A DNA stretch of 64,000 nucleotides from a virus, in the IMG/VR virus record IMGVR_UViG_3300047994_000087, positions 62,001 through 126,000 of that record. One strand, 5' to 3'. This document shows positions 1 to 64,000 of the stretch, one piece after another (positions within the stretch are counted from its first letter, which is position 1; each line of letters opens with the position of its first letter). The position numbers were made by a program, and so were the translations under genes. The notes under the pieces were generated by a model that worked only from the letters and a program-made list of their open reading frames with translations, ran no database searches and was not told where the DNA came from.

Positions 1-33
1 AAGTCGAAGCCGACCCGCAAGAGAAGGAAGAAA

Positions 34-1263
34 GTGAAAGACAACAAGCTAGCCTTCACTCAGGGCTTCATGGAGCGCCTAGAAGCAGATAAGGTCCGCC
101 AAAAGTTTTGGGACACTAAAGTCAATGGGCTGATGGTTGAAGTGATGCCTTCGGGGTCCAAGATCTTCCGCTTTCGTAGGACTATCAAAGGTAAAATTGA
201 AACCAGTACGATAGGTCCCTACCCGTCCATCTCCCTGGAGGAAGCTCGTGACGAAGCGGTACGTTTGTCAGCTAAGCTTGTAGACGGAGCATCCTTTATA
301 AACAATCGGCAGGCTGCACGAGATGAGTTAACCCTTGAGGGTCTGTTCGATCTGTACTTCAACCTTCACGTTGAGGGGGCCTGCGAGACAGCCGATGAGC
401 TTCGTAAGGAGTCTAAAAGGTATTGGAGTAGACTGTTGCCCTTGAAGCTATCGGCCATATCCTCATTGGATATTCAAGAGCAGAAGGCTAGGTTGGCCAA
501 AGGCGAAAAGGGTAAGACCCACAAGCACAGGTCTAACAAGGCCCTTGATCTGGTTAAGGCCGCTTTCGCATGGGGCGTTCTTAATGCAGGAGTGAAGGAG
601 AACCCAGCCAAAGGGGTGAAGAACTTTACTACTCAATCCCGTGAGCGCATCATCGCACCTGAAGAGTATGAGCCTCTCATGAGGGCCATCGCCTGTTATC
701 CAGATAAACGGATCAGGGACTTCTTCTTTATGTGCCTATACACAGGTGCTCGTTCTGGCAAGGTCATGTCTATGAAGTGGTCTGACATCGACTTCACTCT
801 GGAACGTTGGTTGATTGGCAAGGATAAGAACAAGGACTCCAATCATGTGCCCTTGTCGGAAGCTGCCCTCTCAATCCTCCGTGCACGTTATAAGGAACGT
901 GGAGCTATCCAATGGGTCTTTCCTGGAGGGCAAGTGCATCAGCCGACCACTAACCATCTAACAGAACCTAAATCCGCATGGAAGAAGATTCTTAAATGGG
1001 CTTCTGGCGAAGTACCCAACATAACAGACCTACGTATTCACGATCTGCGCAGATCACTTGGTTCGTACATGGCCATGGCAGGGGAGAACACTGCCACCAT
1101 TCAGAAGGTACTGGGACATAAATCACTACAAGCCGCTAGTCGCTATCAGCGAGTGAACAACACAGCTGCTCAAGATGCTACTAACAAGGCAGTCAATTTG
1201 ATGTCCATTATGGCTAACTCCTCACAGCAAGATAAAACCAAAAACAAAGAATCCATATCCTAG
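34..1263 (+). CDS. int: Tyrosine recombinase / integrase (P4/CP4-like)
   Basis: Site-specific recombinase expected to integrate or excise the phage. The N-terminal part (about residues 20-75) resembles the DUF4102 arm-binding domain of P4-type integrases, followed by a core-binding domain and a C-terminal catalytic domain. Catalytic residues visible: Arg in TGARSGKV (about residue 239), Lys in LIGKDKNK, HDLRRS (about 336-341), LGHKS (about 360) and the nucleophile Tyr in SRYQRV (about 371). The usual Glu after TGARxG is Lys here. The GTG start has AGAAGGAAG upstream, but the frame is open to the window edge, so the true start may lie outside. The 249 bases after it hold no gene; a CTAGA/TCTAG hairpin near 1380-1393 could be attachment-site or terminator structure, unproven. 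Confidence 0.9.
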   Translation: MKDNKLAFTQGFMERLEADKVRQKFWDTKVNGLMVEVMPSGSKIFRFRRTIKGKIETSTIGPYPSISLEEARDEAVRLSAKLVDGASFINNRQAARDELTLEGLFDLYFNLHVEGACETADELRKESKRYWSRLLPLKLSAISSLDIQEQKARLAKGEKGKTHKHRSNKALDLVKAAFAWGVLNAGVKENPAKGVKNFTTQSRERIIAPEEYEPLMRAIACYPDKRIRDFFFMCLYTGARSGKVMSMKWSDIDFTLERWLIGKDKNKDSNHVPLSEAALSILRARYKERGAIQWVFPGGQVHQPTTNHLTEPKSAWKKILKWASGEVPNITDLRIHDLRRSLGSYMAMAGENTATIQKVLGHKSLQAASRYQRVNNTAAQDATNKAVNLMSIMANSSQQDKTKNKESIS

Positions 1264-1512
1264 ATATTCATCTCACACGTCTCCCTGCTGACATCTTGTA
1301 ACAATTAGACACATAGCCATTTTTTCACAATATCCCCATAATGGGCGATGTGCGGTGGTTTGGTGTTCACGTAGAGTTCAACTAGAACTGTCTAGATAGA
1401 ATTAAGCGGGAACCTTCACTTAATCTTTCCCTCCCTACAGGTAGTATGCAAAAGCACCCATGTAGCTAATAAGCCACTAGATGTGTATTCGCCACCAACA
1501 CAGGATTAGAGA

Positions 1513-1827
1513 ATGACCAACACTAACAAACAGGCTGGCCCCATTTTGCGGCTAGCCTACAATCCAATCACCAAACAAATATGTGCCCCAGTTCTCCAGA
1601 TGGGTAAGGCCAGTCGCAAGATAGCTCACCGGTTTCCTGAAAACGTTTGGACACTAGAGATGAGTAATCAGATTGTTGTGGAAGAGTTCAACAGCGTTGA
1701 AGACATGGAAGCTTTTATTGAAGAGTTCGAAATAGTGTGCGAGCGTAATGCACATCTACTTGCTGCTTACGCTAGGACTGTAACCCCTCAACCAGTAACA
1801 ACTGGGGATCACCCTTGCGTGGAGTAG
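1513..1827 (+). CDS. Hypothetical protein
   Basis: 104 residues, not recognised. ATG with AGGATTAGAG upstream. The acidic C-terminal half (VEEFNSVEDMEAFIEEFE) is probably helical. Its last 56 bases overlap the 3' end of the convergent gene that ends at 1772; both have good ribosome-binding sites, so both are kept. Confidence 0.6.
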   Translation: MTNTNKQAGPILRLAYNPITKQICAPVLQMGKASRKIAHRFPENVWTLEMSNQIVVEEFNSVEDMEAFIEEFEIVCERNAHLLAAYARTVTPQPVTTGDHPCVE

Positions 1828-2086
1828 TCCATGCTTCACACACCCAAATTTTTTCCGATGGCACCCTTGTTACTGTCACATGTTCCAAACGATCTACCGT
1901 ATCCTTAACCAAGTAAGCAGCCTTAAACGCTTGCTTACTTGTTTTGCACACAACGTGCAAGCAGTGTCGGTCCATAGTGGCTTTGGTGTATGAAACCTTT
2001 CTTGCACGCAGAAGCTTTCTGAAGCGCTCTATGTTGACGGCGTCTTCTTCCTGGTTGTAGCACTTACCAAACACATATCCGCCCAT
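1772..2086 (-). CDS. Hypothetical protein
   Basis: 104 residues with a strong site (GAAGGAG, 8 bases before ATG). Lys/Arg-rich middle section with scattered Cys and His, no family recognised. Follows the gene ending at 2087 with no gap, so probably one transcript. Convergent 3' overlap with the plus-strand gene ending at 1827. Confidence 0.6.
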   Translation of the reverse strand: MGGYVFGKCYNQEEDAVNIERFRKLLRARKVSYTKATMDRHCLHVVCKTSKQAFKAAYLVKDTVDRLEHVTVTRVPSEKIWVCEAWTTPRKGDPQLLLVEGLQS

Positions 2087-2323
2087 CTATTTAGCTCCTT
2101 CTACTGAGTTCTTTATGGACTCCAGATAACGTAAGCGTTCGAAGATCTGATCTCGGATCTCTTCGTAGTCACGCTTGTTGATACGGCCTTTGTCATATTC
2201 ATTGCTAAAGGAATTGAACATATTAAAGAGCCCTGCTTGATTGAGTGTGTTTCGCACATTCTCTTGAGCTATCAATAAATCAAATGCTGGTTCGATGATC
2301 ATCTCTATAAAAACCTCGGTCAT
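2087..2323 (-). CDS. Hypothetical protein
   Basis: 78 residues from the ATG at 2323, preceded by AAGG at a suitable distance. A GTG at 2389 would add 22 residues but would overlap the divergent speD start and its ribosome-binding site, so the shorter form is preferred. Mostly helical (EYDKGRINKRDYEEIRDQIF). No family recognised. Confidence 0.55.
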   Translation of the reverse strand: MTEVFIEMIIEPAFDLLIAQENVRNTLNQAGLFNMFNSFSNEYDKGRINKRDYEEIRDQIFERLRYLESIKNSVEGAK

Positions 2324-2376
2324 GTACTGGACCTTAATATTAGGACTGCCTGTCACTGCTCCGAGGAAACCGTAAA

Positions 2377-2814
2377 ATGTTTGGACCACACTTATTAGTT
2401 TGCGGTTATAGGGCTTCTAAAAGCGCACTTGCAGATCTTGAAATGATCTACAACCTTATTGATGGTCTTCCAAATCTTGTCGGCATGACTCCAATTACTC
2501 AGTGCCAAGCTTTCCGCTATCAGGGAAAGGTCAAAGATGATTGGGGCATTACTGCAATGATCATGATTGCTGAGTCTCACATCTCTATCCATACTTTTCC
2601 AGAGAAAGGGTTCTTTGCCTTTGACCTTTTCTCTTGCAGAGACTTCAACACCGATCTAGTCGTCGATACTTTAGCTAATGCGTTCAACCTTGTTAGTGTC
2701 ATGGACATGAGCGTGCAAGTTATACATCGTGGGCGTGAGTTCGAGCGTGGAAACGTTGATCCGCCAGAAGTAGGCGGCCTACTTTATCGCCTGCATAATC
2801 ACCCAAGTGAATGA
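2377..2814 (+). CDS. speD: S-adenosylmethionine decarboxylase proenzyme
   Basis: Makes decarboxylated AdoMet, the aminopropyl donor for spermidine synthesis; polyamines help neutralise packaged DNA. 145 residues, the size of the short prokaryotic (class 1B) enzymes. The motif ESHISIHTFPEKG gives the self-cleavage site between Glu66 and Ser67, Ser67 becoming the pyruvoyl group. His72 and Cys87 sit 5 and 20 residues downstream, the same spacing as Ser63/His68/Cys83 of the Thermotoga enzyme. GAGGA precedes the ATG at 2377. No spermidine synthase is visible here, so it probably feeds the host pathway. Confidence 0.93.
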   Translation: MFGPHLLVCGYRASKSALADLEMIYNLIDGLPNLVGMTPITQCQAFRYQGKVKDDWGITAMIMIAESHISIHTFPEKGFFAFDLFSCRDFNTDLVVDTLANAFNLVSVMDMSVQVIHRGREFERGNVDPPEVGGLLYRLHNHPSE

Positions 2815-2961
2815 TTTTTCCTGGTCCCCTATGGTGGCACGCTAGGATCTAGTTATGGGCCTTGCAGGACCTCCTGGAGACCTCTGGTAAGGTCATATAT
2901 AAGGATGAGAAAGACCGGAAACACCCAATTTATGGGCAATAATAAAGGAAACATTAAGAAC

Positions 2962-2991
2962 TTGACCGTATAATAGCAGCGGTGCTATTAT
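2962..2991 (+). promoter_or_regulatory. Repeated promoter with internal dyad, copy 1
   Basis: TTGACC (2962-2967), 18-base spacer, TATTAT (2986-2991). The spacer and -10 contain ATAATAGCA and TGCTATTAT, a perfect 9-base inverted repeat around GCGG. One of seven copies in the window; it points into the gene-free stretch at 3.0-3.75 kb. Confidence 0.8.
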
Positions 2992-2997
2992 AGATAC

Positions 2998-3730
2998 ATG
3001 GAGAACGGGGACGGGACAAACGAGCCCCAAACCGCCCTCCAAGGACTCCTGGAGTCCACCCTGTGAGACGATGGTACCCCATGAAGGTGACCGGTTAAAA
3101 GCCAAGTTGTGCAGCGGGGGGAACAAGGTTCACCAGAAGTCCGAAGAGAAATTGAAGCCCTATCGGGGACCTCACTGACATCGCAACCGACGCTACAAAC
3201 GTGGCCATCGTGCCCATATATTAAACAAGCGAATCGGCTACTGGACTCTGAGGCATGACAGCTATGTGGCGCAATGCTAACAGCTACTTCAAGCGATTAG
3301 ACCAGTTTCTCTCACACTACTCAACTCAACAAGGAAGGTTCACCGGCAGGAGAAAACTGAAAAGAGGCGCCCGATATGCTAGGGCGGTACAAATCGAGCA
3401 GGGCACGTGCGGACCACTAACAAGGTCTCGACACAAGATCCCGTGAAGTCTCAGGACAATCTCTTTTCGCTAAAGCTCCAATAACTTATAATCGCAATCG
3501 CCTGGTTAGGTAGACACATGTCTTGCACCGCCACAACTTAACTAGGTAAACCCAAGTTCACCGGGGGTAGATTCCGGGCTCCTGTACGACATAAGACTCG
3601 TGTTGTGGTAATAAACTGATTCAACCCCGCACTTGGGTGCGAATGTGCACTATCGCCCGAATCGTTGAAGTGAGACCATCAGGGATGAAGGTCCGGGGAG
3701 CGAAACCCCAGCGGGCGACCAATTTATCCG
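2998..3730 (+). ncRNA. Candidate large structured non-coding RNA
   Basis: About 950 bases between speD and the gene at 3813 contain no ORF with a credible start or protein-like composition, yet copy 1 of the phage promoter reads into them. Hairpins seen: GGACTCC/GGAGTCC near 3040-3055, CGCCC/GGGCG near 3368-3386, CGCAC-TTGG-GTGCG near 3628-3641, and a compact domain at about 3653-3718 closed by TCGCCCG/CGGGCGA with inner stems GACC/GGTC and GGGG/CCCC. A short motif, AGGTTCACCRG, occurs near 3127 and 3337 and as AAGTTCACCGG near 3552. The size is in the range of the large phage RNAs GOLLD and ROOL, but I cannot assign a family. Ends are estimates. Confidence 0.5.
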
Positions 3731-3812
3731 GCTCAGTAATGGGCTGCCCATACTGGCTAGCAATAGACAACTAAATTTGTCAACCTACGCTCCCCAAAAG
3801 GAGGGCTATCGC

Positions 3813-4103
3813 ATGGAAACATCATTCTGCACTTCTGACTGCTGTCCGATTATCTCTAAGCCTATCCCGCCCATAATTGACCCTTATGGCTGGGATGCCC
3901 ACTGCTTTTACAAAGCAAACATGGAATCGCCTACTGAAGTTCTTCAATTCATTGGTCTTCGTCCTATCGATCAACCAATGATTGAGCCTGCTGTCAAAGA
4001 TCGTTACCTCGACATTCAATTACTCCGTCAGTGGCGCGACTTTGGCATCCTGAACAACCTCTACCCGTCAGACACTGCAAAACGTCTGTTCTCAGTTCGC
4101 TAA
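3813..4103 (+). CDS. Hypothetical protein
   Basis: 96 residues. The ATG at 3813 is chosen because AAAAGGAGGG lies just upstream; longer versions would run through that site. N-terminal FCTSDCCPI cluster of Cys, then a Pro-rich stretch. No family recognised. First gene of the cassette that leads to the MoxR ATPase; no promoter of the repeated type directly in front, so it may be transcribed through the RNA region. Confidence 0.65.
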   Translation: METSFCTSDCCPIISKPIPPIIDPYGWDAHCFYKANMESPTEVLQFIGLRPIDQPMIEPAVKDRYLDIQLLRQWRDFGILNNLYPSDTAKRLFSVR

Positions 4104-4176
4104 ATCCTCACACCGTGGGCACTTTTCAACCGGTGCCCATACTGAGGGGATTCACCTCTCTATCTCAATCTCTCAA
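4103..4176 (+). other. Post-gene hairpin element 1
   Basis: Directly at the stop codon: AATCCTC pairs with GAGGGGATT (two bulged G) around an inner stem TGGGCAC/GTGCCCA, followed by TCTCTCAA. The same outer stem and the TCTCTCAA tail recur at 6430-6498. No T-run follows, so it is not a simple intrinsic terminator; it may be a processing or stability element. Confidence 0.5.
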
Positions 4177-4208
4177 ATTTTAATTGCCTCCAAGGAGGAG
4201 CTACCGCT

Positions 4209-5282
4209 ATGCCAACAGAACTCAAACCACGTCAGGTGCTTGCCTGGATGAAATCCAAGGTCAAACAACTTACGCCTGATGGTTATACACGCCCTATGTA
4301 CGTTGCAGGCGCACCTGGGATTGGTAAGACAGCTATAGTTTATGCTCTTGCTGCCTTCCTGAACTGCCCAGTAATCACCTGGATAGCTGCAACTATGGAC
4401 CCTACTGACACTAAGTTCCCTGCCCTTGTCACCCTTCCTGACGGCACTGTTGAGCTTAAGTGGCTCACGCCCAAGGAACTCTCTCAGCCAGGACGGTTCA
4501 TACTGTTCTTGGATGAACTCCCTAACGCTGCACAGAGCGTTCTCAACAGCCTTCAGAACCTGGTGTGGACCCGCAAACTTGGTGAGTTCACTCTCTCTAA
4601 AGATTGCATCATCATTGCTGCTGGTAACCGCACCACTGACCGTGCTGGTGCTGGAAGACTGAATACAGCTATGGGCAGTCGTTTCTTGAAAGTCACCATG
4701 GTGGCTGATGTAGATGACCTCCGCGCTTGGGGTGCTCAACCAAAAAATCCTAATGATCCTAAAGGTCCATCACGTCTTCATCATATAGTTCTGGCTTTCC
4801 TCAAGTTCAGGCCTACATATCTCAACAGCTTTGATCCTAAGAAGGACTCGTTCTGCTGCCCCAGAACTCTGGAGTTCGTGAGTGATTGTATCTACGAGAA
4901 CGAAGCTAGAATCCAGGCTGGTGAAACCATCGACCGCGAGATCACAAGGGCGGATTATGAGAACGCTGGTGAAGACTTCGCTGCGGAATTCGTTCCATTC
5001 GAAAGCCTCTACACGACCGCCATTAGTCCTGACACCATACTCAGGAACCCAACGGGTGCACGCATCCCAGAAAGTCCTGACGCTAAGTGGGCAACCACTA
5101 CCGCGCTAGCATGGGCAGCTACGGCCAACAACCTTGACCTGGTACTGACCTACCTAGATCGTCTGGAAGTGGAATACTCCACCGCTGCTGTGACCGTCCT
5201 GGAGACAAGACACCCAGAACTGGCTAACAGCAAGGAGCTTACCGCCTGGAACGTCAAAATGGACCGGCTCGTAGCTGCTTAG
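4209..5282 (+). CDS. MoxR-family AAA+ ATPase
   Basis: 357-residue ATPase expected to work as a hexameric remodelling machine together with a VWA partner, encoded two genes downstream. Walker A GAPGIGKT at about residues 34-41, Walker B FILFLDELPN at about 96-105, sensor 1 IIAAGNRTTD at about 135-144, and Arg-containing GSRF near 157. Strong AAGGAGGAG site before the ATG. The MoxR-VWA pair is common in bacteria and phages and acts as a chaperone or metal-insertion device in studied cases; the substrate here is unknown. Confidence 0.88.
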   Translation: MPTELKPRQVLAWMKSKVKQLTPDGYTRPMYVAGAPGIGKTAIVYALAAFLNCPVITWIAATMDPTDTKFPALVTLPDGTVELKWLTPKELSQPGRFILFLDELPNAAQSVLNSLQNLVWTRKLGEFTLSKDCIIIAAGNRTTDRAGAGRLNTAMGSRFLKVTMVADVDDLRAWGAQPKNPNDPKGPSRLHHIVLAFLKFRPTYLNSFDPKKDSFCCPRTLEFVSDCIYENEARIQAGETIDREITRADYENAGEDFAAEFVPFESLYTTAISPDTILRNPTGARIPESPDAKWATTTALAWAATANNLDLVLTYLDRLEVEYSTAAVTVLETRHPELANSKELTAWNVKMDRLVAA

Positions 5283-5304
5283 TTTTTCCCAAGGAGAGAA
5301 GAGA

Positions 5305-5350
5305 CAGGAACCGTGGGTGGTGAGAGCCGCCTACTTCCTGGGTCTCTCAA
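5305..5350 (+). other. Post-gene hairpin element 2
   Basis: CAGGAA (5305-5310) pairs with TTCCTG (5335-5340); inside, GTGGGTGG pairs with CCGCCTAC with two G-T wobbles around a TGAGAG loop. TCTCTCAA follows, as in the elements after the genes at 4103 and 6431. The outer stem differs in sequence but has the same placement, suggesting conserved function. Confidence 0.45.
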
Positions 5351-5373
5351 AAACTAAAGACCATATTACGGAT

Positions 5374-5403
5374 TTGACTCTATAATCGCGCCACTGCTAT
5401 TAT
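5374..5403 (+). promoter_or_regulatory. Repeated promoter with internal dyad, copy 2
   Basis: TTGACT (5374-5379), 18-base spacer, TATTAT (5398-5403), with ATAATCGC in the spacer in place of ATAATAGC. Drives the gene at 5499. Confidence 0.8.
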
Positions 5404-5498
5404 AAATACATGAGGCGCAGGCCACGAGTACCTAAAACAAACGCTCTGCCCGCCACCACAATCTACTCTCACTACTGACCAAACGAGGACCTGACCCC

Positions 5499-6431
5499 AT
5501 GACCAACGGAACTATTGATAGAACTGAAGCTGTACCCCTCCATAAGCGGGCCATGCTGCTCTCCCTGAGCTTCAGCAAATGGAGTGCTAGAAAGCACGAC
5601 AAACAAGTAAGCCAGGAAGTGGCCAATACCCATGGCTTGTCTGACGTTAACTTGGGTGCTTACCGTAAGCAACTAATTGCCAAGGAAGCTTTGGATGAAA
5701 TCAACGCTCTGGACTCACAAGCCAGAACTGTGTGGATCAAATACACCAGTGCTGGTCGTAAGGAAGGAGAGCGCATTCTCTCCAATATGTTCTACACCCC
5801 CTGCACAACAGAACTTCGTACTATCCAAGCCGAACGTGAAATTGCTGTGCAAAAGTTCAAGTCTAACTTCATACAGTTCAAGGAGGATCAAAAGAAAAAA
5901 CTCAATGGCCTGTTCCGTGAGGAAGATTATCCTACCCTCCAGGAACTCGACGATAAGTTTGATATGTTAATTGACATTCAACCTATGCCTGATGCAGCTG
6001 AATTCGTAGTAGCTGGCATCGTAGACGAGGAAGTCAAACGCATTGAGGCTGCCCGTGCGGAGCAAAGTAAGAAAATGGTTGCTGACGCTATGCGCGAGAC
6101 CTGCACCCGTCTTCTGGAAACAATCACTGGCACAGAGAAAAAACCAGGGCTAATCCAGAAGCTGGCAAAGTTCGAAAAGTTAGGGTCTAGTGTTAAGCAC
6201 CCGTTCAGAGATACAGCCATATCCAATATAAAAGACATGTTGGACCTGCTTCCTGGCTTGAACTTGACCAACGACCCGAAGATCAACGATATCGCTGATC
6301 GTATCCGCAAGGAGCTTGTATCCCTGTCTTGTGAGGACCTTCGTAACGACGATACCCTCAGAGAGACGGCCATCAATAAGGCGGATGCCCTGGCTGATGA
6401 AATCACCGCCCACATGTCCAACTTCATTTAA
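5499..6431 (+). CDS. DUF3150-like helical protein of the MoxR-VWA cassette
   Basis: 310 residues, predicted almost entirely helical and coiled, no enzyme motif. The start LSLSFSKWSARKHDKQVSQE resembles the opening of DUF3150-type phage and plasmid proteins, which are found beside MoxR and VWA genes. Position between the two supports a role as adaptor or substrate recogniser for the ATPase; this is inference. GAGGA lies 9 bases before the ATG, and it has its own copy of the repeated promoter. Confidence 0.6.
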   Translation: MTNGTIDRTEAVPLHKRAMLLSLSFSKWSARKHDKQVSQEVANTHGLSDVNLGAYRKQLIAKEALDEINALDSQARTVWIKYTSAGRKEGERILSNMFYTPCTTELRTIQAEREIAVQKFKSNFIQFKEDQKKKLNGLFREEDYPTLQELDDKFDMLIDIQPMPDAAEFVVAGIVDEEVKRIEAARAEQSKKMVADAMRETCTRLLETITGTEKKPGLIQKLAKFEKLGSSVKHPFRDTAISNIKDMLDLLPGLNLTNDPKINDIADRIRKELVSLSCEDLRNDDTLRETAINKADALADEITAHMSNFI

Positions 6432-6498
6432 TCCTCGCTCGCAGGGCTGGGTAACTCCAGCCTTGACTGAGGGGATTGACCATCTTCTCATCTCTCAA
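6430..6498 (+). other. Post-gene hairpin element 3
   Basis: AATCCTC (6430-6436) pairs with GAGGGGATT (6469-6477) with two bulged G; inner stem GGCTGG/CCAGCC. TCTCTCAA at 6491-6498. Close relative of the element at 4103-4176; lies between the DUF3150-like gene and the next promoter. Confidence 0.5.
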
Positions 6499-6506
6499 CA
6501 TTCACC

Positions 6507-6536
6507 TTGACCCCTTAATAGCAGTAGTGCTATTAT
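6507..6536 (+). promoter_or_regulatory. Repeated promoter with internal dyad, copy 3
   Basis: TTGACC (6507-6512), 18-base spacer with TTAATAGCA, TATTAT (6531-6536) inside TGCTATTA. Drives the VWA gene, with a leader of about 20 bases and an AGGAGG site. Confidence 0.8.
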
Positions 6537-6560
6537 CAAGGTATCTTCTAGGAGGTGCCA

Positions 6561-7877
6561 ATGAGCATCGACACCAAAGAACTAGTATCAGCCACCAGGA
6601 TTAGACTTCTTTCAAAGCATCCATGGTTCGGACAACTCTCTATGAACCTCAACATCGTTGAGAATTCCGACATTGAAAACTTCAACACTGACGGCACTGA
6701 CCTGGAAATCAATCCTGAACACTTCGCCAAACTGCCCCGCCTTGAGCGTGAAGGCTGTATGGCCGTCAAAGTTTTCCAATGTGGCATGGGACACCCTTAT
6801 AGACAAGGTGGCCGCGATGCTGAAAAGTGGAATGAAGCCTCCAGACAAGTGGCGCATGCCCACATATCTAAGGCCGGTCTTACGCTTCCTGCCAGCTGCA
6901 AAGTTGATCCTAAGTACTTGGAGATGTCTGTAGAGCAGGCTTACTCCTATAACGAAGCTCAAGCCCGTAAACAACAGCAACAGAATCAAGGTGGACAGCA
7001 GGGGCAGCAGCCCCAACAGGGTGGCCAACCCCAGCAAGGTCAAAACGGACAACAAGGGAACCAACCAGGCAAGCCTGGAAGTCAGCAATCTGGACAAGGC
7101 CAGGGCAACCCAACACAAGGCAAAGGAGCCTCTGCTCCTGCCACTGGCACCATATCTAAACCCAAGCCAGCTACCCCCAAGAAAGATAATAAGGGTCAGA
7201 AAGAGGAAGGCCAAGCGCCTGCTAAGCGTATGTCTGAAACTGACTGGGCTGATGCTCGTGAACAGGCCACCAACATGTCTAAGAAAGCGGGTTTCGGATC
7301 TGCCAGCATTGAAATGGCCGTCAAAAATGAGCGCGTAGCTACCAACAACTGGAAGGAAGAAACCCGTGAGTTCGTTGTTCAGACTGTGGTGTCTGACGTG
7401 AGCTGGGCTAAGCAAAGTCGCCGTGGCCGTGCTCAAGGACTGATTCTACCTGGACCAGTCAAAGAGAATATCGGACCTATCGTAGTTGTGTTTGATACCA
7501 GCGGTAGTGTCTACTCCGATGTCAGAACGGTGGAAGACTTCAGTGCTGTAGTCACAACAATCGCTCGTGAAGTCCGCCCGGAGAAGCTCATAGTTATCTA
7601 CTGCGACACTAAGGTGACTGCGGTCGACGAGTATGACACCTACGACATGGAAGACATCAAGGTCAGACCACTGGGCAACGGTGGCACCGCTTTCCAGCCT
7701 GCCTTCGATTACATCGAGCAAATGGACGCCCAGCCCAATGTTATCCTCTACTTGACCGACTTGATAGGAGCAGCCCCAATTGAGCCGGAAGTGCCAGTCC
7801 TCTGGGTAACCCCTGCTTGGGTAAAGACACAAGCTTGGTTCGGACGGACCATAAACATTGACAGACACGCATCATAG
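6561..7877 (+). CDS. VWA-domain protein, partner of MoxR ATPase
   Basis: 438 residues. The N-terminal about 125 residues resemble the metallopeptidase-like domain that precedes VWA in DUF2201 proteins (RDAEKWNEAS...), but the HExxH zinc motif is not present, so it is probably inactive. A 60-residue Gln/Gly low-complexity linker follows. The C-terminal VWA domain has a complete MIDAS: DTSGS near residue 312, Thr in GGTAF near 374, Asp in LTDL near 398. Such proteins bind substrate through a metal ion and are handled by the MoxR ATPase. Start at ATG 6561 behind AGGAGG; the GTG at 6555 overlaps that site. Confidence 0.85.
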   Translation: MSIDTKELVSATRIRLLSKHPWFGQLSMNLNIVENSDIENFNTDGTDLEINPEHFAKLPRLEREGCMAVKVFQCGMGHPYRQGGRDAEKWNEASRQVAHAHISKAGLTLPASCKVDPKYLEMSVEQAYSYNEAQARKQQQQNQGGQQGQQPQQGGQPQQGQNGQQGNQPGKPGSQQSGQGQGNPTQGKGASAPATGTISKPKPATPKKDNKGQKEEGQAPAKRMSETDWADAREQATNMSKKAGFGSASIEMAVKNERVATNNWKEETREFVVQTVVSDVSWAKQSRRGRAQGLILPGPVKENIGPIVVVFDTSGSVYSDVRTVEDFSAVVTTIAREVRPEKLIVIYCDTKVTAVDEYDTYDMEDIKVRPLGNGGTAFQPAFDYIEQMDAQPNVILYLTDLIGAAPIEPEVPVLWVTPAWVKTQAWFGRTINIDRHAS

Positions 7878-7932
7878 GTGTGCAATCAGGAATTCACCCG
7901 TAAGTATGCAGACGCCATTTTGGAGAAGGCAA

Positions 7933-8133
7933 GTGAACAAGCCAACCAAGAAACTGACACCAAAGGAATACATGCAAGTAGTCAAGGCCATGGGTCTACA
8001 GGACCCTGTTGGCTTGTATAATGCTTATGATGACGCCTACGCCAAGGAGAATCTGGAGTGGTTCGACAGCCTTATGCTTGACGCGCCGACCGGAGAAGAA
8101 ATGGAACTGATGTTTTTGAGAACCGCATCGTGA
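7933..8133 (+). CDS. Hypothetical protein
   Basis: 66 residues from GTG 7933, chosen for GGAGAAGG immediately upstream. Acidic, helical (LTPKEYMQVVKAMGL). Ends with GTGA shared with the start of the next gene. First of a chain of translationally coupled small genes running to 11.5 kb. Confidence 0.6.
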   Translation: MNKPTKKLTPKEYMQVVKAMGLQDPVGLYNAYDDAYAKENLEWFDSLMLDAPTGEEMELMFLRTAS

Positions 8134-8624
8134 AAGAGAAGGATCAAAAACAGTTAGCCATCTGGTTCGATAAACTAATGCTCTCCCTCAATGGGGCAGT
8201 AACATATGGCAGCACAATACTGAATACCAAATACGGTCCACTAGATGTTCGATTCAACGTATACTCAGATGGAGGAGTCAGTGCAGGTGTGAAGTTCACT
8301 AAAGCCACAGTAACTGCTACGTCCTGGCAAACCTCCCCTGCATCAATCAACAACATTCCAGTCACCGGCTCCGGTGGCATGTTTACTAATGGCTGTGATT
8401 GGGTCTTGTATCTCAATCCTACGGTCAAACTGAAAGAAGCCAAACAACGCATTACCTTAATGTTTGAGCCAGAAGGCCTGGGGGTTGTCCCTAAAAGCCA
8501 GAAGAAAGCCAAGGCTATCTCCAGGAAGAGGGCTTTTATAGAGATGGTCGGAGACGAGACTAAGGCCATGCAATTTGCGGCACAGCTAGTTGCATGGCCT
8601 GGGGGGCAAATCGATCATACCTAA
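8130..8624 (+). CDS. Hypothetical protein
   Basis: 164 residues, GTG start sharing four bases with the previous stop. Beta-rich with many Thr/Ser (YGSTILNTKYGPLDVRFN), basic patch SQKKAKAISRKR near the C-terminus. No family recognised. Confidence 0.65.
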   Translation: MKEKDQKQLAIWFDKLMLSLNGAVTYGSTILNTKYGPLDVRFNVYSDGGVSAGVKFTKATVTATSWQTSPASINNIPVTGSGGMFTNGCDWVLYLNPTVKLKEAKQRITLMFEPEGLGVVPKSQKKAKAISRKRAFIEMVGDETKAMQFAAQLVAWPGGQIDHT

Positions 8625-8631
8625 TAAATAC

Positions 8632-8721
8632 GTGAGAGAAGTGATTGCAGGAAACAAGCCGACTGAGAAGTATTGGGCCTGGGTAGCACAAGAATGGTGG
8701 ATGAAGGAGCAAGGAATATGA
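8632..8721 (+). CDS. Possible micro-protein
   Basis: 29 codons from GTG 8632, rich in Trp (YWAWVAQEWW); its TGA overlaps the ATG of the next gene (ATGA), the junction type used throughout. Too short to be sure, and the start has only a weak GAG-type site. Confidence 0.4.
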   Translation: MREVIAGNKPTEKYWAWVAQEWWMKEQGI

Positions 8722-8912
8722 CCAACTACGACAACTTACTGCCAGAGCAGTTGTATTACTCTGGATACCACACCATGCGGAAAGAAGATGGCATCTTTCT
8801 CTACGACGATAAGCAGCTTGTTGTGCACGTGTTCTACAACGACCACGAGTTGAAAATGTGGTCAGAGGGCTTTGAATTTGCCGGACACTTTCTGGACAAG
8901 GTAATAAGATGA
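8718..8912 (+). CDS. Hypothetical protein
   Basis: 64 residues, ATG 8718 behind AAGGAG. Rich in Tyr, His and acidic residues. ATGA junction with the next gene. Not recognised. Confidence 0.6.
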   Translation: MTNYDNLLPEQLYYSGYHTMRKEDGIFLYDDKQLVVHVFYNDHELKMWSEGFEFAGHFLDKVIR

Positions 8913-9133
8913 GTAAAACAACCACTAGCTACAACGTTGACTATGTCTATTCAGAGCGGGGAATAAATGTAGGAGACAACATGCCCTGCGAATCTCTACA
9001 GGCCGTGTGTGCTTTCCTTCGAAGCTTTGACAAAGGCTATTTGAGTAGCTACAAAGTCACTCGCTATGACACTTCGGACGAAACCAGCATCGTCAAAGAG
9101 GTAATGCGCCATTGGGAAAGTGCCAATGACTAA
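8909..9133 (+). CDS. Hypothetical protein
   Basis: 74 residues, ATG overlapping the previous stop. No motif seen. Overlaps the following gene by 8 bases. Confidence 0.6.
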   Translation: MSKTTTSYNVDYVYSERGINVGDNMPCESLQAVCAFLRSFDKGYLSSYKVTRYDTSDETSIVKEVMRHWESAND

Positions 9134-9650
9134 CCTGACTGACAGTCAGTTCAGAGTGAAGCTCAAACAGTTAGAGCCTGAAGAGGGTCTCAAACTTGAG
9201 AACGAAGACGGATCTATCTTCTGGATCAGGAGATGGAAGGATGGTATGGCCTCCTGGCGGCCAGGCAATGCACCTTATTATGAAATTCGACTAGAGCGGA
9301 CTAACGGCACCTTCAGCAGTGCATACGCTGGGCCAGTTAAGACCATGGTGAAGCTTCTTAAAGAATGGCCGAATGCCAATGTCTCGGGAGGATTGGCAAT
9401 GAGCATCAAAGAGCCGATAACTGTCAGAGTAATCCAAGGGGTGTCTGGTTCGACAAAGGACAGACATTTCACGTTTGTACTAGATAAATTGACTAAAACT
9501 CAAATTGTTCTGACCAACCCAAATGGCGTGGCTTCTTACAAATACCGTTTTCGTTTCAACGGCTATGAAATAGGTGGCGACACATACCACCCAAAACGTA
9601 TTCACCCTGATGACCTAAAGATGCTGGAAGAGATGAGGACAAAGAAATGA
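9126..9650 (+). CDS. Hypothetical protein
   Basis: 174 residues from ATG 9126 (GTG 9120 is an alternative; GGGAAAG precedes both). Looks like two beta-rich halves: the first ends near KLLKEWPNANVSGG, the second starts MSIKEPITVRVIQ, which could mark an internal start or an old fusion. Not recognised. Confidence 0.6.
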   Translation: MTNLTDSQFRVKLKQLEPEEGLKLENEDGSIFWIRRWKDGMASWRPGNAPYYEIRLERTNGTFSSAYAGPVKTMVKLLKEWPNANVSGGLAMSIKEPITVRVIQGVSGSTKDRHFTFVLDKLTKTQIVLTNPNGVASYKYRFRFNGYEIGGDTYHPKRIHPDDLKMLEEMRTKK

Positions 9651-9865
9651 CCGATAGCTCCAGGTGGAGGCCAAGTAAATGGGCTAGGAAAAGCATACGA
9701 GAGTGGTTCAAAGATTTGAAACAACACCCAGAGCTTGAAGAGCGACATCCAGTCTTTCACAAAAGTATGGTGCGTGGTGCAGAAATGATGATCAGAGCGG
9801 GCAACAATGCCCCTATCGGTTATAGGGATTACTTGCTGGAGCAAAAGAAAAGGACAAGCAAATGA
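9647..9865 (+). CDS. Hypothetical protein
   Basis: 72 residues, basic, many Trp, Arg and Lys (WRPSKWARKSIREWFKD). Coupled by ATGA on both sides. May bind nucleic acid; no family recognised. Confidence 0.55.
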   Translation: MTDSSRWRPSKWARKSIREWFKDLKQHPELEERHPVFHKSMVRGAEMMIRAGNNAPIGYRDYLLEQKKRTSK

Positions 9866-10242
9866 GTAAGAAAAACAATGAATATGACGCCTTCAGAGAT
9901 CCTCCAACGGCCTACAAGAAGGAAGACCGGCATCCAGTGCATCCAGTGCAACCAGTAGTGGTTGACGCACATGGCGTGCATCGCTTCAAGAAGAACCCGA
10001 TAGTGGACTATCTGCTAGAGTTCTACTCTGAGAAAACTGACGATGGCAAGTCCGGTGGTGGCCTCAATCTTCTGCGTGAGGAGAGTGAAAACCGGGGATT
10101 CAAAGGCGCCGATTGGGAGCAGTTCGCTCAACTCATTGGGTACTCGGTAAGCGGATCATCAGATCTGAGCTACATGTCAGACAAAACATGGGCGAAGGCT
10201 AGCAAAAGAAGTAGGAAGCTAAGGAAGGAGAAAAGCGAATGA
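9862..10242 (+). CDS. Hypothetical protein
   Basis: 126 residues, charged. A middle segment (YLLEFYSEKTDDGKSGGGLN) resembles helix-loop sequences of phage regulatory proteins, but no family can be assigned. ATGA junctions both sides. Confidence 0.55.
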   Translation: MSKKNNEYDAFRDPPTAYKKEDRHPVHPVQPVVVDAHGVHRFKKNPIVDYLLEFYSEKTDDGKSGGGLNLLREESENRGFKGADWEQFAQLIGYSVSGSSDLSYMSDKTWAKASKRSRKLRKEKSE

Positions 10243-10448
10243 AAATAACCAAAGAAATAAAGACTGGAGATAGCTATCTTACGGCAAAAGAAATGCGTGA
10301 TAGATTACGTATATCTCCTTCTACCCAGTGCCGTTTACGCAATAGTGGAACTGGGCCTCCCTTTGTCAGGGTGACGGCTGGTACTTTCCTTTACCCGGAA
10401 AGTATGTTTAATGACTGGATACGAAACAAGACTATATCGGAGACGTAG
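10239..10448 (+). CDS. Helix-turn-helix DNA-binding protein (AlpA/excisionase-like)
   Basis: 69 residues. SYLTAKEMRDRLRISPSTQC followed by RNSGTGPPFVRV matches the winged-helix layout of MerR/AlpA-type excisionases: helix-turn-helix, then a Gly-Pro-Pro-x wing and the YPES..DWI end. Such proteins act as excisionases or repressors, and an integrase lies 9 kb upstream. Overlaps the previous stop by ATGA. Confidence 0.7.
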   Translation: MKITKEIKTGDSYLTAKEMRDRLRISPSTQCRLRNSGTGPPFVRVTAGTFLYPESMFNDWIRNKTISET

Positions 10449-10450
10449 CC

Positions 10451-10726
10451 ATGACTATTGAAATAACCAAAGAAATAAAGCTGGTCACAAAGAGCCACAC
10501 TATGACTCTTCGAGCATCACAAACTGGATTCAATGGGACCTTGCTTAGAAGAGCCATGGACCAAAGAGATAATGATGAGTCCATGTCTTTCTCCCTGACC
10601 TTTGAAGAGGCGAGAGAATTGATCACGGCCATGAATGCAGAGATTCCCCTAAAGCAGCCGCCACAAAGCACTAGGAGCCATGACACACCGCCGCCTTACG
10701 ACAACATGGAAGGGTGTGGACGATGA
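10451..10726 (+). CDS. Hypothetical protein
   Basis: 91 residues. Its first residues (ITKEIKLVTK) echo those of the preceding HTH gene (ITKEIKTGDS), perhaps a small duplication. FEEARELITAM is helical, the C-terminus is Pro-rich. Ends with ATGA into the next gene. Confidence 0.55.
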   Translation: MTIEITKEIKLVTKSHTMTLRASQTGFNGTLLRRAMDQRDNDESMSFSLTFEEARELITAMNAEIPLKQPPQSTRSHDTPPPYDNMEGCGR

Positions 10727-11124
10727 ATAAATATCAGGCTTACATCAATAACATCAAGCTAGAGGACAAACGCAGCAAGTGTGCAGAACGAACTCTAGAG
10801 ATGCAAGCAGCCTTCCCTGAGTTAACTCGTGTAAGAGGAAACGTTTTTCTTATGCCTTCCGGTCTGGAACGTCACCATTGGTGGTTGAAGACTCCTTCTG
10901 GTGAGATAATCGATCCTACTGTGGACCAGTTCTCAGACATGAACTACATCTATTGTGGCCAGTCCATAATGAGCTATGTGGAACTTGACGAGACTAAACC
11001 AGAGCCGGTGGGCAAGTGCATGAATTGCGGAAAGTACTCGTACCTAGACACTAACTATTGCAGCAACGCTTGCCTTCAAGAGTTAGCTGAGTACTACAAT
11101 TGGGATAGGGTAAAGAGGGCATGA
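10723..11124 (+). CDS. Zinc-finger protein with transglutaminase-like segment
   Basis: 133 residues. The first part carries ERHHWWLKTPSGEIIDPTVD, a His-Trp followed by DPT spacing seen in transglutaminase/papain-like folds and in the protein at 28253-28591; the catalytic Cys is not evident. The C-terminal part has CMNCG...CSNAC, a probable zinc ribbon. Function unknown. Start at ATG 10723 because of the ATGA overlap. Confidence 0.5.
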   Translation: MNKYQAYINNIKLEDKRSKCAERTLEMQAAFPELTRVRGNVFLMPSGLERHHWWLKTPSGEIIDPTVDQFSDMNYIYCGQSIMSYVELDETKPEPVGKCMNCGKYSYLDTNYCSNACLQELAEYYNWDRVKRA

Positions 11125-11300
11125 AAGGTCGATACAAGGAAGGACTCTATTTGCTCCATGGCGAACAAGTATCAGTCTACAAAACTGACTGGGGTTGGCT
11201 TTGGGTCAATTATGATGGCACTTTAGAAAATGGACGACCAAGAGCAACTCCCACTAAGCTCGATAGACATTGGTGGTTTCAAATGGAGTCAATACAATGA
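11121..11300 (+). CDS. Hypothetical protein
   Basis: 59 residues: ATG overlaps the previous stop and its TGA overlaps the next ATG. Aromatic-rich (TDWGWLWVNYDG, RHWWFQ), like small SH3-type beta barrels, but unassigned. Confidence 0.6.
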   Translation: MKGRYKEGLYLLHGEQVSVYKTDWGWLWVNYDGTLENGRPRATPTKLDRHWWFQMESIQ

Positions 11301-11461
11301 GAGAGTTCCACACTAAACGAGTGATAGGTTGTTGCTGCTGGAAGTGTGTTCGACGTGGCAGTAGCACTGTCAAGCAATATTATAAGAAGCTCAAGTCTGG
11401 AAACGTTAGACGCATGTTCAAGGACTTTGTCAAGAAAGAACAGAAGGACTATGGACCTTAA
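11297..11461 (+). CDS. Small basic Cys-rich protein
   Basis: 54 residues from ATG 11297 (ATGA overlap). CCCWKCVRRG cluster may bind metal; the rest is Lys/Arg-rich and probably binds nucleic acid. Confidence 0.5.
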   Translation: MREFHTKRVIGCCCWKCVRRGSSTVKQYYKKLKSGNVRRMFKDFVKKEQKDYGP

Positions 11462-11512
11462 CAGGCTCGTGTGGTTAACTAAACATCTAAGAACTTAGAG
11501 GAATGAATTCAG

Positions 11513-12040
11513 ATGCCCCCATTAACCAAGCCCCGTTCAAACACTCGCTGGGTAGGTCTTACTAAACATCAATTAGCTGTTGCTATACGAGCTGGCGGCA
11601 GGGAAAGAGAATCCAGGATCACGCTCAAACCCAAGTGCGCTATATGTAGTAAAGCTATCAAACCCGGGACAAAGTACTATGATGCTGATAAACAGAAATA
11701 TGCGCACAAGTTCTGCATTGATGAAGAAGTAGCTCAGAAAGTAACCACCCTTCCGCCTGCTGAAGCTAAGGGCACTCGCGTTGTCACTCATAAGATGAAA
11801 GAACAGGTAGAGCAAGAGAAGGCTGCATTAGCTGCCAAAACTACGGTTAAGATGAGCAAGAAAAGAACACCAAGGGTTGCAGAGTCCAAACTAACCTACA
11901 AGGAAGCTGAGGAAGTAGCAGCACCCGTCTCTCAGCCCATCCTGAAGGTTTCTGAAGCCCTTCCTGGGGCAGTTGTCACCCTAACAATTACAGGCGCCGT
12001 AGAGGCTGTCCAGAGGGCTCTGGATAAGCTCCAGAACTGA
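11513..12040 (+). CDS. Hypothetical protein with zinc-binding motif
   Basis: 175 residues. CAICSKAIKPGTKYY with HKFC forms a plausible treble-clef zinc site near residues 43-70, then a charged coiled stretch and a beta C-terminus. Last plus-strand gene; it meets the minus-strand operon tail to tail with a 3-base gap and no obvious terminator. Confidence 0.6.
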   Translation: MPPLTKPRSNTRWVGLTKHQLAVAIRAGGRERESRITLKPKCAICSKAIKPGTKYYDADKQKYAHKFCIDEEVAQKVTTLPPAEAKGTRVVTHKMKEQVEQEKAALAAKTTVKMSKKRTPRVAESKLTYKEAEEVAAPVSQPILKVSEALPGAVVTLTITGAVEAVQRALDKLQN

Positions 12041-12043
12041 TCT

Positions 12044-12337
12044 TTAAGTAATCTTCCGCCAACCATTAGCTTGAATAGCAAGAAAAGCTAAAGCGGCCTT
12101 TAGCTGGAACTCGTCTTTATCAGTTCCTGCCAACGTACCATCATATGCATCTTGAACTACTTTAGAGGCGTTCGCTATAGCTTCAGCTCTGCCTTTGCGT
12201 AATGCAATCTTGATCTTAGGGTCGAGCCTCATCTCAGCACGGAACTCGTCCTCAGAATAATCCAGGATAGCGCAAATCTCTTCTATGTCCATTCGCTGTT
12301 TAGAATATGTCTGAACTTGCTGATAATCGACGATCAT
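12044..12337 (-). CDS. Small-terminase-like helix-turn-helix protein
   Basis: 97 residues. IEEICAILDYSEDEFRAEM followed by KIALRKGRAEA and a hydrophobic helix ending in NGWRKIT matches the layout of phBC6A51-type or small-terminase-like HTH proteins (HTH, then ALKxGRAEA, then helix to GW). No large terminase is nearby, so a packaging role is only a possibility. Confidence 0.5.
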   Translation of the reverse strand: MIVDYQQVQTYSKQRMDIEEICAILDYSEDEFRAEMRLDPKIKIALRKGRAEAIANASKVVQDAYDGTLAGTDKDEFQLKAALAFLAIQANGWRKIT

Positions 12338-12531
12338 TTATCGGCTTTCTTACGTCCAGCAGCTGCTTTGGCATCAAACTTAGCTTTACCTAGTTTTTTT
12401 CTGCCTGCTATGGCGGCAACTGCATCAGCTTCTTTCTCTGGCTCGCCCTTGCGCTCCAGGTCTCCCACAAGCTTCTTGAACTTGGACTCTTCCAATTCAG
12501 CTGCGGCCAGAATGTCTCCACTTCTACTCAT
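12334..12531 (-). CDS. Small Lys/Ala-rich protein with tag-like N-terminus
   Basis: 65 residues from the second ATG. Begins MSRSGDILAAAELEE, a variant of the M-S-R-A-x-x-I-L-x-E peptide shared by the 25-33 kb cluster. The rest is Lys/Ala/Glu-rich and probably binds DNA. Could be an internal capsid protein by that logic (inference). Confidence 0.5.
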   Translation of the reverse strand: MSRSGDILAAAELEESKFKKLVGDLERKGEPEKEADAVAAIAGRKKLGKAKFDAKAAAGRKKADK

Positions 12532-12542
12532 CACGCGATTCC

Positions 12543-12797
12543 TTACTGAGGTATTTGACTGAAGTCATTCTTTGACTCTACCGCAAACTCTTGACCGGCC
12601 AGAATAATAGTGTTCAAATCGGCGTTCGTAAGAGGGTCTCCCATCTCAAAGTTCCAAGCATTTAGTAGCTTCAGGTAATGTTCAGTGGTCAGTTTATTGA
12701 GCACGGGTTCGAGCGTGGCGAATATGGCCTCATACCTGGCAAGCTTCTCTTTGTACTGAGTTGCCTGCTCTAGGGCTGCAATCATCATGTCCTCCAT
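12543..12797 (-). CDS. Hypothetical helical protein
   Basis: 84 residues, predicted helical (ALEQATQYKEKLARYEAIFA). Start overlaps the stop of the hydrolase gene at 12797 by one base. No family recognised. Confidence 0.55.
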   Translation of the reverse strand: MEDMMIAALEQATQYKEKLARYEAIFATLEPVLNKLTTEHYLKLLNAWNFEMGDPLTNADLNTIILAGQEFAVESKNDFSQIPQ

Positions 12798-13306
12798 TAC
12801 TTAGACTCCTTCTTATTCTCTAGGATGTGAAAGGAAGTCACAGGATCAGATGTGTAGATGTCCAGTAACGAAGCCATGTGAACAGCCTCCGGGGCTGTGT
12901 ATCCAATTTTCATAGCGGCAAGTGCATATTCAGTGCCACTGCCTATCGCGTATTGCATTCTTCCCATGTCGACATACTTTGACAGAGTACCAGTGTAGAT
13001 ACGGACATTTCCAGTATTACCGTCAATAACCATTACCTGGAAAGGCCCCTTTAAAGTCGCGGTGTCGTCCTGAGTAGTAAGGAACCATTCAAGCACCTTA
13101 ATAAGATGCTTCCAATCACCAGCGAACCCTAGATAGCAGTTTCTGGATTGACTGTAAAAGATCTTACTTTCACAACGAAGCTTCGTATGCCCTTGAGTCA
13201 ACTGCGTGTCTGAGGACAGGGTATATCCGTCGAAGGCGATAGTGGTGGCAAGTGCCGGTGCCGTTGAGAGGATGAGCGCTGCTAGAGGGGCTAGAAATTT
13301 ATGCAT
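12797..13306 (-). CDS. Exported proteasome/HslV-like threonine hydrolase
   Basis: 169 residues. Residues 1-20 form a clear signal peptide (MHKFLAPLAALILSTAPALA) with an A-x-A cleavage site; the mature protein would begin Thr-Thr-Ile-Ala-Phe-Asp-Gly, the start expected of an HslV/20S beta subunit whose catalytic Thr must be N-terminal. Asp in LSSDTQ and Lys in SKIF align with Asp17 and Lys33 of HslV; GSGTEYALAAM matches the later GSG motif. Known relatives are cytoplasmic, so export is unusual. ATG 13306 is chosen over 13333 for AGGT upstream and the signal peptide. No HslU-like gene is nearby. Confidence 0.75.
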   Translation of the reverse strand: MHKFLAPLAALILSTAPALATTIAFDGYTLSSDTQLTQGHTKLRCESKIFYSQSRNCYLGFAGDWKHLIKVLEWFLTTQDDTATLKGPFQVMVIDGNTGNVRIYTGTLSKYVDMGRMQYAIGSGTEYALAAMKIGYTAPEAVHMASLLDIYTSDPVTSFHILENKKESK

Positions 13307-13382
13307 GTGGCGTACCTGAACAACTACAGACATGATTGTCCGTTAAGTTCTTGACATGCTGAACAAATTATAAACTATGCGC

Positions 13383-13904
13383 CTATCTCTTCTTGACCGC
13401 TTTCTTAGGTTCTTGTCCAGGAATGGTGCCAGCATAAAGACCAACGTAGTCTTTGGGGAACTGCTTCAGCTGTGCTCGTGTAAGGCTGTAGATAGGCTCT
13501 GAAATCAGCAAGGAATAGTTGCAGGTCAGTCGAAGCGCCTCTGGTGCTGGTATGTACCGGTCCATAAGGGCATTAGCATAATGCACTGCTGCCCCATGTC
13601 CTAGTCCGAACCGCACACACTGAGGAATTGCCTTGGGGGAAGAGGGCATGTATACACTGATCTCTGTGTCAGTTAACAGGACCCCACTGAAGTCGTCCCC
13701 CATTTTAGGATATTCCGACTCCTTCCTTCCGTCCTGGACCCACTGAATAAAAGCGGTTCCATCAAGTTCGGAGCCGCATGTAGCTACTGCTTGTCGATTC
13801 ACGACAAACAGCTTACTGCCTCGATGTACGACGGTGTCTTCAACGTCATCCAGGAACAGACTGTCCGTGCTAAGTGTTTTGCCGTCCCAGATTATAAGTG
13901 TCAT
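13383..13904 (-). CDS. Proteasome/HslV-like threonine hydrolase, cytoplasmic form
   Basis: 173 residues. Starts Met-Thr-Leu-Ile-Ile-Trp-Asp-Gly; removal of Met leaves Thr at the N-terminus. Asp in LSTDS, Lys in GSKLF and GLGHGAAVHYANALMD correspond to the HslV Asp17, Lys33 and GSG region. Clearly related in layout to the exported protein encoded just downstream, and probably a diverged duplicate. Basic tail PKKAVKKR. Likely a peptidase or amidase; substrate unknown. Confidence 0.7.
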   Translation of the reverse strand: MTLIIWDGKTLSTDSLFLDDVEDTVVHRGSKLFVVNRQAVATCGSELDGTAFIQWVQDGRKESEYPKMGDDFSGVLLTDTEISVYMPSSPKAIPQCVRFGLGHGAAVHYANALMDRYIPAPEALRLTCNYSLLISEPIYSLTRAQLKQFPKDYVGLYAGTIPGQEPKKAVKKR

Positions 13905-13926
13905 GTGCGAAGTGCTCCATGTTGAA

Positions 13927-13953
13927 AGACCGTCCCTTATTATGGAACGGTCT
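13927..13953 (-). terminator. Hairpin, possible weak terminator
   Basis: On the minus strand AGACCGTTCC pairs with GGGACGGTCT (one wobble) around ATAATAA, followed by only TTTC. Lies between the coiled-coil gene and the hydrolase pair. Confidence 0.5.
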
Positions 13954-13979
13954 AACAGTTAATCTTGAAAAGCTAACGC

Positions 13980-14282
13980 TTACTCAGAAGCAGGAGCTGG
14001 AGGAGCAGGGGGGTTGACTTCAGCAAGAAGAGCGTCTACTTCAGCTTTCTTGGCTTGGAGGTCAGAAACCAATCCATCCATGTCAGCAGCGGTAGGGGCT
14101 CCAGCAGAAGCAGCAAGCTGTGCTTCGACAGCAGTCTTCAAACTATCCAATGAACCTTGTAGAGCGGTCAACTCATTTTTTACATCACTCAGGGCTGCCA
14201 TAATTTTCTCGTCCTCATTCTTATCATTTTGCTCAAGCTGAGCAAACAAACTCTTTAACCAAACCAACAACGTATTAATCAT
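13980..14282 (-). CDS. Coiled-coil protein with hydrophobic N-terminus
   Basis: 100 residues from ATG 14282 (AGAGGT upstream). MINTLLVWLKSLFAQL is amphipathic, then two long helices (ALSDVKNELTALQGSLDSLK) and a Pro/Ala tail. Similar helix-plus-PAPP tails occur in small phage structural or membrane-associated proteins. Function unknown. Confidence 0.6.
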   Translation of the reverse strand: MINTLLVWLKSLFAQLEQNDKNEDEKIMAALSDVKNELTALQGSLDSLKTAVEAQLAASAGAPTAADMDGLVSDLQAKKAEVDALLAEVNPPAPPAPASE

Positions 14283-14310
14283 ACGACCTCTTCTTTTACA
14301 CACCTGATTT

Positions 14311-14541
14311 TCACCCCAAAATCGCAGGGAGTCTTCCCTCATTTTCTTTGACAGGAAGCCAGAACTCTCTGCATGGGTTGCATATTTGTCGGCCAGCCAA
14401 ATTGAACAGCTTGTATTCCTTCATTCTTATGCCACATGAGTCACACGGGAGCACGGGGATATCGTTATATTCCTCTGCTTGGTGCATGGCCTTTCTCCCA
14501 AGATAGATCCACAATACAGCAACAATTATTCTAGGCAGCAT
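14311..14541 (-). CDS. Membrane-anchored zinc-ribbon protein
   Basis: 76 residues. N-terminal hydrophobic segment (MLPRIIVAVLWIYLG) then CDSCG...CNPC, a zinc ribbon facing the cytoplasm if the helix is inserted. Start overlaps the previous stop. Confidence 0.6.
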   Translation of the reverse strand: MLPRIIVAVLWIYLGRKAMHQAEEYNDIPVLPCDSCGIRMKEYKLFNLAGRQICNPCREFWLPVKENEGRLPAILG

Positions 14542-14870
14542 TACTTAGCTTCCTGCATTGCGGCAATTTGCTGCGGAGTTGCTTTGAAGAACTCCAAGGA
14601 GCCTAAGCCGTTTATAGGTCTGTTGTCTAACGGATCAGTAATGGCAGTGATCTGAGTCAGTATAATGTGTGCTGCATGAATAGGGTCACGAGCCTTAATG
14701 ACAAAGGTCTTGATCGACGCAGGCGGCTCAGAGAATATGGATGTGCCATCCTGGAACTTACCATCGCCTTTGAACAACGTAGCCTTGCAAGGGAGGCCTG
14801 TGTCAGCGCGAAAGAAGGCGATGTTGCCTGTGTATATCTGTGTCTGAATAAAGGGTCCGAAGTAGAACAT
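14541..14870 (-). CDS. Hypothetical protein
   Basis: 109 residues from ATG 14870, which has TTAGAGG upstream. A longer form to 14933 would run into the neighbouring gene. Mixed alpha/beta, not recognised. Confidence 0.6.
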   Translation of the reverse strand: MFYFGPFIQTQIYTGNIAFFRADTGLPCKATLFKGDGKFQDGTSIFSEPPASIKTFVIKARDPIHAAHIILTQITAITDPLDNRPINGLGSLEFFKATPQQIAAMQEAK

Positions 14871-14881
14871 GAGATTAACCT

Positions 14882-15172
14882 CTAATGCAATGATATTTCT
14901 AAGAGAGGACGCCCATTGTGAGCGCACAAGCAATATGTATCAGCCCCCTGATCGACTACGACTTGTCCAATGTCTTCCGGTACAATTAACCCCTTCAGAC
15001 ATCTGCAAACAAAGCCAATCAAGACCTTCTCTGAGTGCGAGTGACCGCTGAACTCAAATATACCTAACGGTCGCTCACTCTCAATCAACCATCCGTCTTC
15101 CTCTGCCTCAGGGTAGACTTCCTCGAACATGGTTATTAAGTAGTGTCCTTCTCGTAGCGCTACAGCTGGCAT
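14882..15172 (-). CDS. Hypothetical protein
   Basis: 96 residues. The ATG at 15172 is preferred to the one at 15202 because the promoter at 15205-15234 would start transcription at about 15198, after the upper ATG, and GAGG lies before 15172. Contains FSGHSHSEK and CRC...CLCAH, possible metal ligands. Not recognised. Confidence 0.55.
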   Translation of the reverse strand: MPAVALREGHYLITMFEEVYPEAEEDGWLIESERPLGIFEFSGHSHSEKVLIGFVCRCLKGLIVPEDIGQVVVDQGADTYCLCAHNGRPLLEISLH

Positions 15173-15204
15173 CTTTGGCTCATCCTCGTTCTTAGTACTC
15201 ATCC

Positions 15205-15234
15205 ATAATACCCGCCGCGCTATTATTGTGTCAA
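15205..15234 (-). promoter_or_regulatory. Repeated promoter, copy 4
   Basis: Minus strand: TTGACA (15234-15229), 18-base spacer with ATAATAGC, TATTAT (15210-15205). The dyad is less complete than in copies 1 and 3. Drives the genes at 15172 and downstream, including the hydrolase pair. Confidence 0.75.
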
Positions 15235-15255
15235 CTCTTAAACATCCGAGTTCTT

Positions 15256-15504
15256 TTATGATTGATCTTCTAAGTAGCCCTCTTTGGCTGCCAGCATTAA
15301 TGCCTCTCCTATCCAATCTCCAGGGAATTGCTGCTTGAGTCCTGTAGGATCTCTAGCATCCAGCTCTACAACGACCTTACCTCTGTTCGTGTAAACACTG
15401 TAGTCACACTGGGAAAGCTCCATTACTGCCATACCTATTTGTATCAACTCCAGCAACTCATCCTCAGAAAAGTCACTGATATCTATGTCGTTTGTATCGG
15501 CCAT
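15256..15504 (-). CDS. Hypothetical acidic protein
   Basis: 82 residues, acidic start (DTNDIDISDFSEDELLELI). Abuts the gene ending at 15505. No family recognised. Confidence 0.6.
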   Translation of the reverse strand: MADTNDIDISDFSEDELLELIQIGMAVMELSQCDYSVYTNRGKVVVELDARDPTGLKQQFPGDWIGEALMLAAKEGYLEDQS

Positions 15505-15711
15505 TTATTCGGTTCTCCCATCCTGGAATCTTGTTACCTGTTTGTGTTCATACCCATCCCACGTAGGAGGCGGTGTGTACTGGTTCATAAATCTGATCTG
15601 GTCCATAAGAGGCTTTCCGCACACCCAGCAAACCATACCTTCAAGGAATCCGAACATGATGATTGCAGAGAAGGCCATAGGCAGCTCTCCAGCGTAGATC
15701 CATTTGAACAT
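15505..15711 (-). CDS. Small membrane protein with CxxC
   Basis: 68 residues. Hydrophobic MAFSAIIMFGFLEGMVCWVC merges into a CWVCGKP motif. Perhaps a redox-active or metal-binding membrane peptide. Confidence 0.5.
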   Translation of the reverse strand: MFKWIYAGELPMAFSAIIMFGFLEGMVCWVCGKPLMDQIRFMNQYTPPPTWDGYEHKQVTRFQDGRTE

Positions 15712-15725
15712 TAAGGCACCGTCCC

Positions 15726-15974
15726 CTAGTTGTGTGTTGCTTTGTGGGCCACGAGGTGTACGGAGTAATCTTCTAAGTTATGGAATATACTCGCTACAGT
15801 CAATTCCGACTCATTGAACAACTTCTCCGCATAGTCAAAAACACCATTAGTGAAGGGACTGGAACAGAGCAGGAACTGATCGACTCCAGTGTCTAAATCA
15901 GACAGTACTAGCGTGTGCCTTCTGTACTTCTCATCAACATCAAACATATAGTGGTGCAGTGCCTTTCTAACCAT
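15726..15974 (-). CDS. Hypothetical protein
   Basis: 82 residues from ATG 15974, behind a GGGGG run and overlapping the previous gene by 8 bases. His-containing C-terminus. Not recognised. Confidence 0.5.
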   Translation of the reverse strand: MVRKALHHYMFDVDEKYRRHTLVLSDLDTGVDQFLLCSSPFTNGVFDYAEKLFNESELTVASIFHNLEDYSVHLVAHKATHN

Positions 15975-16239
15975 CAGCCCCCAGCTGCTTCTCATATGCG
16001 ATTACCGGTCTAGACTCTCCTGGTGGAGTGACGAGTACCACAACGCTGTTGAAAGTACAGAACTCTACTTTGAATTCAGGGGTGATGCTGAGCGTTTTCT
16101 CCCATATCGTGGGCAGCGCTACTCTTATATTATCCAAACCCCACTCATCTACAAGAGATTTAAAGACTCCTAAGAATTCCTCTTCAATCTCTGCTGAGGC
16201 GAAGATGTTGGTGTGCTGACTGACGTTTGTGTTTTCCAT
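15967..16239 (-). CDS. Hypothetical protein
   Basis: 90 residues. ATG with AAAGGAT upstream; its first 56 bases lie inside the end of the nuclease gene in another frame, a long overlap for this genome. Not recognised. Confidence 0.55.
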   Translation of the reverse strand: MENTNVSQHTNIFASAEIEEEFLGVFKSLVDEWGLDNIRVALPTIWEKTLSITPEFKVEFCTFNSVVVLVTPPGESRPVIAYEKQLGADG

Positions 16240-16828
16240 GTGCAGATCCTTTTGCCATCTGCATCAATCTTAAATCTTGGTCTATCGTTGAAACGGAAGT
16301 TGAGGCTTTTGCATATGAGTACAGATTGTTCCAAGCTTCAATATATGGAGCTGCCCTTTCTGGACTGCGACTTTGGTTAAATGTCAGCACATTGCACTGC
16401 TCATCAGCGGAATCTGTGTAGTTCCAGGACCCGTCGATTACGTAAGCATGGTCTGCAATCGAGAACTTAGAGTGCATCAAAGCGTGATGATCTGGTGACG
16501 TTGTAACAAGCACCTCAATACCAGCTCTACGCATCTGATCAATAAGTGTCTGTTCCTTATCAATAGACAAAGTCTGTGACTTGTCGAGAATGACTTTGAC
16601 GATGACGCCATTGGCAGCCAGTCGACAATACTCATCCGCTACTCTCTGAGAAGTCATTGTGTAGACAGCTACATACAGGGAGTATTTAGCATTCTCCCCA
16701 ATGTAGTCCACATACGTCTGTGTCCCGTTCTGTGCGGGAGTGAACACCGTCGATAGATCACACAGGTAAGCCATGGCTGGCTGTAATGATAACGCGCACG
16801 CAAGGGCCAGTGGTAGGAGCGATTTCAT
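16184..16828 (-). CDS. Exported phospholipase D-type nuclease
   Basis: 214 residues of the Nuc/EndA-like PLD superfamily, which cuts DNA as a dimer with one HKD motif per chain. Signal peptide MKSLLPLALACALSLQPAMA (1-20, A-x-A site). HKD motif His119-Ser-Lys121 with Asp126, followed by GSWNYTDSADEQCN as in bacterial Nuc. Export suggests action in the periplasm or outside, for example against incoming DNA or in lysis debris. Start overlaps the previous stop by one base. Confidence 0.88.
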   Translation of the reverse strand: MKSLLPLALACALSLQPAMAYLCDLSTVFTPAQNGTQTYVDYIGENAKYSLYVAVYTMTSQRVADEYCRLAANGVIVKVILDKSQTLSIDKEQTLIDQMRRAGIEVLVTTSPDHHALMHSKFSIADHAYVIDGSWNYTDSADEQCNVLTFNQSRSPERAAPYIEAWNNLYSYAKASTSVSTIDQDLRLMQMAKGSAHGKHKRQSAHQHLRLSRD

Positions 16829-17469
16829 TACTTCTTTAGTCTCAACGCTTTGTTGATGTCAGCTTTGTTGAAGGCAACAACAGGGATAAGACCAAGAGAC
16901 TCCCACAGCTCACGTCCAGCAATGTTGCCGCTTATAAAGGCACCTTCAACCATGGTGAATTTCTTTCCTCGCAGCTCAGACCATCCCTGCTTTATCAGAG
17001 AATCCCCAAAGGAGATACGTCCGAACACAGGGGAGAATGAACCACTCTTATCCAGGAAGCCAATCTGATTGCCATCAGAGTACAGCACTGCGTCCTGATT
17101 GTATTTACTACAGGCGTTGGCCATGAGCTTGCGGAATTCAGACTCAGGCAGGCCACCTGATGCAGGCACAAAGAAAGACCGTTCTTGAGTCGGCTTTTCA
17201 TCGCCAGCTTCTTGCCAGTAGCCAATCAACTGAATGCCGCCTAGATTGGCAGCGTTCAAAGAGCGGATAAGCTCAGAGTTCAAACGGTCGTTCTCAGCTT
17301 CACTGTTATTGTGTCGACTTGCAGTCACTAGAGCATAAGGGGCTCCAGAAGTAGCATGAGTGTTGATACGTGAAAGACCAGCACCTTCCAGAAGAGACAG
17401 GTCAATCCAGGTCACAGCCACATTAGGGTGGTTGTCTGCTTCTGCCAGAATACGCTTAGCTCTACTCAT
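16828..17469 (-). CDS. Tagged hypothetical protein
   Basis: 213 residues beginning MSRAKRILAEAD, the shared tag peptide. The body has a GAPYALVTASRHNNS segment and a GKKFTMVEGAFISGNIAGRE segment, not recognised. If the tag is a capsid-targeting sequence, this protein is packaged and injected. Confidence 0.65.
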   Translation of the reverse strand: MSRAKRILAEADNHPNVAVTWIDLSLLEGAGLSRINTHATSGAPYALVTASRHNNSEAENDRLNSELIRSLNAANLGGIQLIGYWQEAGDEKPTQERSFFVPASGGLPESEFRKLMANACSKYNQDAVLYSDGNQIGFLDKSGSFSPVFGRISFGDSLIKQGWSELRGKKFTMVEGAFISGNIAGRELWESLGLIPVVAFNKADINKALRLKK

Positions 17470-17870
17470 CTCTGTTCCTTCAAAACACTTACAAAATCAG
17501 CTCCATCAGATTTTCTTGTCCAGTAGTCTATCAAAGCATCTTTATTCAAGACGGCCCAATTTGAAGCCATCTCAATCGCTTCGGTGGGAAGACTATCAGG
17601 AGGAACTTCTGTTACGACAAAAGCGCCGTCATCTTGCAGGAAGAGATCGACACACGGTGCTTCATCAAAACGCTTGCCTGCATGGATTCTAATCCGCATA
17701 GGTTTACCATCTTCAGGATCTGACAAAGCCCAAGCTGTAATGAGTAGCCCTGAAGGACACCGAAGCCAGAAGTTGGCTCCTTCCCATACCCAGTCTTGCT
17801 CCAGAGTCTCGGCTGCTCTGCATTTGTCTGGTTCATCTTTACAGTCGTGTGTGTGCTTCGTCATTTTCAA
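17466..17870 (-). CDS. DUF4160-like protein
   Basis: 134 residues. N-terminal HDCKDEPDKC may bind metal. The C-terminal half (VPPDSLPTEAIEMASNWAVL then NKDALIDYW) has the pattern of DUF4160 antitoxin-like proteins (strand-rich start, then an A..W...N...L...W helix). The next upstream gene has the same C-terminal pattern, so the two look like diverged duplicates. Coupled by ATGA to the tagged gene. Confidence 0.5.
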   Translation of the reverse strand: MKMTKHTHDCKDEPDKCRAAETLEQDWVWEGANFWLRCPSGLLITAWALSDPEDGKPMRIRIHAGKRFDEAPCVDLFLQDDGAFVVTEVPPDSLPTEAIEMASNWAVLNKDALIDYWTRKSDGADFVSVLKEQR

Positions 17871-17876
17871 AGAACC

Positions 17877-18242
17877 TTAAACATGCTGTTGTCTTGCTTT
17901 GAATTGAGCGTAATCGATCTCGCTTCTCCAAAGTTGCCATAGAAGATCTTTATTCAACTGCATCCAAGCCATTACTGATTCAATATCTTTTCTAGTGATT
18001 CCTTTAGGCACTTCTATGTCCTTGTCTAAATGAGGCTCTCCTAAGATGTCCATAATTATCGGAAGACACTCATCCTTAGTGAAGCTGTTTCCTGAGGAGC
18101 TTACCTTTACTCGTACTAGCGGATGGCCGCCTTGTTCCACTGAAACATAAACAACCTTAGACAACCCACTGTCTTTAGGAAAGATGTTGACCATCTCAAA
18201 CAAATCACTATGACCTTCAATTATTCGTTTGGCTCTTTTCAC
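17877..18242 (-). CDS. Tagged DUF4160-like protein
   Basis: 121 residues. Starts MKRAKRIIEGHS, a variant of the shared tag. The C-terminal half (VPKGITRKDIESVMAWMQLN then KDLLWQLW) matches its neighbour and the DUF4160 pattern. Confidence 0.5.
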   Translation of the reverse strand: MKRAKRIIEGHSDLFEMVNIFPKDSGLSKVVYVSVEQGGHPLVRVKVSSSGNSFTKDECLPIIMDILGEPHLDKDIEVPKGITRKDIESVMAWMQLNKDLLWQLWRSEIDYAQFKARQQHV

Positions 18243-18755
18243 TTAATCGACCTCTCTCAATATCTTCTTCGCCCTACTCTCAAACTGATTACCCGCTGCG
18301 TCTCTGGAATAATCATACGCTTGCAGGCGTCCAAGGTGATTATAACCTACCTGAGCACCGTCTATGTTGGCTATCCAATGGGGGTCCGTGCTGTCTTGTT
18401 TGTCGATGATGTCATGGCTTACGCCACTGTCTAAGCGGATAGTGTTCTTCAGCTTCTCCATGACCAGGACGGGCGGATTGTAGTCGTAATCTAATTCACA
18501 TTCAGCAAAGTGGCTGAGTGGGTGAGAAGCCCATAGATTACGTTCAATTGCATTGTCCCTCTCTCCATCTGGGGAGAGGGGAGCTTTGTACACATATTGA
18601 TCGTGGTCATTAAATATAAGGCGATAAGAACCGCAGCCAATGGGCTCTCCATATCTGTCCCGGAGTTGTCCAATGACTTTACGGTACTGGTCAAAGCTAG
18701 CACCGCCAGTGTTGAGGATGGTTGTTATGGCCTGGTTCCAGTATTGGTTACTCAT
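18243..18755 (-). CDS. Protein kinase-like protein
   Basis: 170 residues. YGEPIGCGSYRLIF resembles a kinase glycine-rich loop, KAPLSPDGERDN may carry the ATP-binding Lys, and VLVMEKL the hinge. DYSRDAAGNQFESRAKKIL ends the protein. The same domain forms the N-terminal half of the protein at 29883-30920. No clear HRD or DFG motif is visible, so it may be a pseudokinase or another fold. No N-terminal tag. Confidence 0.5.
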   Translation of the reverse strand: MSNQYWNQAITTILNTGGASFDQYRKVIGQLRDRYGEPIGCGSYRLIFNDHDQYVYKAPLSPDGERDNAIERNLWASHPLSHFAECELDYDYNPPVLVMEKLKNTIRLDSGVSHDIIDKQDSTDPHWIANIDGAQVGYNHLGRLQAYDYSRDAAGNQFESRAKKILREVD

Positions 18756-18793
18756 TTGTTATCACAGCTGTAATGCTCCTAAAAATTATATAC

Positions 18794-18839
18794 GGCTCTG
18801 CCCTTATCTCCAGTTTCCACCCTTAACTATAGCAGAGCC
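18794..18839 (-). promoter_or_regulatory. Leader hairpin upstream of kinase-like gene
   Basis: Perfect 8-base inverted repeat GGCTCTGC/GCAGAGCC separated by 30 bases, placed between promoter copy 5 and the gene at 18755. May act as a regulatory leader structure; no riboswitch class recognised. Confidence 0.45.
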
Positions 18840-18846
18840 TGTTTGA

Positions 18847-18876
18847 AGTGTAGCGCGGCTGCTATTATTCCGTCAA
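18847..18876 (-). promoter_or_regulatory. Repeated promoter, copy 5
   Basis: Minus strand: TTGACG (18876-18871), 18-base spacer starting GAATAATAGC, -10 TACACT (18852-18847), weaker than the others. Serves the kinase-like and DUF4160-like genes. Confidence 0.65.
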
Positions 18877-18915
18877 GGAATAAACAACTGAGTACTGTAT
18901 TGTTTAAAAGTTGTC

Positions 18916-18969
18916 CCATGATTAAACCGGCTCACAGGACAAGCCTATTCACCATGAAATTAATCATGG
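18916..18969 (-). other. Inverted repeat after tRNA array
   Basis: CCATGATTAA (18916-18925) and TTAATCATGG (18960-18969) form a perfect 10-base inverted repeat; a small GCCC/GGGC hairpin follows near 18977. Lies just downstream of the last tRNA, so it may end or process the tRNA transcript. On the minus strand it is followed by CTTTT. Confidence 0.45.
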
Positions 18970-19009
18970 CTATGCTGCCCAGCGGGCATCTCTTTTAGAC
19001 TAACATAAA

Positions 19010-19097
19010 TGGTGCACACGGCTAGATTTGAACTAGCGAACCCTTTCGAGATGGAGGTTACAGCTCCACTGTTTTAACCAGACTCACACACGTGTAC
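19010..19097 (-). tRNA. tRNA-Tyr(GTA)
   Basis: Acceptor GTACACG/CGTGTGC, encoded CCA, anticodon loop CTGTAAC on a 5-base stem TGGAG/CTCCA, long variable arm, T-arm GCTAG-TTCAAAT-CTAGC. Confidence 0.9.
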
Positions 19098-19098
19098 A

Positions 19099-19174
19099 TG
19101 GTGCCATCGGTCAGTAACGATCTGACTTCTCGCCGTCTTCAGCGGCATGTGTTGACCTCAATCACCACAATGGC
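19099..19174 (-). tRNA. tRNA-Phe(GAA)
   Basis: Acceptor GCCATTG/CGATGGC, encoded CCA, anticodon loop CTGAAGA. T-loop is ATCGTTA, with A54 and T58 in place of T54 and A58. Confidence 0.85.
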
Positions 19175-19177
19175 ATA

Positions 19178-19259
19178 CGGAGTAATGAGGGTTCGAACCT
19201 CAGACCCTTGCGGGCAGAACCTTTAGCAAAGGCCACTCTCGACCAACCGAACTTACTCC
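19178..19259 (-). tRNA. tRNA-Ser(GCT)
   Basis: Acceptor GGAGTAA/TTACTCC, class II variable arm, loop TTGCTAA, T-arm TGAGG-TTCGAAC-CCTCA. CCA not encoded. Confidence 0.85.
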
Positions 19260-19263
19260 AAAA

Positions 19264-19335
19264 TGGCGGACACGGTATGGGTATGATCCTACAACCCCTT
19301 TCAGGGCACTCGGGTTCAAACCGAGCTGGCCGTCC
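19264..19335 (-). tRNA. Degenerate tRNA-like sequence
   Basis: Ends in CCA and has a T-arm GTAGG-ATCATAC-CC(A)TAC with a bulged A, but the acceptor stem pairs only partly and no normal anticodon arm can be drawn. Probably a decayed tRNA. Confidence 0.3.
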
Positions 19336-19432
19336 AATTTGCCTTCGTGTCCAAAAAACCCTGAAGACGGGGGTTGCTCCCGCTTCCTCCCCATAGACAG
19401 TGGGGTGACTCTGCTGTACGTCTGCTTCAGGA

Positions 19433-19504
19433 TGGCGCAGCGCGAAGGAATCGAACCTTCTTCTGCGGTTTTGGAGACCGCTTGCCCACCATGGGCTGCA
19501 CTAC
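19433..19504 (-). tRNA. tRNA-Trp(CCA)
   Basis: Acceptor GTAGTGC/GCGCTGC, encoded CCA, anticodon loop CTCCAAA on GCGGT/ACCGC, T-arm GAAGG-TTCGATT-CCTTC. D-arm unusually short (about 14 bases). Confidence 0.85.
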
Positions 19505-19506
19505 AT

Positions 19507-19583
19507 TGGTGCCCTACCCCTGATTCGAACAGGGATACACCTCTTTCTAAGAGAGGGGAGTGTGCCAATTCCTCAAGTAGGGC
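19507..19583 (-). tRNA. tRNA-Leu(TAG)
   Basis: Acceptor GCCCTAC/GTAGGGC, encoded CCA, loop CTTAGAA on CCTCT/AGAGG. Variable loop has only about 5 bases, whereas bacterial tRNA-Leu normally has a long arm. Confidence 0.85.
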
Positions 19584-19596
19584 ATAAATAATCACT

Positions 19597-20247
19597 TTAA
19601 GCAACTCCTAACTTCTTTGCTCTCTTATGTATAGCACTGTCAGATACGCCATACATCTTTCCAATTGACACTACAGTATTGTTAGCAAGCAAGTCCTCCA
19701 GCTCTGCTTTAGTCACCTCAAACTTCTTCAACCAAGGTTTATCAAAATTTCTCGGCTTATTGCCGGGAATTCTAACCTGTTTTTTATTTGCTCGTGTTCG
19801 TGCCGTTTTCAAAGCATGACAGTTAGCGCATAGAATCTCTAAATTATCTAAACGACAATCTTCAGGATTACTATTTTTGTGGTCCCCTTCCAAAGGGACT
19901 TTATCGCCCATCCACTCCGTTATTCCACAGGACTCACACATTTCCTGTTTGATTCCCTCTTTTATAAGTCGCTTCCTAAGAGTGTGGGACTTAATACTGC
20001 TTGGGCACACTAGATAATGATCAATAGCACGTTTAGACCCTAAAACCTTACTTTTAGCCCATCCTAATCCTGTGAAGTGAGAAAAATCAACGCCAAACTC
20101 AATGGCCCTCTTCTTCGCGTATGATTCAGAACCAGAGTAGGGTTTTAGCCCAATCTTCTGACATACTTCTCTCCAACAAGACGATGAAGAAACGTGGTCT
20201 TCTAGCAATTCCTTAGAATAGACAATTCTTGACACAAGCTTACCCAC
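19597..20247 (-). CDS. HNH homing-type endonuclease
   Basis: 216 residues from GTG 20247 (AGAGGG upstream); longer frames run back through tRNA genes and are not real. C-terminal zinc-type HNH core: CESCG, then LEGDHKNSNPEDCRLDNLEI, then CANCHALKT, in the order expected for HNH proteins, plus a final helix-turn-helix-like segment (KMYGVSDSAIHKRAKKLG) for DNA binding. Sits inside the tRNA array, a typical site for a free-standing homing gene. Confidence 0.85.
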   Translation of the reverse strand: MGKLVSRIVYSKELLEDHVSSSSCWREVCQKIGLKPYSGSESYAKKRAIEFGVDFSHFTGLGWAKSKVLGSKRAIDHYLVCPSSIKSHTLRKRLIKEGIKQEMCESCGITEWMGDKVPLEGDHKNSNPEDCRLDNLEILCANCHALKTARTRANKKQVRIPGNKPRNFDKPWLKKFEVTKAELEDLLANNTVVSIGKMYGVSDSAIHKRAKKLGVA

Positions 20248-20264
20248 AACAATGCCCTCTATAA

Positions 20265-20342
20265 TGGTGCCTCTTCTCAGATTCGAACTGAGACCTTGAT
20301 CCGTCTTGAGCGGAGCGCTTCTGCCAATTGAGCAAAAGAGGC
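20265..20342 (-). tRNA. tRNA-Leu(CAA)
   Basis: Acceptor GCCTCTT/AAGAGGC, encoded CCA, loop CTCAAGA, T-arm CTCAG-TTCGAAT-CTGAG. Short variable loop, as in the other Leu tRNA here. Confidence 0.85.
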
Positions 20343-20345
20343 GTA

Positions 20346-20421
20346 TGGAGCACGTTGTCAGATTTGCACTGACGCATATCCGCTTTGCAGGCGGGTGCAT
20401 TACTGTCTTTGCTAAACGCGC
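20346..20421 (-). tRNA. tRNA-Cys(GCA)
   Basis: Acceptor GCGCGTT/AACGTGC, encoded CCA, loop CTGCAAA, T-arm GTCAG-TGCAAAT-CTGAC. Confidence 0.88.
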
Positions 20422-20424
20422 ATA

Positions 20425-20499
20425 TGGGGTGAGTGACGGATCTTGAAACCGCATTACCTAGTTCACAACCAGGGGTCCTAGCCTTTAGACGACACTCAC
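20425..20499 (-). tRNA. tRNA-His(GTG)
   Basis: Acceptor GTGAGTG/CACTCAC, encoded CCA, loop TTGTGAA on CCTGG/CTAGG. Confidence 0.88.
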
Positions 20500-20503
20500 A
20501 ATT

Positions 20504-20574
20504 CTGGTCCTGAAGGTAACGCTCCTTCTTCTCTTGCGTCAGAGGCAAGCGCGATGCTAGTACGCCAAGGACCA
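20504..20574 (-). tRNA. tRNA-Gln(CTG)
   Basis: Acceptor TGGTCCT/AGGACCA, loop CTCTGAC on CTTGC/GCAAG, T-arm GAAGG-AGCGTTA-CCTTC (A54, T58). No encoded CCA. Confidence 0.75.
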
Positions 20575-20625
20575 ACGAAATTGCCTGGTCGGCTCTCTCG
20601 TTATGATGTCGCTGTCGGTATGAAA

Positions 20626-20700
20626 TGGATGAGGAAGTAGGACCTGCCCCTACCACTCCTGCTTCAAAGGCAGGCACGTTTCTAACTACGCCATTCCTCA
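20626..20700 (-). tRNA. tRNA-Gln(TTG)
   Basis: Acceptor TGAGGAA/TTCCTCA, encoded CCA, loop CTTTGAA on CCTGC/GCAGG, T-arm GTAGG-GGCAGGT-CCTAC (G54, G58). Confidence 0.8.
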
Positions 20701-20748
20701 ATATGCTGATGACAGCAACATCAGAGGTTTGGTTTTGTTGTCGGAAAA

Positions 20749-20824
20749 TGGAGGTCCAGGCACGACTTGCACATGCACCAGCGCTCTTATCGGGAGCGTG
20801 TTCCACTATTTGAACTACTGGACC
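20749..20824 (-). tRNA. tRNA-Ile(GAT)
   Basis: Acceptor GGTCCAG/CTGGACC, encoded CCA, loop CCGATAA on CGCTC/GAGCG (C rather than T at position 33), T-loop TGCAAGT. Confidence 0.8.
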
Positions 20825-20826
20825 AA

Positions 20827-20901
20827 TGGTCCGAGATGCACGAATTGAACATGCTTGATCCTGCTCCCAAAGCAGACGGCCAGCCAATGGCCCAATCCCG
20901 G
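20827..20901 (-). tRNA. tRNA-Pro(TGG)
   Basis: Acceptor CCGGGAT/ATCTCGG, encoded CCA, loop TTTGGGA, T-arm GCATG-TTCAATT-CGTGC. Confidence 0.85.
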
Positions 20902-20979
20902 TCGTAGAGCTGTTAAGCTCTGGGGTTTGGACTAATTCGCGGTCGGTTGAAAAATTTAGAGAAGGCATTGCCTGAATTT

Positions 20980-21060
20980 CCTACATTGTTGATAGCTACG
21001 CTGCACAGCGATAATGACGACCAGCTAAACTGGCAATCGCTTTGGAGGCTATAATGTAGG
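20980..21060 (-). ncRNA. Multi-stem RNA element of unknown type
   Basis: CCTACATT and AATGTAGG close an 81-base unit; inside are ATAGC/GCTAT, AGCGAT/ATCGCT and a CCAG-TTTAG-CTGG hairpin, nested like a junction RNA. It does not fit a tRNA. The rest of 20902-21216 shows no gene. Confidence 0.45.
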
Positions 21061-21216
21061 GACAAATTCACTGGAACTATTTCCTTTTAAACTAAACCTT
21101 TAGTGGCTGATCTTACGTGTAGCGCCTAAAGGCATCTGCAAACTAATCTATCACAGAAGCTGATCACTTGCAAATTTGTTTGCATTTTTGAAAACACAAA
21201 CTAGATGCTCATACTT

Positions 21217-21393
21217 TTAATCACTTTCAAAATCAAATCCCATAAACCGATCTGCGTCATCATTACTACTAAACTCAAGGAATGTGCGTAAAGGCTCAGA
21301 CCAATGAATGCAGTCGTATTCTATTTTGCCATCTAGGTTTCTCCATTGCTCAGAGCAGGGGAGAATGACCTGTGTCTCTTGCGTTATTCTCAC
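21217..21393 (-). CDS. Hypothetical protein
   Basis: 58 residues, GTG start overlapping the ATP-grasp stop (GTGA). Acidic C-terminus (FSSNDDADRFMGFDFESD). Not recognised. Confidence 0.55.
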   Translation of the reverse strand: MRITQETQVILPCSEQWRNLDGKIEYDCIHWSEPLRTFLEFSSNDDADRFMGFDFESD

Positions 21394-22157
21394 AACGTCT
21401 CCTCGTAGAGTTTAGTTGTCTCCAGTACGAGAGCAGGCAATATCTTTACTGGATCACAGGCATACAAACCTGCAACGTTGACGCTGCCAGTTTCAAGAAT
21501 CCGATAGCCATCTCCACCATCGCAAACATCCAGCACGTAAACTGGGGGCAATCCAGGATACATTGGGACCGACTCTGCAAATTCTTTTACGGTCTCTTCA
21601 ACGCCAGCTTCTATGTGACGCTTTCCATCCCTTCTATAACAACAAACATCGAGGAGTCTTCCTTGGTGCATAAAGCATCTCCATTCATGCCGAATCTTAT
21701 AGGCTGGAGCGGCAACAACCAATGTTGAAGGCTGCACCTGATATCCATTGAATAGTCTCTCAAAATCTTCATAGCAATAGACGCCACCGTTGAAAAGCTT
21801 GTCGTTAGTGTCTGGACGTAGGAAAAGGTCTCTATCAACAAGCACCCCTTCTCTATCCCAACCCCATCTCTCCATTAAAGTCCCAGCTGGGAGCATGATA
21901 TACTCCTGATTGAACAGAAATTTATGCCAATACCCTGCATAGTCTTGAAACCTCAGAGACTTCCAAGGGGTCAAATGGAACACATGGTTTTGAACCTGCT
22001 TAGTTACGCCGATACTTGCGTGCAGCAGTCCGTAATTCTCATAGCGAGCAGCTTCTGTAGTCGGAAGAGTGTTTACCTCAACTTCCAGCCCAAGCTTTTC
22101 CGCCGCCTCTTTGACCAGAAGGTCTTCTGGAAGGAAATGTTCAAGTAACCATTTCAT
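21390..22157 (-). CDS. ATP-grasp domain protein (R2K clade)
   Basis: 255 residues, the size of stand-alone R2K ATP-grasp proteins, which make amide or peptide-like bonds using ATP. LVDRDLFLRPDTNDKLFNGG matches the R..D..K.F.G core, followed by RHEWRCFMHQGRLLDVCCYR (E-x-R) and VYVLDVC...ETGSVN (metal-binding D and E/N). Substrate unknown; relatives in phages are proposed to modify proteins or peptides. Lies between the two tRNA blocks. Confidence 0.72.
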   Translation of the reverse strand: MKWLLEHFLPEDLLVKEAAEKLGLEVEVNTLPTTEAARYENYGLLHASIGVTKQVQNHVFHLTPWKSLRFQDYAGYWHKFLFNQEYIMLPAGTLMERWGWDREGVLVDRDLFLRPDTNDKLFNGGVYCYEDFERLFNGYQVQPSTLVVAAPAYKIRHEWRCFMHQGRLLDVCCYRRDGKRHIEAGVEETVKEFAESVPMYPGLPPVYVLDVCDGGDGYRILETGSVNVAGLYACDPVKILPALVLETTKLYEETL

Positions 22158-22354
22158 TTCTTCATTCCTTCCTCCAGCGTCACATAGCCATGCTTGATCG
22201 CGATTAGTCCTGTGGACATAAGCGGAAGGAAAGCAGACCTTATCTCAAACTCCATCAGCTCAGGATGAGCATCGTGCATTCTCCGCACCAACGTGTCCAT
22301 CTTGAACACTCCAAAAGGAGTGAGCATTTCCAATATTTCTTGTTGAAGGCTCAT
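22154..22354 (-). CDS. Winged-helix-like small protein
   Basis: 66 residues from ATG 22354 (GGAG 8 bases upstream). LQQEILEMLTPFGVFKMDTL followed by LMSTGLIAIKHGYVTLEEG has the helix/strand order of a small winged helix. ATGA junction with the ATP-grasp gene. Confidence 0.5.
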   Translation of the reverse strand: MSLQQEILEMLTPFGVFKMDTLVRRMHDAHPELMEFEIRSAFLPLMSTGLIAIKHGYVTLEEGMKK

Positions 22355-22355
22355 C

Positions 22356-22604
22356 TCATTTTCTCCAACACTTTCTATCTCCAGGGTCATTGAAATCAGC
22401 AGCCATAGGCTCTTTATCCCACAAGTCTACAAGCTCTTTTACTACAGGGAGGGCTTCCGCTTCGTAATCAACCATGGCTTCGATACTCATCTTGATCGCC
22501 CTCCGCAGCTTCCTGCTGGTCTTGGCCTGCACCCACTTATTGGAAAACTTCTTTCCACACACGCCAATGTGTTTTTCATTGTAGTTTTTATGAGAGCGAC
22601 TCAC
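22356..22604 (-). CDS. Hypothetical basic protein
   Basis: 82 residues from GTG 22604 (GTGA overlap). Starts MSRSHKNYNEKH, only vaguely tag-like. Helical and basic in the middle (KTSRKLRRAIKMSIE). Not recognised. Confidence 0.5.
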   Translation of the reverse strand: MSRSHKNYNEKHIGVCGKKFSNKWVQAKTSRKLRRAIKMSIEAMVDYEAEALPVVKELVDLWDKEPMAADFNDPGDRKCWRK

Positions 22605-22894
22605 TGCTCGCACAGCCTCCAATCAATCTCATCTTCAAATTTCAGGGCTACTTTGTAAGCGACACCCCCATACAGACAGCTACAATCATTAGACTCTGAG
22701 TCATTATCATATTGATCATCAGTGCTACCGCCATTCTCGTAGAAGAATTGCCTGCGATTACAATCACACGAAGCGCTGCCTTCTTCCCACCAAAATAGGG
22801 TGGTGCCCTTTGTCACGCCTGGATAATCCATGTTGTGATCATACTCAACCTGAGCACCGTCAGCAGTTCTTGTAATTCTTACTTGGTATTTCAT
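22601..22894 (-). CDS. Hypothetical protein
   Basis: 97 residues, beta-rich, with CDC and DCSC pairs that may bind metal. Not recognised. Confidence 0.55.
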   Translation of the reverse strand: MKYQVRITRTADGAQVEYDHNMDYPGVTKGTTLFWWEEGSASCDCNRRQFFYENGGSTDDQYDNDSESNDCSCLYGGVAYKVALKFEDEIDWRLCEQ

Positions 22895-22954
22895 AAAACC
22901 GCTCCAGCAGTCAACATCTTTAGACTACTGGAGTTTTCATACGCATCTTGTAAA

Positions 22955-23030
22955 TGGTTCCACTAGACTGGATCGAACAGTCATCAGACCCTTATGAGAG
23001 GTCGGCCTTAACCATTAGGCGATAGTGGGA
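22955..23030 (-). tRNA. tRNA-Met(CAT), elongator or Ile2
   Basis: Encoded CCA, loop CTCATAA on GACCT/GGGTC, T-arm GACTG-TTCGATC-CAGTC. No GGG/CCC in the anticodon stem, so not an initiator; a lysidine-type Ile tRNA cannot be excluded. Confidence 0.8.
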
Positions 23031-23036
23031 TAAAAA

Positions 23037-23111
23037 CTGCGAGAGAGGGCCACGATCCCCCAACCTTCTCCTTAACAGGGAGTTGCTGCCACCTACTTGA
23101 GCTATCTCGCA
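23037..23111 (-). tRNA. tRNA-Asn(GTT)
   Basis: Acceptor TGCGAGA/TCTCGCA, loop CTGTTAA on CTCC/GGAG, T-arm GGGGG-ATCGTGG-CCCTC (A54, T58). CCA not encoded. Confidence 0.8.
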
Positions 23112-23118
23112 ATATAAA

Positions 23119-23189
23119 TGCTCCATGTTGGTACTGCCCCAACAAATCTTCCTTGTAAGAGAAGCGTGATACTTTTTCACCAACAGAGC
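23119..23189 (-). tRNA. tRNA-Val(TAC)
   Basis: Acceptor GCTCTGT/ATGGAGC, loop CTTACAA on CTTCT/GGAAG, T-arm GTTGG-GGCAGTA-CCAAC (G54, G58). CCA not encoded; D-loop short. Confidence 0.78.
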
Positions 23190-23191
23190 GA

Positions 23192-23265
23192 ATCGGCTGC
23201 ATACGAGTTGCACGTATACCAAACTTCTTAAGAGGAAGGTGTCCTGCTATTAGACGAGCAACCGA
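23192..23265 (-). tRNA. tRNA-Lys(CTT)
   Basis: Acceptor TCGGTTG/CAGCCGA, loop CTCTTAA, T-arm ATACG-TGCAACT-CGTAT. CCA not encoded. Confidence 0.78.
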
Positions 23266-23267
23266 AA

Positions 23268-23342
23268 TGGCCCCCACACTTGAAGTCGAATCAAGACCCT
23301 TTCCTTCGTAGGGAAAGATGCTATCCATTACACTATGCGGGT
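23268..23342 (-). tRNA. tRNA-Arg(ACG)
   Basis: Encoded CCA, loop CTACGAA on TTTCC/GGAAA, T-arm CTTGA-TTCGACT-TCAAG; 1-72 pair mismatched. Confidence 0.82.
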
Positions 23343-23343
23343 A

Positions 23344-23419
23344 TGGCCTTCCTGGAGAGATTTGCACTCCCGTAAGCCCGCTTAGAAGGCGGGTGCCCAA
23401 TCTACTAGACCACAGGAAC
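23344..23419 (-). tRNA. tRNA-Arg(TCT)
   Basis: Encoded CCA, loop CTTCTAA on CCCGC/GCGGG, T-arm GGGAG-TGCAAAT-CTCTC. Confidence 0.82.
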
Positions 23420-23420
23420 A

Positions 23421-23495
23421 TGGTGGGTTGTGATGGTTCTGCCCCATCATCAAACTGCTTAAAAGGCAGGTGTCTTGCTGTTAGACCAACAACCC
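23421..23495 (-). tRNA. tRNA-Lys(TTT)
   Basis: Acceptor GGGTTGT/ACAACCC, encoded CCA, loop CTTTTAA, T-arm GATGG-GGCAGAA-CCATC (G54, G58). Confidence 0.85.
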
Positions 23496-23516
23496 AAATA
23501 GTTTTTAAATTTTGAA

Positions 23517-23590
23517 TGGTAGGGTGCACGGGGATCGAACCCGTTTTACCTAGTTGAAAGCTAGGGTTCCGACCAATAGAAGAGCACCCC
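23517..23590 (-). tRNA. tRNA-Glu(TTC)
   Basis: Acceptor GGGGTGC/GCACCCT, encoded CCA, loop CTTTCAA on CCTAG/CTAGG, T-arm ACGGG-TTCGATC-CCCGT. Confidence 0.88.
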
Positions 23591-23591
23591 A

Positions 23592-23666
23592 TGGAGCCGA
23601 TGGACTGGTACTGCCCCGTCGCTTCCACATTACAAGTGTGGTTTGCTACTTTTACAACACAACGGC
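23592..23666 (-). tRNA. tRNA-Thr(TGT)
   Basis: Acceptor GCCGTTG/CATCGGC, encoded CCA, loop CTTGTAA on CCACA/TGTGG. T-loop GGCAGTA (G54, G58); T-stem GACGG/CC(A)GTC has a bulged A. Confidence 0.78.
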
Positions 23667-23672
23667 AAAAAA

Positions 23673-23747
23673 TGGTGGAATGTCCGAGCTTTGCTCTCGG
23701 CTCTACTGATTGCAAGTCAGTGGTTTTACTGAATAAACTAACACCCC
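23673..23747 (-). tRNA. tRNA-Ala(TGC)
   Basis: Acceptor GGGGTGT/ACATTCC (two G-T), encoded CCA, loop CTTGCAA on ACTGA/TCAGT, T-arm CCGAG-AGCAAAG-CTCGG. Confidence 0.82.
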
Positions 23748-23752
23748 AAGTA

Positions 23753-23929
23753 TCAGGCGCTAGCTCGTGCGTTCTTAGTAGAGGCGCTCTTTGTAGTTCG
23801 CTCTCGTGTCGTGTTTGTAGTTGTTGTAGAAATAGCATGAGTAGTAGGTTCCAGAATAGGTGTGCAAACGTTAGCGACAGGCATTACCCGTCTGCTATTT
23901 CGTTTGACATTTATCCTTACAGTACTCAC
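23753..23929 (-). CDS. Small Thr/Arg-rich protein
   Basis: 58 residues from GTG 23929 with AAGGA 8 bases upstream. Very basic and Thr-rich (THAISTTTTNTTRERTTKSA). Lies between two tRNAs. May bind nucleic acid; composition alone cannot prove it is expressed. Confidence 0.4.
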   Translation of the reverse strand: MSTVRINVKRNSRRVMPVANVCTPILEPTTHAISTTTTNTTRERTTKSASTKNARASA

Positions 23930-23950
23930 GTGTTTAGGTCCTTGAATAAA

Positions 23951-24025
23951 TGGAGCGGTCTGTGGATCTTGAAACCACATTCTCTGCTTGGAAGGCAGTA
24001 GTCTTAGCCTTTGGACGAAGACCGC
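23951..24025 (-). tRNA. tRNA-Gly(TCC)
   Basis: Acceptor GCGGTCT/AGACCGC, encoded CCA, loop CTTCCAA, T-arm GTGGT-TTCAAGA-TCCAC. Confidence 0.88.
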
Positions 24026-24108
24026 ATGGCGCCGATTTCTCACGTCCCGGCACAGGCGTTAAGCTGGTTTGTTTATCTCCGTCCTAGGACCAGCGAGGAC
24101 GCTTTACT

Positions 24109-24182
24109 TGGGAACAGGGGTGAGATTTGCACTCACGTACTGGGGGTATGAACCCCATAAGCGACTAATGCTTGACCCTGCG
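24109..24182 (-). tRNA. tRNA-fMet(CAT), initiator type
   Basis: Encoded CCA, loop TTCATAC on TGGGG/CCCCA, giving the three G-C pairs next to the loop that mark initiators, and an unpaired 1-72 (C and T). T-arm GTGAG-TGCAAAT-CTCAC. The gap 24026-24108 holds hairpins (GCTGGT/ACCAGC) but no drawable tRNA. Confidence 0.75.
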
Positions 24183-24292
24183 ATATAAAGACATTGGTGC
24201 GCTTTGTGTAGTGGCGTATGTCTTCTTGTTCTTACTAGTTAAGCACATTCTTTAACCGGTAGCAAATTTTTTCAAAATTACTCGTCTACTCT

Positions 24293-24331
24293 CAAAACAA
24301 AAACGCTCCTGAAGGACTACTTCAAGAGCGT
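24293..24331 (-). terminator. Intrinsic terminator
   Basis: Minus strand: ACGCTC-TTGAAG stem pairs with CTTCA-GGAGCGT around TAGT, followed by TTTTTGTTTT. Ends transcription of the secreted-protein gene before the tRNA block. Confidence 0.85.
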
Positions 24332-24367
24332 AAATGTGATTACTAGATGTACCTAGATTTAATCCGA

Positions 24368-24850
24368 TTACTCAACTTTCCAATCAGACACGCCATCACT
24401 CAGGAAGGTTTTTGTAGTGGTGGTTGCAATAGTGGTTGAACCAGCCGCACCCCCAGCTACCGTATCTGTTCCATTGGCAACTGCCATAGTTACAGTACTA
24501 GACCCTGAATTGTGGATATGTATTTCCGCACCCACACCAGCAGTTGCAGCGGATGGCAAAGTAGCCGTACTAGCTGAACTTGAGGTTTCATAGAACGATT
24601 GACCAGCTTTAGCTGTAAATGATCCAGCCTCACTTGTTACAGCTGTAAAACGACCCTGAAAACCAAGATTACCTTGAACAAGAGTCAACGGAGCTGCTAC
24701 TTGTACAGGGAAGATACTTCCATTAGGAGCAGTAGTTCCAATAAGAACTTGAACTCCGCCATCATACTGAGCCTTAACGATTCCAGCGCCAACCAAAGAC
24801 AACACTGCTGCGGCCACGACCGCGATTACATTCTTTCTTCCTAGCTTCAT
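24368..24850 (-). CDS. Secreted or membrane-anchored Ala/Thr-rich protein
   Basis: 160 residues from ATG 24850 (GGGGTG upstream). Signal-anchor KNVIAVVAAAVLSLVGAGIV near residues 6-26, then a Ser/Thr/Gly/Ala-rich beta domain (IHIHNSGSSTVTMAVANGTD), like small phage decoration or host-surface proteins. Followed by a good terminator, so it is its own unit. Function unknown. Confidence 0.6.
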   Translation of the reverse strand: MKLGRKNVIAVVAAAVLSLVGAGIVKAQYDGGVQVLIGTTAPNGSIFPVQVAAPLTLVQGNLGFQGRFTAVTSEAGSFTAKAGQSFYETSSSASTATLPSAATAGVGAEIHIHNSGSSTVTMAVANGTDTVAGGAAGSTTIATTTTKTFLSDGVSDWKVE

Positions 24851-24889
24851 TCTATTCACCCCAAATAACTAACTACGCTCTGAACTGTT

Positions 24890-25145
24890 CAATATGGTGG
24901 AAATGCAGGGTTCCGCCCCCTGGTCCAACGAGTTCCACAGTGGGTTTTACTCATTGTCGACTGCTATTACATCCCCATTGTGGCTCTTGCTTACGGGAGC
25001 CAATCGTTATGCTGCCTTAGAGTTTCAGTCATAGGAGTTGCAGCCTCCCAGCTTCAATGATTGCAGGTGTGTTAGCTACTCACTCTGACGGCTTCCTGCC
25101 AGCCGCTTATCCTGGCTTGAGTTACCCCAAAGGGATTCAGAGGCG
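24890..25145. other. Hairpin-rich gene-free stretch, tRNA-like pieces
   Basis: Contains a tRNA-like unit at about 24895-24976 on the minus strand (acceptor GGGGATG/CATTTCC, T-arm CAGGG-GGCGGAA-CCCTG, CCA) without a drawable anticodon arm, then hairpins TGGCTC/GAGCCA, GCTGC/GCAGC and GCCAG/CTGGC. No protein gene seen. The following bases to 25343 hold only a weak terminator-like hairpin near 25283-25308. Confidence 0.35.
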
Positions 25146-25343
25146 GTGATAAGACTTACCAGACCCTGGAGATCTTTCATTCATAGGACTGCATCCAGGG
25201 TATCTGATGTATTTGTATCACCCATGTTTGATGCTTCTTTATTTTGCTCTGATCAACATCAAGACTGTCTATGTTTTCTAAAAGCACACACCATCTTCTG
25301 TGATGTGCATATAGTTAATTATGCGTGCGACAATTAATAGACC

Positions 25344-25556
25344 CTACTTTTGCCCTGCTTTGCTCCGAATCAAACTATCCAGAGTACTTGCCGCATGGTC
25401 TATGTACACAGCAACCTTATCCAACCCATCAGCAGCATCCTTGTCGTCCTGGTAGGTAAACGAGTACCCTTTTGCAATATCCCTTGCAGCCTCCAATCGT
25501 CTTTGCAGGGTGAGCAAATATTCGTAGCGCTCCAATAAATCTTTTGCCCTACTCAT
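25344..25556 (-). CDS. Tagged small helical protein
   Basis: 70 residues starting MSRAKDLLERYE (shared tag). Remainder helical (LQRRLEAARDIAKGY). Last gene of the tagged cluster. Confidence 0.65.
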   Translation of the reverse strand: MSRAKDLLERYEYLLTLQRRLEAARDIAKGYSFTYQDDKDAADGLDKVAVYIDHAASTLDSLIRSKAGQK

Positions 25557-25918
25557 ATCCCTAGCCTGTGTCTAATTATGCTCTCGTAGTCATATCCATC
25601 ACTGCCTACTTGCGCTTTGACTTCCCATATCCCTGCATTGTCTTTGTTGATAAAGAAGCAAGCCCAATAGTTGGGATCTAATCCCTCACATTCCATGAAT
25701 CCGTCGTGAGTCATTTTGTAAGATTCCCAAATGTACATAGTGCTCTTGTCAGTACAAGGACGTTCCAGTAAACAGCGGAGTCTGTCATACCCATGATCAA
25801 GTCGCACTTCTGTAAGAGCGCGATCTATAGAACGAGCATTGACCGACACACGAATCTTCTCCGCTGTCCCCACGTCCAACATCTCTACTGATTCTAGGAT
25901 GTGTTTTACTCTACTCAT
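25553..25918 (-). CDS. Tagged protein, paralogue of next gene
   Basis: 121 residues from the second ATG: MSRVKHILESVEM. The body (KIRVSVNARSIDRALTEVRL, then MYIWESYKMTHDGF) is clearly related to the C-terminal part of the protein at 25911-26504. Unknown domain. Confidence 0.65.
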   Translation of the reverse strand: MSRVKHILESVEMLDVGTAEKIRVSVNARSIDRALTEVRLDHGYDRLRCLLERPCTDKSTMYIWESYKMTHDGFMECEGLDPNYWACFFINKDNAGIWEVKAQVGSDGYDYESIIRHRLGI

Positions 25919-26504
25919 CATTCAGGAACTCCTGCACTTCTTCTGGCTGATCATATGGCCGACCATCCACTACATAACTAGACATCTTCCAACCACTCTT
26001 AGCAGACGGCTCTCTGTCTAACTCTCCACGCTTACTAAAGGCATATGACACTCCCAGAGCATTGGCTGCAAATTCATGGGTACGGTCATAGGAAGCCCAG
26101 AAGTACATATCTCCGTCTTCTGACACCAGGAAGCGAACGTGGTTGCCGTTCAAACCGCGCTCGCCCAATCGCAACTCCTTCTCCATGCGTTTGACGTTAC
26201 GAGGATTAACAGACACTCTTGTTCCGTCTGCTATCTCAACACTCTCCATCGCCCTAGCCATCATGTAGGTCTTCTGCTCCAGGTCCTTTTGAGACATGGG
26301 CAAGGTCGGCTTTCCGGCCCACTTGTTTATCGCTGCACGGATCTCAGGTGTGACGTTGTCGGTAGTGGCCCAAACAAACTGTCCATCACTGAATGCCATA
26401 ACCACATGCCAGCAGTACAGGAGTTTGCAGTTGCCGTACACCACTTCCGAAGTATGTGAGTCCAGGTCACGGACCAGCTCTAGAAGTCTTCCAGCTCTAC
26501 TCAT
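25911..26504 (-). CDS. Tagged two-part protein
   Basis: 197 residues starting MSRAGRLLELVR. Residues about 1-95 form one part. Then comes MMARAMESVEIADGTRVSVN, which parallels the very start of the downstream paralogue (MMSRVKHILESVE then IRVSVN). This looks like a second tag-bearing domain fused in frame. Function unknown. Confidence 0.65.
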   Translation of the reverse strand: MSRAGRLLELVRDLDSHTSEVVYGNCKLLYCWHVVMAFSDGQFVWATTDNVTPEIRAAINKWAGKPTLPMSQKDLEQKTYMMARAMESVEIADGTRVSVNPRNVKRMEKELRLGERGLNGNHVRFLVSEDGDMYFWASYDRTHEFAANALGVSYAFSKRGELDREPSAKSGWKMSSYVVDGRPYDQPEEVQEFLNDE

Positions 26505-27196
26505 TTATACTAAGCGCCTTCCCTACATGATAGTCAATCTCTTCCTGACTTATCATAATCAGGCCTACCTTTTGAGGACCAAATAGGTGGTGTACATTGA
26601 AAGTACACGTCTGCGCCACAATCTCAGTGAACAATACTGGCCACAATTCTTCTGGAGTATTCATGCACTGCCCTTGGTAGGCAAGCACCTCACCCCTCAG
26701 GCTAAAAGGAGCGTGTCCTGTTGTGTGTCCCAGCAGGTCGTGTGCAATGCGAAAAGCAACGTTTGTATCAACTGACCAGACAGGGTGGATACTGTGCAGA
26801 CTGGTCACTTTAAACACACCCTGTGCAATGTCCGCAAACATCTCGTCTGAGGACTTGTAGGGGTCGACATCGTCGTACCGGATAATCTGATAGTCCTTTG
26901 AAAGCATGGCGGCCTGCTCGACACAACAGCGTCCTAACTTCTCCCAACTTCTCCCAAAGCTCAGAGGCGGAAGAGTCGTATGTTGGCATAGCATCATAAG
27001 CAGCACAGATGTCAGCCGCTTCCTTACTATAGAAATCTATGCCTGTAGGCGATATGGCATACTCGCGCACAATGGCACCGCCACGAGGAGCATTGCCAGT
27101 AAGGAATATGGCGTTGTTTGCCTTTACTATCTCCTCAGGAGACTTACACTGGATGCGCTCTTCTTTCATAGCTAATAATCTCTTTGCTCTACTCAT
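26497..27196 (-). pseudogene. Tagged gene split by a 10-base tandem duplication
   Basis: Starts MSRAKRLLAMKE. At 26936-26955 the plus strand carries AACTTCTCCC twice in tandem. With one copy the frame reads through as ...SELWEKLGRCCVEQAAM... to the stop at 26497, giving 229 residues and joining both flanking genes by normal overlaps. With two copies the frame ends at 26810. The second part contains AHDLLGHTTGH, a possible metal site, and a helical end. Could be a real slippage mutation, phase variation or sequence error. Confidence 0.75.
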
Positions 27197-27645
27197 ATCT
27201 GAACCACCTTAGCCTTCCCCGATCCGGTCAGCACTAGGGCCAGATTGAGTCTAGTATTCCCGGACATTATTGTGCGTCGTCCGTTCTTCTCAAGCACGAT
27301 GGGCAGCTTCATGGGAGAGCCATTATGAATGCCGTCTATGATGTCCTGGAAGGTTTTATCGTTCCGATACTGTGGCCAGCTTCTGTAGCCCTTGACCATG
27401 TCTAAAAGATCCTCGACCGGCATCATTGTGGCACCGCTTATGCCTGACGTGTTTGACAGAGAAATTGTCTGTCCTGCTCTGTAGGCGTCCTCAAAGTCTT
27501 CGAAGGTCGGCCAGATGTCTCCAGCCCAATGCCTTACGTGGTACTGGTACTCGACGTTATATTCCTGTTGCAAGTCCGCAGTGGAATTATCCACCCAGTT
27601 TATGGATTCGTTGATTGAAGATAGTATGTCTCGTGCTCTGGTCAT
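27193..27645 (-). CDS. Tagged ParB/sulfiredoxin-fold protein
   Basis: 150 residues from ATG 27645 (AGGAAG upstream, ATGA overlap). Starts MTRARDILSSIN. KLPIVLEKNGRRTIMSGNTR followed by LNLALVLTG matches the ParB/Srx nucleotide-binding core (P-hh-x-NG...SG.TRL.A). Such folds act as nucleases, CTPases or protein-modifying enzymes. Confidence 0.65.
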   Translation of the reverse strand: MTRARDILSSINESINWVDNSTADLQQEYNVEYQYHVRHWAGDIWPTFEDFEDAYRAGQTISLSNTSGISGATMMPVEDLLDMVKGYRSWPQYRNDKTFQDIIDGIHNGSPMKLPIVLEKNGRRTIMSGNTRLNLALVLTGSGKAKVVQI

Positions 27646-28256
27646 AGCATCTTCCTGTAGTGATCTGTCGATAGACTGTCGGAGAACTCCCACTCAATCT
27701 CATCGTCCTTCATTGCACGTGAAGTCTCCAGGTTAGAGAAAGCAGCGCCTTCCATAGAGTTGTAGACATAAATGGGAATTCCCTTTTGCTTTGCCAACTC
27801 CCAGTCTTTCTTCATACGGTTCATGTTTACCGAACCACGTTGCGACTTACCCAACCACATATGAATCGCCTTTATGTAACTACAAGCATCAGGGATAATC
27901 CTGTCTTTGCTGAAGACGCGATCTTCCATCTCAACTGTGTCGCCGGAACCACGTGAGTAGTCCTTGGCCTGGTGGAAGGCTTGGAAATCCACAGCGTGCC
28001 CTGAGTATCTATTGTTGAACTTGTCCCCATCAAGCACCAGTAGGACTTCCCTGTAGTTGTAGTCTCTGTAGGCATTACGCACACTACGAGACACGCAGAA
28101 TGAATACGGCTTGTCTGGTGGATTCATAGCCCTGTCCACGTCGTAACCGCCAAGCATAAACTCGTTGTTCTCCAGAATACCCCCTAGAGCTGAGGCGCTA
28201 GTGCCGTGGAACACAACAGATGATATGCGTTCTAGGATGTGTCTTGCGCGGCTCAA
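27642..28256 (-). CDS. Tagged ADP-ribosyltransferase-like protein
   Basis: 204 residues, TTG start overlapping the previous stop, with GGGAGATGGG upstream. Starts MSRARHILERIS. VVFHGTSASALGGILENNEF matches the first motif of His-type ADP-ribosyltransferases; SFCVSRS and MEDRVFS could supply the Ser/Tyr and Glu. Related to the gene at 28592-29146. ADP-ribosylation of host proteins would parallel T4 Alt, also a packaged protein; no biochemical proof from sequence. Confidence 0.6.
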   Translation of the reverse strand: MSRARHILERISSVVFHGTSASALGGILENNEFMLGGYDVDRAMNPPDKPYSFCVSRSVRNAYRDYNYREVLLVLDGDKFNNRYSGHAVDFQAFHQAKDYSRGSGDTVEMEDRVFSKDRIIPDACSYIKAIHMWLGKSQRGSVNMNRMKKDWELAKQKGIPIYVYNSMEGAAFSNLETSRAMKDDEIEWEFSDSLSTDHYRKML

Positions 28257-28591
28257 AATCCCATCTCCCTGCCATTCTGATATTTGTCTTGTTGCACTGG
28301 CCCCAGCACATCAAACTGCGTGGCAGTTGGATCAAATATCTGTCCACTCACTTCACACCAAGAGTGGTAGTGTCCGTCGTAATAACCTTCCATTCTCTCC
28401 ACAGGGAAGCCCGCTCCATATAGCATCTTCGCCCAGGTAGCGCTTTTAGCGGTGCAGTCTAAGTTCCACTCATCGGCAAAGATGTTGGTGAAACGATGTG
28501 ACATGATCCAGGCCTTCACCTCTGGGTTAAACCCAGGTGAGAACCAGAATGGTGGCTCCGCGCTCTCTAATAATCGTCCGGCGCGGCTCAT
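28253..28591 (-). CDS. Tagged transglutaminase/papain-like protein
   Basis: 112 residues starting MSRAGRLLESAE. Cys46 in LDCTAKSATWAKMLYGAGF, His76 in HYHSWCEV and Asp87 in FDPTA give the Cys-His-Asp order and spacing of a transglutaminase-like core. Probably a peptidase or amide-transferring enzyme. Same HxW...DPT pattern as the plus-strand protein at 10723. Confidence 0.65.
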   Translation of the reverse strand: MSRAGRLLESAEPPFWFSPGFNPEVKAWIMSHRFTNIFADEWNLDCTAKSATWAKMLYGAGFPVERMEGYYDGHYHSWCEVSGQIFDPTATQFDVLGPVQQDKYQNGREMGF

Positions 28592-29146
28592 CTATAAATC
28601 TCCATGGAAGTAGTCCATAAGCAGCTCTTCAGAAGCCGCAAAGCGCTTGTCCATATCTTTGAATTCGGCTTCATTGGTGTAGCCATAGAACGGTATGTTC
28701 AGATTATGACAAAGCACATAGATGTCATAGACCACTTCTCTTGCCTGGCTTCCATAGCCACTCAGTAAGGACACGTGTACTTCTCTAACGTAAGTACGTG
28801 CATTAGGTATTTCAGGCTTGTCGCTGAATATGCGATCTTCCATCTCTGAACGTCTGTACTTATCAGTGCCAGCCATCCAGTCGACAGCGTGCCCAGTGTA
28901 GCGATCATTGAACTTGTTCCCATCTAGAACTAGCACAGCTGTGCAAGCTCCATCTTGGAAGAACCCATTAGTTTTACTACGGGCAGCGCTCATGCAGTAT
29001 TCACGTGTTGTGTCAGGAAGGCCATCTACTCCAGTGTGCTTTAGATGAAACAAATTCTGCTGCAATATAGACAGCGCATTCTCTCGGCTTGTCGCATGGA
29101 AGAGAATGTCCGACACTCGTTCTAAGATGTGACGTGCTCTACTCAT
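28592..29146 (-). CDS. Tagged ADP-ribosyltransferase-like protein
   Basis: 184 residues starting MSRARHILERVS. ILFHATSRENALSILQQNLF, then VLVLDGNKFNDRYTGHAVDW and EMEDRIFSDKPEIPNARTYV, align closely with the gene at 27642-28256, so the two are duplicates. Same functional inference. Confidence 0.62.
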   Translation of the reverse strand: MSRARHILERVSDILFHATSRENALSILQQNLFHLKHTGVDGLPDTTREYCMSAARSKTNGFFQDGACTAVLVLDGNKFNDRYTGHAVDWMAGTDKYRRSEMEDRIFSDKPEIPNARTYVREVHVSLLSGYGSQAREVVYDIYVLCHNLNIPFYGYTNEAEFKDMDKRFAASEELLMDYFHGDL

Positions 29147-29886
29147 TAGTTGCGCTCCCTCTGGACAAGCACCTTACGGTACTGAGAGAAGTTATTCTCA
29201 ACCCAGAAGACAACGTCCGCTAATCTGTCCTCTGTATGGAGCACTCTGTCAGTCCGCTTATCTTGGACTTCCCAGCCACTTCCATTCCACCAGATAGGGA
29301 CAAAATCTGTAGCAGTCCCTGCTACGAATACAGTTTGATATTCCTCGTCGCCATGGTGTCTGACAGTTACTCCAGAAGCACGGAACATCACAGCATCACG
29401 TCCATAATGATCTCCTTCTGCTGGACGTAAATTATCGTCAGCAAAAGCAAACACGTAAGCGCTCAAGGGGTCACGAATGAGCTTAGCACTGTTCTTGTAA
29501 TAGGTGGTCAGACCTAGCCGGTCGAAGTCCTCTAGGCCGTACTTGAATCCCTGAGCAATGATGTCGCTAACGTTGTTAGACTTGTGAACCATCCATGTGT
29601 TGTGTGTGATCTCATCGAAGTCCATGAACATGTAAGAAGGGTCATCCGGGCTGTCAAAGCGGTTGTTGTCAAACACCCACTTACCAAACTTGATACGTTC
29701 TTCTTTAGAGAGGTCATCAAATTCTTTGCCGTCCTCAATGCCCTTTTCCTGCGCGTAATTCTCATACTCATAGGAGTGTGAGTAGGAGATGTCGTCAGCC
29801 TTCTCATCATCCGTCATGGTGAGATAGTTCTTGAACCAAATCAACGGATTACTTATGTACTCTAAGATTTTCCCAGCCCTGGTCAT
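29146..29886 (-). CDS. Tagged ADP-ribosyltransferase-like protein, larger
   Basis: 246 residues starting MTRAGKILEYIS. An acidic helical N-terminal region, then TWMVHKSNNVSDIIAQGFKY (His motif plus helix), LTTYY, AYVFAF and GDEEYQTVF, a layout compatible with His-Tyr-Glu type transferases. More diverged than the other two; assignment is tentative. Confidence 0.45.
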   Translation of the reverse strand: MTRAGKILEYISNPLIWFKNYLTMTDDEKADDISYSHSYEYENYAQEKGIEDGKEFDDLSKEERIKFGKWVFDNNRFDSPDDPSYMFMDFDEITHNTWMVHKSNNVSDIIAQGFKYGLEDFDRLGLTTYYKNSAKLIRDPLSAYVFAFADDNLRPAEGDHYGRDAVMFRASGVTVRHHGDEEYQTVFVAGTATDFVPIWWNGSGWEVQDKRTDRVLHTEDRLADVVFWVENNFSQYRKVLVQRERN

Positions 29887-30920
29887 CTATGTGTCTCCAC
29901 TCGCAAAATGGCAGACACAGGCACCCTCACATCTTCACCTTCTCGACGACTGATCCACTCACGCTCGTCGTCTTTACACATAAATGAATCTATCTCAGCT
30001 TCCTCATAGTCCTTCTCACAGGCATCGTCATAATCATCGTCGTCATCAAAATCTTCAGGATCTAGTGAGCATTCATACTGCTCTCGCCACCCTTCTCCAG
30101 CTATGTACGACATCTGATCAGGATGCTGCCTTGCCCACGATCTGGTATATTGAACTTGCTCAAGTTGCCCCGCAAGAGCGTTCTTATCCACAGCAATCAC
30201 ACAGTCTCTGGCTGATATGTCATAGACCCATGGCTTCTCCGAGAAAGAGACAAAACCCTGTTGCCCTGGTCTGAACACACCGGTGCGTTTGATCTCGTCA
30301 GCCACGCTGAATGATGTTGTATGGTACAACTCCTGCGATTCTAATATCTTAGCCGCTCGTCCGAACGAAGACACTTGTAAGAATGCCAACACTGTGCTTG
30401 CTCTACTCTCAAACTGATAGCCATCAACTCCACGAGAATAGTCATAAGCTTTAACTTGTCCATCACGGCTTATGCCTACTTGCCCTGCATCGAGTTTGTT
30501 TATCCATTGAGGGTCAAGATCTGCCTGGTCATAAACACCAGCTTGTAAGCCCGTCTTGAAGCGCATCAGTTGAGTGAGCTTCTCCATCATCAAGACTTTC
30601 ACTCCATGAATTGCAACCATCTCGCACTTCGCATAGTGGCTCATTGGATGCCGTTTGAATATGTCATATTCTTTCTGATTGTCAGACTCCCCCTCCAGAT
30701 CAAGAGGCATCTTCACCACGTTCTCTCCAGCATCAAAGACAACTCTGTATGCCCCAATACCAATTGGTTCCCCATATTTAGTAGTCAGGTCTTCCAACAG
30801 CGTTATATAAAGATGGAGTTGGTTCGGTGCGTATGCGAACGAAGCAGCTACATTTGCAGCAGCCTTCTGATAAATTTGATTATGGTCACGTTCATTCAAG
30901 AACTCAGAGGCTCTACTCAC
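29883..30920 (-). CDS. Tagged fusion: kinase-like domain plus ART-like domain
   Basis: 345 residues starting MSRASEFLNERD. Residues about 48-180 repeat the kinase-like domain of the gene at 18243 (YGEPIGIGAYRVVF ... VLMMEKL ... YDYSRGVDGYQFESRA). Then FGRAAKILESQELYHTTSFS is an internal copy of the tag followed by an ART-like start, with FVSFSEKPWVYD and an acidic end. So two tag-bearing proteins appear fused, and the internal tag could be a cleavage point in the prohead. Confidence 0.6.
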   Translation of the reverse strand: MSRASEFLNERDHNQIYQKAAANVAASFAYAPNQLHLYITLLEDLTTKYGEPIGIGAYRVVFDAGENVVKMPLDLEGESDNQKEYDIFKRHPMSHYAKCEMVAIHGVKVLMMEKLTQLMRFKTGLQAGVYDQADLDPQWINKLDAGQVGISRDGQVKAYDYSRGVDGYQFESRASTVLAFLQVSSFGRAAKILESQELYHTTSFSVADEIKRTGVFRPGQQGFVSFSEKPWVYDISARDCVIAVDKNALAGQLEQVQYTRSWARQHPDQMSYIAGEGWREQYECSLDPEDFDDDDDYDDACEKDYEEAEIDSFMCKDDEREWISRREGEDVRVPVSAILRVETHR

Positions 30921-30932
30921 CGGACTTACCTC

Positions 30933-31127
30933 TTAGTGAATAGCTCTTGAGTCTTTCTTCCTAGCTCTGTTCATGGCTCTTGCTAATGCCTGTTCAGGAT
31001 GCTTTCTGTCTTCCTCATCATCCGCAGCCTTCTGTGCTGCAAGCTCAGCAGCCGCTTTCTTAGGGTGCATTAGTTTAGAGATCATGCTGCGCTCAGCCAG
31101 GTCGAGTAATTTTCCAGCTCTAGTCAT
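30933..31127 (-). CDS. Tagged small Lys/Ala-rich protein
   Basis: 64 residues starting MTRAGKLLDLAE; remainder Lys/Ala/Arg-rich (KKAAAELAAQKAADDEEDRK), like a small DNA-binding internal protein. Confidence 0.62.
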   Translation of the reverse strand: MTRAGKLLDLAERSMISKLMHPKKAAAELAAQKAADDEEDRKHPEQALARAMNRARKKDSRAIH

Positions 31128-31569
31128 TGTGCTTTTCCTCTTTGGCGCGAGCTTTTAAGTCATGATGAATGTCGTGATCCGACTTGCCACGGTAACTGTC
31201 CACGGTCTTGTCGAAGTCACTGTCCGAACCAGCATGCTTATCTAAGTACTTACGCACGTGATGGTGTTTGTCGGCCACATGGTTCATAGCTGTCACCACT
31301 CTATGTCTCTCCGGGTCGTGACCGTCATCTTTATAGATGGCCTGGGCATTGTAAGGATGGGACAATTTCTTCTCTAAGTCCTTACCTGCATGTTTAACGT
31401 GGTGAGCTGTCTTCTTAGCTTGTGCGTCTAGACTACGTTCAAAAACCGACCGATCTGCACATGGAAGACAAATTCCTTCTTTTATCTCACCACCAAAGAG
31501 AGGCTGCTCACAAGTTTGACAAACGTGTTTCCAATCCAATTGTTCTAGTAGACGACCAGCTCTACTCAT
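31120..31569 (-). CDS. Tagged His-rich zinc-ribbon protein
   Basis: 149 residues from ATG 31569: MSRAGRLLEQLD. CQTCEQPLFGGEIKEGICLP with C gives a CxxC/CxxC zinc ribbon near residues 18-37; the remainder is rich in His and Lys (NHVADKHHHVRKYLDKH). Likely nucleic-acid or metal binding. Confidence 0.62.
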   Translation of the reverse strand: MSRAGRLLEQLDWKHVCQTCEQPLFGGEIKEGICLPCADRSVFERSLDAQAKKTAHHVKHAGKDLEKKLSHPYNAQAIYKDDGHDPERHRVVTAMNHVADKHHHVRKYLDKHAGSDSDFDKTVDSYRGKSDHDIHHDLKARAKEEKHND

Positions 31570-31736
31570 CACTTAGGTCTCCCAAAAATAAGGTCTTCAA
31601 TCACTTGGTCGAGCAGGGAAAGGGCTGTGTTTGTTTTGCCGCTGTCCACCATCTGTCTGATCTCTTTCAGACGGTCGAGAGTGCTGCGCTCTTCATTCAT
31701 TGTCGTTTGAGACAAAATATCTGCTGCTTTACTCAC
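31569..31736 (-). CDS. Tagged very small protein
   Basis: 55 residues from GTG 31736: MSKAADILSQTT, then a helical pair (RLKEIRQMVDSGKTNTALSL). Stop and next ATG share one base; start overlaps the upstream stop by 8 bases. Confidence 0.62.
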   Translation of the reverse strand: MSKAADILSQTTMNEERSTLDRLKEIRQMVDSGKTNTALSLLDQVIEDLIFGRPK

Positions 31737-33249
31737 CGACTTGTTCCTCTGGAATCAGGAACTGCTCAATGTCAGCATCAGAGAGTTCTTGTGCCTCATC
31801 TCGCTTGATGTCTGGTGCAAACTTATCCCAGAGAGCGTCATACATGATGCCCACTGAGCCACTCTCGTAATCATCATCGAACGTGGCATAGTTAGGGCTG
31901 TAGGGACTTGTACTTGCTGCGGAGTAGAGGTTACTCCACTGACCACTATGGAAGTGATCTCCGAAGTACTTGATAGCGATCTCAGCATCATCGTCGCCAC
32001 CATCTCTCCAGTCGACCAAACCACTCAGATGGCTCTTTAAGTAATCCATCATCTCTTGCTTAGTTGGGTCCATGGCTTCGTGCTTTCCCTGGTCTCCAAG
32101 CCTCAACTTGGTGCCTGCATTACTTTTGAAACCAACATGCTTAGGTCCTGTGTCAGTGACCTCCCAATCAGCCCCATAAGAATCTTGCACCTTATCACCA
32201 GGATTGAGTTTCTTGGAGCCGTGGAAATGATCGTGCACATGTGAGTACAGATCGTTGTGCGCTGGGTTCTTAGGACGGCCTTGGTCGTCATACCAAGTAG
32301 CCTCAGCAACAACGTCCTCATCCTTCTCACCACCCAAGTCTTTATCATCCTTTGGGTCCTGTGCGTCCTTCAGTTTGTTGTTGTCCTTGCCTTGCTCTTT
32401 GGCAGTGGATTCCCAGCTGGCTTTCGTCTTCGGTTTGGCTTTACGCTTAGCTTCAATCTCTTTAGCCTTGGCCAAATGATCCATCCCGGCCTTCATGTGG
32501 CTACCATCGGCATCTTCGTCTTCACAGTCGGAGCCTTCCTTAAGCACTGACTCTCCCATATAATTGTTGATGTACTCTTTTGCACGTTTAACGGTCGAGT
32601 GCAGCGTGCCCCCATGTCCGTCCGGCATGTGCTCTGGATGTGAAACTGTGTAGCCCTTAACTTTACGGTGAGTGCCAAAGCCTAACTGGGCTGATAGATT
32701 ATGCGAATCTGGCAGTCGGTGTCCTATCTGTACGCCAGAGAAGGGCTTTATTGTCCATCCCTTGTGTTCTATGTCTTCATCGACAGAATCTTCCTCAACA
32801 GCCATGGCAGCTTTGAGCATGTCTGATGCGGACTCGTTCTTAGACACTTTATACTTTGGCTTGGAAGAGACTCTGTCCTTAACTTCGTCGTCTGTAAGGT
32901 CCGACAAGTTAACTATCTTTGTTGCTCCGTTTCTGAGCACCATAATGGACCTATTTCCCTTAGCATCCATGCCTTTGTAATCACGGTGGGTGTTATTCCA
33001 AACAGCGTCTAAATGGTCATCACGTTTGGCTTCATTCTTCGGACCACAACCACACGCACCTTCTCGCACAACGTCTCGTCCAGTCAATTCCTTGATCATA
33101 CGAGTGGCTTCATCGTGCTTCATAAGGCCGTTCAGTTTGACACCAGCACAGGAAGAAGCGAGCGACTTCTCCGCCATATTAAATCTTTGTCGATCTGCTC
33201 TGGAGAGATCATCGTCAAATGACTCAAGGAATTTAGCGGCCTTACTCAT
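31729..33249 (-). CDS. Large tagged protein
   Basis: 506 residues from ATG 33249 (GGAGAG upstream): MSKAAKFLESFDD. Charged and probably modular: a segment with YKGMDAKGNRSIMVLRNGAT, a KGWTIKPFSGVQIGHRLPDS segment, a Lys-rich linker, a small beta domain (GDKVQDSYGADWEVTDTGPK) and an acidic end. No enzyme motif recognised. First gene of the tagged operon and the largest candidate internal protein. Confidence 0.62.
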   Translation of the reverse strand: MSKAAKFLESFDDDLSRADRQRFNMAEKSLASSCAGVKLNGLMKHDEATRMIKELTGRDVVREGACGCGPKNEAKRDDHLDAVWNNTHRDYKGMDAKGNRSIMVLRNGATKIVNLSDLTDDEVKDRVSSKPKYKVSKNESASDMLKAAMAVEEDSVDEDIEHKGWTIKPFSGVQIGHRLPDSHNLSAQLGFGTHRKVKGYTVSHPEHMPDGHGGTLHSTVKRAKEYINNYMGESVLKEGSDCEDEDADGSHMKAGMDHLAKAKEIEAKRKAKPKTKASWESTAKEQGKDNNKLKDAQDPKDDKDLGGEKDEDVVAEATWYDDQGRPKNPAHNDLYSHVHDHFHGSKKLNPGDKVQDSYGADWEVTDTGPKHVGFKSNAGTKLRLGDQGKHEAMDPTKQEMMDYLKSHLSGLVDWRDGGDDDAEIAIKYFGDHFHSGQWSNLYSAASTSPYSPNYATFDDDYESGSVGIMYDALWDKFAPDIKRDEAQELSDADIEQFLIPEEQVGE

Positions 33250-33297
33250 CTGTATCTCTCCGAACGGGGGCACCAAGTTATTAACCTTGATAATAAG

Positions 33298-33319
33298 TCC
33301 CGTCTATATAGGTACGGGA
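33298..33319 (-). terminator. Hairpin upstream of tagged operon
   Basis: TCCCGT (33298-33303) pairs with ACGGGA (33314-33319); on the minus strand followed by CTTATT. May end the transcript from 33408 or structure the leader of the tagged operon. No copy of the repeated promoter found here. Confidence 0.4.
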
Positions 33320-33407
33320 AAACCAGAGAAATTAACTTCCCTGGCCCCGGATCGATGATGTGCGTCGATGAAATCTAGTAACTTGAGCTTCTAGATTAAC
33401 ACTTAGC

Positions 33408-33635
33408 TTATTGGTGCTTTGGAAACAGACCTCTATTTATGTCAAGCCTATAAAGGTCCAATGAGTGCATGACACTAGAGAGCTTCAGTATTGTCTGGTC
33501 AATGTCCTTAGCAAACTGACCTTCAAAACCAGGAACGTCTGGAGCCATATCCTCTATCTTCCGTAAGTGGTCGTAGGTCTCAGACAAGGAATAGAGTGCT
33601 TTGTCCAACCTCTTCACTATTTTCTTCCTACTCAC
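33408..33635 (-). CDS. Small helical protein with partly tag-like start
   Basis: 75 residues, GTG start in a GTGA overlap. Starts MSRKKIVKRLDK, which lacks the RAxxILE pattern. Helical. Not recognised. Confidence 0.55.
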   Translation of the reverse strand: MSRKKIVKRLDKALYSLSETYDHLRKIEDMAPDVPGFEGQFAKDIDQTILKLSSVMHSLDLYRLDINRGLFPKHQ

Positions 33636-33922
33636 GCGCCCACCTCGGTCATCGACATAAACTGCTTCTTCATTTGTTTCCGTTGTGACTTAGCGTTTCT
33701 ATCAAGAAGGTCGTCTCGCGCTTGGTCAAAGGCAGCCACAATAGATTGACCCAAGTCCGTAAAGTCGCTAGTAACTCCATACATCTGCCACCGACCAGAG
33801 TACTTAGCCTGTACCTCTACGTGCCATCACCCATGTCTCCAGAATTCGATCTTCACCCGCACACCGCAGTTCAAACAATCAAGAGTAGCCATCTGCTCTT
33901 TCAATAGATCATCTATATTCAT
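33632..33922 (-). pseudogene. Gene with one in-frame TGA
   Basis: ATG 33922 overlaps the thyX stop (ATGA); the final stop overlaps the next start (GTGA). 97 codons in a single frame except for TGA at codon 32 (33829-33827). Before it: CLNCGVRVKIEFWRHG; after it, in the same frame: WHVEVQAKYSGRWQMYGVTS and a helical end. The CxxC and continuous composition indicate one protein. Nonsense mutation, readthrough or sequence error. Confidence 0.7.
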
Positions 33923-34770
33923 GCCGGTTGCTCCCACGGAAGGACAGTGATGTTTTCGTCTGCCAAATATTTCCTGTACTGCTTCCATCCTTTGAAATTG
34001 CCCAGGTAACCTCCATCGTATGAGGAGGCTGCGTGCTCTAGTGCGGACCCATGCATCGGACGACTCTTACACAGTTGGTCGTGGAGGGCCTTGTCCTTTT
34101 CTCTGCTGGGATGAGTGCCGTCGTGGTTTAAGTAGGACACTCGTGCGCATCTAGCTACTGAGCACTCTATAAGCTCTTGTATGTCGTCCCCATGCTCTTC
34201 AAAATCTTCCCACTCTAACTGATTAATAAAAGGAAGATGCCAGCGACCATAATCAAGTAGCTTCGGTACAGAAGCTCTATACGCTTCCCTCATATCTCTG
34301 GCTAACAGGGCGATGTGTGGCTCAGCCATGGGGTGATCACGCAGAGCAAAGAAATTGGCGTAATCAGTTGCTGACAAGACAATCTTTGTGAACATCCAGC
34401 TCTCCAATAACCTGTTTACGGTCTGCTTGTGCAACCCATAATCAAGTAGCCGTTGTGCTCTGTCCACAGCTGCATCCCTGGCTTCAAGCCATGTGATTTT
34501 GCATGCCTCAATGGTCTCTGAATCTAACTCTTCTCCTGCCTGCATGCCAGGTTTATTAGAGCCCCAATGAATAGGAATGAATGGTTCTTCAACCACTTGC
34601 TTGATCATTTTAGCTACAGGGATGGCACGGCTGCTGGAGGCGTTCCTACTGAACATCCTGTGAGTATTAAATTCACTCAGCACTATACGAGGCAGTGTCA
34701 GAACAAAGGTGGTGAGCCGATCTCCTTTAGGATTGACTGAGTCACAGATTACTTGTGCTGATATTTTCAT
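33919..34770 (-). CDS. thyX: Flavin-dependent thymidylate synthase
   Basis: 283 residues. Makes dTMP from dUMP using FAD, NADPH and methylene-tetrahydrofolate. Signature THRMFSRNASSSRA at residues 36-49 corresponds to the ThyX motif (RHRxxSxNxxSxR, of the HR..SRNaSSRA phage subtype). C-terminal GNFKGWKQYRKYL is typical of this subtype. ATG overlaps none of its upstream neighbour but abuts it. Confidence 0.88.
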   Translation of the reverse strand: MKISAQVICDSVNPKGDRLTTFVLTLPRIVLSEFNTHRMFSRNASSSRAIPVAKMIKQVVEEPFIPIHWGSNKPGMQAGEELDSETIEACKITWLEARDAAVDRAQRLLDYGLHKQTVNRLLESWMFTKIVLSATDYANFFALRDHPMAEPHIALLARDMREAYRASVPKLLDYGRWHLPFINQLEWEDFEEHGDDIQELIECSVARCARVSYLNHDGTHPSREKDKALHDQLCKSRPMHGSALEHAASSYDGGYLGNFKGWKQYRKYLADENITVLPWEQPA

Positions 34771-35484
34771 TTACTCTTCATCCTCCGCATGTTCGGCATC
34801 GAATCGGCTCCACGGAATTTTCACACGGGTACTTATTGACTCATAGGACGTGAGACCATATTGTTTGATCCAACCATCCAGGTAGGCTTGCATCTCTGTA
34901 ATTGCTTCATCTGGTATGTGGTCATAGGCGTCTTCATACATCTGTTCCGTTTCGTCTTGAATCAAACGATCAGCGTCAAAACTCATATGAACTTCACGTG
35001 TCAGGTGAGCATACTTAGGACGCCTCTCCCTATGATAACCGGCCTGCTCGTTTTCATAGTCACACTCATAGGTATTGTCGTGAATGGACTCCATCATTTC
35101 GTCCATGTCGTCGTAATAGTCATCTCCAACATTCAAGCAGTAGGGATGGTTAGGGATCTCCTCTTCCGATACGACCTTGATTTTCCCTTCTGCAATCTGC
35201 TTTTCCTCTAAGCATTCAGAACACAATTCCCCAACATAAAGGTGCCAACGGGCAGCGCCACACCCGACACAATTCTTTTCTTTGTTCCGCTGCTCATAGG
35301 GCACGCAATGATGAATGTCGCCGTCAATATTTTCCTTGTGTTTATCCACTACCTTGCAATTGGAACAATACCAAACGTGCGACTCTTTCATAGAGCCATC
35401 TTCAGTCTGATGGAACAAGGGCATGGCCTTTGTCACCACGTATGGTTTTGGTTCAGGAGTTACTGATTTGTGTCGTTGCATCAT
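34771..35484 (-). CDS. Zinc-ribbon hypothetical protein
   Basis: 237 residues. CSNCKVVDKHKEN...HHC, CVGCGAARWHL and CSECL pairs give two zinc sites in the first 110 residues; the rest is acidic. One-base overlap with the gene at 35484. Function unknown. Confidence 0.6.
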   Translation of the reverse strand: MMQRHKSVTPEPKPYVVTKAMPLFHQTEDGSMKESHVWYCSNCKVVDKHKENIDGDIHHCVPYEQRNKEKNCVGCGAARWHLYVGELCSECLEEKQIAEGKIKVVSEEEIPNHPYCLNVGDDYYDDMDEMMESIHDNTYECDYENEQAGYHRERRPKYAHLTREVHMSFDADRLIQDETEQMYEDAYDHIPDEAITEMQAYLDGWIKQYGLTSYESISTRVKIPWSRFDAEHAEDEE

Positions 35485-35720
35485 TATGCTCTCCTATCTG
35501 CCCACGGAGGTCTTCTGCCGCTTTTGGCATAACTGTGGTATCGCTGGGCCAGGGCTTCTGGATTACAGGCCACACGTCTCACTGCCGGATAGACCATGTC
35601 CAAATCTTCCGCCATGTACCTAAGAGCTAAACTTTGAGCAGCATATTCCGCCTTCAACCATTCGTTCTCGTCAATGGTGTGGCAGCTAAACCTGAAAAAC
35701 TTACCAATGTTTTTCCACAT
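35484..35720 (-). CDS. Hypothetical helical protein
   Basis: 78 residues, helical, aromatic start (MWKNIGKFFRFSCHT). Not recognised. Confidence 0.6.
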   Translation of the reverse strand: MWKNIGKFFRFSCHTIDENEWLKAEYAAQSLALRYMAEDLDMVYPAVRRVACNPEALAQRYHSYAKSGRRPPWADRRA

Positions 35721-35721
35721 A

Positions 35722-35917
35722 TTAATTTACGCTCCAGTACGTAGTTGAGAAATTGGTGGCGCCTTGAGTCTTGAAGAACTTCATAGCTTCGTTCAGCAGC
35801 TCCTCAGTGGAGTAATGCCCTATGTGCAGGACATACGGGGCCTGTGGGCCATCCTGCTTCCTCACCTCAACATAAGCAGTCAATCTCCAGTATGCTTGAT
35901 TGATTGATATTAGCCAT
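35722..35917 (-). pseudogene. Small gene broken by a 4-base repeat expansion
   Basis: ATG 35917 (AAGGAT upstream) gives MANINQ and then shifts. The plus strand has TTGA three times in tandem (35896-35907). With two copies the frame is MANINQAYWRLTAYVEVRKQ and continues to the stop at 35722, 63 residues. The restored protein is beta then helix (STEELLNEAMKFFKTQG) with consistent coding character. Confidence 0.72.
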
Positions 35918-35928
35918 CTCTAAATCCT

Positions 35929-36258
35929 TCATTCGCAACTATCCGTCAAACAATAGAACACTGATTTCAAAGTAAAGAACTTTGGTTGCACTGGCTCAGG
36001 ATCGTTCTTCTCATACCAATCAAGCGTTCTTAGATGCCTGTCGTGGCCCTGTTGCATTCTTCTCTGTTGGTTACTCCAAGCACACCACTTATCGGCGTAG
36101 TTTATTGGCTTACGAGGAATCAAAATCTTATACAGATGAGGGAACTCTTGGCCCTCACTGATACTCAGAAGAGGAAAGATCTCCTCAATGGAATCATCCG
36201 GCCCAATGGCAAAGAACTCATCAGTGTTGTCGACATAGAAGTATTGATCGCCAGTCAT
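35929..36258 (-). CDS. Hypothetical protein
   Basis: 109 residues from ATG 36258 (one-base overlap with the previous stop). MTGDQYFYVDNTDEFFAIGP start, many aromatic residues. Not recognised. Confidence 0.6.
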   Translation of the reverse strand: MTGDQYFYVDNTDEFFAIGPDDSIEEIFPLLSISEGQEFPHLYKILIPRKPINYADKWCAWSNQQRRMQQGHDRHLRTLDWYEKNDPEPVQPKFFTLKSVFYCLTDSCE

Positions 36259-36617
36259 CAGTCCTCCCCCGCTGCTTCGAACACCATGATCCCCAGTCTC
36301 TCTGCCTGTAGTTGGCAATCAGCAGTCCCACGGCCACCAGGAAAAACAACGAGCATATCCACATCCTTGTCTAACATTTCCAGCATTTTGTAATTCCGAA
36401 TGACTCCAGCGCCACGCCCGTACTTGCCCCAATTTGCTTTTACGGTTTGATGCTCTACGTCTCTGTCCATCGCCCAATAACGACCCAAACGATCAGCCCC
36501 TTTCGCACCGCCCTCAATGAGTAATTCAATAGGCTCTGAGGCGTGCACTTCATCGAGAGCCTTGTACAAGAACTCCTTATCGTCGTAAGTGCGGCCTCCT
36601 GTAACAACGACCTTCAT
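36258..36617 (-). CDS. SLOG-family (YspA/DUF2493-like) protein
   Basis: 119 residues. MKVVVTGGRTYDD start, EGGAKGADRLGRYWA, RNYKMLEM and FPGGRGTADC are the standard DUF2493/SLOG motifs for binding nucleotides or ADP-ribose-like ligands. Relatives act as nucleotide sensors or in ADP-ribose metabolism; the presence of ART-like proteins in this phage makes an ADP-ribose ligand attractive but unproven. ATG 36617 chosen for its overlap with the previous stop. Confidence 0.82.
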   Translation of the reverse strand: MKVVVTGGRTYDDKEFLYKALDEVHASEPIELLIEGGAKGADRLGRYWAMDRDVEHQTVKANWGKYGRGAGVIRNYKMLEMLDKDVDMLVVFPGGRGTADCQLQAERLGIMVFEAAGED

Positions 36618-36880
36618 CAAACACCCTTTATGCAACGATAGTCATGGATGCCTGCACGTCCTTCGGACACTGCTTCTGCCTCAAGATACTCCTGGCAGAA
36701 AATGAGTATGCCCTCTGTTGATCGTCTCACAGCAAGATCTTCTCCACACCCAAACTTGTCGTAGTAGCCAATGGAGTATTGGTCACCATCCTCGGTTGGC
36801 TGGTGTGCATCTAAATAAACATTCTCGTGCTTAAGAAGCACATGCATGACGGCACGTCCAAGTGTTTCGTATGCATTCAT
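36617..36880 (-). CDS. Hypothetical protein
   Basis: 87 residues, mixed, acidic. Overlaps its neighbours by one base each side. Not recognised. Confidence 0.6.
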   Translation of the reverse strand: MNAYETLGRAVMHVLLKHENVYLDAHQPTEDGDQYSIGYYDKFGCGEDLAVRRSTEGILIFCQEYLEAEAVSEGRAGIHDYRCIKGV

Positions 36881-38223
36881 TACCAGACTCCTGTGTAGTG
36901 CGCTATGACGGTAGCCGACACGCTGACTAGCACGACGTACAAAACTACAACAGCATCTAATACTACCTTCATGTTACTGAGGGTTTCTGTGTAGCTCTCA
37001 AGTAACTCATTAATCTGCGAAAGAGGTTCATCAAACACTGAAGCAATCTGATCCTGCGGCACTATGGTTGCCCTACTGGTCACCTTATCTAGCAAGTCAC
37101 TAAGCAGGCCATGTGCAGCGTCTTTGTACTCTAACTTTTCCAAGCTCCTAATGTCGACTGGCTCATTTTGCTTATCTTCAATGGAATTGTCTTTAGCAAC
37201 ACGCTCTGTGTATGTTTGAACTGTTGCCTCATGTTGTGCGGCAAGTTCTTCAAGCTCTTTAACAGCTGCATCAGCCTTCGAACCAGTCCACTTAATACGA
37301 GTAATTCCTTCCTCTGCATCGTGTGTTGTCGTGAACACTTCCTCAGCAGCCACTTCCTGCACACTCGCACGTTTCTTGTATTTCTTCTTTATCTTAGCTG
37401 GCTTCACGTCTTTGAATGAATCAATAACCCACGTACCTTGAGCCTTAGTAGACTTAGGGTCCTTGTGCGCGTCAATCTTACCTGCCGCAATCAGGGTACG
37501 AAGTGTGGTGTCTGACATGTTCATGTAATCAGCCGCATTTTTTAATGACATCATGAGAGATGTGTCTTTCTGCTTCTTCACAGATACTCCTTGGGCTTTC
37601 TTACCCTTATGTGTTTTCTTAATTGGCTCATAACTACTGAACACCTTCTTAACGACAGAAGGATCTGAAACGTCTATACTCCATCTATCAAACTCAAGAC
37701 CGTTTTCATCGTTCGCCTTTTCCCAGCGAACAGGGAGCAGTCCTCTGCGACAGCAATCAGTTATCTTGTCCTTTGAAAATCCGAAATTCGTGCACACATG
37801 ATGTGCTGTGTGCCAGTATCGCCCATCCTGGGAGGGGTCGAACACCACAATGTTTCTACCGTGTTTATACACAGTCTCACGTGCGCTAACTGGAATCGCT
37901 CTGTATGATCCTGTGTTCGGTTCAATTGTACTCTGCATCACTTCCTGTTCCTTTACCACTGGGGGCACAAGTCTAAGTTCTGGCTGTTTACTGACTGGCA
38001 ACGTCTCAATTACATCCCACTCTGAGTTGGGAGCTACTAGGTGTGCTCGTCTCAATACAGAATAAACATAGTTTGTGTTGACACCTTGTTTCTTTGCAAT
38101 GTCGACTACGTGTTTTCCATTTTCAAAATCTTCAACAATGCATTCTTCTGTCCAGTCGATGTCATCACGAGTGTGATTCCATGCAGCAAACTGTTTATCC
38201 AACTTCTTCATTTGCCTACCCAC
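36880..38223 (-). CDS. Large protein with HTH-like segments and C-terminal membrane helix
   Basis: 447 residues. Residues about 22-60 (ECIVEDFENGKHVVDIAKKQ) and about 230-265 (MSLKNAADYMNMSDTTLRTL) look like helix-turn-helix units; the centre is Lys-rich. A final hydrophobic stretch (VVLDAVVVLYVVLVSVSATV) would anchor it in the membrane. A membrane-tethered DNA-binding protein is an inference. GTG 38223 or ATG 38211 are both possible starts. Confidence 0.6.
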   Translation of the reverse strand: MGRQMKKLDKQFAAWNHTRDDIDWTEECIVEDFENGKHVVDIAKKQGVNTNYVYSVLRRAHLVAPNSEWDVIETLPVSKQPELRLVPPVVKEQEVMQSTIEPNTGSYRAIPVSARETVYKHGRNIVVFDPSQDGRYWHTAHHVCTNFGFSKDKITDCCRRGLLPVRWEKANDENGLEFDRWSIDVSDPSVVKKVFSSYEPIKKTHKGKKAQGVSVKKQKDTSLMMSLKNAADYMNMSDTTLRTLIAAGKIDAHKDPKSTKAQGTWVIDSFKDVKPAKIKKKYKKRASVQEVAAEEVFTTTHDAEEGITRIKWTGSKADAAVKELEELAAQHEATVQTYTERVAKDNSIEDKQNEPVDIRSLEKLEYKDAAHGLLSDLLDKVTSRATIVPQDQIASVFDEPLSQINELLESYTETLSNMKVVLDAVVVLYVVLVSVSATVIAHYTGVW

Positions 38224-38225
38224 AA

Positions 38226-38498
38226 CTACACCGCCTTCGGATAAAGAACATCAAGAGCTGCCTCAGATGCCTTATAACGCTCTATAAATTCAATCAGCTG
38301 TCTGTTGCTGTCTACTGTTTCGGAAGCACGCGACTGAACAGCTTCTCTCTGGTGTCTGACCTTACGTGCCATGACTATGTCGTCTCCAGACGCAACTTCA
38401 GCACATACAAGGTAACTAACAGCTTCATTCAAGAAGCTGGCAGCTCGTTCTAAAAAATAGGTTGCCTGAATAAGATCGTCTTCAACTACTTTATGCAT
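38226..38498 (-). CDS. Hypothetical helical protein
   Basis: 90 residues from ATG 38498 (one-base overlap). Helical throughout. Not recognised. Confidence 0.6.
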   Translation of the reverse strand: MHKVVEDDLIQATYFLERAASFLNEAVSYLVCAEVASGDDIVMARKVRHQREAVQSRASETVDSNRQLIEFIERYKASEAALDVLYPKAV

Positions 38499-38683
38499 CA
38501 CTTGATCTCCTTGTAATCCCACCGAAAAATACTATCAAGCACGTATTCTCTGAGAACTTCTTCAATATAATCATCACGCTCCTGAGCATTCAGATCTTCT
38601 AATTCACTGTCTTCTATTTCAACAGTCTGTCGCTGAGTGCAACCAACAAGGCCATTACTCACTGACACTTCAAACTTTGCCAT
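38498..38683 (-). CDS. Small conserved phage-type protein
   Basis: 61 residues. FEVSVSNGLVGCTQRQTVEI then DYIEEVLREYVLD and FRWDYKEI resembles small phage proteins with a strand-helix-strand plan; name not known to me. Confidence 0.6.
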   Translation of the reverse strand: MAKFEVSVSNGLVGCTQRQTVEIEDSELEDLNAQERDDYIEEVLREYVLDSIFRWDYKEIK

Positions 38684-38686
38684 GGT

Positions 38687-38908
38687 TTACCTCTTCCCTA
38701 TAAAGGCCTTCTTACTCTGAGCACAGGACGGCAAACGCCTTGGAAGTTGCAACTCCACTCCGCAATTTGTGCAATTCCCAAATAGATCGTCTGTCGCAAG
38801 GTGGGCAGCTATCCATGGGTGATTAGAGCAAGGCTCAGCACACAACGGACACATGAACCAATTACGCTCCAGGTCGTCCAGAGCTAAGTAAGTCTTTTCT
38901 TTCTTCAT
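38687..38908 (-). CDS. Zinc-finger protein
   Basis: 73 residues with CPLCAEPCSNHPWIAAH and CTNCG, enough ligands for one or two zinc ions. Confidence 0.62.
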   Translation of the reverse strand: MKKEKTYLALDDLERNWFMCPLCAEPCSNHPWIAAHLATDDLFGNCTNCGVELQLPRRLPSCAQSKKAFIGKR

Positions 38909-38916
38909 ACCAATTC

Positions 38917-39111
38917 CTACCGTCTCAGGTCATTCAGTTCCTGCTGCGCCTCATAGAGCTTGTAGTCCAATGAGCGGAACACTTCAGCTACATCCTCTCT
39001 GGCTCTGTCTAAATCGACTTCCTCAAACTTTCCAGGGTTGAACGTGTGCGCCTTGGCCTTCTTTATCAGATGGTCTAACAGCTGCAAAAACTCAGCTTCA
39101 GTAAGACTCAT
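38917..39111 (-). CDS. Hypothetical helical protein
   Basis: 64 residues from ATG 39111 (GGGGTAAG upstream). Two helices (EFLQLLDHLIKKAK; KLYEAQQELNDLRR). Not recognised. Confidence 0.58.
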   Translation of the reverse strand: MSLTEAEFLQLLDHLIKKAKAHTFNPGKFEEVDLDRAREDVAEVFRSLDYKLYEAQQELNDLRR

Positions 39112-39124
39112 CTGGCTTACCCCG

Positions 39125-39649
39125 TTATAACATGTCACCTCGCAACAATCCTGATGTTATGTTGAGCTTGTCTTGTAATTCGCAAATATCTCCCCAACTT
39201 CCATAGTCTGGCTCCAGGCCATTAGCGTTTAGTTTGCGTATGTGCTTAGAAAGCTGTCGACGGAATAGCATATTCAAATTTATCCAATGTTGTTCTCGCT
39301 CACGCAATTCTTTTAAATTGGCACGGTCAAGTCGAATTTTTGCTATGCGATGTCTGTAATGAATTTCAAACTGAGGATCAGTCGCCATCTTCTCCTCTGC
39401 CTGTTCTCGCAGTAACTCCCAGTTAGGCTCTGGTTGCCCAGCATAATAAATCTCATCAATCACGCAGCCTACTTCAAAGTCATGAAACAAAGTCTCACAA
39501 TCTTGCTCTAGCTGTTCGACATAATCTCTTACAGCCTTTTCAGCTGTGATAAGAGCACGTGCTGATTCTCCACACTCACTTTTCACATACCATGCATAGG
39601 CATCTCTGTAGTCTATAAGTAGTTGGTTAAAGGTTTTCTCTTCAGTCAT
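39125..39649 (-). CDS. Hypothetical coiled-coil protein
   Basis: 174 residues, long helices (EKAVRDYVEQLEQDCETLFH). GAGGAGAGGG precedes the ATG. Not recognised. Confidence 0.62.
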   Translation of the reverse strand: MTEEKTFNQLLIDYRDAYAWYVKSECGESARALITAEKAVRDYVEQLEQDCETLFHDFEVGCVIDEIYYAGQPEPNWELLREQAEEKMATDPQFEIHYRHRIAKIRLDRANLKELREREQHWINLNMLFRRQLSKHIRKLNANGLEPDYGSWGDICELQDKLNITSGLLRGDML

Positions 39650-39660
39650 TTACCCTCTCC

Positions 39661-39759
39661 TCAAGCTTTCTTAAAGGCCGACCGCCTCATTTGCCATTCC
39701 AGTCGCTGATGTTGTTGGTCCGCAATACTTACGGAGTTCCGGTCAAATGGGGTTCTCAT
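39661..39759 (-). CDS. Micro-protein
   Basis: 32 residues, ATG overlapping the upstream stop (ATGA); basic C-terminus (WQMRRSAFKKA). The RBS of the next gene overlaps its end. Confidence 0.5.
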   Translation of the reverse strand: MRTPFDRNSVSIADQQHQRLEWQMRRSAFKKA

Positions 39760-40046
39760 ATCTTCTTCCACCTAGCTAAGTGGTCGTACTCACCATCAGG
39801 ATCAGTGGGCACGCCATTGTTTCCCCAGCCAAACACAGTTTCAAACGGAATCTTACTTACGGCAAACTGCCACAGTCCTTGTCCCCATTCACCAATAGCT
39901 CTACACTTTCTGACATCCGCACCCCAAGTGACAACAGACACAAGTCCGTCTTTGTGGACAGACAAGAGAACTATTCCAGTACAATTACGTTCCTTTGCTA
40001 GCTTCTCTATTGTCTTGATGCCAACGGGGGCACGAGATTTAGTCAT
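39756..40046 (-). CDS. Hypothetical protein
   Basis: 96 residues. GIVLLSVHKDGLVSVVTWGA resembles short phage proteins with a ligand-sensing strand-turn-strand; family not certain. Trp/Gly-rich C-terminus. Confidence 0.55.
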   Translation of the reverse strand: MTKSRAPVGIKTIEKLAKERNCTGIVLLSVHKDGLVSVVTWGADVRKCRAIGEWGQGLWQFAVSKIPFETVFGWGNNGVPTDPDGEYDHLARWKKI

Positions 40047-40048
40047 TG

Positions 40049-40450
40049 TTATACCGCCAGCAGCTCAAGTTCAGAGATCTGCTTACGAATCTCATCCAGC
40101 GATTGGCTGGTGATGTTCTCATTTTCTTTGGCCGCTGCGATCTCTTTCAAGTGAGCTAGCTTAGCAGCATTGGCTGCTCTGGTCTTGTTAGCCTCATTCT
40201 GTGCAACCTTGTGTTAAATCACGTGCTTCAGAATGTCCAGACGTAAATCATTATTAGTTGCAGTCTTTCTTTTAACTGAAGTAGGTATGAACGATTCCAC
40301 TTCTTCCTCGCGTAGTTGTGCATTGACCTTACGAGCAATAGCATCAAGCGCGTTGAGGTTAAGCTCATATAGATCTTCAGTGGCCAGTCTTCCTTGTGGT
40401 GCGTCGAAACGCAGTTTTAGCTTCGCAGCCTGTTCAAACATATTAGTCAT
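40049..40450 (-). pseudogene. Phage coiled-coil protein gene with in-frame TAA
   Basis: Codons 1-78 give MFEQAAKLKLRFDAPQGRL (after MTN) to LRLDILKHVI, then TAA at 40216-40214, then the same frame continues HKVAQNEANKTRAANAAKLA ... SLDEIRKQISEL to 40049. The two parts match in order a common phage protein that starts MFE.A.RLK.RF.TP.G.L, has FDIVKHVIDVRLAE in the middle and ends in a LEELR helix. The stop replaces the residue after KHVI. No good internal start for the second half. Confidence 0.72.
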
Positions 40451-40482
40451 GTGTAATTTTAACTCCTTATTACTGTTGTTAG

Positions 40483-41988
40483 TTAGGTTTCCAAAAGTGG
40501 GTAGTATTCCTCTCCACGTAATCCAAACATCGAAGCAATGGCATTGTAACCAGTACGTTCCTGTGGTTTACCGAACAGTTCCCCTGTTACCGGATCGATA
40601 GGCCTTAAATCGTTAGCTACTTCCATCCAATACTCCTTAAAATGCCCATCTGGTTCTGGTGTTGAATTGATTGCTCTCACCATAGTCATAGTGAGTTCAG
40701 TACCTTTAATTTCTTTATCCCACAACTCAAGCACGGGATTTTTAAAGCGCTCTTTCCCTGGAAGAACCCCCGGAAGCTTGTCTTCCCTATGTACTAGAAC
40801 TGCATTACCTTCTCGGATGTAACGCTCCGCTGTAAATCGTTCCAACATAGCTCTCTTAATCTCTTGATTGACCTCTGTGTCAATTTTATCCACTGTGATT
40901 TGTTCTGGGTTAGTGATAATCCAAGAGTTGTACTCGTCAAAGAGGACACCGTGCCAAGAATAAACACCATAAGTATCAGCGTATTCCAAGGCGGGAAGTG
41001 CTTCATGATGAAGTCTCCCACCATGGGTGTCTACCCTAACAGCAGTCGGAAAATCCGATACAATACAAATATTCTCGTAAGGCCAGAACATATGGACTTC
41101 TTGTCCAAGCTCGTCCCAAAGTTCTAAATCAGCTTTATCTTGAGCTTTGTATTCGACCCCAAGAACATCTCCAGCAAATTTATAATAAGCAATCCAGTTT
41201 ACCCACCAATTCATAAACCATCGACCGCCCAAAATCTTTTTGGCCAATTCTGGAAGGCTGCTCCTAAGGCTGCTCTCAAGGCTGCTCCCAAGGCTGCTCC
41301 CAAGGCTGCTCCTAAGGCTGCTCTCAAGACTGCTCCTAAGGCTGCTCTCAAGACTGCTCCTAAGGCTGCTCCCAAGGCTGCTCTCAAGGCTGCTCCTAAG
41401 GCTGCTCTCAAGGCTGCTCCTAAGGCTGCTCTCAAGGCTGCTCCTAAGGCTGCTCCAAAGGCTGCTCTCAAGGCTGCTCCAAAGGCTGCTCCCAAGGCTG
41501 CTCCAAAGGCTGCTCCAAAGGCTGCTCCCAAGGCTGCTCTCAAGACTGCTCTCAAGACTGCTCCTAAGGCTGCTCCAAAGGCTGCTCCTAAGGCTGCTCC
41601 CAAGGCTGCTCTCAAGGCTGCTCCAAAGGCTGCTCTCAAGGCTGCTCCAAAGGCTGCTCCCAAGGCTGCTCCCAAGGCTGCTCCAAAGGCTGCTCCCAAG
41701 GCTGCTCCCAAGGCTGCTCTCAAGACTGCTCCTAAGGCTCATTTCATTTTTAAGTAATTCAGTGGCCTTCGGCCACAATGCTCCAATCATACAGGCCTGA
41801 AAAGGTGATTGAGCATGAATAATCAAAGGCTTTTCTTTCCCTAATCTTGCGTACAACCTAGTGATCAATTCCTCAACACGTACTTGATCCATGGGCTCTG
41901 TTCGATACCCAATCTGTAAATATTTTTCAAACCAAACTGGCACCTGAGCTTCTTGCTCTGTCGTCATTTTCTCAATAAGGGTTTTCAT
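40483..41988 (-). CDS. DUF6745-like protein with 40-unit SSLx repeat
   Basis: 501 residues. The N-terminal 80 residues (VEELITRLYARLGKEKPLII) and the C-terminal half (WELG-like aromatic segment, YGVYSWHGVLFDEYNSWIIT) resemble proteins I know as DUF6745, often next to a short RQGDVLL protein, as here. Between them lie about 40 copies of the 4-residue unit X-S-S-L with X only Arg, Glu, Gly or Trp. Function unknown; the repeat length is likely variable between isolates. Confidence 0.65.
   Translation of the reverse strand: MKTLIEKMTTEQEAQVPVWFEKYLQIGYRTEPMDQVRVEELITRLYARLGKEKPLIIHAQSPFQACMIGALWPKATELLKNEMSLRSSLESSLGSSLGSSLWSSLGSSLGSSLWSSLESSLWSSLESSLGSSLRSSLWSSLRSSLESSLESSLGSSLWSSLWSSLGSSLWSSLESSLWSSLRSSLESSLRSSLESSLRSSLESSLGSSLRSSLESSLRSSLESSLRSSLGSSLGSSLESSLRSSLPELAKKILGGRWFMNWWVNWIAYYKFAGDVLGVEYKAQDKADLELWDELGQEVHMFWPYENICIVSDFPTAVRVDTHGGRLHHEALPALEYADTYGVYSWHGVLFDEYNSWIITNPEQITVDKIDTEVNQEIKRAMLERFTAERYIREGNAVLVHREDKLPGVLPGKERFKNPVLELWDKEIKGTELTMTMVRAINSTPEPDGHFKEYWMEVANDLRPIDPVTGELFGKPQERTGYNAIASMFGLRGEEYYPLLET
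41258..41743. repeat. 12-base tandem repeat (about 40 copies)
   Basis: Plus-strand unit AAGGCTGCTCNN, encoding X-Ser-Ser-Leu on the minus strand. Variation is nearly confined to the X codon (AGG, GAG, GGG, TGG); a few units have ACT for GCT. All other frames on both strands stay open, which creates large spurious ORFs. Confidence 0.95.
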
Positions 41989-41989
41989 C

Positions 41990-42346
41990 TTAGTCTTGTA
42001 CCTGTCTGCTCATCTGACTCAGAACACTAAACTCACGAGGCATAATCACCTCATATGTGCCGACTGGAAGTGTCACTTTGTCATGCTCTTCATGCGTCAA
42101 AACAGCTTCCATTCCAAAACAAACTTCAAGGAATCTCCGTTGGTCTTCACTTACATACAATTCCGCTTCCTTTGGAGAAATAGCATGGGCATGTCCTGTA
42201 ACCTCTCCATACGCAAGAATCACACGACCTTTATCATTTTCTACTTTCTTTACTGATACTGGTTTTGAATCAACTTTTCTTAGGAGAACATCTCCTTGAC
42301 GGTACATAACCTGTTTGGTGCTATCAATTTCTCTTTCTACTGCCAT
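41990..42346 (-). CDS. RQGDVLL-type phage protein
   Basis: 118 residues. MYRQGDVLLRKVDSKPV, then GHAHAI and a VTLPVGTYEVIMPRE end, as in a small protein family commonly found with DUF6745 genes. Probably a small beta barrel; the partnership with the upstream repeat protein is inferred from adjacency. Confidence 0.65.
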   Translation of the reverse strand: MAVEREIDSTKQVMYRQGDVLLRKVDSKPVSVKKVENDKGRVILAYGEVTGHAHAISPKEAELYVSEDQRRFLEVCFGMEAVLTHEEHDKVTLPVGTYEVIMPREFSVLSQMSRQVQD

Positions 42347-42363
42347 TTGTATAATTCTCCCAA

Positions 42364-44316
42364 TTAGATTTTAACTCTGAGTGTTCTGGTGAACTTACCT
42401 TCTACCTTAACTACCATACTGGCTCTCTGTGTCTCAGAGAATCCCAATCCAGACAACTGGTTAGGGTTATCTTCGATCTTCAGCTTGCCTCCAACAATCT
42501 CGAACACCTTACGGTGCTGGTCGAACTCCTGTTTCAGGAACTCATTAAAGAACGGACGCACAAACTCATCAGACAGGCACTTCTCCAGCATGAACATGTA
42601 GTGCTTGTTTCCTACCGGCTTGTCCCAGTGATTAGGCGATAGAAGTATCTTAGTCACTTTATGGAACTGGTTGGTCTTTACCCCCCATTTCTCACGAGAT
42701 ACTACGTTCGACTTACTCTCTCCTGCGAACTTAAGTCCGTCTGTTTTCGAATACTCAAACTTGGCGATTTCAAATGTGCCACCGTTGTGTGGATTTGTCT
42801 TAGAATCGAAGTCGAAGGTCTCACCATTGCACTCAATCTGCACAACAAATCCTTGATAGGTTGTCTCACGCTTGTTGTAGTTGTTTACTAGGACAGTATA
42901 AGTCCCTTCCTTCATGCGACTCTTATTTGTCCAGATTATGTTTTCTACTGGAGTCCTCGAACGTCCGTATCCAGCATTCATATCCACGTCTAAGGTACCG
43001 GAAGTAGGGCTGACTTTGCTCATGTAGCTAATCACGTTACCACCTGGTTCTTTGACGTGTATATCCAAGTCATCAAAGTTGTGCCATGACAGAGAAGTAC
43101 GCAGCTCTCCTACAACGTTACCACCAGCCTCTTTCACCCGCTCTTTGATGGAGTCCGTGACTGCGCCGGTATAACTCCAGGAGAAGCTATTGTCCCACTT
43201 GAACATGGAAGGAGCTTCTGGATTCTGCGCTGCCACCAATGATACGAAGTTGTTCTGATGAGAGTTCTCCAGCAGTATTGACACGCTTTTAGCGTGAGGC
43301 ACTACGTTGGCCAGGAAGTCTTCAATGCCAATCTCTTCGATCTTCGAAAACGATTTAGGGTTGACGATAGTGTCTTTGGCCACCTGGTCGAACACATCGG
43401 TTAACACTTGTGGGCGGTCCTGGAATAGCACGTCACACGCTCTGATGTCAGTCTCAATAGCGTATCTGCGCTCCAGAGATTCCAACAATCCAAGTGCCTT
43501 GATCTTCTCTTTAGCCTCTTCAGCCATGCGCGGAGTAACCAAAGATGTAGGTCTCTTGTAGTTGGTAGGCGCCACAACTCTTTCGAACTTAGTCACAGCG
43601 GTATCTAGATCAACTCCAGCACTAAGATCAATCAATAAGGTTCCTATTGCGGTGTTTCTGATACGAGACACCACAGTGCCAGCTTCCTGAGAAGTGGCCC
43701 AGCTGTATGCTTCTTGAGTCAGTAGATGCTCGAACGTAACCGGTTCAGGAGCTAGTCTCTTGTACTGACGTTGGAGCAGAACGAACTTATTGAGGATCGG
43801 TTCGAACTCTTTGCCCCTATAGAGTGAGTTCTGACTGATAAGCTCCAACACTGTCTCAGTAGCGTCCAAGGTCAGCTCATCTAAGCTTCTCTGGAGAACA
43901 TTCTTATCGTCACGTGCTTGTCCAAGCTTTGTGGGTAGATCTTTGTTGTCGACTACGAACTTGTTAGGCACCTTGAGATACAAGTGACTCCAGAATACAG
44001 AACGTTTCTCATCAAAGTTTTTGTCTGTTCCTGCCTTGTCAAACACTGAGTAGAACAAGTCTGTAACTGGTCTGCTATGAATGTACGCACTAAGTGCATC
44101 GCTTACAGCTTTAAACATCTCAGGAACGTCCAGGTCGTCCCAAAGGGAGATCACTTTGTTTTCCTTGATGGTCACAATCCCTGAGTACTGACGCAAGAAG
44201 CTCTTACAGCAGTTACATGTATGCTCCTGCCGGTATGCTTCAGGGAACGCATTGATGTAAACGTCCCACACTTCATCCCCGTCAACCGCGACATAGAATA
44301 GTCTGTCTTTAGACAT
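42364..44316 (-). CDS. Large protein with YfaP/DUF2135-like domain
   Basis: 650 residues. CNCCKSF near residue 33 may bind metal. Residues about 430-530 (LSWHNFDDLDIHVKEPGGNV, GTLDVDMNAG, GTYTVLVNNY) follow the DUF2135/YfaP beta-sandwich pattern. The frame is open and protein-like for about 29 codons before ATG 44316 but lacks a standard start; AAGGA sits 10 bases before an ATT at about 44376, so the true start may be longer. Function unknown. Confidence 0.65.
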   Translation of the reverse strand: MSKDRLFYVAVDGDEVWDVYINAFPEAYRQEHTCNCCKSFLRQYSGIVTIKENKVISLWDDLDVPEMFKAVSDALSAYIHSRPVTDLFYSVFDKAGTDKNFDEKRSVFWSHLYLKVPNKFVVDNKDLPTKLGQARDDKNVLQRSLDELTLDATETVLELISQNSLYRGKEFEPILNKFVLLQRQYKRLAPEPVTFEHLLTQEAYSWATSQEAGTVVSRIRNTAIGTLLIDLSAGVDLDTAVTKFERVVAPTNYKRPTSLVTPRMAEEAKEKIKALGLLESLERRYAIETDIRACDVLFQDRPQVLTDVFDQVAKDTIVNPKSFSKIEEIGIEDFLANVVPHAKSVSILLENSHQNNFVSLVAAQNPEAPSMFKWDNSFSWSYTGAVTDSIKERVKEAGGNVVGELRTSLSWHNFDDLDIHVKEPGGNVISYMSKVSPTSGTLDVDMNAGYGRSRTPVENIIWTNKSRMKEGTYTVLVNNYNKRETTYQGFVVQIECNGETFDFDSKTNPHNGGTFEIAKFEYSKTDGLKFAGESKSNVVSREKWGVKTNQFHKVTKILLSPNHWDKPVGNKHYMFMLEKCLSDEFVRPFFNEFLKQEFDQHRKVFEIVGGKLKIEDNPNQLSGLGFSETQRASMVVKVEGKFTRTLRVKI

Positions 44317-44405
44317 TGATGCAAATCTATCTGTAATGGCCTTCCTGATCTCTATGAAGGAAGGGGCTGCTATTTGTTGAGTAATTGATAATTTTTCCTT
44401 GTGTT

Positions 44406-44816
44406 CTAAACTAATTCAGTCAGTGGTCTGTGTGACAGACAACGCCCTTCATTCTCAGAAACAGCTACTGCACGGTCGTCGAAAAGTAAATACATATGCT
44501 GATCTTTGCAATTGGTCACCTCCAAGGGCACACCGATATGCTTAATACACCAATTCTTTATGGCCAAGCGCTGCTTCTGGCTTTCAAAATAAGGAGTCTT
44601 ATCGTAAGGGGCATAGACATCATCAATTAGACGGTCATCAACACGCGCAGTGAAGATCTTTACTGTCTGCCCTTCCTCAACCCACTTCTTAACTCGTTCA
44701 AGCATGGCAGGAATAGGCTCTCCCAACTCAGGAAACATGCCCTTCTCGTAGTAGGATAGTGTGCCATCGAAGTCTACTGCAATGTAACCAGTTGGTCCTT
44801 GATCAAAACAACCCAT
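44406..44816 (-). CDS. HAD-superfamily hydrolase
   Basis: 136 residues. DFDGTLSYYE (Asp15 and Asp17, nucleophile and acid), KIFTARVDD (motif II Thr), and YLLFDDRAVAVSENEGR (motif IV). Small phage HADs of this type resemble polynucleotide or nucleotide phosphatases. With the RNA ligase at 55780 it could serve end-healing, an inference. Confidence 0.8.
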   Translation of the reverse strand: MGCFDQGPTGYIAVDFDGTLSYYEKGMFPELGEPIPAMLERVKKWVEEGQTVKIFTARVDDRLIDDVYAPYDKTPYFESQKQRLAIKNWCIKHIGVPLEVTNCKDQHMYLLFDDRAVAVSENEGRCLSHRPLTELV

Positions 44817-45073
44817 TAAGTGTGCACTCCAATGATTTTTTGCAAGGCTTCAATCACTTTCGGAACGTCAGCACGTGGAACCAATGTGTGGTGAATTGCA
44901 ATAAACGAGCCATTAGGCCTCTTCTCCAGGGCTTGGAAGGCTATGTTGCCGCTCTCCAATTCCTTGATGGCATAGCCTCCATACTGCTCTTGGGTCTTGC
45001 CACGGACTGCCTCTGTTCCGCGCTTAATAGCGAGGTCCAACGGACTTGGTGGCTTCTCTTTCTGATTACTCAT
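44816..45073 (-). CDS. Hypothetical protein
   Basis: 85 residues, alpha/beta, single-base overlaps on both sides. Not recognised. Confidence 0.6.
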   Translation of the reverse strand: MSNQKEKPPSPLDLAIKRGTEAVRGKTQEQYGGYAIKELESGNIAFQALEKRPNGSFIAIHHTLVPRADVPKVIEALQKIIGVHT

Positions 45074-45411
45074 TATTTTCTCCTCTGATCTTCCAATACT
45101 ATTCGGTGTCTCGTTATTTCTGAAATAAGCTCCAGCTCTAACATGTCAATTACTCTGTCCACAACAGGGTTGAGGCCCGTGAACGTTTCCCTTAAAAACA
45201 CCGGTCTATTGTGATTACATTCATAACCCAAACCGTCTGTTGATGAATCTAACAGACTAACCCCATTGTAATTACCAGCCATCAGATCGTTCAAAAGCCT
45301 CATTCTGTTGTTCAAGCAATAAACATCATGGTCGCTTGAGGGAAAGTGCTTCATCACCTGTTTAGCTTTAGCAATCTCCTTACGTGCTAATACACGCCTA
45401 TCATCGTTCAT
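45073..45411 (-). CDS. Hypothetical protein
   Basis: 112 residues, charged, mostly helical. ATGA-type overlap upstream. Not recognised. Confidence 0.6.
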   Translation of the reverse strand: MNDDRRVLARKEIAKAKQVMKHFPSSDHDVYCLNNRMRLLNDLMAGNYNGVSLLDSSTDGLGYECNHNRPVFLRETFTGLNPVVDRVIDMLELELISEITRHRIVLEDQRRK

Positions 45412-45743
45412 TTGCTTACTGTGTCCTGTTCAGCTTCATAAGCCCGCCATGCAGCGGCCTCAGCTCTCATTACTCTAATTAACTGAATACGTTCCTTGAG
45501 TTGCTGTTGGCCAGTGAGTGCAATCACTTCCTCCGCCTTGTCTCTCAGTGCCTGAGTTGGCTCTACACCTGCCAGCAGCATACTAATAGTGGCAATCTGG
45601 AAGTCGATGTAGATGGTCTCAAGGTCTTTCTGCATCTCATCAATACCCTGCACAACGTCCTGGACCGTCACTCTGTCGACCGCATAGTCGTTTTCGACAC
45701 TGACTAACTGCAACACCATCTTCTTCAGTTCGTTACTGTCCAT
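45408..45743 (-). CDS. Hypothetical helical protein
   Basis: 111 residues from ATG 45743 (AGGAGAAG upstream); the longer frame overlaps the protease-like gene and is unlikely. Long helices (EMQKDLETIYIDFQIATISM). Not recognised. Confidence 0.58.
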   Translation of the reverse strand: MDSNELKKMVLQLVSVENDYAVDRVTVQDVVQGIDEMQKDLETIYIDFQIATISMLLAGVEPTQALRDKAEEVIALTGQQQLKERIQLIRVMRAEAAAWRAYEAEQDTVSK

Positions 45744-46005
45744 CGTCTTTCTTCTCCTCACGCGCTTTGTAATACAAGAACATACTCGACGGCATGAACT
45801 CCCAGTTGAGCTTCCTCCCCTGCATGTGTTGTAGACAAGCAGCCGTACCATTAGCTGTGCTGCTCCCTAACTGACCCTGGTCGTACACAGGACCGAACTG
45901 GTCTCTTAAGTCCACTGACTCTGGCAACTCGTGTTCCTGCGCCAACTTAACTAGCGCATCGACAGGGAATGTCTTCCTCCATCCGTACTTTCTATACTTA
46001 CTCAT
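45733..46005 (-). CDS. Truncated C1A (papain-like) protease, Cys replaced by Ser
   Basis: 90 residues. VDLRDQFGPVYDQGQLGSST is the start of a papain-family catalytic domain (VDLR..PVYDQG.LGSCTAN), and PSSMFLYYKAREE matches the following helix region (PSRLFIYYNERE). The catalytic Cys is Ser49 and the protein ends before the His and Asn of the triad, so it cannot be a normal protease. Junctions with both neighbours are normal, which suggests a maintained short form rather than fresh damage. Confidence 0.72.
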   Translation of the reverse strand: MSKYRKYGWRKTFPVDALVKLAQEHELPESVDLRDQFGPVYDQGQLGSSTANGTAACLQHMQGRKLNWEFMPSSMFLYYKAREEKKDDGQ

Positions 46006-46571
46006 TTCACTAGTTTCTCTATCCTTGCTATACGCCTATGCGCGGTATCTTTGAATGACTCCACATACGAAGCCATATCCTTAGCCACTTCCAGAACATT
46101 CTCAAGGATGTCCACGGGGTCTGGAGTTTTCTCGTTACTCAGACAATCAATAGCATCAGTGTGTATGGACTTAATTTCGTTCTCAATCAAGTCGATTGCA
46201 TCAGTCAAATGATCCAGCTCATTTCGCACGTCATGCACGTCTACCATGTCGTAATCTTCATCACGGATTAGGTCTACTATGTCAGCTACCCTCTGTGTGA
46301 AGTCATCTTTTCCTCCAGCAAGTCTAATGTCTTCAACAAACTCCGCCAGAACAATGGATGTCTTCATGTCATCGCACATTTCACGGGTTAGCTGCTTCCA
46401 CTGACTAAAAGGATCGGGTCCTCCACTCAGAATAGCTTCCCACTCGTCCTGGTTATATCTACGATGCTGCTCAACTAACTTCTCGTCCTTCAACCACACA
46501 TAGGGCGGTTTGACTTTCTCTACAACAGAAAGTGTTTCGACTACTGTCTGACTTATTTTCTTACGGCCCAT
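46002..46571 (-). CDS. Hypothetical coiled-coil protein
   Basis: 189 residues from ATG 46571 (GGGGTTAGGG upstream). Long acidic helices (NELDHLTDAIDLIENEIKSI). Not recognised. Confidence 0.6.
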   Translation of the reverse strand: MGRKKISQTVVETLSVVEKVKPPYVWLKDEKLVEQHRRYNQDEWEAILSGGPDPFSQWKQLTREMCDDMKTSIVLAEFVEDIRLAGGKDDFTQRVADIVDLIRDEDYDMVDVHDVRNELDHLTDAIDLIENEIKSIHTDAIDCLSNEKTPDPVDILENVLEVAKDMASYVESFKDTAHRRIARIEKLVK

Positions 46572-46792
46572 TTCCCTAACCCCATCCAACCACTTTCTTT
46601 TGTCCACGAGATTCCACTGCCACATGTCTTACATGCATATTTCGAGTTGGCACTACGTGTTCTCCACTTCCCTAACTCGTGCCACGTGCAACTGAAATCC
46701 GCTGGGAATCTTTTACTGTCACGGACAAAGTCGGAATAATCCTGCCACTTTGGCCGCTGATAACGTCTCTTCCTACGTGCAGCGGAACTCAT
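46553..46792 (-). CDS. Zinc-ribbon hypothetical protein
   Basis: 79 residues; basic start (SSAARRKRRYQRPKWQDYSD), then C..H and CKTCG, a likely zinc site. 19-base overlap with the next gene. Confidence 0.55.
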   Translation of the reverse strand: MSSAARRKRRYQRPKWQDYSDFVRDSKRFPADFSCTWHELGKWRTRSANSKYACKTCGSGISWTKESGWMGLGKWAVRK

Positions 46793-47079
46793 GCCACTTC
46801 TTCTCCGTATTCAAAGAACGAGTCTTTAGGCTCAACAGCTGGACCATTCAGTCCGCGCTGCTTCACCCATGCATCAATATGTCTCTGACTTCTCCAAGAC
46901 ATGGCAGGAAGTTCACAGTAGACGTACTGGCAAATCTCTAGTATATCGCTCAGGTTTTCACTGTCCGCCCTGCACACAGTCTCCATAAGGTCGTTTCTAA
47001 GCACGGCCTGTAGGAAGTCCCCTGGTAGAATGCCAAACTCCACGTAGCGCCGCAGAGAGGCCTTGGTTGCGTCTTTCAC
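46789..47079 (-). CDS. Conserved small phage protein
   Basis: 96 residues. LRRYVEFGILPGDFLQAVLR, NDLMETVCRADSEN and a CELPAMSWRSQRHIDAWVKQ end follow a family common in prophages (LRRYIEHGIPPGGFLtAVL.NDL.EA..RAD). Function unknown. Confidence 0.65.
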   Translation of the reverse strand: MKDATKASLRRYVEFGILPGDFLQAVLRNDLMETVCRADSENLSDILEICQYVYCELPAMSWRSQRHIDAWVKQRGLNGPAVEPKDSFFEYGEEVA

Positions 47080-47442
47080 TTAATCTTCTCCTTCAAGCAT
47101 TACAGTAATTACAGGCTCTTCAAGATCTCCAGGATGACATAGAGCATACACAGGAATAGTTGCTTGCCCATGTCCCAAGTGTAGAGCTTTGAACTCAACA
47201 CGGTCACAGTCTCCAGCAGACCTAATAGCCTTAGCTAGTTCAGACATAAGATTCAATAACCTATTCTCCTGTCTATCTTCTGCGTCATTACCCTGACACT
47301 CAATCAGGCGAAGCCAAATCCCCTCTGAGATAGCAACTGGGTACTTTATTCCTGCCTGCTTAGATAGATCAGTGACATCAATAAGAAGTCCATCTTCTAT
47401 TGCGTCAGCGCGTGAATAGCTGTAGATGACGTTGTAGTCCAT
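47080..47442 (-). CDS. Hypothetical protein
   Basis: 120 residues; first gene after promoter copy 6. Beta-rich C-terminal half. Not recognised. Confidence 0.6.
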   Translation of the reverse strand: MDYNVIYSYSRADAIEDGLLIDVTDLSKQAGIKYPVAISEGIWLRLIECQGNDAEDRQENRLLNLMSELAKAIRSAGDCDRVEFKALHLGHGQATIPVYALCHPGDLEEPVITVMLEGED

Positions 47443-47469
47443 ATCCGCTCCGTTGGTCCCAATAAATCT

Positions 47470-47499
47470 ATACTAGCGCTACCGCTATTATTCTGTCAA
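47470..47499 (-). promoter_or_regulatory. Repeated promoter, copy 6
   Basis: Minus strand: TTGACA (47499-47494), 18-base spacer with ATAATAGCGG, -10 TAGTAT (47475-47470). About 20 bases of leader to the gene at 47442. Nearly identical over some 48 bases to copy 7. Confidence 0.8.
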
Positions 47500-47526
47500 G
47501 TTTCAACCATTTAAGAGCTGGATTGT

Positions 47527-47745
47527 TTAATTGCAGTGAATCCTAGAACAGAAAGCTTCGTATTCATGAGTAGTTCTGTCTATGGCTTCTTTTATAGTGT
47601 CGTCTGGGTAGAAGTGAAGGTGGCAGCCATTGAAGCTCAGTAACACGTCTATGCCAAGCCGATCAGCAAGTGCTACAACTTCTAAGACTAGCTGGCCCAA
47701 TGAAGTGCCGCCCTTTCCCTCGACAGTAACATATAAGTTACTCAC
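47527..47745 (-). CDS. Hypothetical protein
   Basis: 72 residues from GTG 47745 (GGAGG upstream). VEGKGGTSLGQLVLEVVALA, alpha/beta. Not recognised. Confidence 0.55.
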   Translation of the reverse strand: MSNLYVTVEGKGGTSLGQLVLEVVALADRLGIDVLLSFNGCHLHFYPDDTIKEAIDRTTHEYEAFCSRIHCN

Positions 47746-47854
47746 TCTTGTCGGCCTCCAGAATCTTTCGGTCTTCCTGAACGGTCACGGAGAAGAAGTA
47801 GTCACGAGCCGCCTTAAGGAAGGGGCAAATTTCTAAGTTGATTTTGTCTTGCAT
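47738..47854 (-). CDS. Small protein
   Basis: 38 residues, ATG with GAGGAG 8 bases upstream. Overlaps the next gene by 8 bases. Confidence 0.55.
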   Translation of the reverse strand: MQDKINLEICPFLKAARDYFFSVTVQEDRKILEADKSE

Positions 47855-47929
47855 TGATAAGCTCCTCAAAGGGGTTACTTATCTATCTTGAATTCTGCTG
47901 AACACTGATCGGAAAAACTCTAGACTTTG

Positions 47930-48598
47930 TTATGTGTTAGACCGATTAATGTCAAATACTCGCACTGGATTAGTGGCTTTATAGCCTTCATCGCAAATCG
48001 CTGCGTTAATCACTTTGACCACTTTACCGTCTTCACGTTTGATCTCATACTCACCATTACTTAAATGGATGTGCCCACAAACAATATACTCAGGAACTTT
48101 GGTCCTGTTCTCTAGCATCCAGAGCATGTCCTTACAGCCTGCACGAAAACCATTAGGGCACAGATCACCATATCCATAGGGCGGTCCATGCGTCAGAAGG
48201 ATGTCAGTCTGTTCAGGCACGCATTCCCATATAGCACGCAGCTCTGCACCCCTCATCCTGTTCCATGCCCAATTACAGAAAGCGGGCTGTTCCGGCACTC
48301 CCCAAATATTCACCCCATCAATAGTGAACATCTGATTATGTAGATACACGGTTCCTGTTCTTTCTGCAATGTCATAAGCAAGCTGCTCATTGCCGCCAAA
48401 GGCAGGGTCCAATCCCTTTTCATGATTTCCACTGATCCAAACCTTCCAGGGTTGAGGCTGAGCGGTTAACCACTCCTCGTACCACTCAAGCTCTCGCCTT
48501 GATCCACTGAAAGAAAAATCACCAGCGACAAGTAGCAGGTCTCCTGGAGGCGTGTCAATCCATTTCATATGGATATCGGAAACGCAAAGTACCTTCAT
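47930..48598 (-). CDS. Calcineurin-like metallophosphoesterase
   Basis: 222 residues. Asp8-x-His10 in CVSDIHM, GDFS near 26, GNHE near 57, His in LLTHGPPYG near 137 and GHIH near 177 supply the two-metal site. Single-domain phosphoesterase of the MPP class close to the small MPPED-like group; substrate unknown. ATG overlaps the previous stop. Confidence 0.88.
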   Translation of the reverse strand: MKVLCVSDIHMKWIDTPPGDLLLVAGDFSFSGSRRELEWYEEWLTAQPQPWKVWISGNHEKGLDPAFGGNEQLAYDIAERTGTVYLHNQMFTIDGVNIWGVPEQPAFCNWAWNRMRGAELRAIWECVPEQTDILLTHGPPYGYGDLCPNGFRAGCKDMLWMLENRTKVPEYIVCGHIHLSNGEYEIKREDGKVVKVINAAICDEGYKATNPVRVFDINRSNT

Positions 48599-48915
48599 TG
48601 AAAATCTATCCTCAAAACTAACTCATCGGTATCAGCGATCACTATGTCAATTCCATAATCGTAGTAGGCTCTCTTAGCCATCAGTTGGAGGTGGAATGTT
48701 CCACAGTACCAAAGGTGACTGAAATAACTGTTCAACTGGTTGATTCCTCTGAACAGGTTCCTCTCGTCTCCCACATTGCCGACCATCCAACCTACTTGCT
48801 CAAGGAGCGCAGGCTTAACCCTGTACAAGAACTTCAACGCCATCTCCTTATTCAATGACATTGGTGGCGGAGGGTTGATGTCTAGCACAAGATCGTCACT
48901 CCACATCAAGTGCAT
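48595..48915 (-). CDS. Hypothetical protein
   Basis: 106 residues; ATG 48915 or 48906. Helical middle part. Not recognised. Confidence 0.58.
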   Translation of the reverse strand: MHLMWSDDLVLDINPPPPMSLNKEMALKFLYRVKPALLEQVGWMVGNVGDERNLFRGINQLNSYFSHLWYCGTFHLQLMAKRAYYDYGIDIVIADTDELVLRIDFQ

Positions 48916-49111
48916 CTAGTCGACGTTCGTACTCGTCACAGAACATCTTTAACTTCAACAAGGAATCGCGCATCTTGTGTGCGTTCTCTTCAGTGAACTC
49001 ATCCCCACCATAACCCTTAAAATGACGTGGGAACCAACCAAAGGGGCTACAACAGGACATATCTCCCCTTCTTAGCATGTCTAGCTGACTTTCAAATTTA
49101 CTGTCGTCCAA
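48896..49111 (-). CDS. Hypothetical protein
   Basis: 71 residues from TTG 49111 (GAGAAGG upstream). MSCCSPFGWFPRHFKGYGGD segment. Not recognised. Confidence 0.5.
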   Translation of the reverse strand: MDDSKFESQLDMLRRGDMSCCSPFGWFPRHFKGYGGDEFTEENAHKMRDSLLKLKMFCDEYERRLDALDVE

Positions 49112-49217
49112 GGCCCTTCTCTCCTATTAGCAAGAAGCTGCCAAAAAATGTGCCGAACACTAGCCCCACCGTCACAGAGGCAAGGGCGATAACTCCACCT
49201 ACAAACATTTCAATCAT
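49098..49217 (-). CDS. Small membrane protein
   Basis: 39 residues, ATGA overlap with the upstream gene. One membrane helix (GVIALASVTVGLVFGTFFGS). Overlaps the following gene by 14 bases. Confidence 0.6.
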   Translation of the reverse strand: MIEMFVGGVIALASVTVGLVFGTFFGSFLLIGEKGLGRQ

Positions 49218-49435
49218 TTGTGCTTCTCCTTGATGTCTCTCATCCAGCGGGGATAGGTCTTAACCGTACTGGCCGCTATCTTCAGTTCTCTAAGATATGA
49301 TTCCGGCATGGGGTCTTTCCTCTTGTCTCTCTTCTCAAAGGCAACCATGTCCCTACGGTAAATTTCATCTGCGCAAGCGTCCATCAAGTCCAACACCTGC
49401 CTCTCAGACATCTTCGACAGATCAATCTTTGCCAT
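49214..49435 (-). CDS. Hypothetical protein
   Basis: 73 residues, basic, helical (MSERQVLDLMDACADEIYRR). Not recognised. Confidence 0.58.
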   Translation of the reverse strand: MAKIDLSKMSERQVLDLMDACADEIYRRDMVAFEKRDKRKDPMPESYLRELKIAASTVKTYPRWMRDIKEKHK

Positions 49436-49544
49436 CAGTAGGTCCCGTAGTTAACATTATGGCCACAATGAAAGCAACAAACACTAGAGCACCTACAGCC
49501 GCGCCCATCGTGGCGGCAAGTGTAACAATTTCTGGTGTAGTCAT
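49422..49544 (-). CDS. Small membrane protein
   Basis: 40 residues, one-base overlap upstream, 14-base overlap downstream. One membrane helix (AAVGALVFVAFIVAIML). Confidence 0.6.
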   Translation of the reverse strand: MTTPEIVTLAATMGAAVGALVFVAFIVAIMLTTGPTDGKD

Positions 49545-49636
49545 CAGGCTTTCTTCCTGCTAACTAGAGCAATGAAATACAAAAACGACATGGCACTATA
49601 TCCCATCAACACACAATCAATTACGTGATTATTCAT
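49544..49636 (-). CDS. Small membrane protein
   Basis: 30 residues with a membrane helix (SAMSFLYFIALVS) and basic end SRKKA; overlaps the upstream gene by 8 bases and shares one base with the next. Confidence 0.5.
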   Translation of the reverse strand: MNNHVIDCVLMGYSAMSFLYFIALVSRKKA

Positions 49637-49901
49637 TTGACTTATGACTCTCCAATATTACTGTTGCGCAGTCCCGTATAAGCTCCAACTCAAGTCCAGA
49701 GATGTTGGCCGTTGCAGTCAACCCATCGTGGACTTGGTGGACCACTATCAAGAATCTACCAGTACGCACGCCATGATCATCAAAAACAGGGATTACCTCA
49801 ACGGTGTCTCCACCTTGTTCAGAACTACCGAACATTATCTGGCCATTGTCCGCAGTGTGACTGATGAAGTCGTCGATTACTCCGAAGTTCTTATCATTCA
49901 T
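49629..49901 (-). CDS. Hypothetical protein
   Basis: 90 residues, beta-rich with a final helix (GLELELIRDCATVILESHKS). Not recognised. Confidence 0.6.
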   Translation of the reverse strand: MNDKNFGVIDDFISHTADNGQIMFGSSEQGGDTVEVIPVFDDHGVRTGRFLIVVHQVHDGLTATANISGLELELIRDCATVILESHKSNE

Positions 49902-50151
49902 TCAACGGCTCCTTGTTCGATTCTTTTATCTGTTCGGAATATCTAGTCCAGATATCAACCGCCGCCTTTCGCAGCTGTTTCTGGTCAACAGGCGTCTCTG
50001 CTTGTTTCTCCAACTGAGCTATCCTATCCTGCAACTGTACAACCACTTCCATGAGGTCTGTGATCATTCGCTCAGTTGGCAGTGTACTGACGAACGAACT
50101 GGGGGACTTTGAGCAGTTGTAGCTCTCTAACACTTCCCTTGCGTCTTTCAT
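49894..50151 (-). CDS. Hypothetical protein
   Basis: 85 residues with a heptad segment (LMEVVVQLQDRIAQLEKQAE). Neighbours at 50148 and 50318 share the EIxALKEQ-type helix, so this may be a small duplicated coiled-coil family. Confidence 0.58.
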   Translation of the reverse strand: MKDAREVLESYNCSKSPSSFVSTLPTERMITDLMEVVVQLQDRIAQLEKQAETPVDQKQLRKAAVDIWTRYSEQIKESNKEPLNE

Positions 50152-50321
50152 TTAGCTGATACCTGTTCCTTCAAAGCTTCGATCTCACGAGTATGTTCAG
50201 CCAGTAGTTGGCACAGACGCATCACCACTTGAACCATTTGCCGATCATGGTAATTACCTTGATGGTATGTCATATGAAACAGCAGTTCCTCTGTGCCCAT
50301 GTTCTCGTATAAGTCATTCAT
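50148..50321 (-). CDS. Small coiled-coil protein
   Basis: 57 residues, ATGA overlaps at both ends. MVQVVMRLCQLLAEHTREIE then ALKEQVS, matching the helix in the next upstream protein. Confidence 0.6.
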   Translation of the reverse strand: MNDLYENMGTEELLFHMTYHQGNYHDRQMVQVVMRLCQLLAEHTREIEALKEQVSAK

Positions 50322-50701
50322 TGGCTTTCTTCTAACCCCAAGATTGAATTGATTGTTCTAGGCGTCTTATCTACCTGATCAGCAATTAAATTAGCTTTGC
50401 AGTACTCTTCCCATGCTTTTCTAAGCACCTCTGTATTACCAACATAAGAAGTCTCCTTCCGCCCATAGTCATTCGTACCTGGACCAAACACTCTGTGCTT
50501 CGCTTCCAACGCCTCCAGAGTCTTCGACTTTACAGACATCTGTTCTTTCAAGGCCGCTATCTCTAGTTCCTGAAGTACTAACAATCTGAGTATATGCAGC
50601 ATCAATCGCTGATCATCGCTGACCCGTTCAGGGTTGTTATTCCCCGCAATGAAAAACCATAGTTCCTGAGCTGTGATGTTGTCTTTATAACTATCAAACA
50701 T
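50318..50701 (-). CDS. Hypothetical coiled-coil protein
   Basis: 127 residues; MLHILRLLVLQELEIAALKE helix as in its neighbour, then a loop and a helical end. Not recognised. Confidence 0.6.
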   Translation of the reverse strand: MFDSYKDNITAQELWFFIAGNNNPERVSDDQRLMLHILRLLVLQELEIAALKEQMSVKSKTLEALEAKHRVFGPGTNDYGRKETSYVGNTEVLRKAWEEYCKANLIADQVDKTPRTINSILGLEESQ

Positions 50702-50706
50702 CTACT

Positions 50707-51009
50707 TCACTCCTGTATGTGGGAAGGTGGTGTAGATCCTGTAATTTCAAATACCTCTGTATAATCATCCGGTGGATGTCCCAGTAGATGAGTAAGCATT
50801 GTTCTAGTGGCTCTCCGTGCTTCTTCTAACGATCCAAGCTGCGTTGCCGCCCACGGCATTTGCCTAGATGCGTTCTGAACTTTGGACAGGTTCCCTAGAT
50901 TCTGGGCTACTGCACGTCCGTTGATCTCTTGCAGCCAAGCTGTCCAAACATTAGTGAAATCGCGGTGGTATACGACCTTATAGGTTTTCTGATTGTCTGT
51001 GATAGACAC
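50707..51009 (-). CDS. Hypothetical protein
   Basis: 100 residues from GTG 51009 (AGAGGA upstream). Beta start (YKVVYHRDFTNVWTAWLQEI). Overlaps the basic protein gene by 32 bases. Confidence 0.55.
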   Translation of the reverse strand: MSITDNQKTYKVVYHRDFTNVWTAWLQEINGRAVAQNLGNLSKVQNASRQMPWAATQLGSLEEARRATRTMLTHLLGHPPDDYTEVFEITGSTPPSHIQE

Positions 51010-51148
51010 TGTCTTTCCTCTCAACAAAGATGAAGTGATATCCCTTTGCTTTAGAGTAAGACGACCTCAACACTCCGCGCCGTTTTCTAGCTTTACGAAT
51101 TAGTCTATTTAAGAAGGCCCATTTTGACTTGGTTCGACGAGTGCTCAC
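50978..51148 (-). CDS. Small basic protein
   Basis: 56 residues from GTG 51148, sharing one base with the upstream stop. Very basic (LNRLIRKARKRRGVLRSSYS); probably binds nucleic acid. Confidence 0.55.
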   Translation of the reverse strand: MSTRRTKSKWAFLNRLIRKARKRRGVLRSSYSKAKGYHFIFVERKDSVYHRQSENL

Positions 51149-51456
51149 TAAAACTTACCGGCCAGTTCCAATATGAATCGCGCCAATGTTATGGCGTCCT
51201 TATCGGTAATGAATACATCAAGATTCTCTGTGCCGTTCTCTATTGCCAAATAGATCCGTCCCTGTCCACCTTCTGTAATACGTAACATGTTGTCTCCATC
51301 ATCCATGTATGTGGCACGAGGATATCCATTGCCGTGGTCTATGTTGATGTTGTCACTCAGGCGCTCAGGTCTAGCACGCTGCTTAGCATGTGCCCAAAAC
51401 TCTTCATCAAGAGTGGGAACATCGTCGTCCTCTTCAGGTTCTAACACTGCCGACAT
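51148..51456 (-). CDS. Hypothetical protein
   Basis: 102 residues. Acidic start, then beta-rich with GQGRIYLAIENGTENLDVFI; typical short phage domain, not named. Confidence 0.6.
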   Translation of the reverse strand: MSAVLEPEEDDDVPTLDEEFWAHAKQRARPERLSDNINIDHGNGYPRATYMDDGDNMLRITEGGQGRIYLAIENGTENLDVFITDKDAITLARFILELAGKF

Positions 51457-51626
51457 TAGTCTTTATCTCCTGCCCAAGGTCCTAATTCTTCATACAACGC
51501 TTGTAGGAAAGCCTTCCCTATTAAATGTTCAGTCAATTCGCCACTGAACTGATAATCACTATCAAGCTTCCACACCGCCATTACCTTCTCAACTATCCGG
51601 TTGTTACGTGCTTCTCGCTCTGTCAT
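51456..51626 (-). CDS. Small protein
   Basis: 56 residues, TAATG junction upstream. Helical with FLQALYEELGPWAGDKD end. Not recognised. Confidence 0.58.
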   Translation of the reverse strand: MTEREARNNRIVEKVMAVWKLDSDYQFSGELTEHLIGKAFLQALYEELGPWAGDKD

Positions 51627-51889
51627 TAGTCGACTGCTCCAGTAGCTATGGCACTAACGTCAGGACTGATACGAGCAAATTGATCAAGAACTTCCTGTCG
51701 ACCAGCGTCATAATTATTACGCGCCCCTTCTTCATACCAATGAGAAAGCTGCCTATAGAAATTAGCAATGGATTGATCACGTTTGGCCTGTATATACCCA
51801 CACGCCTCTTTGTCATTCTCTAGTGCCAGTTGCTTCTCGTACTCTAGAATCCTACTCATGTGTAGTTGAAAATCATTGTTCATGGACAT
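51626..51889 (-). CDS. Hypothetical protein
   Basis: 87 residues, helical. Not recognised. Confidence 0.58.
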   Translation of the reverse strand: MSMNNDFQLHMSRILEYEKQLALENDKEACGYIQAKRDQSIANFYRQLSHWYEEGARNNYDAGRQEVLDQFARISPDVSAIATGAVD

Positions 51890-52341
51890 GCCTTTACGGT
51901 TGCATCAACTTGGTTGCGCTCTTCTAACAATAGAAACGCCCGTAACCCTTCTCTCATAAGACTTAACTGGTTAACAGCTCTATCTACCTCCGTGTCCAGC
52001 TGGTCTATCTCGCGTTGTTTAGATGTGATCTTCTCTTCCAGTTCAACGATAGCCTCTTCTAAATCGACCTTGCCAAACTTATCCATGGATATATTGAACC
52101 TCTCCTTAGTAACGCGCCCAGCATGGGCATTAAACACATCTACCATGTGGCTCAAGACTTCCAACTCATCATCGTTGACTAGGGTCTCTTCCAGAACGTC
52201 CTGGTTCTTACAATCTTTGATTGCAGAGTATGTTTCCCTTATATTCTCTCCATTCAAAGACTCATGCCAGCGCTCACGCTCATCACAGAACCAGGGAAGT
52301 GGGTGTTTGGCTAATAGCTGATCGACGTGATGTTGTTTCAT
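51880..52341 (-). CDS. Hypothetical coiled-coil protein
   Basis: 153 residues with a long coiled coil (LEEAIVELEEKITSKQREID). Not recognised. Confidence 0.6.
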   Translation of the reverse strand: MKQHHVDQLLAKHPLPWFCDERERWHESLNGENIRETYSAIKDCKNQDVLEETLVNDDELEVLSHMVDVFNAHAGRVTKERFNISMDKFGKVDLEEAIVELEEKITSKQREIDQLDTEVDRAVNQLSLMREGLRAFLLLEERNQVDATVKACP

Positions 52342-52512
52342 TTACTTATTCTCCACGTACTCCAAGTATTCATAGAAGCGGTCTAGCTGCTTACCAAGCA
52401 TCCCGTAGTCCTCGTCAGTTATTGGTCTGTTTCTGTCCATGGGACCAGGCTTTAATTCGGCCATTATTGGATATTTCTTCTTGTACATGTCGGCAAGTTC
52501 TTTGTCACTCAT
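52342..52512 (-). CDS. Small protein
   Basis: 56 residues from ATG 52512 in a TAATG junction. MSDKELADMYKKKYPIMAEL start. Not recognised. Confidence 0.55.
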   Translation of the reverse strand: MSDKELADMYKKKYPIMAELKPGPMDRNRPITDEDYGMLGKQLDRFYEYLEYVENK

Positions 52513-52736
52513 TATCGACCACCTTCCAGCTTCTTGTCCCATTCTTCCGGTGGCCAGGCCTCAGCAAATAGCTCTCGTGTGTCGAACGGCCATTTGTGCT
52601 TGCATTCGTTGCACTGCCACCAATACTGTAATGGCTTGTATTCTTTCAGCCCAATAATCTTGCCGCCGCAGTTGATATGCCTGTAGATCGTCGGTCTACC
52701 CAATTCTTGTGAAACCGTTGTTGGCATTGTATCCAT
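52512..52736 (-). CDS. Zinc-finger protein
   Basis: 74 residues; the start is uncertain (52754, 52736 or 52727). INCGGKII and WQCNECKHKWPFDTRELF, a classic two-pair zinc ribbon. Confidence 0.58.
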   Translation of the reverse strand: MDTMPTTVSQELGRPTIYRHINCGGKIIGLKEYKPLQYWWQCNECKHKWPFDTRELFAEAWPPEEWDKKLEGGR

Positions 52737-52944
52737 CAGCGGTTGTACGAACACGACTCTGCCTCTGATCCTTATCGTACAAACGCTCGACGCGCTCCAG
52801 GCCCTTAACGTATTCTAGAATCTTCCGCTGGACGAACTCAGGGTCAATAACTGTGCGCTCACCATTGAAGTAAGTAGGTTCATGCTCCGCTGCAAGCAAT
52901 GAGTTTTTGTATAAGGCCAATAGCTTTTCAAACTTCTCGCTCAT
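52696..52944 (-). CDS. Hypothetical helical protein
   Basis: 82 residues. Helical, then RQSRVRTTADGYNANNGFTR. Overlaps the next gene. Not recognised. Confidence 0.55.
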   Translation of the reverse strand: MSEKFEKLLALYKNSLLAAEHEPTYFNGERTVIDPEFVQRKILEYVKGLERVERLYDKDQRQSRVRTTADGYNANNGFTRIG

Positions 52945-53204
52945 CTCACTACTCCATCAGCTCTCATTCTTTTAAAAGGAGTCCGCCTGCATCCAACGGC
53001 TTCAAAGGTGGCTTCAATCCAATCACAGTGCCGTATGTCATCGACCGCTTCTTTAGGCGTCAAGTCTTTATGACGGCTCCAGCGTAATCCATTGTCTTCA
53101 TCCCGACATTCGAACTCAATCCAATAGAAACTATTCCCATCGAACTGGACACAGTGATTAGGAGCATTGTCGAAGTAATAACGAACGTATTCTAGTTCAG
53201 GCAC
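52941..53204 (-). CDS. Hypothetical protein
   Basis: 87 residues from GTG 53204 (GGAG upstream). Beta then helix; not recognised. Confidence 0.52.
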   Translation of the reverse strand: MPELEYVRYYFDNAPNHCVQFDGNSFYWIEFECRDEDNGLRWSRHKDLTPKEAVDDIRHCDWIEATFEAVGCRRTPFKRMRADGVVR

Positions 53205-53307
53205 TGACTCCGCGCTCCTGTGAGGTGGCAATAATAGGCATCTCAAACTCATGGCTGACTTTCACCCAGTACTCTTCAATGTCCAGTAGGTCGAACTCGT
53301 CATTCAT
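53197..53307 (-). CDS. Micro-protein
   Basis: 36 residues, acidic. Overlaps both neighbours by 8 bases. Confidence 0.48.
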   Translation of the reverse strand: MNDEFDLLDIEEYWVKVSHEFEMPIIATSQERGVSA

Positions 53308-53494
53308 AACGCTCGTACTCCACAAGGGTTTGCATCTGACCCACTACCAAACGAGGGATATACCTAAGAATCTTGGCTAACCCTATGCCTGGAAGGTTTG
53401 ACACAGGGAGAAAGTCGTCAAGATCTTTATGTAACCTCAAATCTTTCTCAAAGGCGATGGCCTCTAAGCCATAAAGCGTCAAAGTCTCACTCAC
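53300..53494 (-). CDS. Small protein
   Basis: 64 residues, helical. Not recognised. Confidence 0.55.
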   Translation of the reverse strand: MSETLTLYGLEAIAFEKDLRLHKDLDDFLPVSNLPGIGLAKILRYIPRLVVGQMQTLVEYERYE

Positions 53495-53499
53495 TGAAT

Positions 53500-53754
53500 T
53501 TAACCTCTCAGTCCATTGATCTGTGTCGGTACGTCACCACCCAACTCACGAAGGCGGTTAACCATCTTCTCCAGATATTCCAGTCTGCGAGTCAGTCCAA
53601 CTTGTTCAGTTTCTAATTGAGTGACTTTATCTCTCAAAGCCCCCAGATCAGGCTGATCGAAAACATTATCATAATATGGTCCTGGGGAGCCTGAGGCGGG
53701 TATTGCCTGAAAGTCCACTTCTGGGCTGCCAGTGTTCTGCTGTTCTTCTGTCAT
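53500..53754 (-). CDS. Small coiled-coil protein
   Basis: 84 residues; GALRDKVTQLETEQVGLTRR coiled coil. ATGA junction with the upstream frame ending at 53751. Confidence 0.58.
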   Translation of the reverse strand: MTEEQQNTGSPEVDFQAIPASGSPGPYYDNVFDQPDLGALRDKVTQLETEQVGLTRRLEYLEKMVNRLRELGGDVPTQINGLRG

Positions 53755-54085
53755 TTATCCACGTCCTTTGTTGCTTGTTTTCTATCAATGCTCTCAATTG
53801 CTGCCACTGCGAGCGCTGCTATCTGAATTAGTTGCTTCCGGTGCTGCTCTACAGGATCTGCGACAAAGTTCAGGCACCGACTTCTAATATAATTGAAGAA
53901 GTCCCATGGTCTGTGTTTGTCATCATGTTCAGGACCGCCTTCACTTGCACAACCAGTTCAGCTTTTAGTTCCTTGTACACGTCTGGTTCTATGCCAGCCA
54001 AAGTGTGTTTAATGCCGCAGCGGTCATTGAGGTCGTATAACACGGCCTTCACTATCTTCTTGGCTAATTTCTTGTTATCACTCAT
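53751..54085 (-). pseudogene. Gene apparently split by a frameshift
   Basis: ATG 54085 (ATGA with the upstream gene) gives MSDNKKLAKKIVKAVLYDLN ... VVQVKAVLN in a frame ending at 53870. A second frame, with no start codon, reads EHDDKHRPWDFFNYIRSRC ... HRKQLIQIAALAVAAIESID to a stop at 53751 that overlaps the next ATG. Its end matches a widespread phage family ending RAELIQVAAVAVAxIEaLDR. One lost base (or two extra) would give a single 111-residue protein. Confidence 0.6.
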
Positions 54086-54426
54086 CCCGACACCCATTCC
54101 CCATCTTCGTTGATAACTATCGACTCCACGTACTTTGGAGCGTTAGGGTCTAGCTCTTTTATAAGATCCCACTCTTCTTGGTCATGGCCAAGTCTGGCGT
54201 GGTAGTACCACTGGTTTCTTACAGCGTCTTCCCAGGAATAGCCGCTGTCCCCTTTGTCAGCTTCTTTGATATGCTGTTCAAAGCTTCTTTTCATGTCAGC
54301 TAGTTGTTGGCCAAAGATGTACTCCTCGACCTCTTCTTTACTGCCATTGAAAAGAGTAAAAGCATCGACTACTGTCGACCACACTGCATATAAGCCATTA
54401 GGTTGCTTGATGATTATTTTGGCCAT
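54082..54426 (-). CDS. Hypothetical protein
   Basis: 114 residues. KIIIKQPNGLYAVWSTVVDA start resembles small phage proteins that begin with a strand-turn-strand; not named. First full gene after promoter copy 7. Confidence 0.6.
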   Translation of the reverse strand: MAKIIIKQPNGLYAVWSTVVDAFTLFNGSKEEVEEYIFGQQLADMKRSFEQHIKEADKGDSGYSWEDAVRNQWYYHARLGHDQEEWDLIKELDPNAPKYVESIVINEDGEWVSG

Positions 54427-54438
54427 ACATAACCTCTT

Positions 54439-54594
54439 TTACCGGAACGTAATCAACCCACTTACCCTGAGCCAATAAATCTCTACTAGCGCTACCGCTA
54501 TTATTCTGTCAAGTTTCAACCTACCATCAAACTTGCCCAACATCTCCAGCTGTTTTCTGTAACTTCGAAAGGTTTCAATGCTGAAATCTTCCAT
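54439..54594 (-). CDS. Small protein containing promoter copy 7 in its gene
   Basis: 51 residues, ATG sharing one base with the upstream stop. The promoter repeat is read as LDRIIAVALVEIY near the C-terminus. Confidence 0.45.
   Translation of the reverse strand: MEDFSIETFRSYRKQLEMLGKFDGRLKLDRIIAVALVEIYWLRVSGLITFR
54482..54511 (-). promoter_or_regulatory. Repeated promoter, copy 7
   Basis: Minus strand: TTGACA (54511-54506), 18-base spacer with ATAATAGCGG, -10 position TAGTAG (54487-54482). The flanks match copy 6 from GGTTGAAACTTGAC through AGATTTATTGG. Confidence 0.7.
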
Positions 54595-55130
54595 CAGAAC
54601 CACTTCACCGAATGTGCTATAGCCCCCAGTGCTATAGTCATCACGACACCAACAACGAAACTCCTCAGCAATACTTGGTCAATGAATCGTTGATTCTTTT
54701 CGTCTATAGCCCTCATTGCACTCCATACTCCAGGCGCGTCCCCAGTGTATTCATGATTGTCTACATATTTGTCGTCGCTCATTCTTCCATCGTCAAAGGC
54801 TGCCGCCTGATATGCGTTGTAATTGCCGAAATACCAAAGGGCTAATTCAGGCTGACCGTCATCTAAAGCCTTATGAGCACGATCATACACGTCTGATCGG
54901 AACTCCATCAGCTCAGACTTGGTATACGCAATATCAAATTCCTTGAGGCTTCTGATCTCGTCTTTCAGTTCCTTTTCCCTATCCTTGTGCCATTCAAGTG
55001 TCCGCACAGCATTGTCAGCCATTTCCTTAAGCTCGACGTTACGAGCTGCTGTGACATCTAATGCCCTCTTCAAGTCAATCACTTCATCAAGCAGCTCATG
55101 TATACGCGTGACCGCTCGTTCATATCCCAT
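54594..55130 (-). CDS. Coiled-coil protein with C-terminal membrane helix
   Basis: 178 residues. Coiled coil near residues 5-75 (RIHELLDEVIDLKRALDVTA), then a final helix SFVVGVVMTIALGAIAHSV that would anchor it in the membrane. Confidence 0.62.
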   Translation of the reverse strand: MGYERAVTRIHELLDEVIDLKRALDVTAARNVELKEMADNAVRTLEWHKDREKELKDEIRSLKEFDIAYTKSELMEFRSDVYDRAHKALDDGQPELALWYFGNYNAYQAAAFDDGRMSDDKYVDNHEYTGDAPGVWSAMRAIDEKNQRFIDQVLLRSFVVGVVMTIALGAIAHSVKWF

Positions 55131-55358
55131 CTAATCAACCCACCCTGGTGGAAACGTAGTCAGCCTGAACTTCTCGTCCCCTAACGTGCCGCCGCACACA
55201 TGCTCAGGAACCAACTTGAAGAGTTCATTCTTAACCTCTCGTGCCGACACTGGATCAAACCAACCGATCACATACATAACCAACTCTTTGAACGTCATTG
55301 GACGTGCATGTAACGCACGCATGATCAACACGTACAGGCCAGGAAAAGGTTCAACCAC
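55131..55358 (-). CDS. Winged-helix-like small protein
   Basis: 75 residues, GTG start. RPMTFKELVMYVIGWFDPVS and the KFRLTTFPPGWV end suit a winged-helix fold. Not certain. Confidence 0.5.
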   Translation of the reverse strand: MVEPFPGLYVLIMRALHARPMTFKELVMYVIGWFDPVSAREVKNELFKLVPEHVCGGTLGDEKFRLTTFPPGWVD

Positions 55359-55770
55359 CTAAATACTCCTTCCCTTGTAAGTAATCAACCACGTCATCAT
55401 CTGGATGTCCGTGAACGTCATCACCCATCTTGTACAGCCGCTCCAGCGTATTCACGTCTACCAGTGGTACGCTCTCGATCTCTGCCTCATGCTCGTGGTC
55501 CACAGGGTCATACGGCCCTACAAGTTCTTCGAACTCACTTGGGTATAGTGACACCCTATACACCGGCTCCTGGGGGTCTGCATTCAGCTCACAGGACAGT
55601 ATGGTGAACTCCTCCATAGCCTCATCAAACAGTTCGTCTACGGTCAGGTGAGTGCACGGTACGTTAGGGTACTTGATGCTTACCACGTCCCCATTATTCA
55701 AGAAGAACTCAAACAGTATGGTGAACAGGACTTCTGGTGTTGGGCATTCGTCTCGATCTAAAGTTGCCAT
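55351..55770 (-). CDS. Hypothetical acidic protein
   Basis: 139 residues, strongly acidic. Not recognised; 8-base overlap with the next gene. Confidence 0.6.
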   Translation of the reverse strand: MATLDRDECPTPEVLFTILFEFFLNNGDVVSIKYPNVPCTHLTVDELFDEAMEEFTILSCELNADPQEPVYRVSLYPSEFEELVGPYDPVDHEHEAEIESVPLVDVNTLERLYKMGDDVHGHPDDDVVDYLQGKEYLGG

Positions 55771-55779
55771 GTCAATCCC

Positions 55780-56931
55780 CTAATGCCAGTCTGTGAGTTC
55801 GTCCGCACCCTTTTGGGTCAAGTAACTGTCTGAAATCGCTTTCAATACTTTACGACCATTCCAAGACTGCTTCTCATAAACATCCTTCAGAACTACCCCT
55901 TCCCGTATTTTCTGGCCGCCCACAGTAGAATCTCCTTCCCTCATTGCACTAATCAACGCAGGTGAATAAGTTCCTAGATACAAGAAAGGCACCATAGGCA
56001 ACTCTCTCTCCTCACAGAAGGCCTTGAACTGCTCATAAGGTAAATACTTGTAGTCCACCTTCACGTCATAGACAAACAAGCTGTGCTCTCCAGGTCCATG
56101 CCCGTAGTTGTACTTCGCCTGAACTCCATCACCTACAATCTCCCCATATATTGCTTCATTGGGCTTGAGTTTGCTAGGGATATCGTACTGCTTGGATATT
56201 TTTCCATATATGTCAAAGCCGTAGTACAGCTCACCTCTCTTAGGCTTACGTTGCAGCTGCACATTACGTGACCCATAGCAGAACTGATAGGCGGGCAGTA
56301 GTCCAAAGAACTTTCTGATCTTGTCCCATAACGTCGACGCAACTGAGGGGAACAAACCAGCCCTATATGAGGTTCCATGCAACTTTTCGGAAATATAGAC
56401 TGTGTCTTCATCCGTAAAGATCTGTGGGTAGTTTTTCCAGTTGCTAATGTCGTTATACTTCTGGAAGGCCGGATTGTTTCCAGGCTTCCGTTGTCCGCTT
56501 CCGCCGACCTGCATATGCTGAGGCAGCGAACTAACGGGCGGCTCGTACTTGGTGATCTGAAGAAGCTCAGTAACATCATCCCCCAACTTAGCCTTACTCA
56601 GCGCTGGGTACATCTCAAGCAACTCAGGACTGAAATCGACAATCATGCCTTGGCTGATGGCACCACGAAGTTTGATTGACTTCACACGGCTCTTAGAGAG
56701 AGTGACCTTACTTCCTATTGGGAAGAGAAAGTCCTCCAGTTGCTTAGGGAGCACTGCATCGATGGGAATGTAGATAGTCTTATCGCCCACCTTGTAACGG
56801 GGCTGCCCATCCTCTGTCCTTGAGGTAACCACCCGCCAACCTCTCACTGCAACGCAGTCAAGTCTGTCCGCATTGGGATGTCTCTCAATACTTTCTATTG
56901 CTACCACTTCAACTCTGAAATCGCTTCCCAT
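55780..56931 (-). CDS. RNA ligase, DRB0094 family
   Basis: 383 residues. The N-terminal OB-like domain (VEVVAIESIERHPNADRLDC) matches the Deinococcus DRB0094 Rnl5-type ligases. Nucleotidyltransferase motif I SEKLHGTS with Lys183 as the AMP acceptor, motif III YGFDIYG (238-243), IYGEIVGDG (261-269), motif IV EGVVLK (344-349) and motif V KVLKAIS (361-367). Probably repairs nicked RNA, such as tRNAs cut by host defence, in keeping with the phage tRNA array (inference). Confidence 0.9.
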   Translation of the reverse strand: MGSDFRVEVVAIESIERHPNADRLDCVAVRGWRVVTSRTEDGQPRYKVGDKTIYIPIDAVLPKQLEDFLFPIGSKVTLSKSRVKSIKLRGAISQGMIVDFSPELLEMYPALSKAKLGDDVTELLQITKYEPPVSSLPQHMQVGGSGQRKPGNNPAFQKYNDISNWKNYPQIFTDEDTVYISEKLHGTSYRAGLFPSVASTLWDKIRKFFGLLPAYQFCYGSRNVQLQRKPKRGELYYGFDIYGKISKQYDIPSKLKPNEAIYGEIVGDGVQAKYNYGHGPGEHSLFVYDVKVDYKYLPYEQFKAFCEERELPMVPFLYLGTYSPALISAMREGDSTVGGQKIREGVVLKDVYEKQSWNGRKVLKAISDSYLTQKGADELTDWH

Positions 56932-56933
56932 TT

Positions 56934-57425
56934 TTATTCCTCTGCGAGTGTTCCCGTTGCTTCATATGTAAGCTCCGCAAAAGGCGCAGGCATAAGAATG
57001 CTGTCTTCGCCACCTCCTTGATTTGCCGGATCTTCATAAACTGCATTCAATGCTTTGGAACCGGTGCCGTAGTTGACTTTATCGTCATCAACCACCACAA
57101 CATCTTTGGTCAGTTCCTTCGCTCTATTGATCAGATCCTCGTCTACTAGAACCGCCTCTTCCTCTGCCGCCTTCTGCGCAGCTTCAAAGGCTTCCAGCTC
57201 TTCCCGCACATCCTTGAGCGACTGCGTGCCTTCGGCTCTAGCTACGAACTCATGCCAATCACTTCCATCACGGCGCCGCAAGAAACGCTCAATACGCTCC
57301 TCAGGAAGTCCTGACAGGAAGGCAATCTCTTTCGCGCTGTACTTGTCGAACACGTGCAAATAAAGTGCCATGCTGGCTGTTCCAAATTCTGAACGTGTCA
57401 TCGTCATCTGTGCTTGTGTACTCAT
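56934..57425 (-). CDS. Hypothetical protein with HTH-like segment
   Basis: 163 residues. FDKYSAKEIAFLSGLPEERI followed by ERFLRRRDGSDW looks like a helix-turn-helix; then a Glu/Ala-rich helix and acidic end. Confidence 0.55.
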   Translation of the reverse strand: MSTQAQMTMTRSEFGTASMALYLHVFDKYSAKEIAFLSGLPEERIERFLRRRDGSDWHEFVARAEGTQSLKDVREELEAFEAAQKAAEEEAVLVDEDLINRAKELTKDVVVVDDDKVNYGTGSKALNAVYEDPANQGGGEDSILMPAPFAELTYEATGTLAEE

Positions 57426-57613
57426 TCGTTTATTTCCTCAGTTGTTTGTTTGTCTTGTCCGTAAAACTCTTCAATAATCCGACCGTTACTGGCTATAATT
57501 TCTTCGTTTGACATACAGCAATTACAAAAGTCAAACGAAAGCACTCCGCCCTGTATGTTTGCGTGCAGCGGCCTTGATAGCGTGATCACGTCTTCCGTAT
57601 CTTCTTCCGTCAC
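57422..57613 (-). CDS. Small protein
   Basis: 63 residues from GTG 57613 (GTGA overlap). FCNCC cluster mid-protein. Not recognised. Confidence 0.55.
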   Translation of the reverse strand: MTEEDTEDVITLSRPLHANIQGGVLSFDFCNCCMSNEEIIASNGRIIEEFYGQDKQTTEEINE

Positions 57614-57864
57614 GCTAAGTCCTCCCACTTCTCCAGTAGCTGTTCCTGGACCATCTGCACAAAGTCTTCAAGCTCCTTCTTGGAGCAGTCGAAGTACGTC
57701 ACTATCTTCCGGCCTTCAAACACCACAAAGCATGCATCACCGTCACTGTTCTTTCCAACGATCATCAGAGGGCTAAACTTCTTACCGTCCTCTTCAATCT
57801 CCTGACCACGTAGATGGATGCTTGTGTCACAGTCATATTTGACCAAAATCGGATTTGACTTCAT
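57610..57864 (-). CDS. Hypothetical protein
   Basis: 84 residues, beta-rich start then helix (SKKELEDFVQMVQEQLLEKW). Not recognised. Confidence 0.58.
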   Translation of the reverse strand: MKSNPILVKYDCDTSIHLRGQEIEEDGKKFSPLMIVGKNSDGDACFVVFEGRKIVTYFDCSKKELEDFVQMVQEQLLEKWEDLA

Positions 57865-58028
57865 TTACTGAACCACATACCTACAATGCCGACCACAAAA
57901 ATGCCCACCAGCACTGTCAGCTGTAGAACCACCTGTGCAAGAAAGGGGACAATGCACCACATGTATCCAATGTGGATAATCTTTAGTGCTTCCAAAATAA
58001 CCAGCACGAATGAAAGCCAAGCTAACAT
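57861..58028 (-). CDS. Small membrane protein, two helices
   Basis: 55 residues, ATG with GGGAGG upstream. Two hydrophobic stretches (LAWLSFVLVILEALKII; LAQVVLQLTVLVGIFVVGIV). A holin-like size, but no charge pattern proves that. ATGA with the next gene. Confidence 0.65.
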   Translation of the reverse strand: MLAWLSFVLVILEALKIIHIGYMWCIVPFLAQVVLQLTVLVGIFVVGIVGMWFSK

Positions 58029-58061
58029 GGCGTCTACCTCCCAATTAACTGTCCTTAGATC

Positions 58062-58394
58062 CTAATAGCCCTGATGTGCGTCGAACTGCATAGCCGTCAT
58101 ATCATCTGAGTCTTTCTCTTCGACCTCTATGGGTCCTGCATAAAAGCCACTGTAGTTCTGCATGGCACCGGAACGCCATTGGTTTAACTCATTACGTGCC
58201 GCTTGCAACTCACCCCTCAACTGTAACAGAGCCTCTGTAGGGGTTGGTGCTTTTCGCCGTCTTTCGTCCATAACTTCTGCGTCCATCTTTTCGACCTCTA
58301 TCCAGGCCATGCGGAGTTTCTCTTTGAGAGATTCATTCTCTGTTCGCAACTTAGAAACTGTCTGCTCCAATATGACTTCTCTCGGTTCCTTCAT
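58062..58394 (-). CDS. Hypothetical coiled-coil protein
   Basis: 110 residues; long coiled coil at the N-terminus (LRTENESLKEKLRMAWIEVE). Not recognised. Confidence 0.58.
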   Translation of the reverse strand: MKEPREVILEQTVSKLRTENESLKEKLRMAWIEVEKMDAEVMDERRRKAPTPTEALLQLRGELQAARNELNQWRSGAMQNYSGFYAGPIEVEEKDSDDMTAMQFDAHQGY

Positions 58395-58528
58395 CTCAAT
58401 CCACTACAAAACTTACATACAAACAGTACTACTGCACACATACACACAAATACTCGCAGCATGACGAAGGCGACTGCCTTCAGGGTCTTCCTTGCAAATT
58501 CCTCAAACACTTTTCTTGACTCTCTCAT
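58391..58528 (-). CDS. Small membrane protein
   Basis: 45 residues; basic amphipathic start, then AVAFVMLRVFVCMCAVVLFV. ATGA overlap upstream, 4-base overlap downstream. Confidence 0.6.
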   Translation of the reverse strand: MRESRKVFEEFARKTLKAVAFVMLRVFVCMCAVVLFVCKFCSGLR

Positions 58529-58764
58529 TGTTTAGGTCCACACGCTTCCGACACCGCGAGAGGGAACAACTCCTTGACACACAACAAGAATTCAACAATC
58601 TCTGTCTTTGATAAGTAGAACACCACTCCCGGATTGGGGTCTAAATTCACTTCGACGCGCAGCACATCAGTCTTGTTTAGAAGCCTATCCCCTTTGGATA
58701 TGTGCATCTCTACTTGGGAGCACTTTAGGTTGAATTCTTTGTTGATCATCTCAACATATCCCAC
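58525..58764 (-). CDS. Hypothetical protein
   Basis: 79 residues, strand-rich then helix. Not recognised. Confidence 0.58.
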   Translation of the reverse strand: MGYVEMINKEFNLKCSQVEMHISKGDRLLNKTDVLRVEVNLDPNPGVVFYLSKTEIVEFLLCVKELFPLAVSEACGPKQ

Positions 58765-58955
58765 AGCTTGGTCTTGAGTTCCCGCTTAGCATCTTCTTTC
58801 GCCTGCCATGCCCTGTAGTCGTCTAAGCAACGCTCATCTAGTGTCACGTCAGCAACTCTCTTGATCATTCTGATTGCGTCCAACACAACCTGGACATCGT
58901 CATCTCTCATGGGCTTGTCGAACGTCACTACGCAGCCGTTATATCTATCTGTCAT
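58746..58955 (-). CDS. Small conserved-looking protein
   Basis: 69 residues. VVTFDKPMRDDDVQVVLDAI then MIKRVADVT resembles a small phage protein type (GVIVT.....D.....i..AI..i.GV..V). Function unknown. Confidence 0.6.
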   Translation of the reverse strand: MTDRYNGCVVTFDKPMRDDDVQVVLDAIRMIKRVADVTLDERCLDDYRAWQAKEDAKRELKTKLWDMLR

Positions 58956-59281
58956 TCATCCACCCATTTAACTAGTTCTTTACTCCAAACCTTTCCAGGA
59001 GGGCCGTATGCTATCGCTATTAATTTGGCCCCTTCAAAGCTGCCCTCTTTGTTGCCCCAACTCTCTTTAGTCCCTTCAGGCCATGGCTCTGCCTTAGCTT
59101 GTTCATCTATTCCGCTAGCATATGCTATGAATGATTCTTTCGGCACCCAAGTACGCAAATGATTGACATGCACTTCTCCAACAAAATCCTCCCACTCAGG
59201 CGTCAAATTCCAGCCCCAATCAATGTCATTCATTCTTCCACCGCACCCGTAATGAATTTGAGTGACCTCACTCATCAGCAA
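58952..59281 (-). CDS. Hypothetical protein
   Basis: 109 residues; TTG 59281 has GGAGG at a good distance, ATG 59275 is the alternative. Trp-rich. Not recognised. Confidence 0.55.
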   Translation of the reverse strand: MLMSEVTQIHYGCGGRMNDIDWGWNLTPEWEDFVGEVHVNHLRTWVPKESFIAYASGIDEQAKAEPWPEGTKESWGNKEGSFEGAKLIAIAYGPPGKVWSKELVKWVDE

Positions 59282-59299
59282 TAAACGAGCCTCCCCAGG

Positions 59300-59470
59300 T
59301 CATACTGGCCCGTCCTTCATTGCGTCCTCTAGTGTGTCTAACATAATCTGAGGCATGGGTCCGAGATCTTCAACAGAGCATTCCTCATTAGTCATTATGT
59401 TGAGCGCTTCCGTCAGGCCCAACACTTCCTCATACCTTTTGATGGCAGCGAGCACTTCTTCAGGAGTCAT
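59300..59470 (-). CDS. Small protein
   Basis: 56 residues, helical, Met-rich (DLGPMPQIMLDTLEDAMKDG). Not recognised. Confidence 0.52.
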   Translation of the reverse strand: MTPEEVLAAIKRYEEVLGLTEALNIMTNEECSVEDLGPMPQIMLDTLEDAMKDGPV

Positions 59471-59476
59471 CTCTAC

Positions 59477-59746
59477 TTAAACCCCATTACGAAACAATTT
59501 AGCCTTGTCCCTATCGACCATCAATACACCAGTCCTAGTGCCATAAGTAATCCCCATCTCACGCAGACCAAGATCACCAGGATACTTAGTTTGTCCTTGA
59601 CCAGGAACAAGCTCACCTGTGTTAGCTTCGCGCCACACGTACACACCATTCTCCTGAAGGTGCATAGTGGCAAGGAAGGTGCCCTGATCGTTGATCACCA
59701 ACTGAATCTTAGGGTCAGTTCGCCTTTTGTTCTTATGGCTTGGCAT
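59477..59746 (-). CDS. Hypothetical protein
   Basis: 89 residues from ATG 59746 (GAGGGG upstream). Basic start MPSHKNKRR, beta-rich body. Not recognised. Confidence 0.55.
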   Translation of the reverse strand: MPSHKNKRRTDPKIQLVINDQGTFLATMHLQENGVYVWREANTGELVPGQGQTKYPGDLGLREMGITYGTRTGVLMVDRDKAKLFRNGV

Positions 59747-59993
59747 GATGAACAATCCCCTCGAAATAAAGACTCTGTTCTCTAACCAGGCACGACACAA
59801 GCGGCTGAATATCGCGCTTTGTCCGCTCCAATGAAGCATAAGCGTTAGCTTGGTGCCGTTTAGCTTCAGTCCCCAAGCCTTCCATAGTGAGCAACACTTT
59901 CATAGCTCGCTCAATATGCTGGTCTGCTTCCATCGCCAGCCGCATCCTGATCTCTTCTGGTGAGTATGCTGGGGCTATTTTCTGTTCTGTCAT
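59733..59993 (-). CDS. Hypothetical helical protein
   Basis: 86 residues, helical. ATGA with the frame ending at 59990. Not recognised. Confidence 0.58.
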   Translation of the reverse strand: MTEQKIAPAYSPEEIRMRLAMEADQHIERAMKVLLTMEGLGTEAKRHQANAYASLERTKRDIQPLVSCLVREQSLYFEGIVHHAKP

Positions 59994-60171
59994 TTTTCGT
60001 CCTCTACCTTATGGAACCCAACCGTTCCTTCCTTCTGTCTACGGTAAAACTCTTCTCGATAGGGCTCCAAAAACTTGGGCACATATCCGAATCCCCGCAA
60101 GTACCACCCAACCAGACCGATCAATGCATCTTCTCCAACTGGCTTCAGTATGTCGTCGACTTCCTAGTCAT
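59990..60171 (-). pseudogene. Small gene with probable one-base deletion near start
   Basis: ATG 60171 sits in an ATGA overlap but stops after 8 codons. A frame one base away reads EVDDILKPVGEDALIGLVGW ... EEFYRRQKEGTVGFHKVEDE to 59990, whose stop overlaps the next ATG. One inserted base after codon 2 would give a continuous 60-residue protein. An internal TTG behind GGAGAAG could still express a shorter form. Confidence 0.55.
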
Positions 60172-60404
60172 TCGCTGTCATAATGCACCGTCTGCGAGTA
60201 ATAGACGCGCTTGTCGTCGTTGTTCCAGTCTTGTTGCAGGCACTGTCTCAGTCGTTCATACAGTCCTTTACGTTCCGACTCAATCTCCCCAGTCCTTGGT
60301 AGATAGATCACGAACTTGTCGTAATCCTCATCACTTATTGGGGTGTCGCCAGACTTGACACGAATAGGTGAGCCTATGTTCTCTTTGCCGAAATAGACTT
60401 TCAT
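60168..60404 (-). CDS. Hypothetical protein
   Basis: 78 residues, MKVYFGKENIGSPIRVKSGD start. Not recognised. ATGA junctions. Confidence 0.58.
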   Translation of the reverse strand: MKVYFGKENIGSPIRVKSGDTPISDEDYDKFVIYLPRTGEIESERKGLYERLRQCLQQDWNNDDKRVYYSQTVHYDSE

Positions 60405-60562
60405 CTCCAGTGCATCTCCATGTATAAGGTCGCCCTTGCCATTCGTTCGACGGCCTCAAGTCTCTGGTGCACCTGGAAGAACTCCAGGCCTGTAACAATC
60501 GTGCCGATACTCAACAGCATCATCACAAAGAACACACCCTTATCGTGCTTAGTGTCCATCAT
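60401..60562 (-). CDS. Small membrane protein
   Basis: 53 residues, membrane helix VFFVMMLLSIGTIVTGLEFF, then a helical tail. ATGATG start overlapping the upstream stop. Confidence 0.6.
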   Translation of the reverse strand: MMDTKHDKGVFFVMMLLSIGTIVTGLEFFQVHQRLEAVERMARATLYMEMHWR

Positions 60563-60735
60563 TCTTCTTTCGCCTCAGCATTGTCCTCTGGGTACAAACC
60601 AGCGGAGTAAGCAAACGACACAGCCCTAATCAAATAATCCAGGTCCTGGTCGTTAAACAATATTGCCCGCTTCATGCGGTCTGGGTCTTGTCGTAAGTCC
60701 TGCTCGTCTTGCAACAGGTCTGTCACATCTTTCAT
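60559..60735 (-). CDS. Small protein
   Basis: 58 residues, helical, acidic (DVTDLLQDEQDLRQDPDRMK). ATGA overlap upstream. Confidence 0.58.
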   Translation of the reverse strand: MKDVTDLLQDEQDLRQDPDRMKRAILFNDQDLDYLIRAVSFAYSAGLYPEDNAEAKEE

Positions 60736-61241
60736 TGATTTTCCTCTTCTTCCTTGATTTCCGACTTAAGCAAGCTCTGTGTCAATTCCCGTGATGCATC
60801 TTCAAAGCCAGGACCGTCGCTGCCCCACTCCTCAATCATGTGTTGTTCTGCCAGCTTGAATAATTCGGGCATACGCCGCACTAATTGACCAAGCTCTGTC
60901 TCAGCTGCGGACTTTCGCCACTGAATCAACTCAGCAGACAAGGGACTAACCGCCCAATCTTCTGACAGCTCCAGGACCTTCTGTTTGGCCTCTCGCAGCT
61001 CTTCTTCCATCTTACCGACCTGCTCAACAAGATCGCTGCCAGTCACAACCACAGCGCCACCAGCGGACAAGTCATGGCTGGCCGTCTTCCAATAAACCGA
61101 GTGCTGTTCTAGTTGATCAATGATTGCCTCAAGCCTTCGCACGGTCTTGATCAATAAACTCTGCGCGTTCGGGTCACCTTGGGCATGGCAATGTGCCAAT
61201 CCAACAATCGCGTTTATTAAATCGCTTGTCAGTTCACTCAT
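60732..61241 (-). CDS. Hypothetical coiled-coil protein
   Basis: 169 residues from ATG 61241 (ATGA). Long helices (LVEQVGKMEEELREAKQKVL). Shares the ELGxLVRRMPxL segment with the protein at 61435-62013, so the two are probably related. Confidence 0.6.
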   Translation of the reverse strand: MSELTSDLINAIVGLAHCHAQGDPNAQSLLIKTVRRLEAIIDQLEQHSVYWKTASHDLSAGGAVVVTGSDLVEQVGKMEEELREAKQKVLELSEDWAVSPLSAELIQWRKSAAETELGQLVRRMPELFKLAEQHMIEEWGSDGPGFEDASRELTQSLLKSEIKEEEENQ

Positions 61242-61435
61242 GGACCACTCACCGTATAAGCCTGCTTCAGCCACTTCAAGTACTTAGTCAACTGCAACGC
61301 TTCCTCATGTCCTGGACCTACGAACTCTTTGATCGTCCCTGAGTCTGGGTCAAAGCAGTAACCGACTGACAGCTCAAGCTCCAACCGTTCCGCGCATTCA
61401 ATTGCTTGGTCTATGGTAAATATGTCGTCGCTCAT
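61238..61435 (-). CDS. Small protein
   Basis: 65 residues, helical, one-base overlap upstream. Not recognised. Confidence 0.55.
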   Translation of the reverse strand: MSDDIFTIDQAIECAERLELELSVGYCFDPDSGTIKEFVGPGHEEALQLTKYLKWLKQAYTVSGP

Positions 61436-62013
61436 TACTTATTCTCCAATGCAGCCTCTATCGCTGCTTCCGGTAACCATCTAGGGTCTCCAGTGATTGA
61501 TATTGGATCATCGTACAAGCGCTTTAACTCTACTTCCCAAACAGGAGATCCGTATCGAGGAAAGTGAACGGTCAGACCGACACTGTACGGGTCTGGTTCC
61601 TCTATGTCATTGTCTAAAAGGGCAGGCATCCTGCGGACCAACTCTCCAAGCTTCTCATTCTTTAAGGTCATCTCAGGATTACACGTGTGCTCGTCGACCT
61701 GATAGGCCTCACACAGAGGGCACGCAGAGGCCATTTCAACTCGTTCTCTCAATTGCTTATTTTCAATCTGGAGTCTGTGCTCAATGCGCTGACATAGTTC
61801 GCGTATACGGAAAGACGCAGCCTTCCAATGGGCAGCCACTTTCCTGGCTTGCATAAGCTCAGCATTCTCTTTCTCAAGTTCAGTACACAGCGCATGGTAT
61901 GCAGCATCACTAGCCATCAGTTGATCCGGTCGTGCTACGTCATAACACGCTATTCCGCGCTCTGATGCAACAACCGCATTTATCAACGGTCTCCATTTAT
62001 CACTGAGTGTCAT
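61435..62013 (-). CDS. Coiled-coil protein with CxxC/C pair
   Basis: 192 residues; coiled coil (ALCTELEKENAELMQARKVA), then CPLCEAYQVDEHTC (zinc-hook-like) and KLGELVRRMPALLDN, repeated in the downstream neighbour. Confidence 0.6.
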   Translation of the reverse strand: MTLSDKWRPLINAVVASERGIACYDVARPDQLMASDAAYHALCTELEKENAELMQARKVAAHWKAASFRIRELCQRIEHRLQIENKQLRERVEMASACPLCEAYQVDEHTCNPEMTLKNEKLGELVRRMPALLDNDIEEPDPYSVGLTVHFPRYGSPVWEVELKRLYDDPISITGDPRWLPEAAIEAALENK

Positions 62014-62024
62014 CTATTAAAGTC

Positions 62025-62287
62025 CTAAGCTGGATGATTGTATTGACTGTCTTGCAGCTCCGCCGCTTTCTTCACGTCTTCATGAATGAATGTGCTGCTT
62101 AAGTTCTCTATGTTGCTTCAGGATGTCGATCAGGTCATTGACACCTGAAGGCAAAAGGAGTAATACGTATGTCCTTTGTTGGATGCCTGTTCTTATGCAC
62201 AACCAACAACTCAAGCATGTACTCAATAGATAGTGTTTCTGCCACCGGTTCTTTCTCCTTCTCGAAGATCTCCCAAAACTTACTCAT
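62025..62287 (-). pseudogene. Small gene with two indels
   Basis: ATG 62287 (ATGA overlap). The intact part reads MSKFWEIFEKEKEPVAETLS ... KDIRITP. Removing one T from the T4 run at 62153-62156 continues with LPSGVNDLIDILKQHRELKQ. Then a GAAT tandem duplication (plus strand, about 62083-62090), when reduced to one copy, continues as HIHEDVKKAAELQDSQYNH to the stop at 62025. Total 85 residues, exact multiple of three. Confidence 0.62.
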
Positions 62288-62436
62288 ACGCTTGTCCACC
62301 TCGATTTATACTCAACACAGTGAGAGCACGAGAACCATGCGTAACCAACTTTACCCATACCACAGTTGGTAAATATTGCCTGCTTCCACTTGATGAAGAC
62401 CCATTTATGCAGCCCTATGTCACATAACATTGTCAC
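62284..62436 (-). CDS. Small Cys-containing protein
   Basis: 50 residues from GTG 62436 (GTGA). FTNCGMGKVGYAWFSCSHC suggests a metal site. ATGA with the next gene. Confidence 0.52.
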   Translation of the reverse strand: MTMLCDIGLHKWVFIKWKQAIFTNCGMGKVGYAWFSCSHCVEYKSRWTSV

Positions 62437-62777
62437 CACCCACAATGCTGACACGAGTCACGCTCATGTATAGGATAGCCACACTTACATAGCTGTGCAT
62501 CCGTTCTCTTCATCGCTGCTCTCGATATCACATGTACTCCAGGGACTTCTGGTCTCGTATCAGCCATTTCAACCAACTTGTTAGTGAGTTGTTTGATGTA
62601 CTCAGCCTGTCCCTTTATGTGCCTTTCCATATCGTCAATTGCTTCTGCAAGCTCTCTAACCTTTGCCGGTATTACATAGATAGGGGCATGCGCATAGTCA
62701 GACATCTTGTAAGGCTGCCCAGACTTCTTAGATGCTTCCTTGATCTCAGTAAGTAATCGGTCAGTCTTCTTACTCAT
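62433..62777 (-). CDS. Hypothetical protein with C-terminal zinc ribbon
   Basis: 114 residues; helix (ELAEAIDDMERHIKGQAEYI) and LCKCGYPIHERDSCQHCGW, a zinc ribbon at the very end. Confidence 0.6.
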   Translation of the reverse strand: MSKKTDRLLTEIKEASKKSGQPYKMSDYAHAPIYVIPAKVRELAEAIDDMERHIKGQAEYIKQLTNKLVEMADTRPEVPGVHVISRAAMKRTDAQLCKCGYPIHERDSCQHCGW

Positions 62778-63289
62778 TCATTTGCTTCCAGGAACGTGCC
62801 GCCTGCAATGAGATCCTTACCCTTAATACTTTCTCCTGCCAGGAGGGCTGAGAACTCCTGATGCTTTCCAAACTCAGGCGCTGCTTCAGGAATGAGTACA
62901 AGCTCTGTGCCTTCCCATCCATACACAAACTTGCCTTCCAGGCCTTTGCCCTTCATGCAATTTGCATTCTCTAGGACATAGAGCAAGTTAGGCATAGTGA
63001 TCTCAAACTCAAAGCCGCGAGGGTCATACACACGTGAGTAAGTCTGTCTGGCATCCCATCCTCTGCAACCACCGCCTGCCATCTTATTGAGCACGAATCC
63101 TTCAGTAGGCACATTGTCATATTCAGTGTTATCTATCTTCTCATCACGCCAACTCTGCCACGACTTCTCTTTACGGAGCACGCCCTTAGCGTCGTAGTAG
63201 ATGACGTATGCAAGTTTGCCTGTATAAGTACCCTTGCGGTCCTGGTAGCCTACGTTGATCCGCTTGGGTATGTATATTGTGCTGTTCAT
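62774..63289 (-). CDS. Conserved phage protein
   Basis: 171 residues from ATG 63289 (ATGA). INVGYQDRKGTYTGKLAYVI, KEKSWQSWRD, YDPRGFEFEITMPNLLYVLE and KGKGLEGKFVYGWEG form a block pattern I associate with a conserved large-phage protein of unknown function. Confidence 0.68.
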   Translation of the reverse strand: MNSTIYIPKRINVGYQDRKGTYTGKLAYVIYYDAKGVLRKEKSWQSWRDEKIDNTEYDNVPTEGFVLNKMAGGGCRGWDARQTYSRVYDPRGFEFEITMPNLLYVLENANCMKGKGLEGKFVYGWEGTELVLIPEAAPEFGKHQEFSALLAGESIKGKDLIAGGTFLEANE

Positions 63290-63597
63290 CCGTTCCAATT
63301 CTCCTTGCCATACACACGCATCTTGTACAGATCGTCTCGACTCATTTCTATAACCTCTTTGGCATTATTAGTCTTCTTCCAACCACACCCCCAACCATCC
63401 TCTTCCCACAAGCAGTCGAAGCATTTACGGCGCGGTGGAAACGCCCCTCCCATATTCAGGGGTGTGTACTCACACTCTGCCACTTTGGTGTGCTTGCACT
63501 TCCTCTGTGTCTCAGCAATGAGTTCTGACTGTTCTTTGATGAGCTTATTTATTCTATCTTGCAGCCTGTAGATAGGGGGCTTGATTGTTTTGGTCAT
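63286..63597 (-). CDS. Zinc-binding hypothetical protein
   Basis: 103 residues; helical start, then CKHTKVAEC...CFDC...CGW with enough Cys/His for zinc. Not recognised. Confidence 0.58.
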   Translation of the reverse strand: MTKTIKPPIYRLQDRINKLIKEQSELIAETQRKCKHTKVAECEYTPLNMGGAFPPRRKCFDCLWEEDGWGCGWKKTNNAKEVIEMSRDDLYKMRVYGKENWNG

Positions 63598-63842
63598 CCG
63601 TTCTCCCAGAGCTTGTCTGTTAAAGCTCTACTAGTCCGCTCGTGCTCCCGTTTTAACATGTCATATTCAGTGCACAAGGAAACAATCTCCGCCTCTAAAT
63701 TACCTTTAGCGCGAATAGCATCGCCTACTGCTGCCCCATATTCTGGCTTATTGACCAGCATCGACTTTATTTGATTAGCGGACACTAGATCATTAATGAG
63801 CTTGAGTATTTTCTCTGCCCTATTTACAGAATCTTCTTTCAT
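63594..63842 (-). CDS. Small helical protein with tag-like segment
   Basis: 82 residues; SVNRAEKILKLIND near the start recalls the shared tag but is preceded by five residues and lacks the Glu. Helical. Confidence 0.52.
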   Translation of the reverse strand: MKEDSVNRAEKILKLINDLVSANQIKSMLVNKPEYGAAVGDAIRAKGNLEAEIVSLCTEYDMLKREHERTSRALTDKLWENG

Positions 63843-63994
63843 TCATCTATGTCCTCAAATGCTGCTTCGTAAGCATGCGCCCACGACTCCAGTTCTTCTA
63901 GCCGTTGCAATGGCACCCCTATCTTTGCCTCTTTAGGATACTTAGGGTCTGCCGCATACGCCTCCAGCTCGTCATGTAATTTGAGCACGGCCAT
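63839..63994 (-). CDS. Small protein, possibly partial
   Basis: 51 residues from ATG 63994; the frame is open to the window edge, so a longer start outside is possible. Helical, acidic. ATGA junction with the next gene. Confidence 0.5.
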   Translation of the reverse strand: MAVLKLHDELEAYAADPKYPKEAKIGVPLQRLEELESWAHAYEAAFEDIDE

Positions 63995-64000
63995 CGGAGT

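What the first reader, a model, noticed from the sequence alone, without database searches (positions are those of the whole stretch)
2998..3730. Promoter-driven gene-free stretch with many hairpins: candidate large phage RNA
About 730 bases follow a regulated promoter and have no credible gene. A compact 66-base domain near 3653-3718 closes with a 7-base-pair stem and two inner stems, and several further perfect hairpins and a thrice-repeated GGTTCACC-like motif are present. Large ornate RNAs such as GOLLD and ROOL occur in phages at this size, but I could not match either.
Basis: partly seen in the sequence, partly recalled or inferred. Interest (0 to 1): 0.75.

Follow-up and report, generated by a model that had tools for sequence, protein, structure and literature searches.

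The report
Orphan large structured phage RNA candidate
In an uncultivated 147-kb phage, a promoter of a phage-wide regulon is followed by about 800 bases that encode no protein and probably make a large folded RNA of a sequence family not found anywhere else searched; its predicted fold also covers the ribosome-binding site of the next gene.

Summary
The gene-free stretch is real. A promoter with a palindromic operator (2962-2992), one of about ten in a genome-wide phage regulon, is followed by ~785-815 nt with no gene in any frame. All other regulon promoters lie 9-270 nt from their gene. The + strand is strongly T-poor (lowest 0.4% of 730-nt windows on either strand) and folds more definitely than shuffled versions (1 of 100 as definite); its minimum energy is unremarkable (z -1.3). 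The 66-base domain exists, but is only weakly better than chance and is predicted to dissolve once the transcript passes ~3795. The GGTTCACC repeat is within chance. No Rfam family, GOLLD and ROOL included, matches. I found no homologue in GenBank phages, plasmids or fetched IMG/VR relatives, so covariation cannot be tested. New here: in every energy model the 5' end (3034-3040) pairs with the Shine-Dalgarno of the next gene (3800-3806), and no terminator separates the two. Best reading: a large structured RNA at the head of a regulon transcript, GOLLD/ROOL/ICP1-like in size and setting but in none of those families. Whether it acts as a free RNA, a translation-controlling leader, or both is open. 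All structure is predicted; no transcript has been seen.

The parts
2962..2992 (+). Promoter with -35 TTGACC (2962-2967), 18-nt spacer, -10 TATTAT (2986-2991) and palindromic operator TATAATAGCA-gcgg-TGCTATTATA (2969-2992); the best-matching of about ten promoters of the same design in the genome
2999..3812 (+). Gene-free transcribed stretch (start ~2998-2999 inferred from the -10 box): candidate large structured RNA, or leader of the gene at 3813
3034..3040 (+). 5' strand of predicted closing helix P1 (GCCCTCC), pairs with 3800-3806
   Evidence: probability 0.99-1.0 in 8 parameter/temperature settings; 18 of 1000 shuffled leaders have a match this long in their first 60 nt
3800..3806 (+). 3' strand of P1 (GGAGGGC) = Shine-Dalgarno of the gene at 3813
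   Evidence: sequence
3043..3142 (+). Predicted arm 1 (helices 3043-3047/3138-3142, 3059-3064/3114-3119); varies between energy models
3145..3312 (+). Predicted arm 2 (10-bp helix 3145-3154/3303-3312; inner helices 3191-3197/3265-3271, 3208-3214/3252-3258); varies between energy models
3349..3479 (+). Predicted arm 3 (10-bp helix 3358-3367/3460-3469; hairpin 3412-3415/3424-3427 stable in all models)
3490..3643 (+). Predicted two-hairpin arm 4: 12-bp helix 3500-3511/3536-3547, 8-bp helices 3550-3557/3631-3638 and 3585-3592/3600-3607; fairly stable across models
   Evidence: used for covariance model R1
3653..3718 (+).
3695..3795 (+). 8-bp helix GGGGAGCG 3695-3702 / CGCTCCCC 3788-3795, exclusive with the 66-base domain; 16 of 300 shuffles give as long a match
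3813..4103 (+). Downstream small gene, 96 aa, SD AAAAGGAGGG; no homologue found; codon score in the normal range for small ORFs of this phage
4209..5282 (+). MoxR-like AAA ATPase (phrog_1297), next gene of the probable operon

Best explanation
The stretch encodes a large (~770-815 nt) structured non-coding RNA, transcribed from a phage regulon promoter at ~2999 and running without a terminator into a small gene and a MoxR-like ATPase gene. Its ends are predicted to be held together by helix P1 (3034-3040/3800-3806), enclosing several arms, so the RNA has a closed multi-arm architecture like the large ornate RNAs of other phages. Because the 3' strand of P1 is the Shine-Dalgarno of the next gene, the folded RNA should keep that gene off until the RNA is cleaved or remodelled. 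The folded RNA itself is taken to be the main product. Shown: promoter, regulon, absence of coding signal, composition, absence of known families. Predicted: P1 and the arms. Inferred: transcription, processing and function.
For: The regulon promoter has the best operator match in the genome and an outlying 784-nt distance to the next gene, against 9-270 nt elsewhere. No frame is coding. T content 0.188, rank 107 of 29,204 windows. Positional entropy 0.545 against 1.025 +/- 0.197 in shuffles (1 of 100 as low) on the transcribed strand; the reverse strand is ordinary. P1 has probability >=0.99 in all 8 energy settings. No + strand terminator-like site between 2999 and 3812. Precedent: ICP1's most abundant transcript is an ~800-nt RNA from an ORF-less ~1-kb gap (PMC7567579).
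Against: No homologue, hence no covariation. MFE is not exceptional (z -1.3). Half of the arms change with the energy parameters. The entropy test does not single out the ICP1 RNA used as a positive control, so it is not a general discriminator. No terminator, unlike the ICP1 RNA, whose gap ends in an evident one (sequence). No transcript data.
Confidence: 0.45

Rival explanations
1. Long cis-acting 5' leader: the ~815 nt are the untranslated leader of the 3813-4103/ATPase operon, and the fold mainly controls translation. P1 masks the Shine-Dalgarno, and a late switch from the 66-base domain to the 3695-3702/3788-3795 helix sets the timing during transcription.
For: No terminator; SD fully paired in the ensemble while 0 of 60 shuffled leaders pair it as fully; P1 stable in all models; the 66-base domain is predicted to be lost between 3' ends 3786 and 3797.
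Against: An 800-nt leader is very long for a cis switch (own knowledge). A 7-nt match to the SD region occurs somewhere in 88 of 300 shuffled leaders, though within the first 60 nt in only 18 of 1000. P1 stays formed whether or not the 66-base domain is forced, so the predicted switch does not free the SD. The coincidence was found after looking.
Confidence: 0.28
2. Non-functional or decaying DNA: an old gene or spacer without function, transcribed only on the way to the next gene.
For: No homologue; MFE unremarkable; triple motif and 66-base domain near chance.
Against: Phage genomes rarely keep ~800 nt of unused sequence (own knowledge). No six-frame remnant matches any PHROG. The promoter is intact and the composition is distinctive on one strand. 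Entropy is low on the sense strand only.
Confidence: 0.17
3. DNA element such as an origin of replication, packaging or attachment site.
For: Lies ~1.7 kb from the integrase gene; gene-free.
Against: Cumulative GC skew has its extremes at 41.9 kb and 139.5 kb, not at 65 kb. No iteron-like repeats. The integrase has its own adjacent gap 1264-1512. Strand-asymmetric composition behind a promoter points to RNA.
Confidence: 0.05
4. Short peptides encoded in the stretch (63-aa ORF 3255-3446 or smaller) are the product.
For: ORFs of 30-63 aa exist on the + strand.
Against: Codon scores -0.3 and below; no family match; no good ribosome-binding site before the 63-aa ORF (sequence).
Confidence: 0.05

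Closest known systems
ICP1 ~800-nt non-coding RNA (Vibrio phage ICP1; PMC7567579)
   Same: Phage genome; ~800-nt transcript from an ORF-less gap of about 1 kb; no Rfam family reaches its cut-off; not next to tRNA genes
   Different: No sequence similarity (nhmmer/blastn); ICP1 RNA ends at an evident intrinsic terminator and is proven by RNA-seq; different gene neighbours; not T-poor (T 0.279)
GOLLD RNA (RF02032)
   Same: Phage/prophage RNA of ~800 nt or more with many stems (PMC12286853); the present phage also has a tRNA island
   Different: No match to the GOLLD model anywhere in the genome; tRNA island is ~16 kb away; no evidence for a cage
ROOL RNA (RF03087)
   Same: Large structured phage-associated RNA of unknown function
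   Different: No match to the ROOL model; smaller model (574 positions)
Structured mRNA leaders that mask the ribosome-binding site
   Same: Predicted pairing of the Shine-Dalgarno with an upstream strand; no terminator before the gene
   Different: Far longer than usual (own knowledge); no ligand, no conserved core; predicted switch does not release the SD

Membership tests
GOLLD | Match to the conserved 3' region covariance model (RF02032) | tested here: not met
   none, even at E 10 in the own-genome search
GOLLD | Encoded near a tRNA island | tested here: not met
   Nearest tRNA gene in the window at 19010, ~15-16 kb away
GOLLD | Homo-multimeric nanocage | not testable with these tools
   needs purified RNA (cryo-EM, mass photometry)
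ROOL | Match to covariance model RF03087 | tested here: not met
   no control genome rang for ROOL, so sensitivity there is unproven
Any Rfam 15 family (OLE, HEARO, raiA, introns, riboswitches, tmRNA, RNase P) | Covariance-model match | tested here: not met
   no match at E <= 5 on either strand of 2800-3900
Large structured phage ncRNA (general kind) | Long gene-free stretch behind its own promoter in a phage | tested here: met
Large structured phage ncRNA (general kind) | Helices supported by covariation | not testable with these tools
   no homologue found by any search made
Large structured phage ncRNA (general kind) | Discrete abundant transcript | not testable with these tools
   no RNA-seq; no terminator found
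RBS-masking leader | SD paired in the predicted fold | tested here: met
RBS-masking leader | Alternative fold that frees the SD | tested here: not met
   P1 kept in the alternative fold examined

The most novel reading that the evidence does not exclude
A new class of large ornate phage RNA, unrelated in sequence to GOLLD, ROOL and the ICP1 RNA, expressed as part of a phage regulon and physically joined to a small gene and a MoxR/VWA module whose ribosome-binding site forms its closing helix, so that maturation of the RNA and translation of the module are coupled.
Probability: 0.2. Interest if true: 0.75.

Novelty: new variant of a known kind. Interest (0 to 1): 0.45.

Why it matters
Large phage RNAs are few, abundant and of unknown function; two of them form RNA cages (PMC12286853). 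One more unrelated sequence of the same size class would suggest that phages repeatedly evolve such RNAs. Here the regulon and the tie to a translated operon give concrete handles (operator, P1, downstream reporter) for asking what such an RNA does.

Tried and rejected
Homologue searches that found nothing: blastn of the whole stretch against GenBank phages and plasmids and of its halves at E 10 (short hits, the listed ones inside annotated coding genes); blastn/nhmmer in 34 related phage records; nhmmer in 80 ATPase loci; single-sequence covariance model of 3490-3643 over 2.1 Mb of held sequence. IMG/VR pattern scans with the promoter (none), the 66-base-domain loops (three chance hits) and paired GGTTCACC motifs (nearly all inside coding genes or repetitive protein genes).

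Close protein relatives of SpeD, ATPase and capsid were not found in IMG/VR. The ATPase/310-aa/VWA module exists in other contigs (L110-L115, G019), but without this RNA in front.

Rejected: three-fold internal repeat; antisense to another part of the phage (nothing long); replication origin (GC skew); GOLLD/ROOL. An early use of 3814 as a start was off by one; the start is 3813.

Full report
Setting. The window is positions 62,001-126,000 of a 146,741-base IMG/VR virus record. The phage is a myovirus-like Caudoviricete with integrase, tail sheath, ribonucleotide reductase, DNA polymerase and about 20 tRNA genes. Its closest named capsid relatives are Rhizobium phages of Kleczkowskaviridae at 40% identity; nothing near it is in GenBank. 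Around the finding lie an integrase (34-1263), a SpeD-like AdoMet decarboxylase (2377-2814), the gene-free stretch, a 96-aa gene (3813-4103), a MoxR-like ATPase (4209-5282), a 310-aa protein (5499-6431) and a DUF2201/VWA protein (6555-7877).

Promoter and regulon. At 2962-2992 stands TTGACC-18-TATTAT, with a perfect 10-bp inverted repeat inside and over the -10 box. The same design occurs about ten times in the genome, upstream of genes. The distance to the next gene is 9 to 270 nt, except here, where it is 784 nt to the longest ORF frame and ~820 nt to the ATG. The shuffled expectation for the pattern in the window is 0.01. The promoter is therefore real in design, and the long gap behind it is the outlier.

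No gene. Codon scores trained on 25,066 codons of the phage are negative in all six frames from 2960 to ~3700, at the level of the known wrong frames of neighbouring genes. Stop-to-stop pieces match no PHROG. The + strand has T 0.188 over 2998-3727, rank 107 of 29,204 windows counting both strands; the other low windows overlap mostly protein genes.

Structure. Over the full leader the minimum energy is only slightly below shuffles (z -1.3; 9 of 100), and 400-nt windows do not stand out from the rest of the genome. What stands out is how well defined the fold is: mean positional entropy 0.545 against 1.025 +/- 0.197, 1 of 100 shuffles as low, while the reverse strand is ordinary (1.29; 45 of 60 as low). 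As a caution, the proven ICP1 RNA does not show low entropy (1.16 against 1.13), so this measure neither proves nor excludes function. Half of the predicted arms depend on the energy parameters. Those that hold in most settings are P1 (3034-3040/3800-3806, 0.99-1.0 in all eight), 3412-3427, 3500-3547, 3550-3638, 3585-3607, 3766-3781 and 3695-3702/3788-3795.

The 66-base domain. It is there as described, but modest: 21 of 500 shuffles are as stable. It is predicted at P 0.84-0.89 for most of its stem in transcripts ending at 3735-3786, and at 0.03 or less once CGCTCCCC 3788-3795 has been made. Forcing it in the full leader costs 5.5 kcal/mol. The GGTTCACC repeat is within chance for the window.

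The missed feature. The most robust helix pairs the 5' end of the transcript with GGAGGGC, the Shine-Dalgarno of the gene starting at 3813, and there is no + strand terminator-like site between promoter and gene. A match this long within the first 60 nt occurs in 18 of 1000 shuffles, anywhere in the leader in 88 of 300. The coincidence was noticed after folding, so it is suggestive only. It makes the stretch either a large RNA whose closing helix ends on the next gene's ribosome-binding site, or a very long regulatory leader. The alternative fold examined keeps P1, so no SD-releasing switch was found.

Known families. Nothing in Rfam 15 matches at E <= 5. GOLLD and ROOL models, searched by accession in the whole genome, give nothing; the ROOL control did not ring in any control genome, so that single test is weaker. 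In size and setting the nearest known thing is the ~800-nt RNA of phage ICP1, that phage's most abundant transcript, itself likened in length to GOLLD and ROOL (PMC7567579). No sequence is shared with it. GOLLD and ROOL form RNA-only cages of unknown function (PMC12286853).

Homologues. None was found, by the searches listed under Tried and rejected. Relatives of the ATPase/VWA module (L110-L115) and of the capsid lack the stretch at detectable similarity. The tools may also hide records very near the window. Without homologues covariation cannot be tested, and this caps the confidence.

Verdict. Large RNA is the best reading, but rests on indirect evidence. Free RNA versus leader is undecided. 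I put about 0.7 on some RNA-level function (free or leader), 0.45 on the large-RNA statement as written, and 0.28 on a pure leader.

Noticed in passing
window 2962, 5374, 6507 (+); 15234, 18876, 47499, 54512 (-); genome 3166, 61193, 141676 (+): A phage-wide set of promoters TTGACNNNATAATAGCNNNNGCTATTATA with a palindromic operator between -35 and -10: a regulon under one unknown regulator.
   Followed up: partly
window 4104-4150 and 6432-6476: Two similar post-gene elements of the form TCCTC - GC-rich hairpin - TGAGGGGATT directly after the stop codons of 3813-4103 and 5499-6431; a possible terminator or processing element of this phage.
   Followed up: partly
window 4209-7877; L110-L115; L074: A three-gene module (MoxR-like ATPase, 310-aa protein of unknown family, DUF2201/VWA protein) recurs in unrelated phage contigs with the middle protein conserved at 24-36%; this middle protein has no Pfam or PHROG match.
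   Followed up: partly
L081:12306-12371 (-), IMGVR_UViG_3300022700_000208: Type II hammerhead ribozyme match (39.8 bits, above Rfam's cut-off) in a capsid-related phage contig that also carries a tRNA array.
   Followed up: no
window 42364-44316 (-): A 650-aa protein of phrog_1735 (unknown function) is ~46% identical to proteins of Klebsiella phages although the rest of the phage is far diverged; some records call it a DNA-directed RNA polymerase, but no Pfam family matches.
   Followed up: partly
window 2377-2814: SpeD-like S-adenosylmethionine decarboxylase gene directly upstream of the RNA promoter, a possible polyamine-related auxiliary gene.
   Followed up: no
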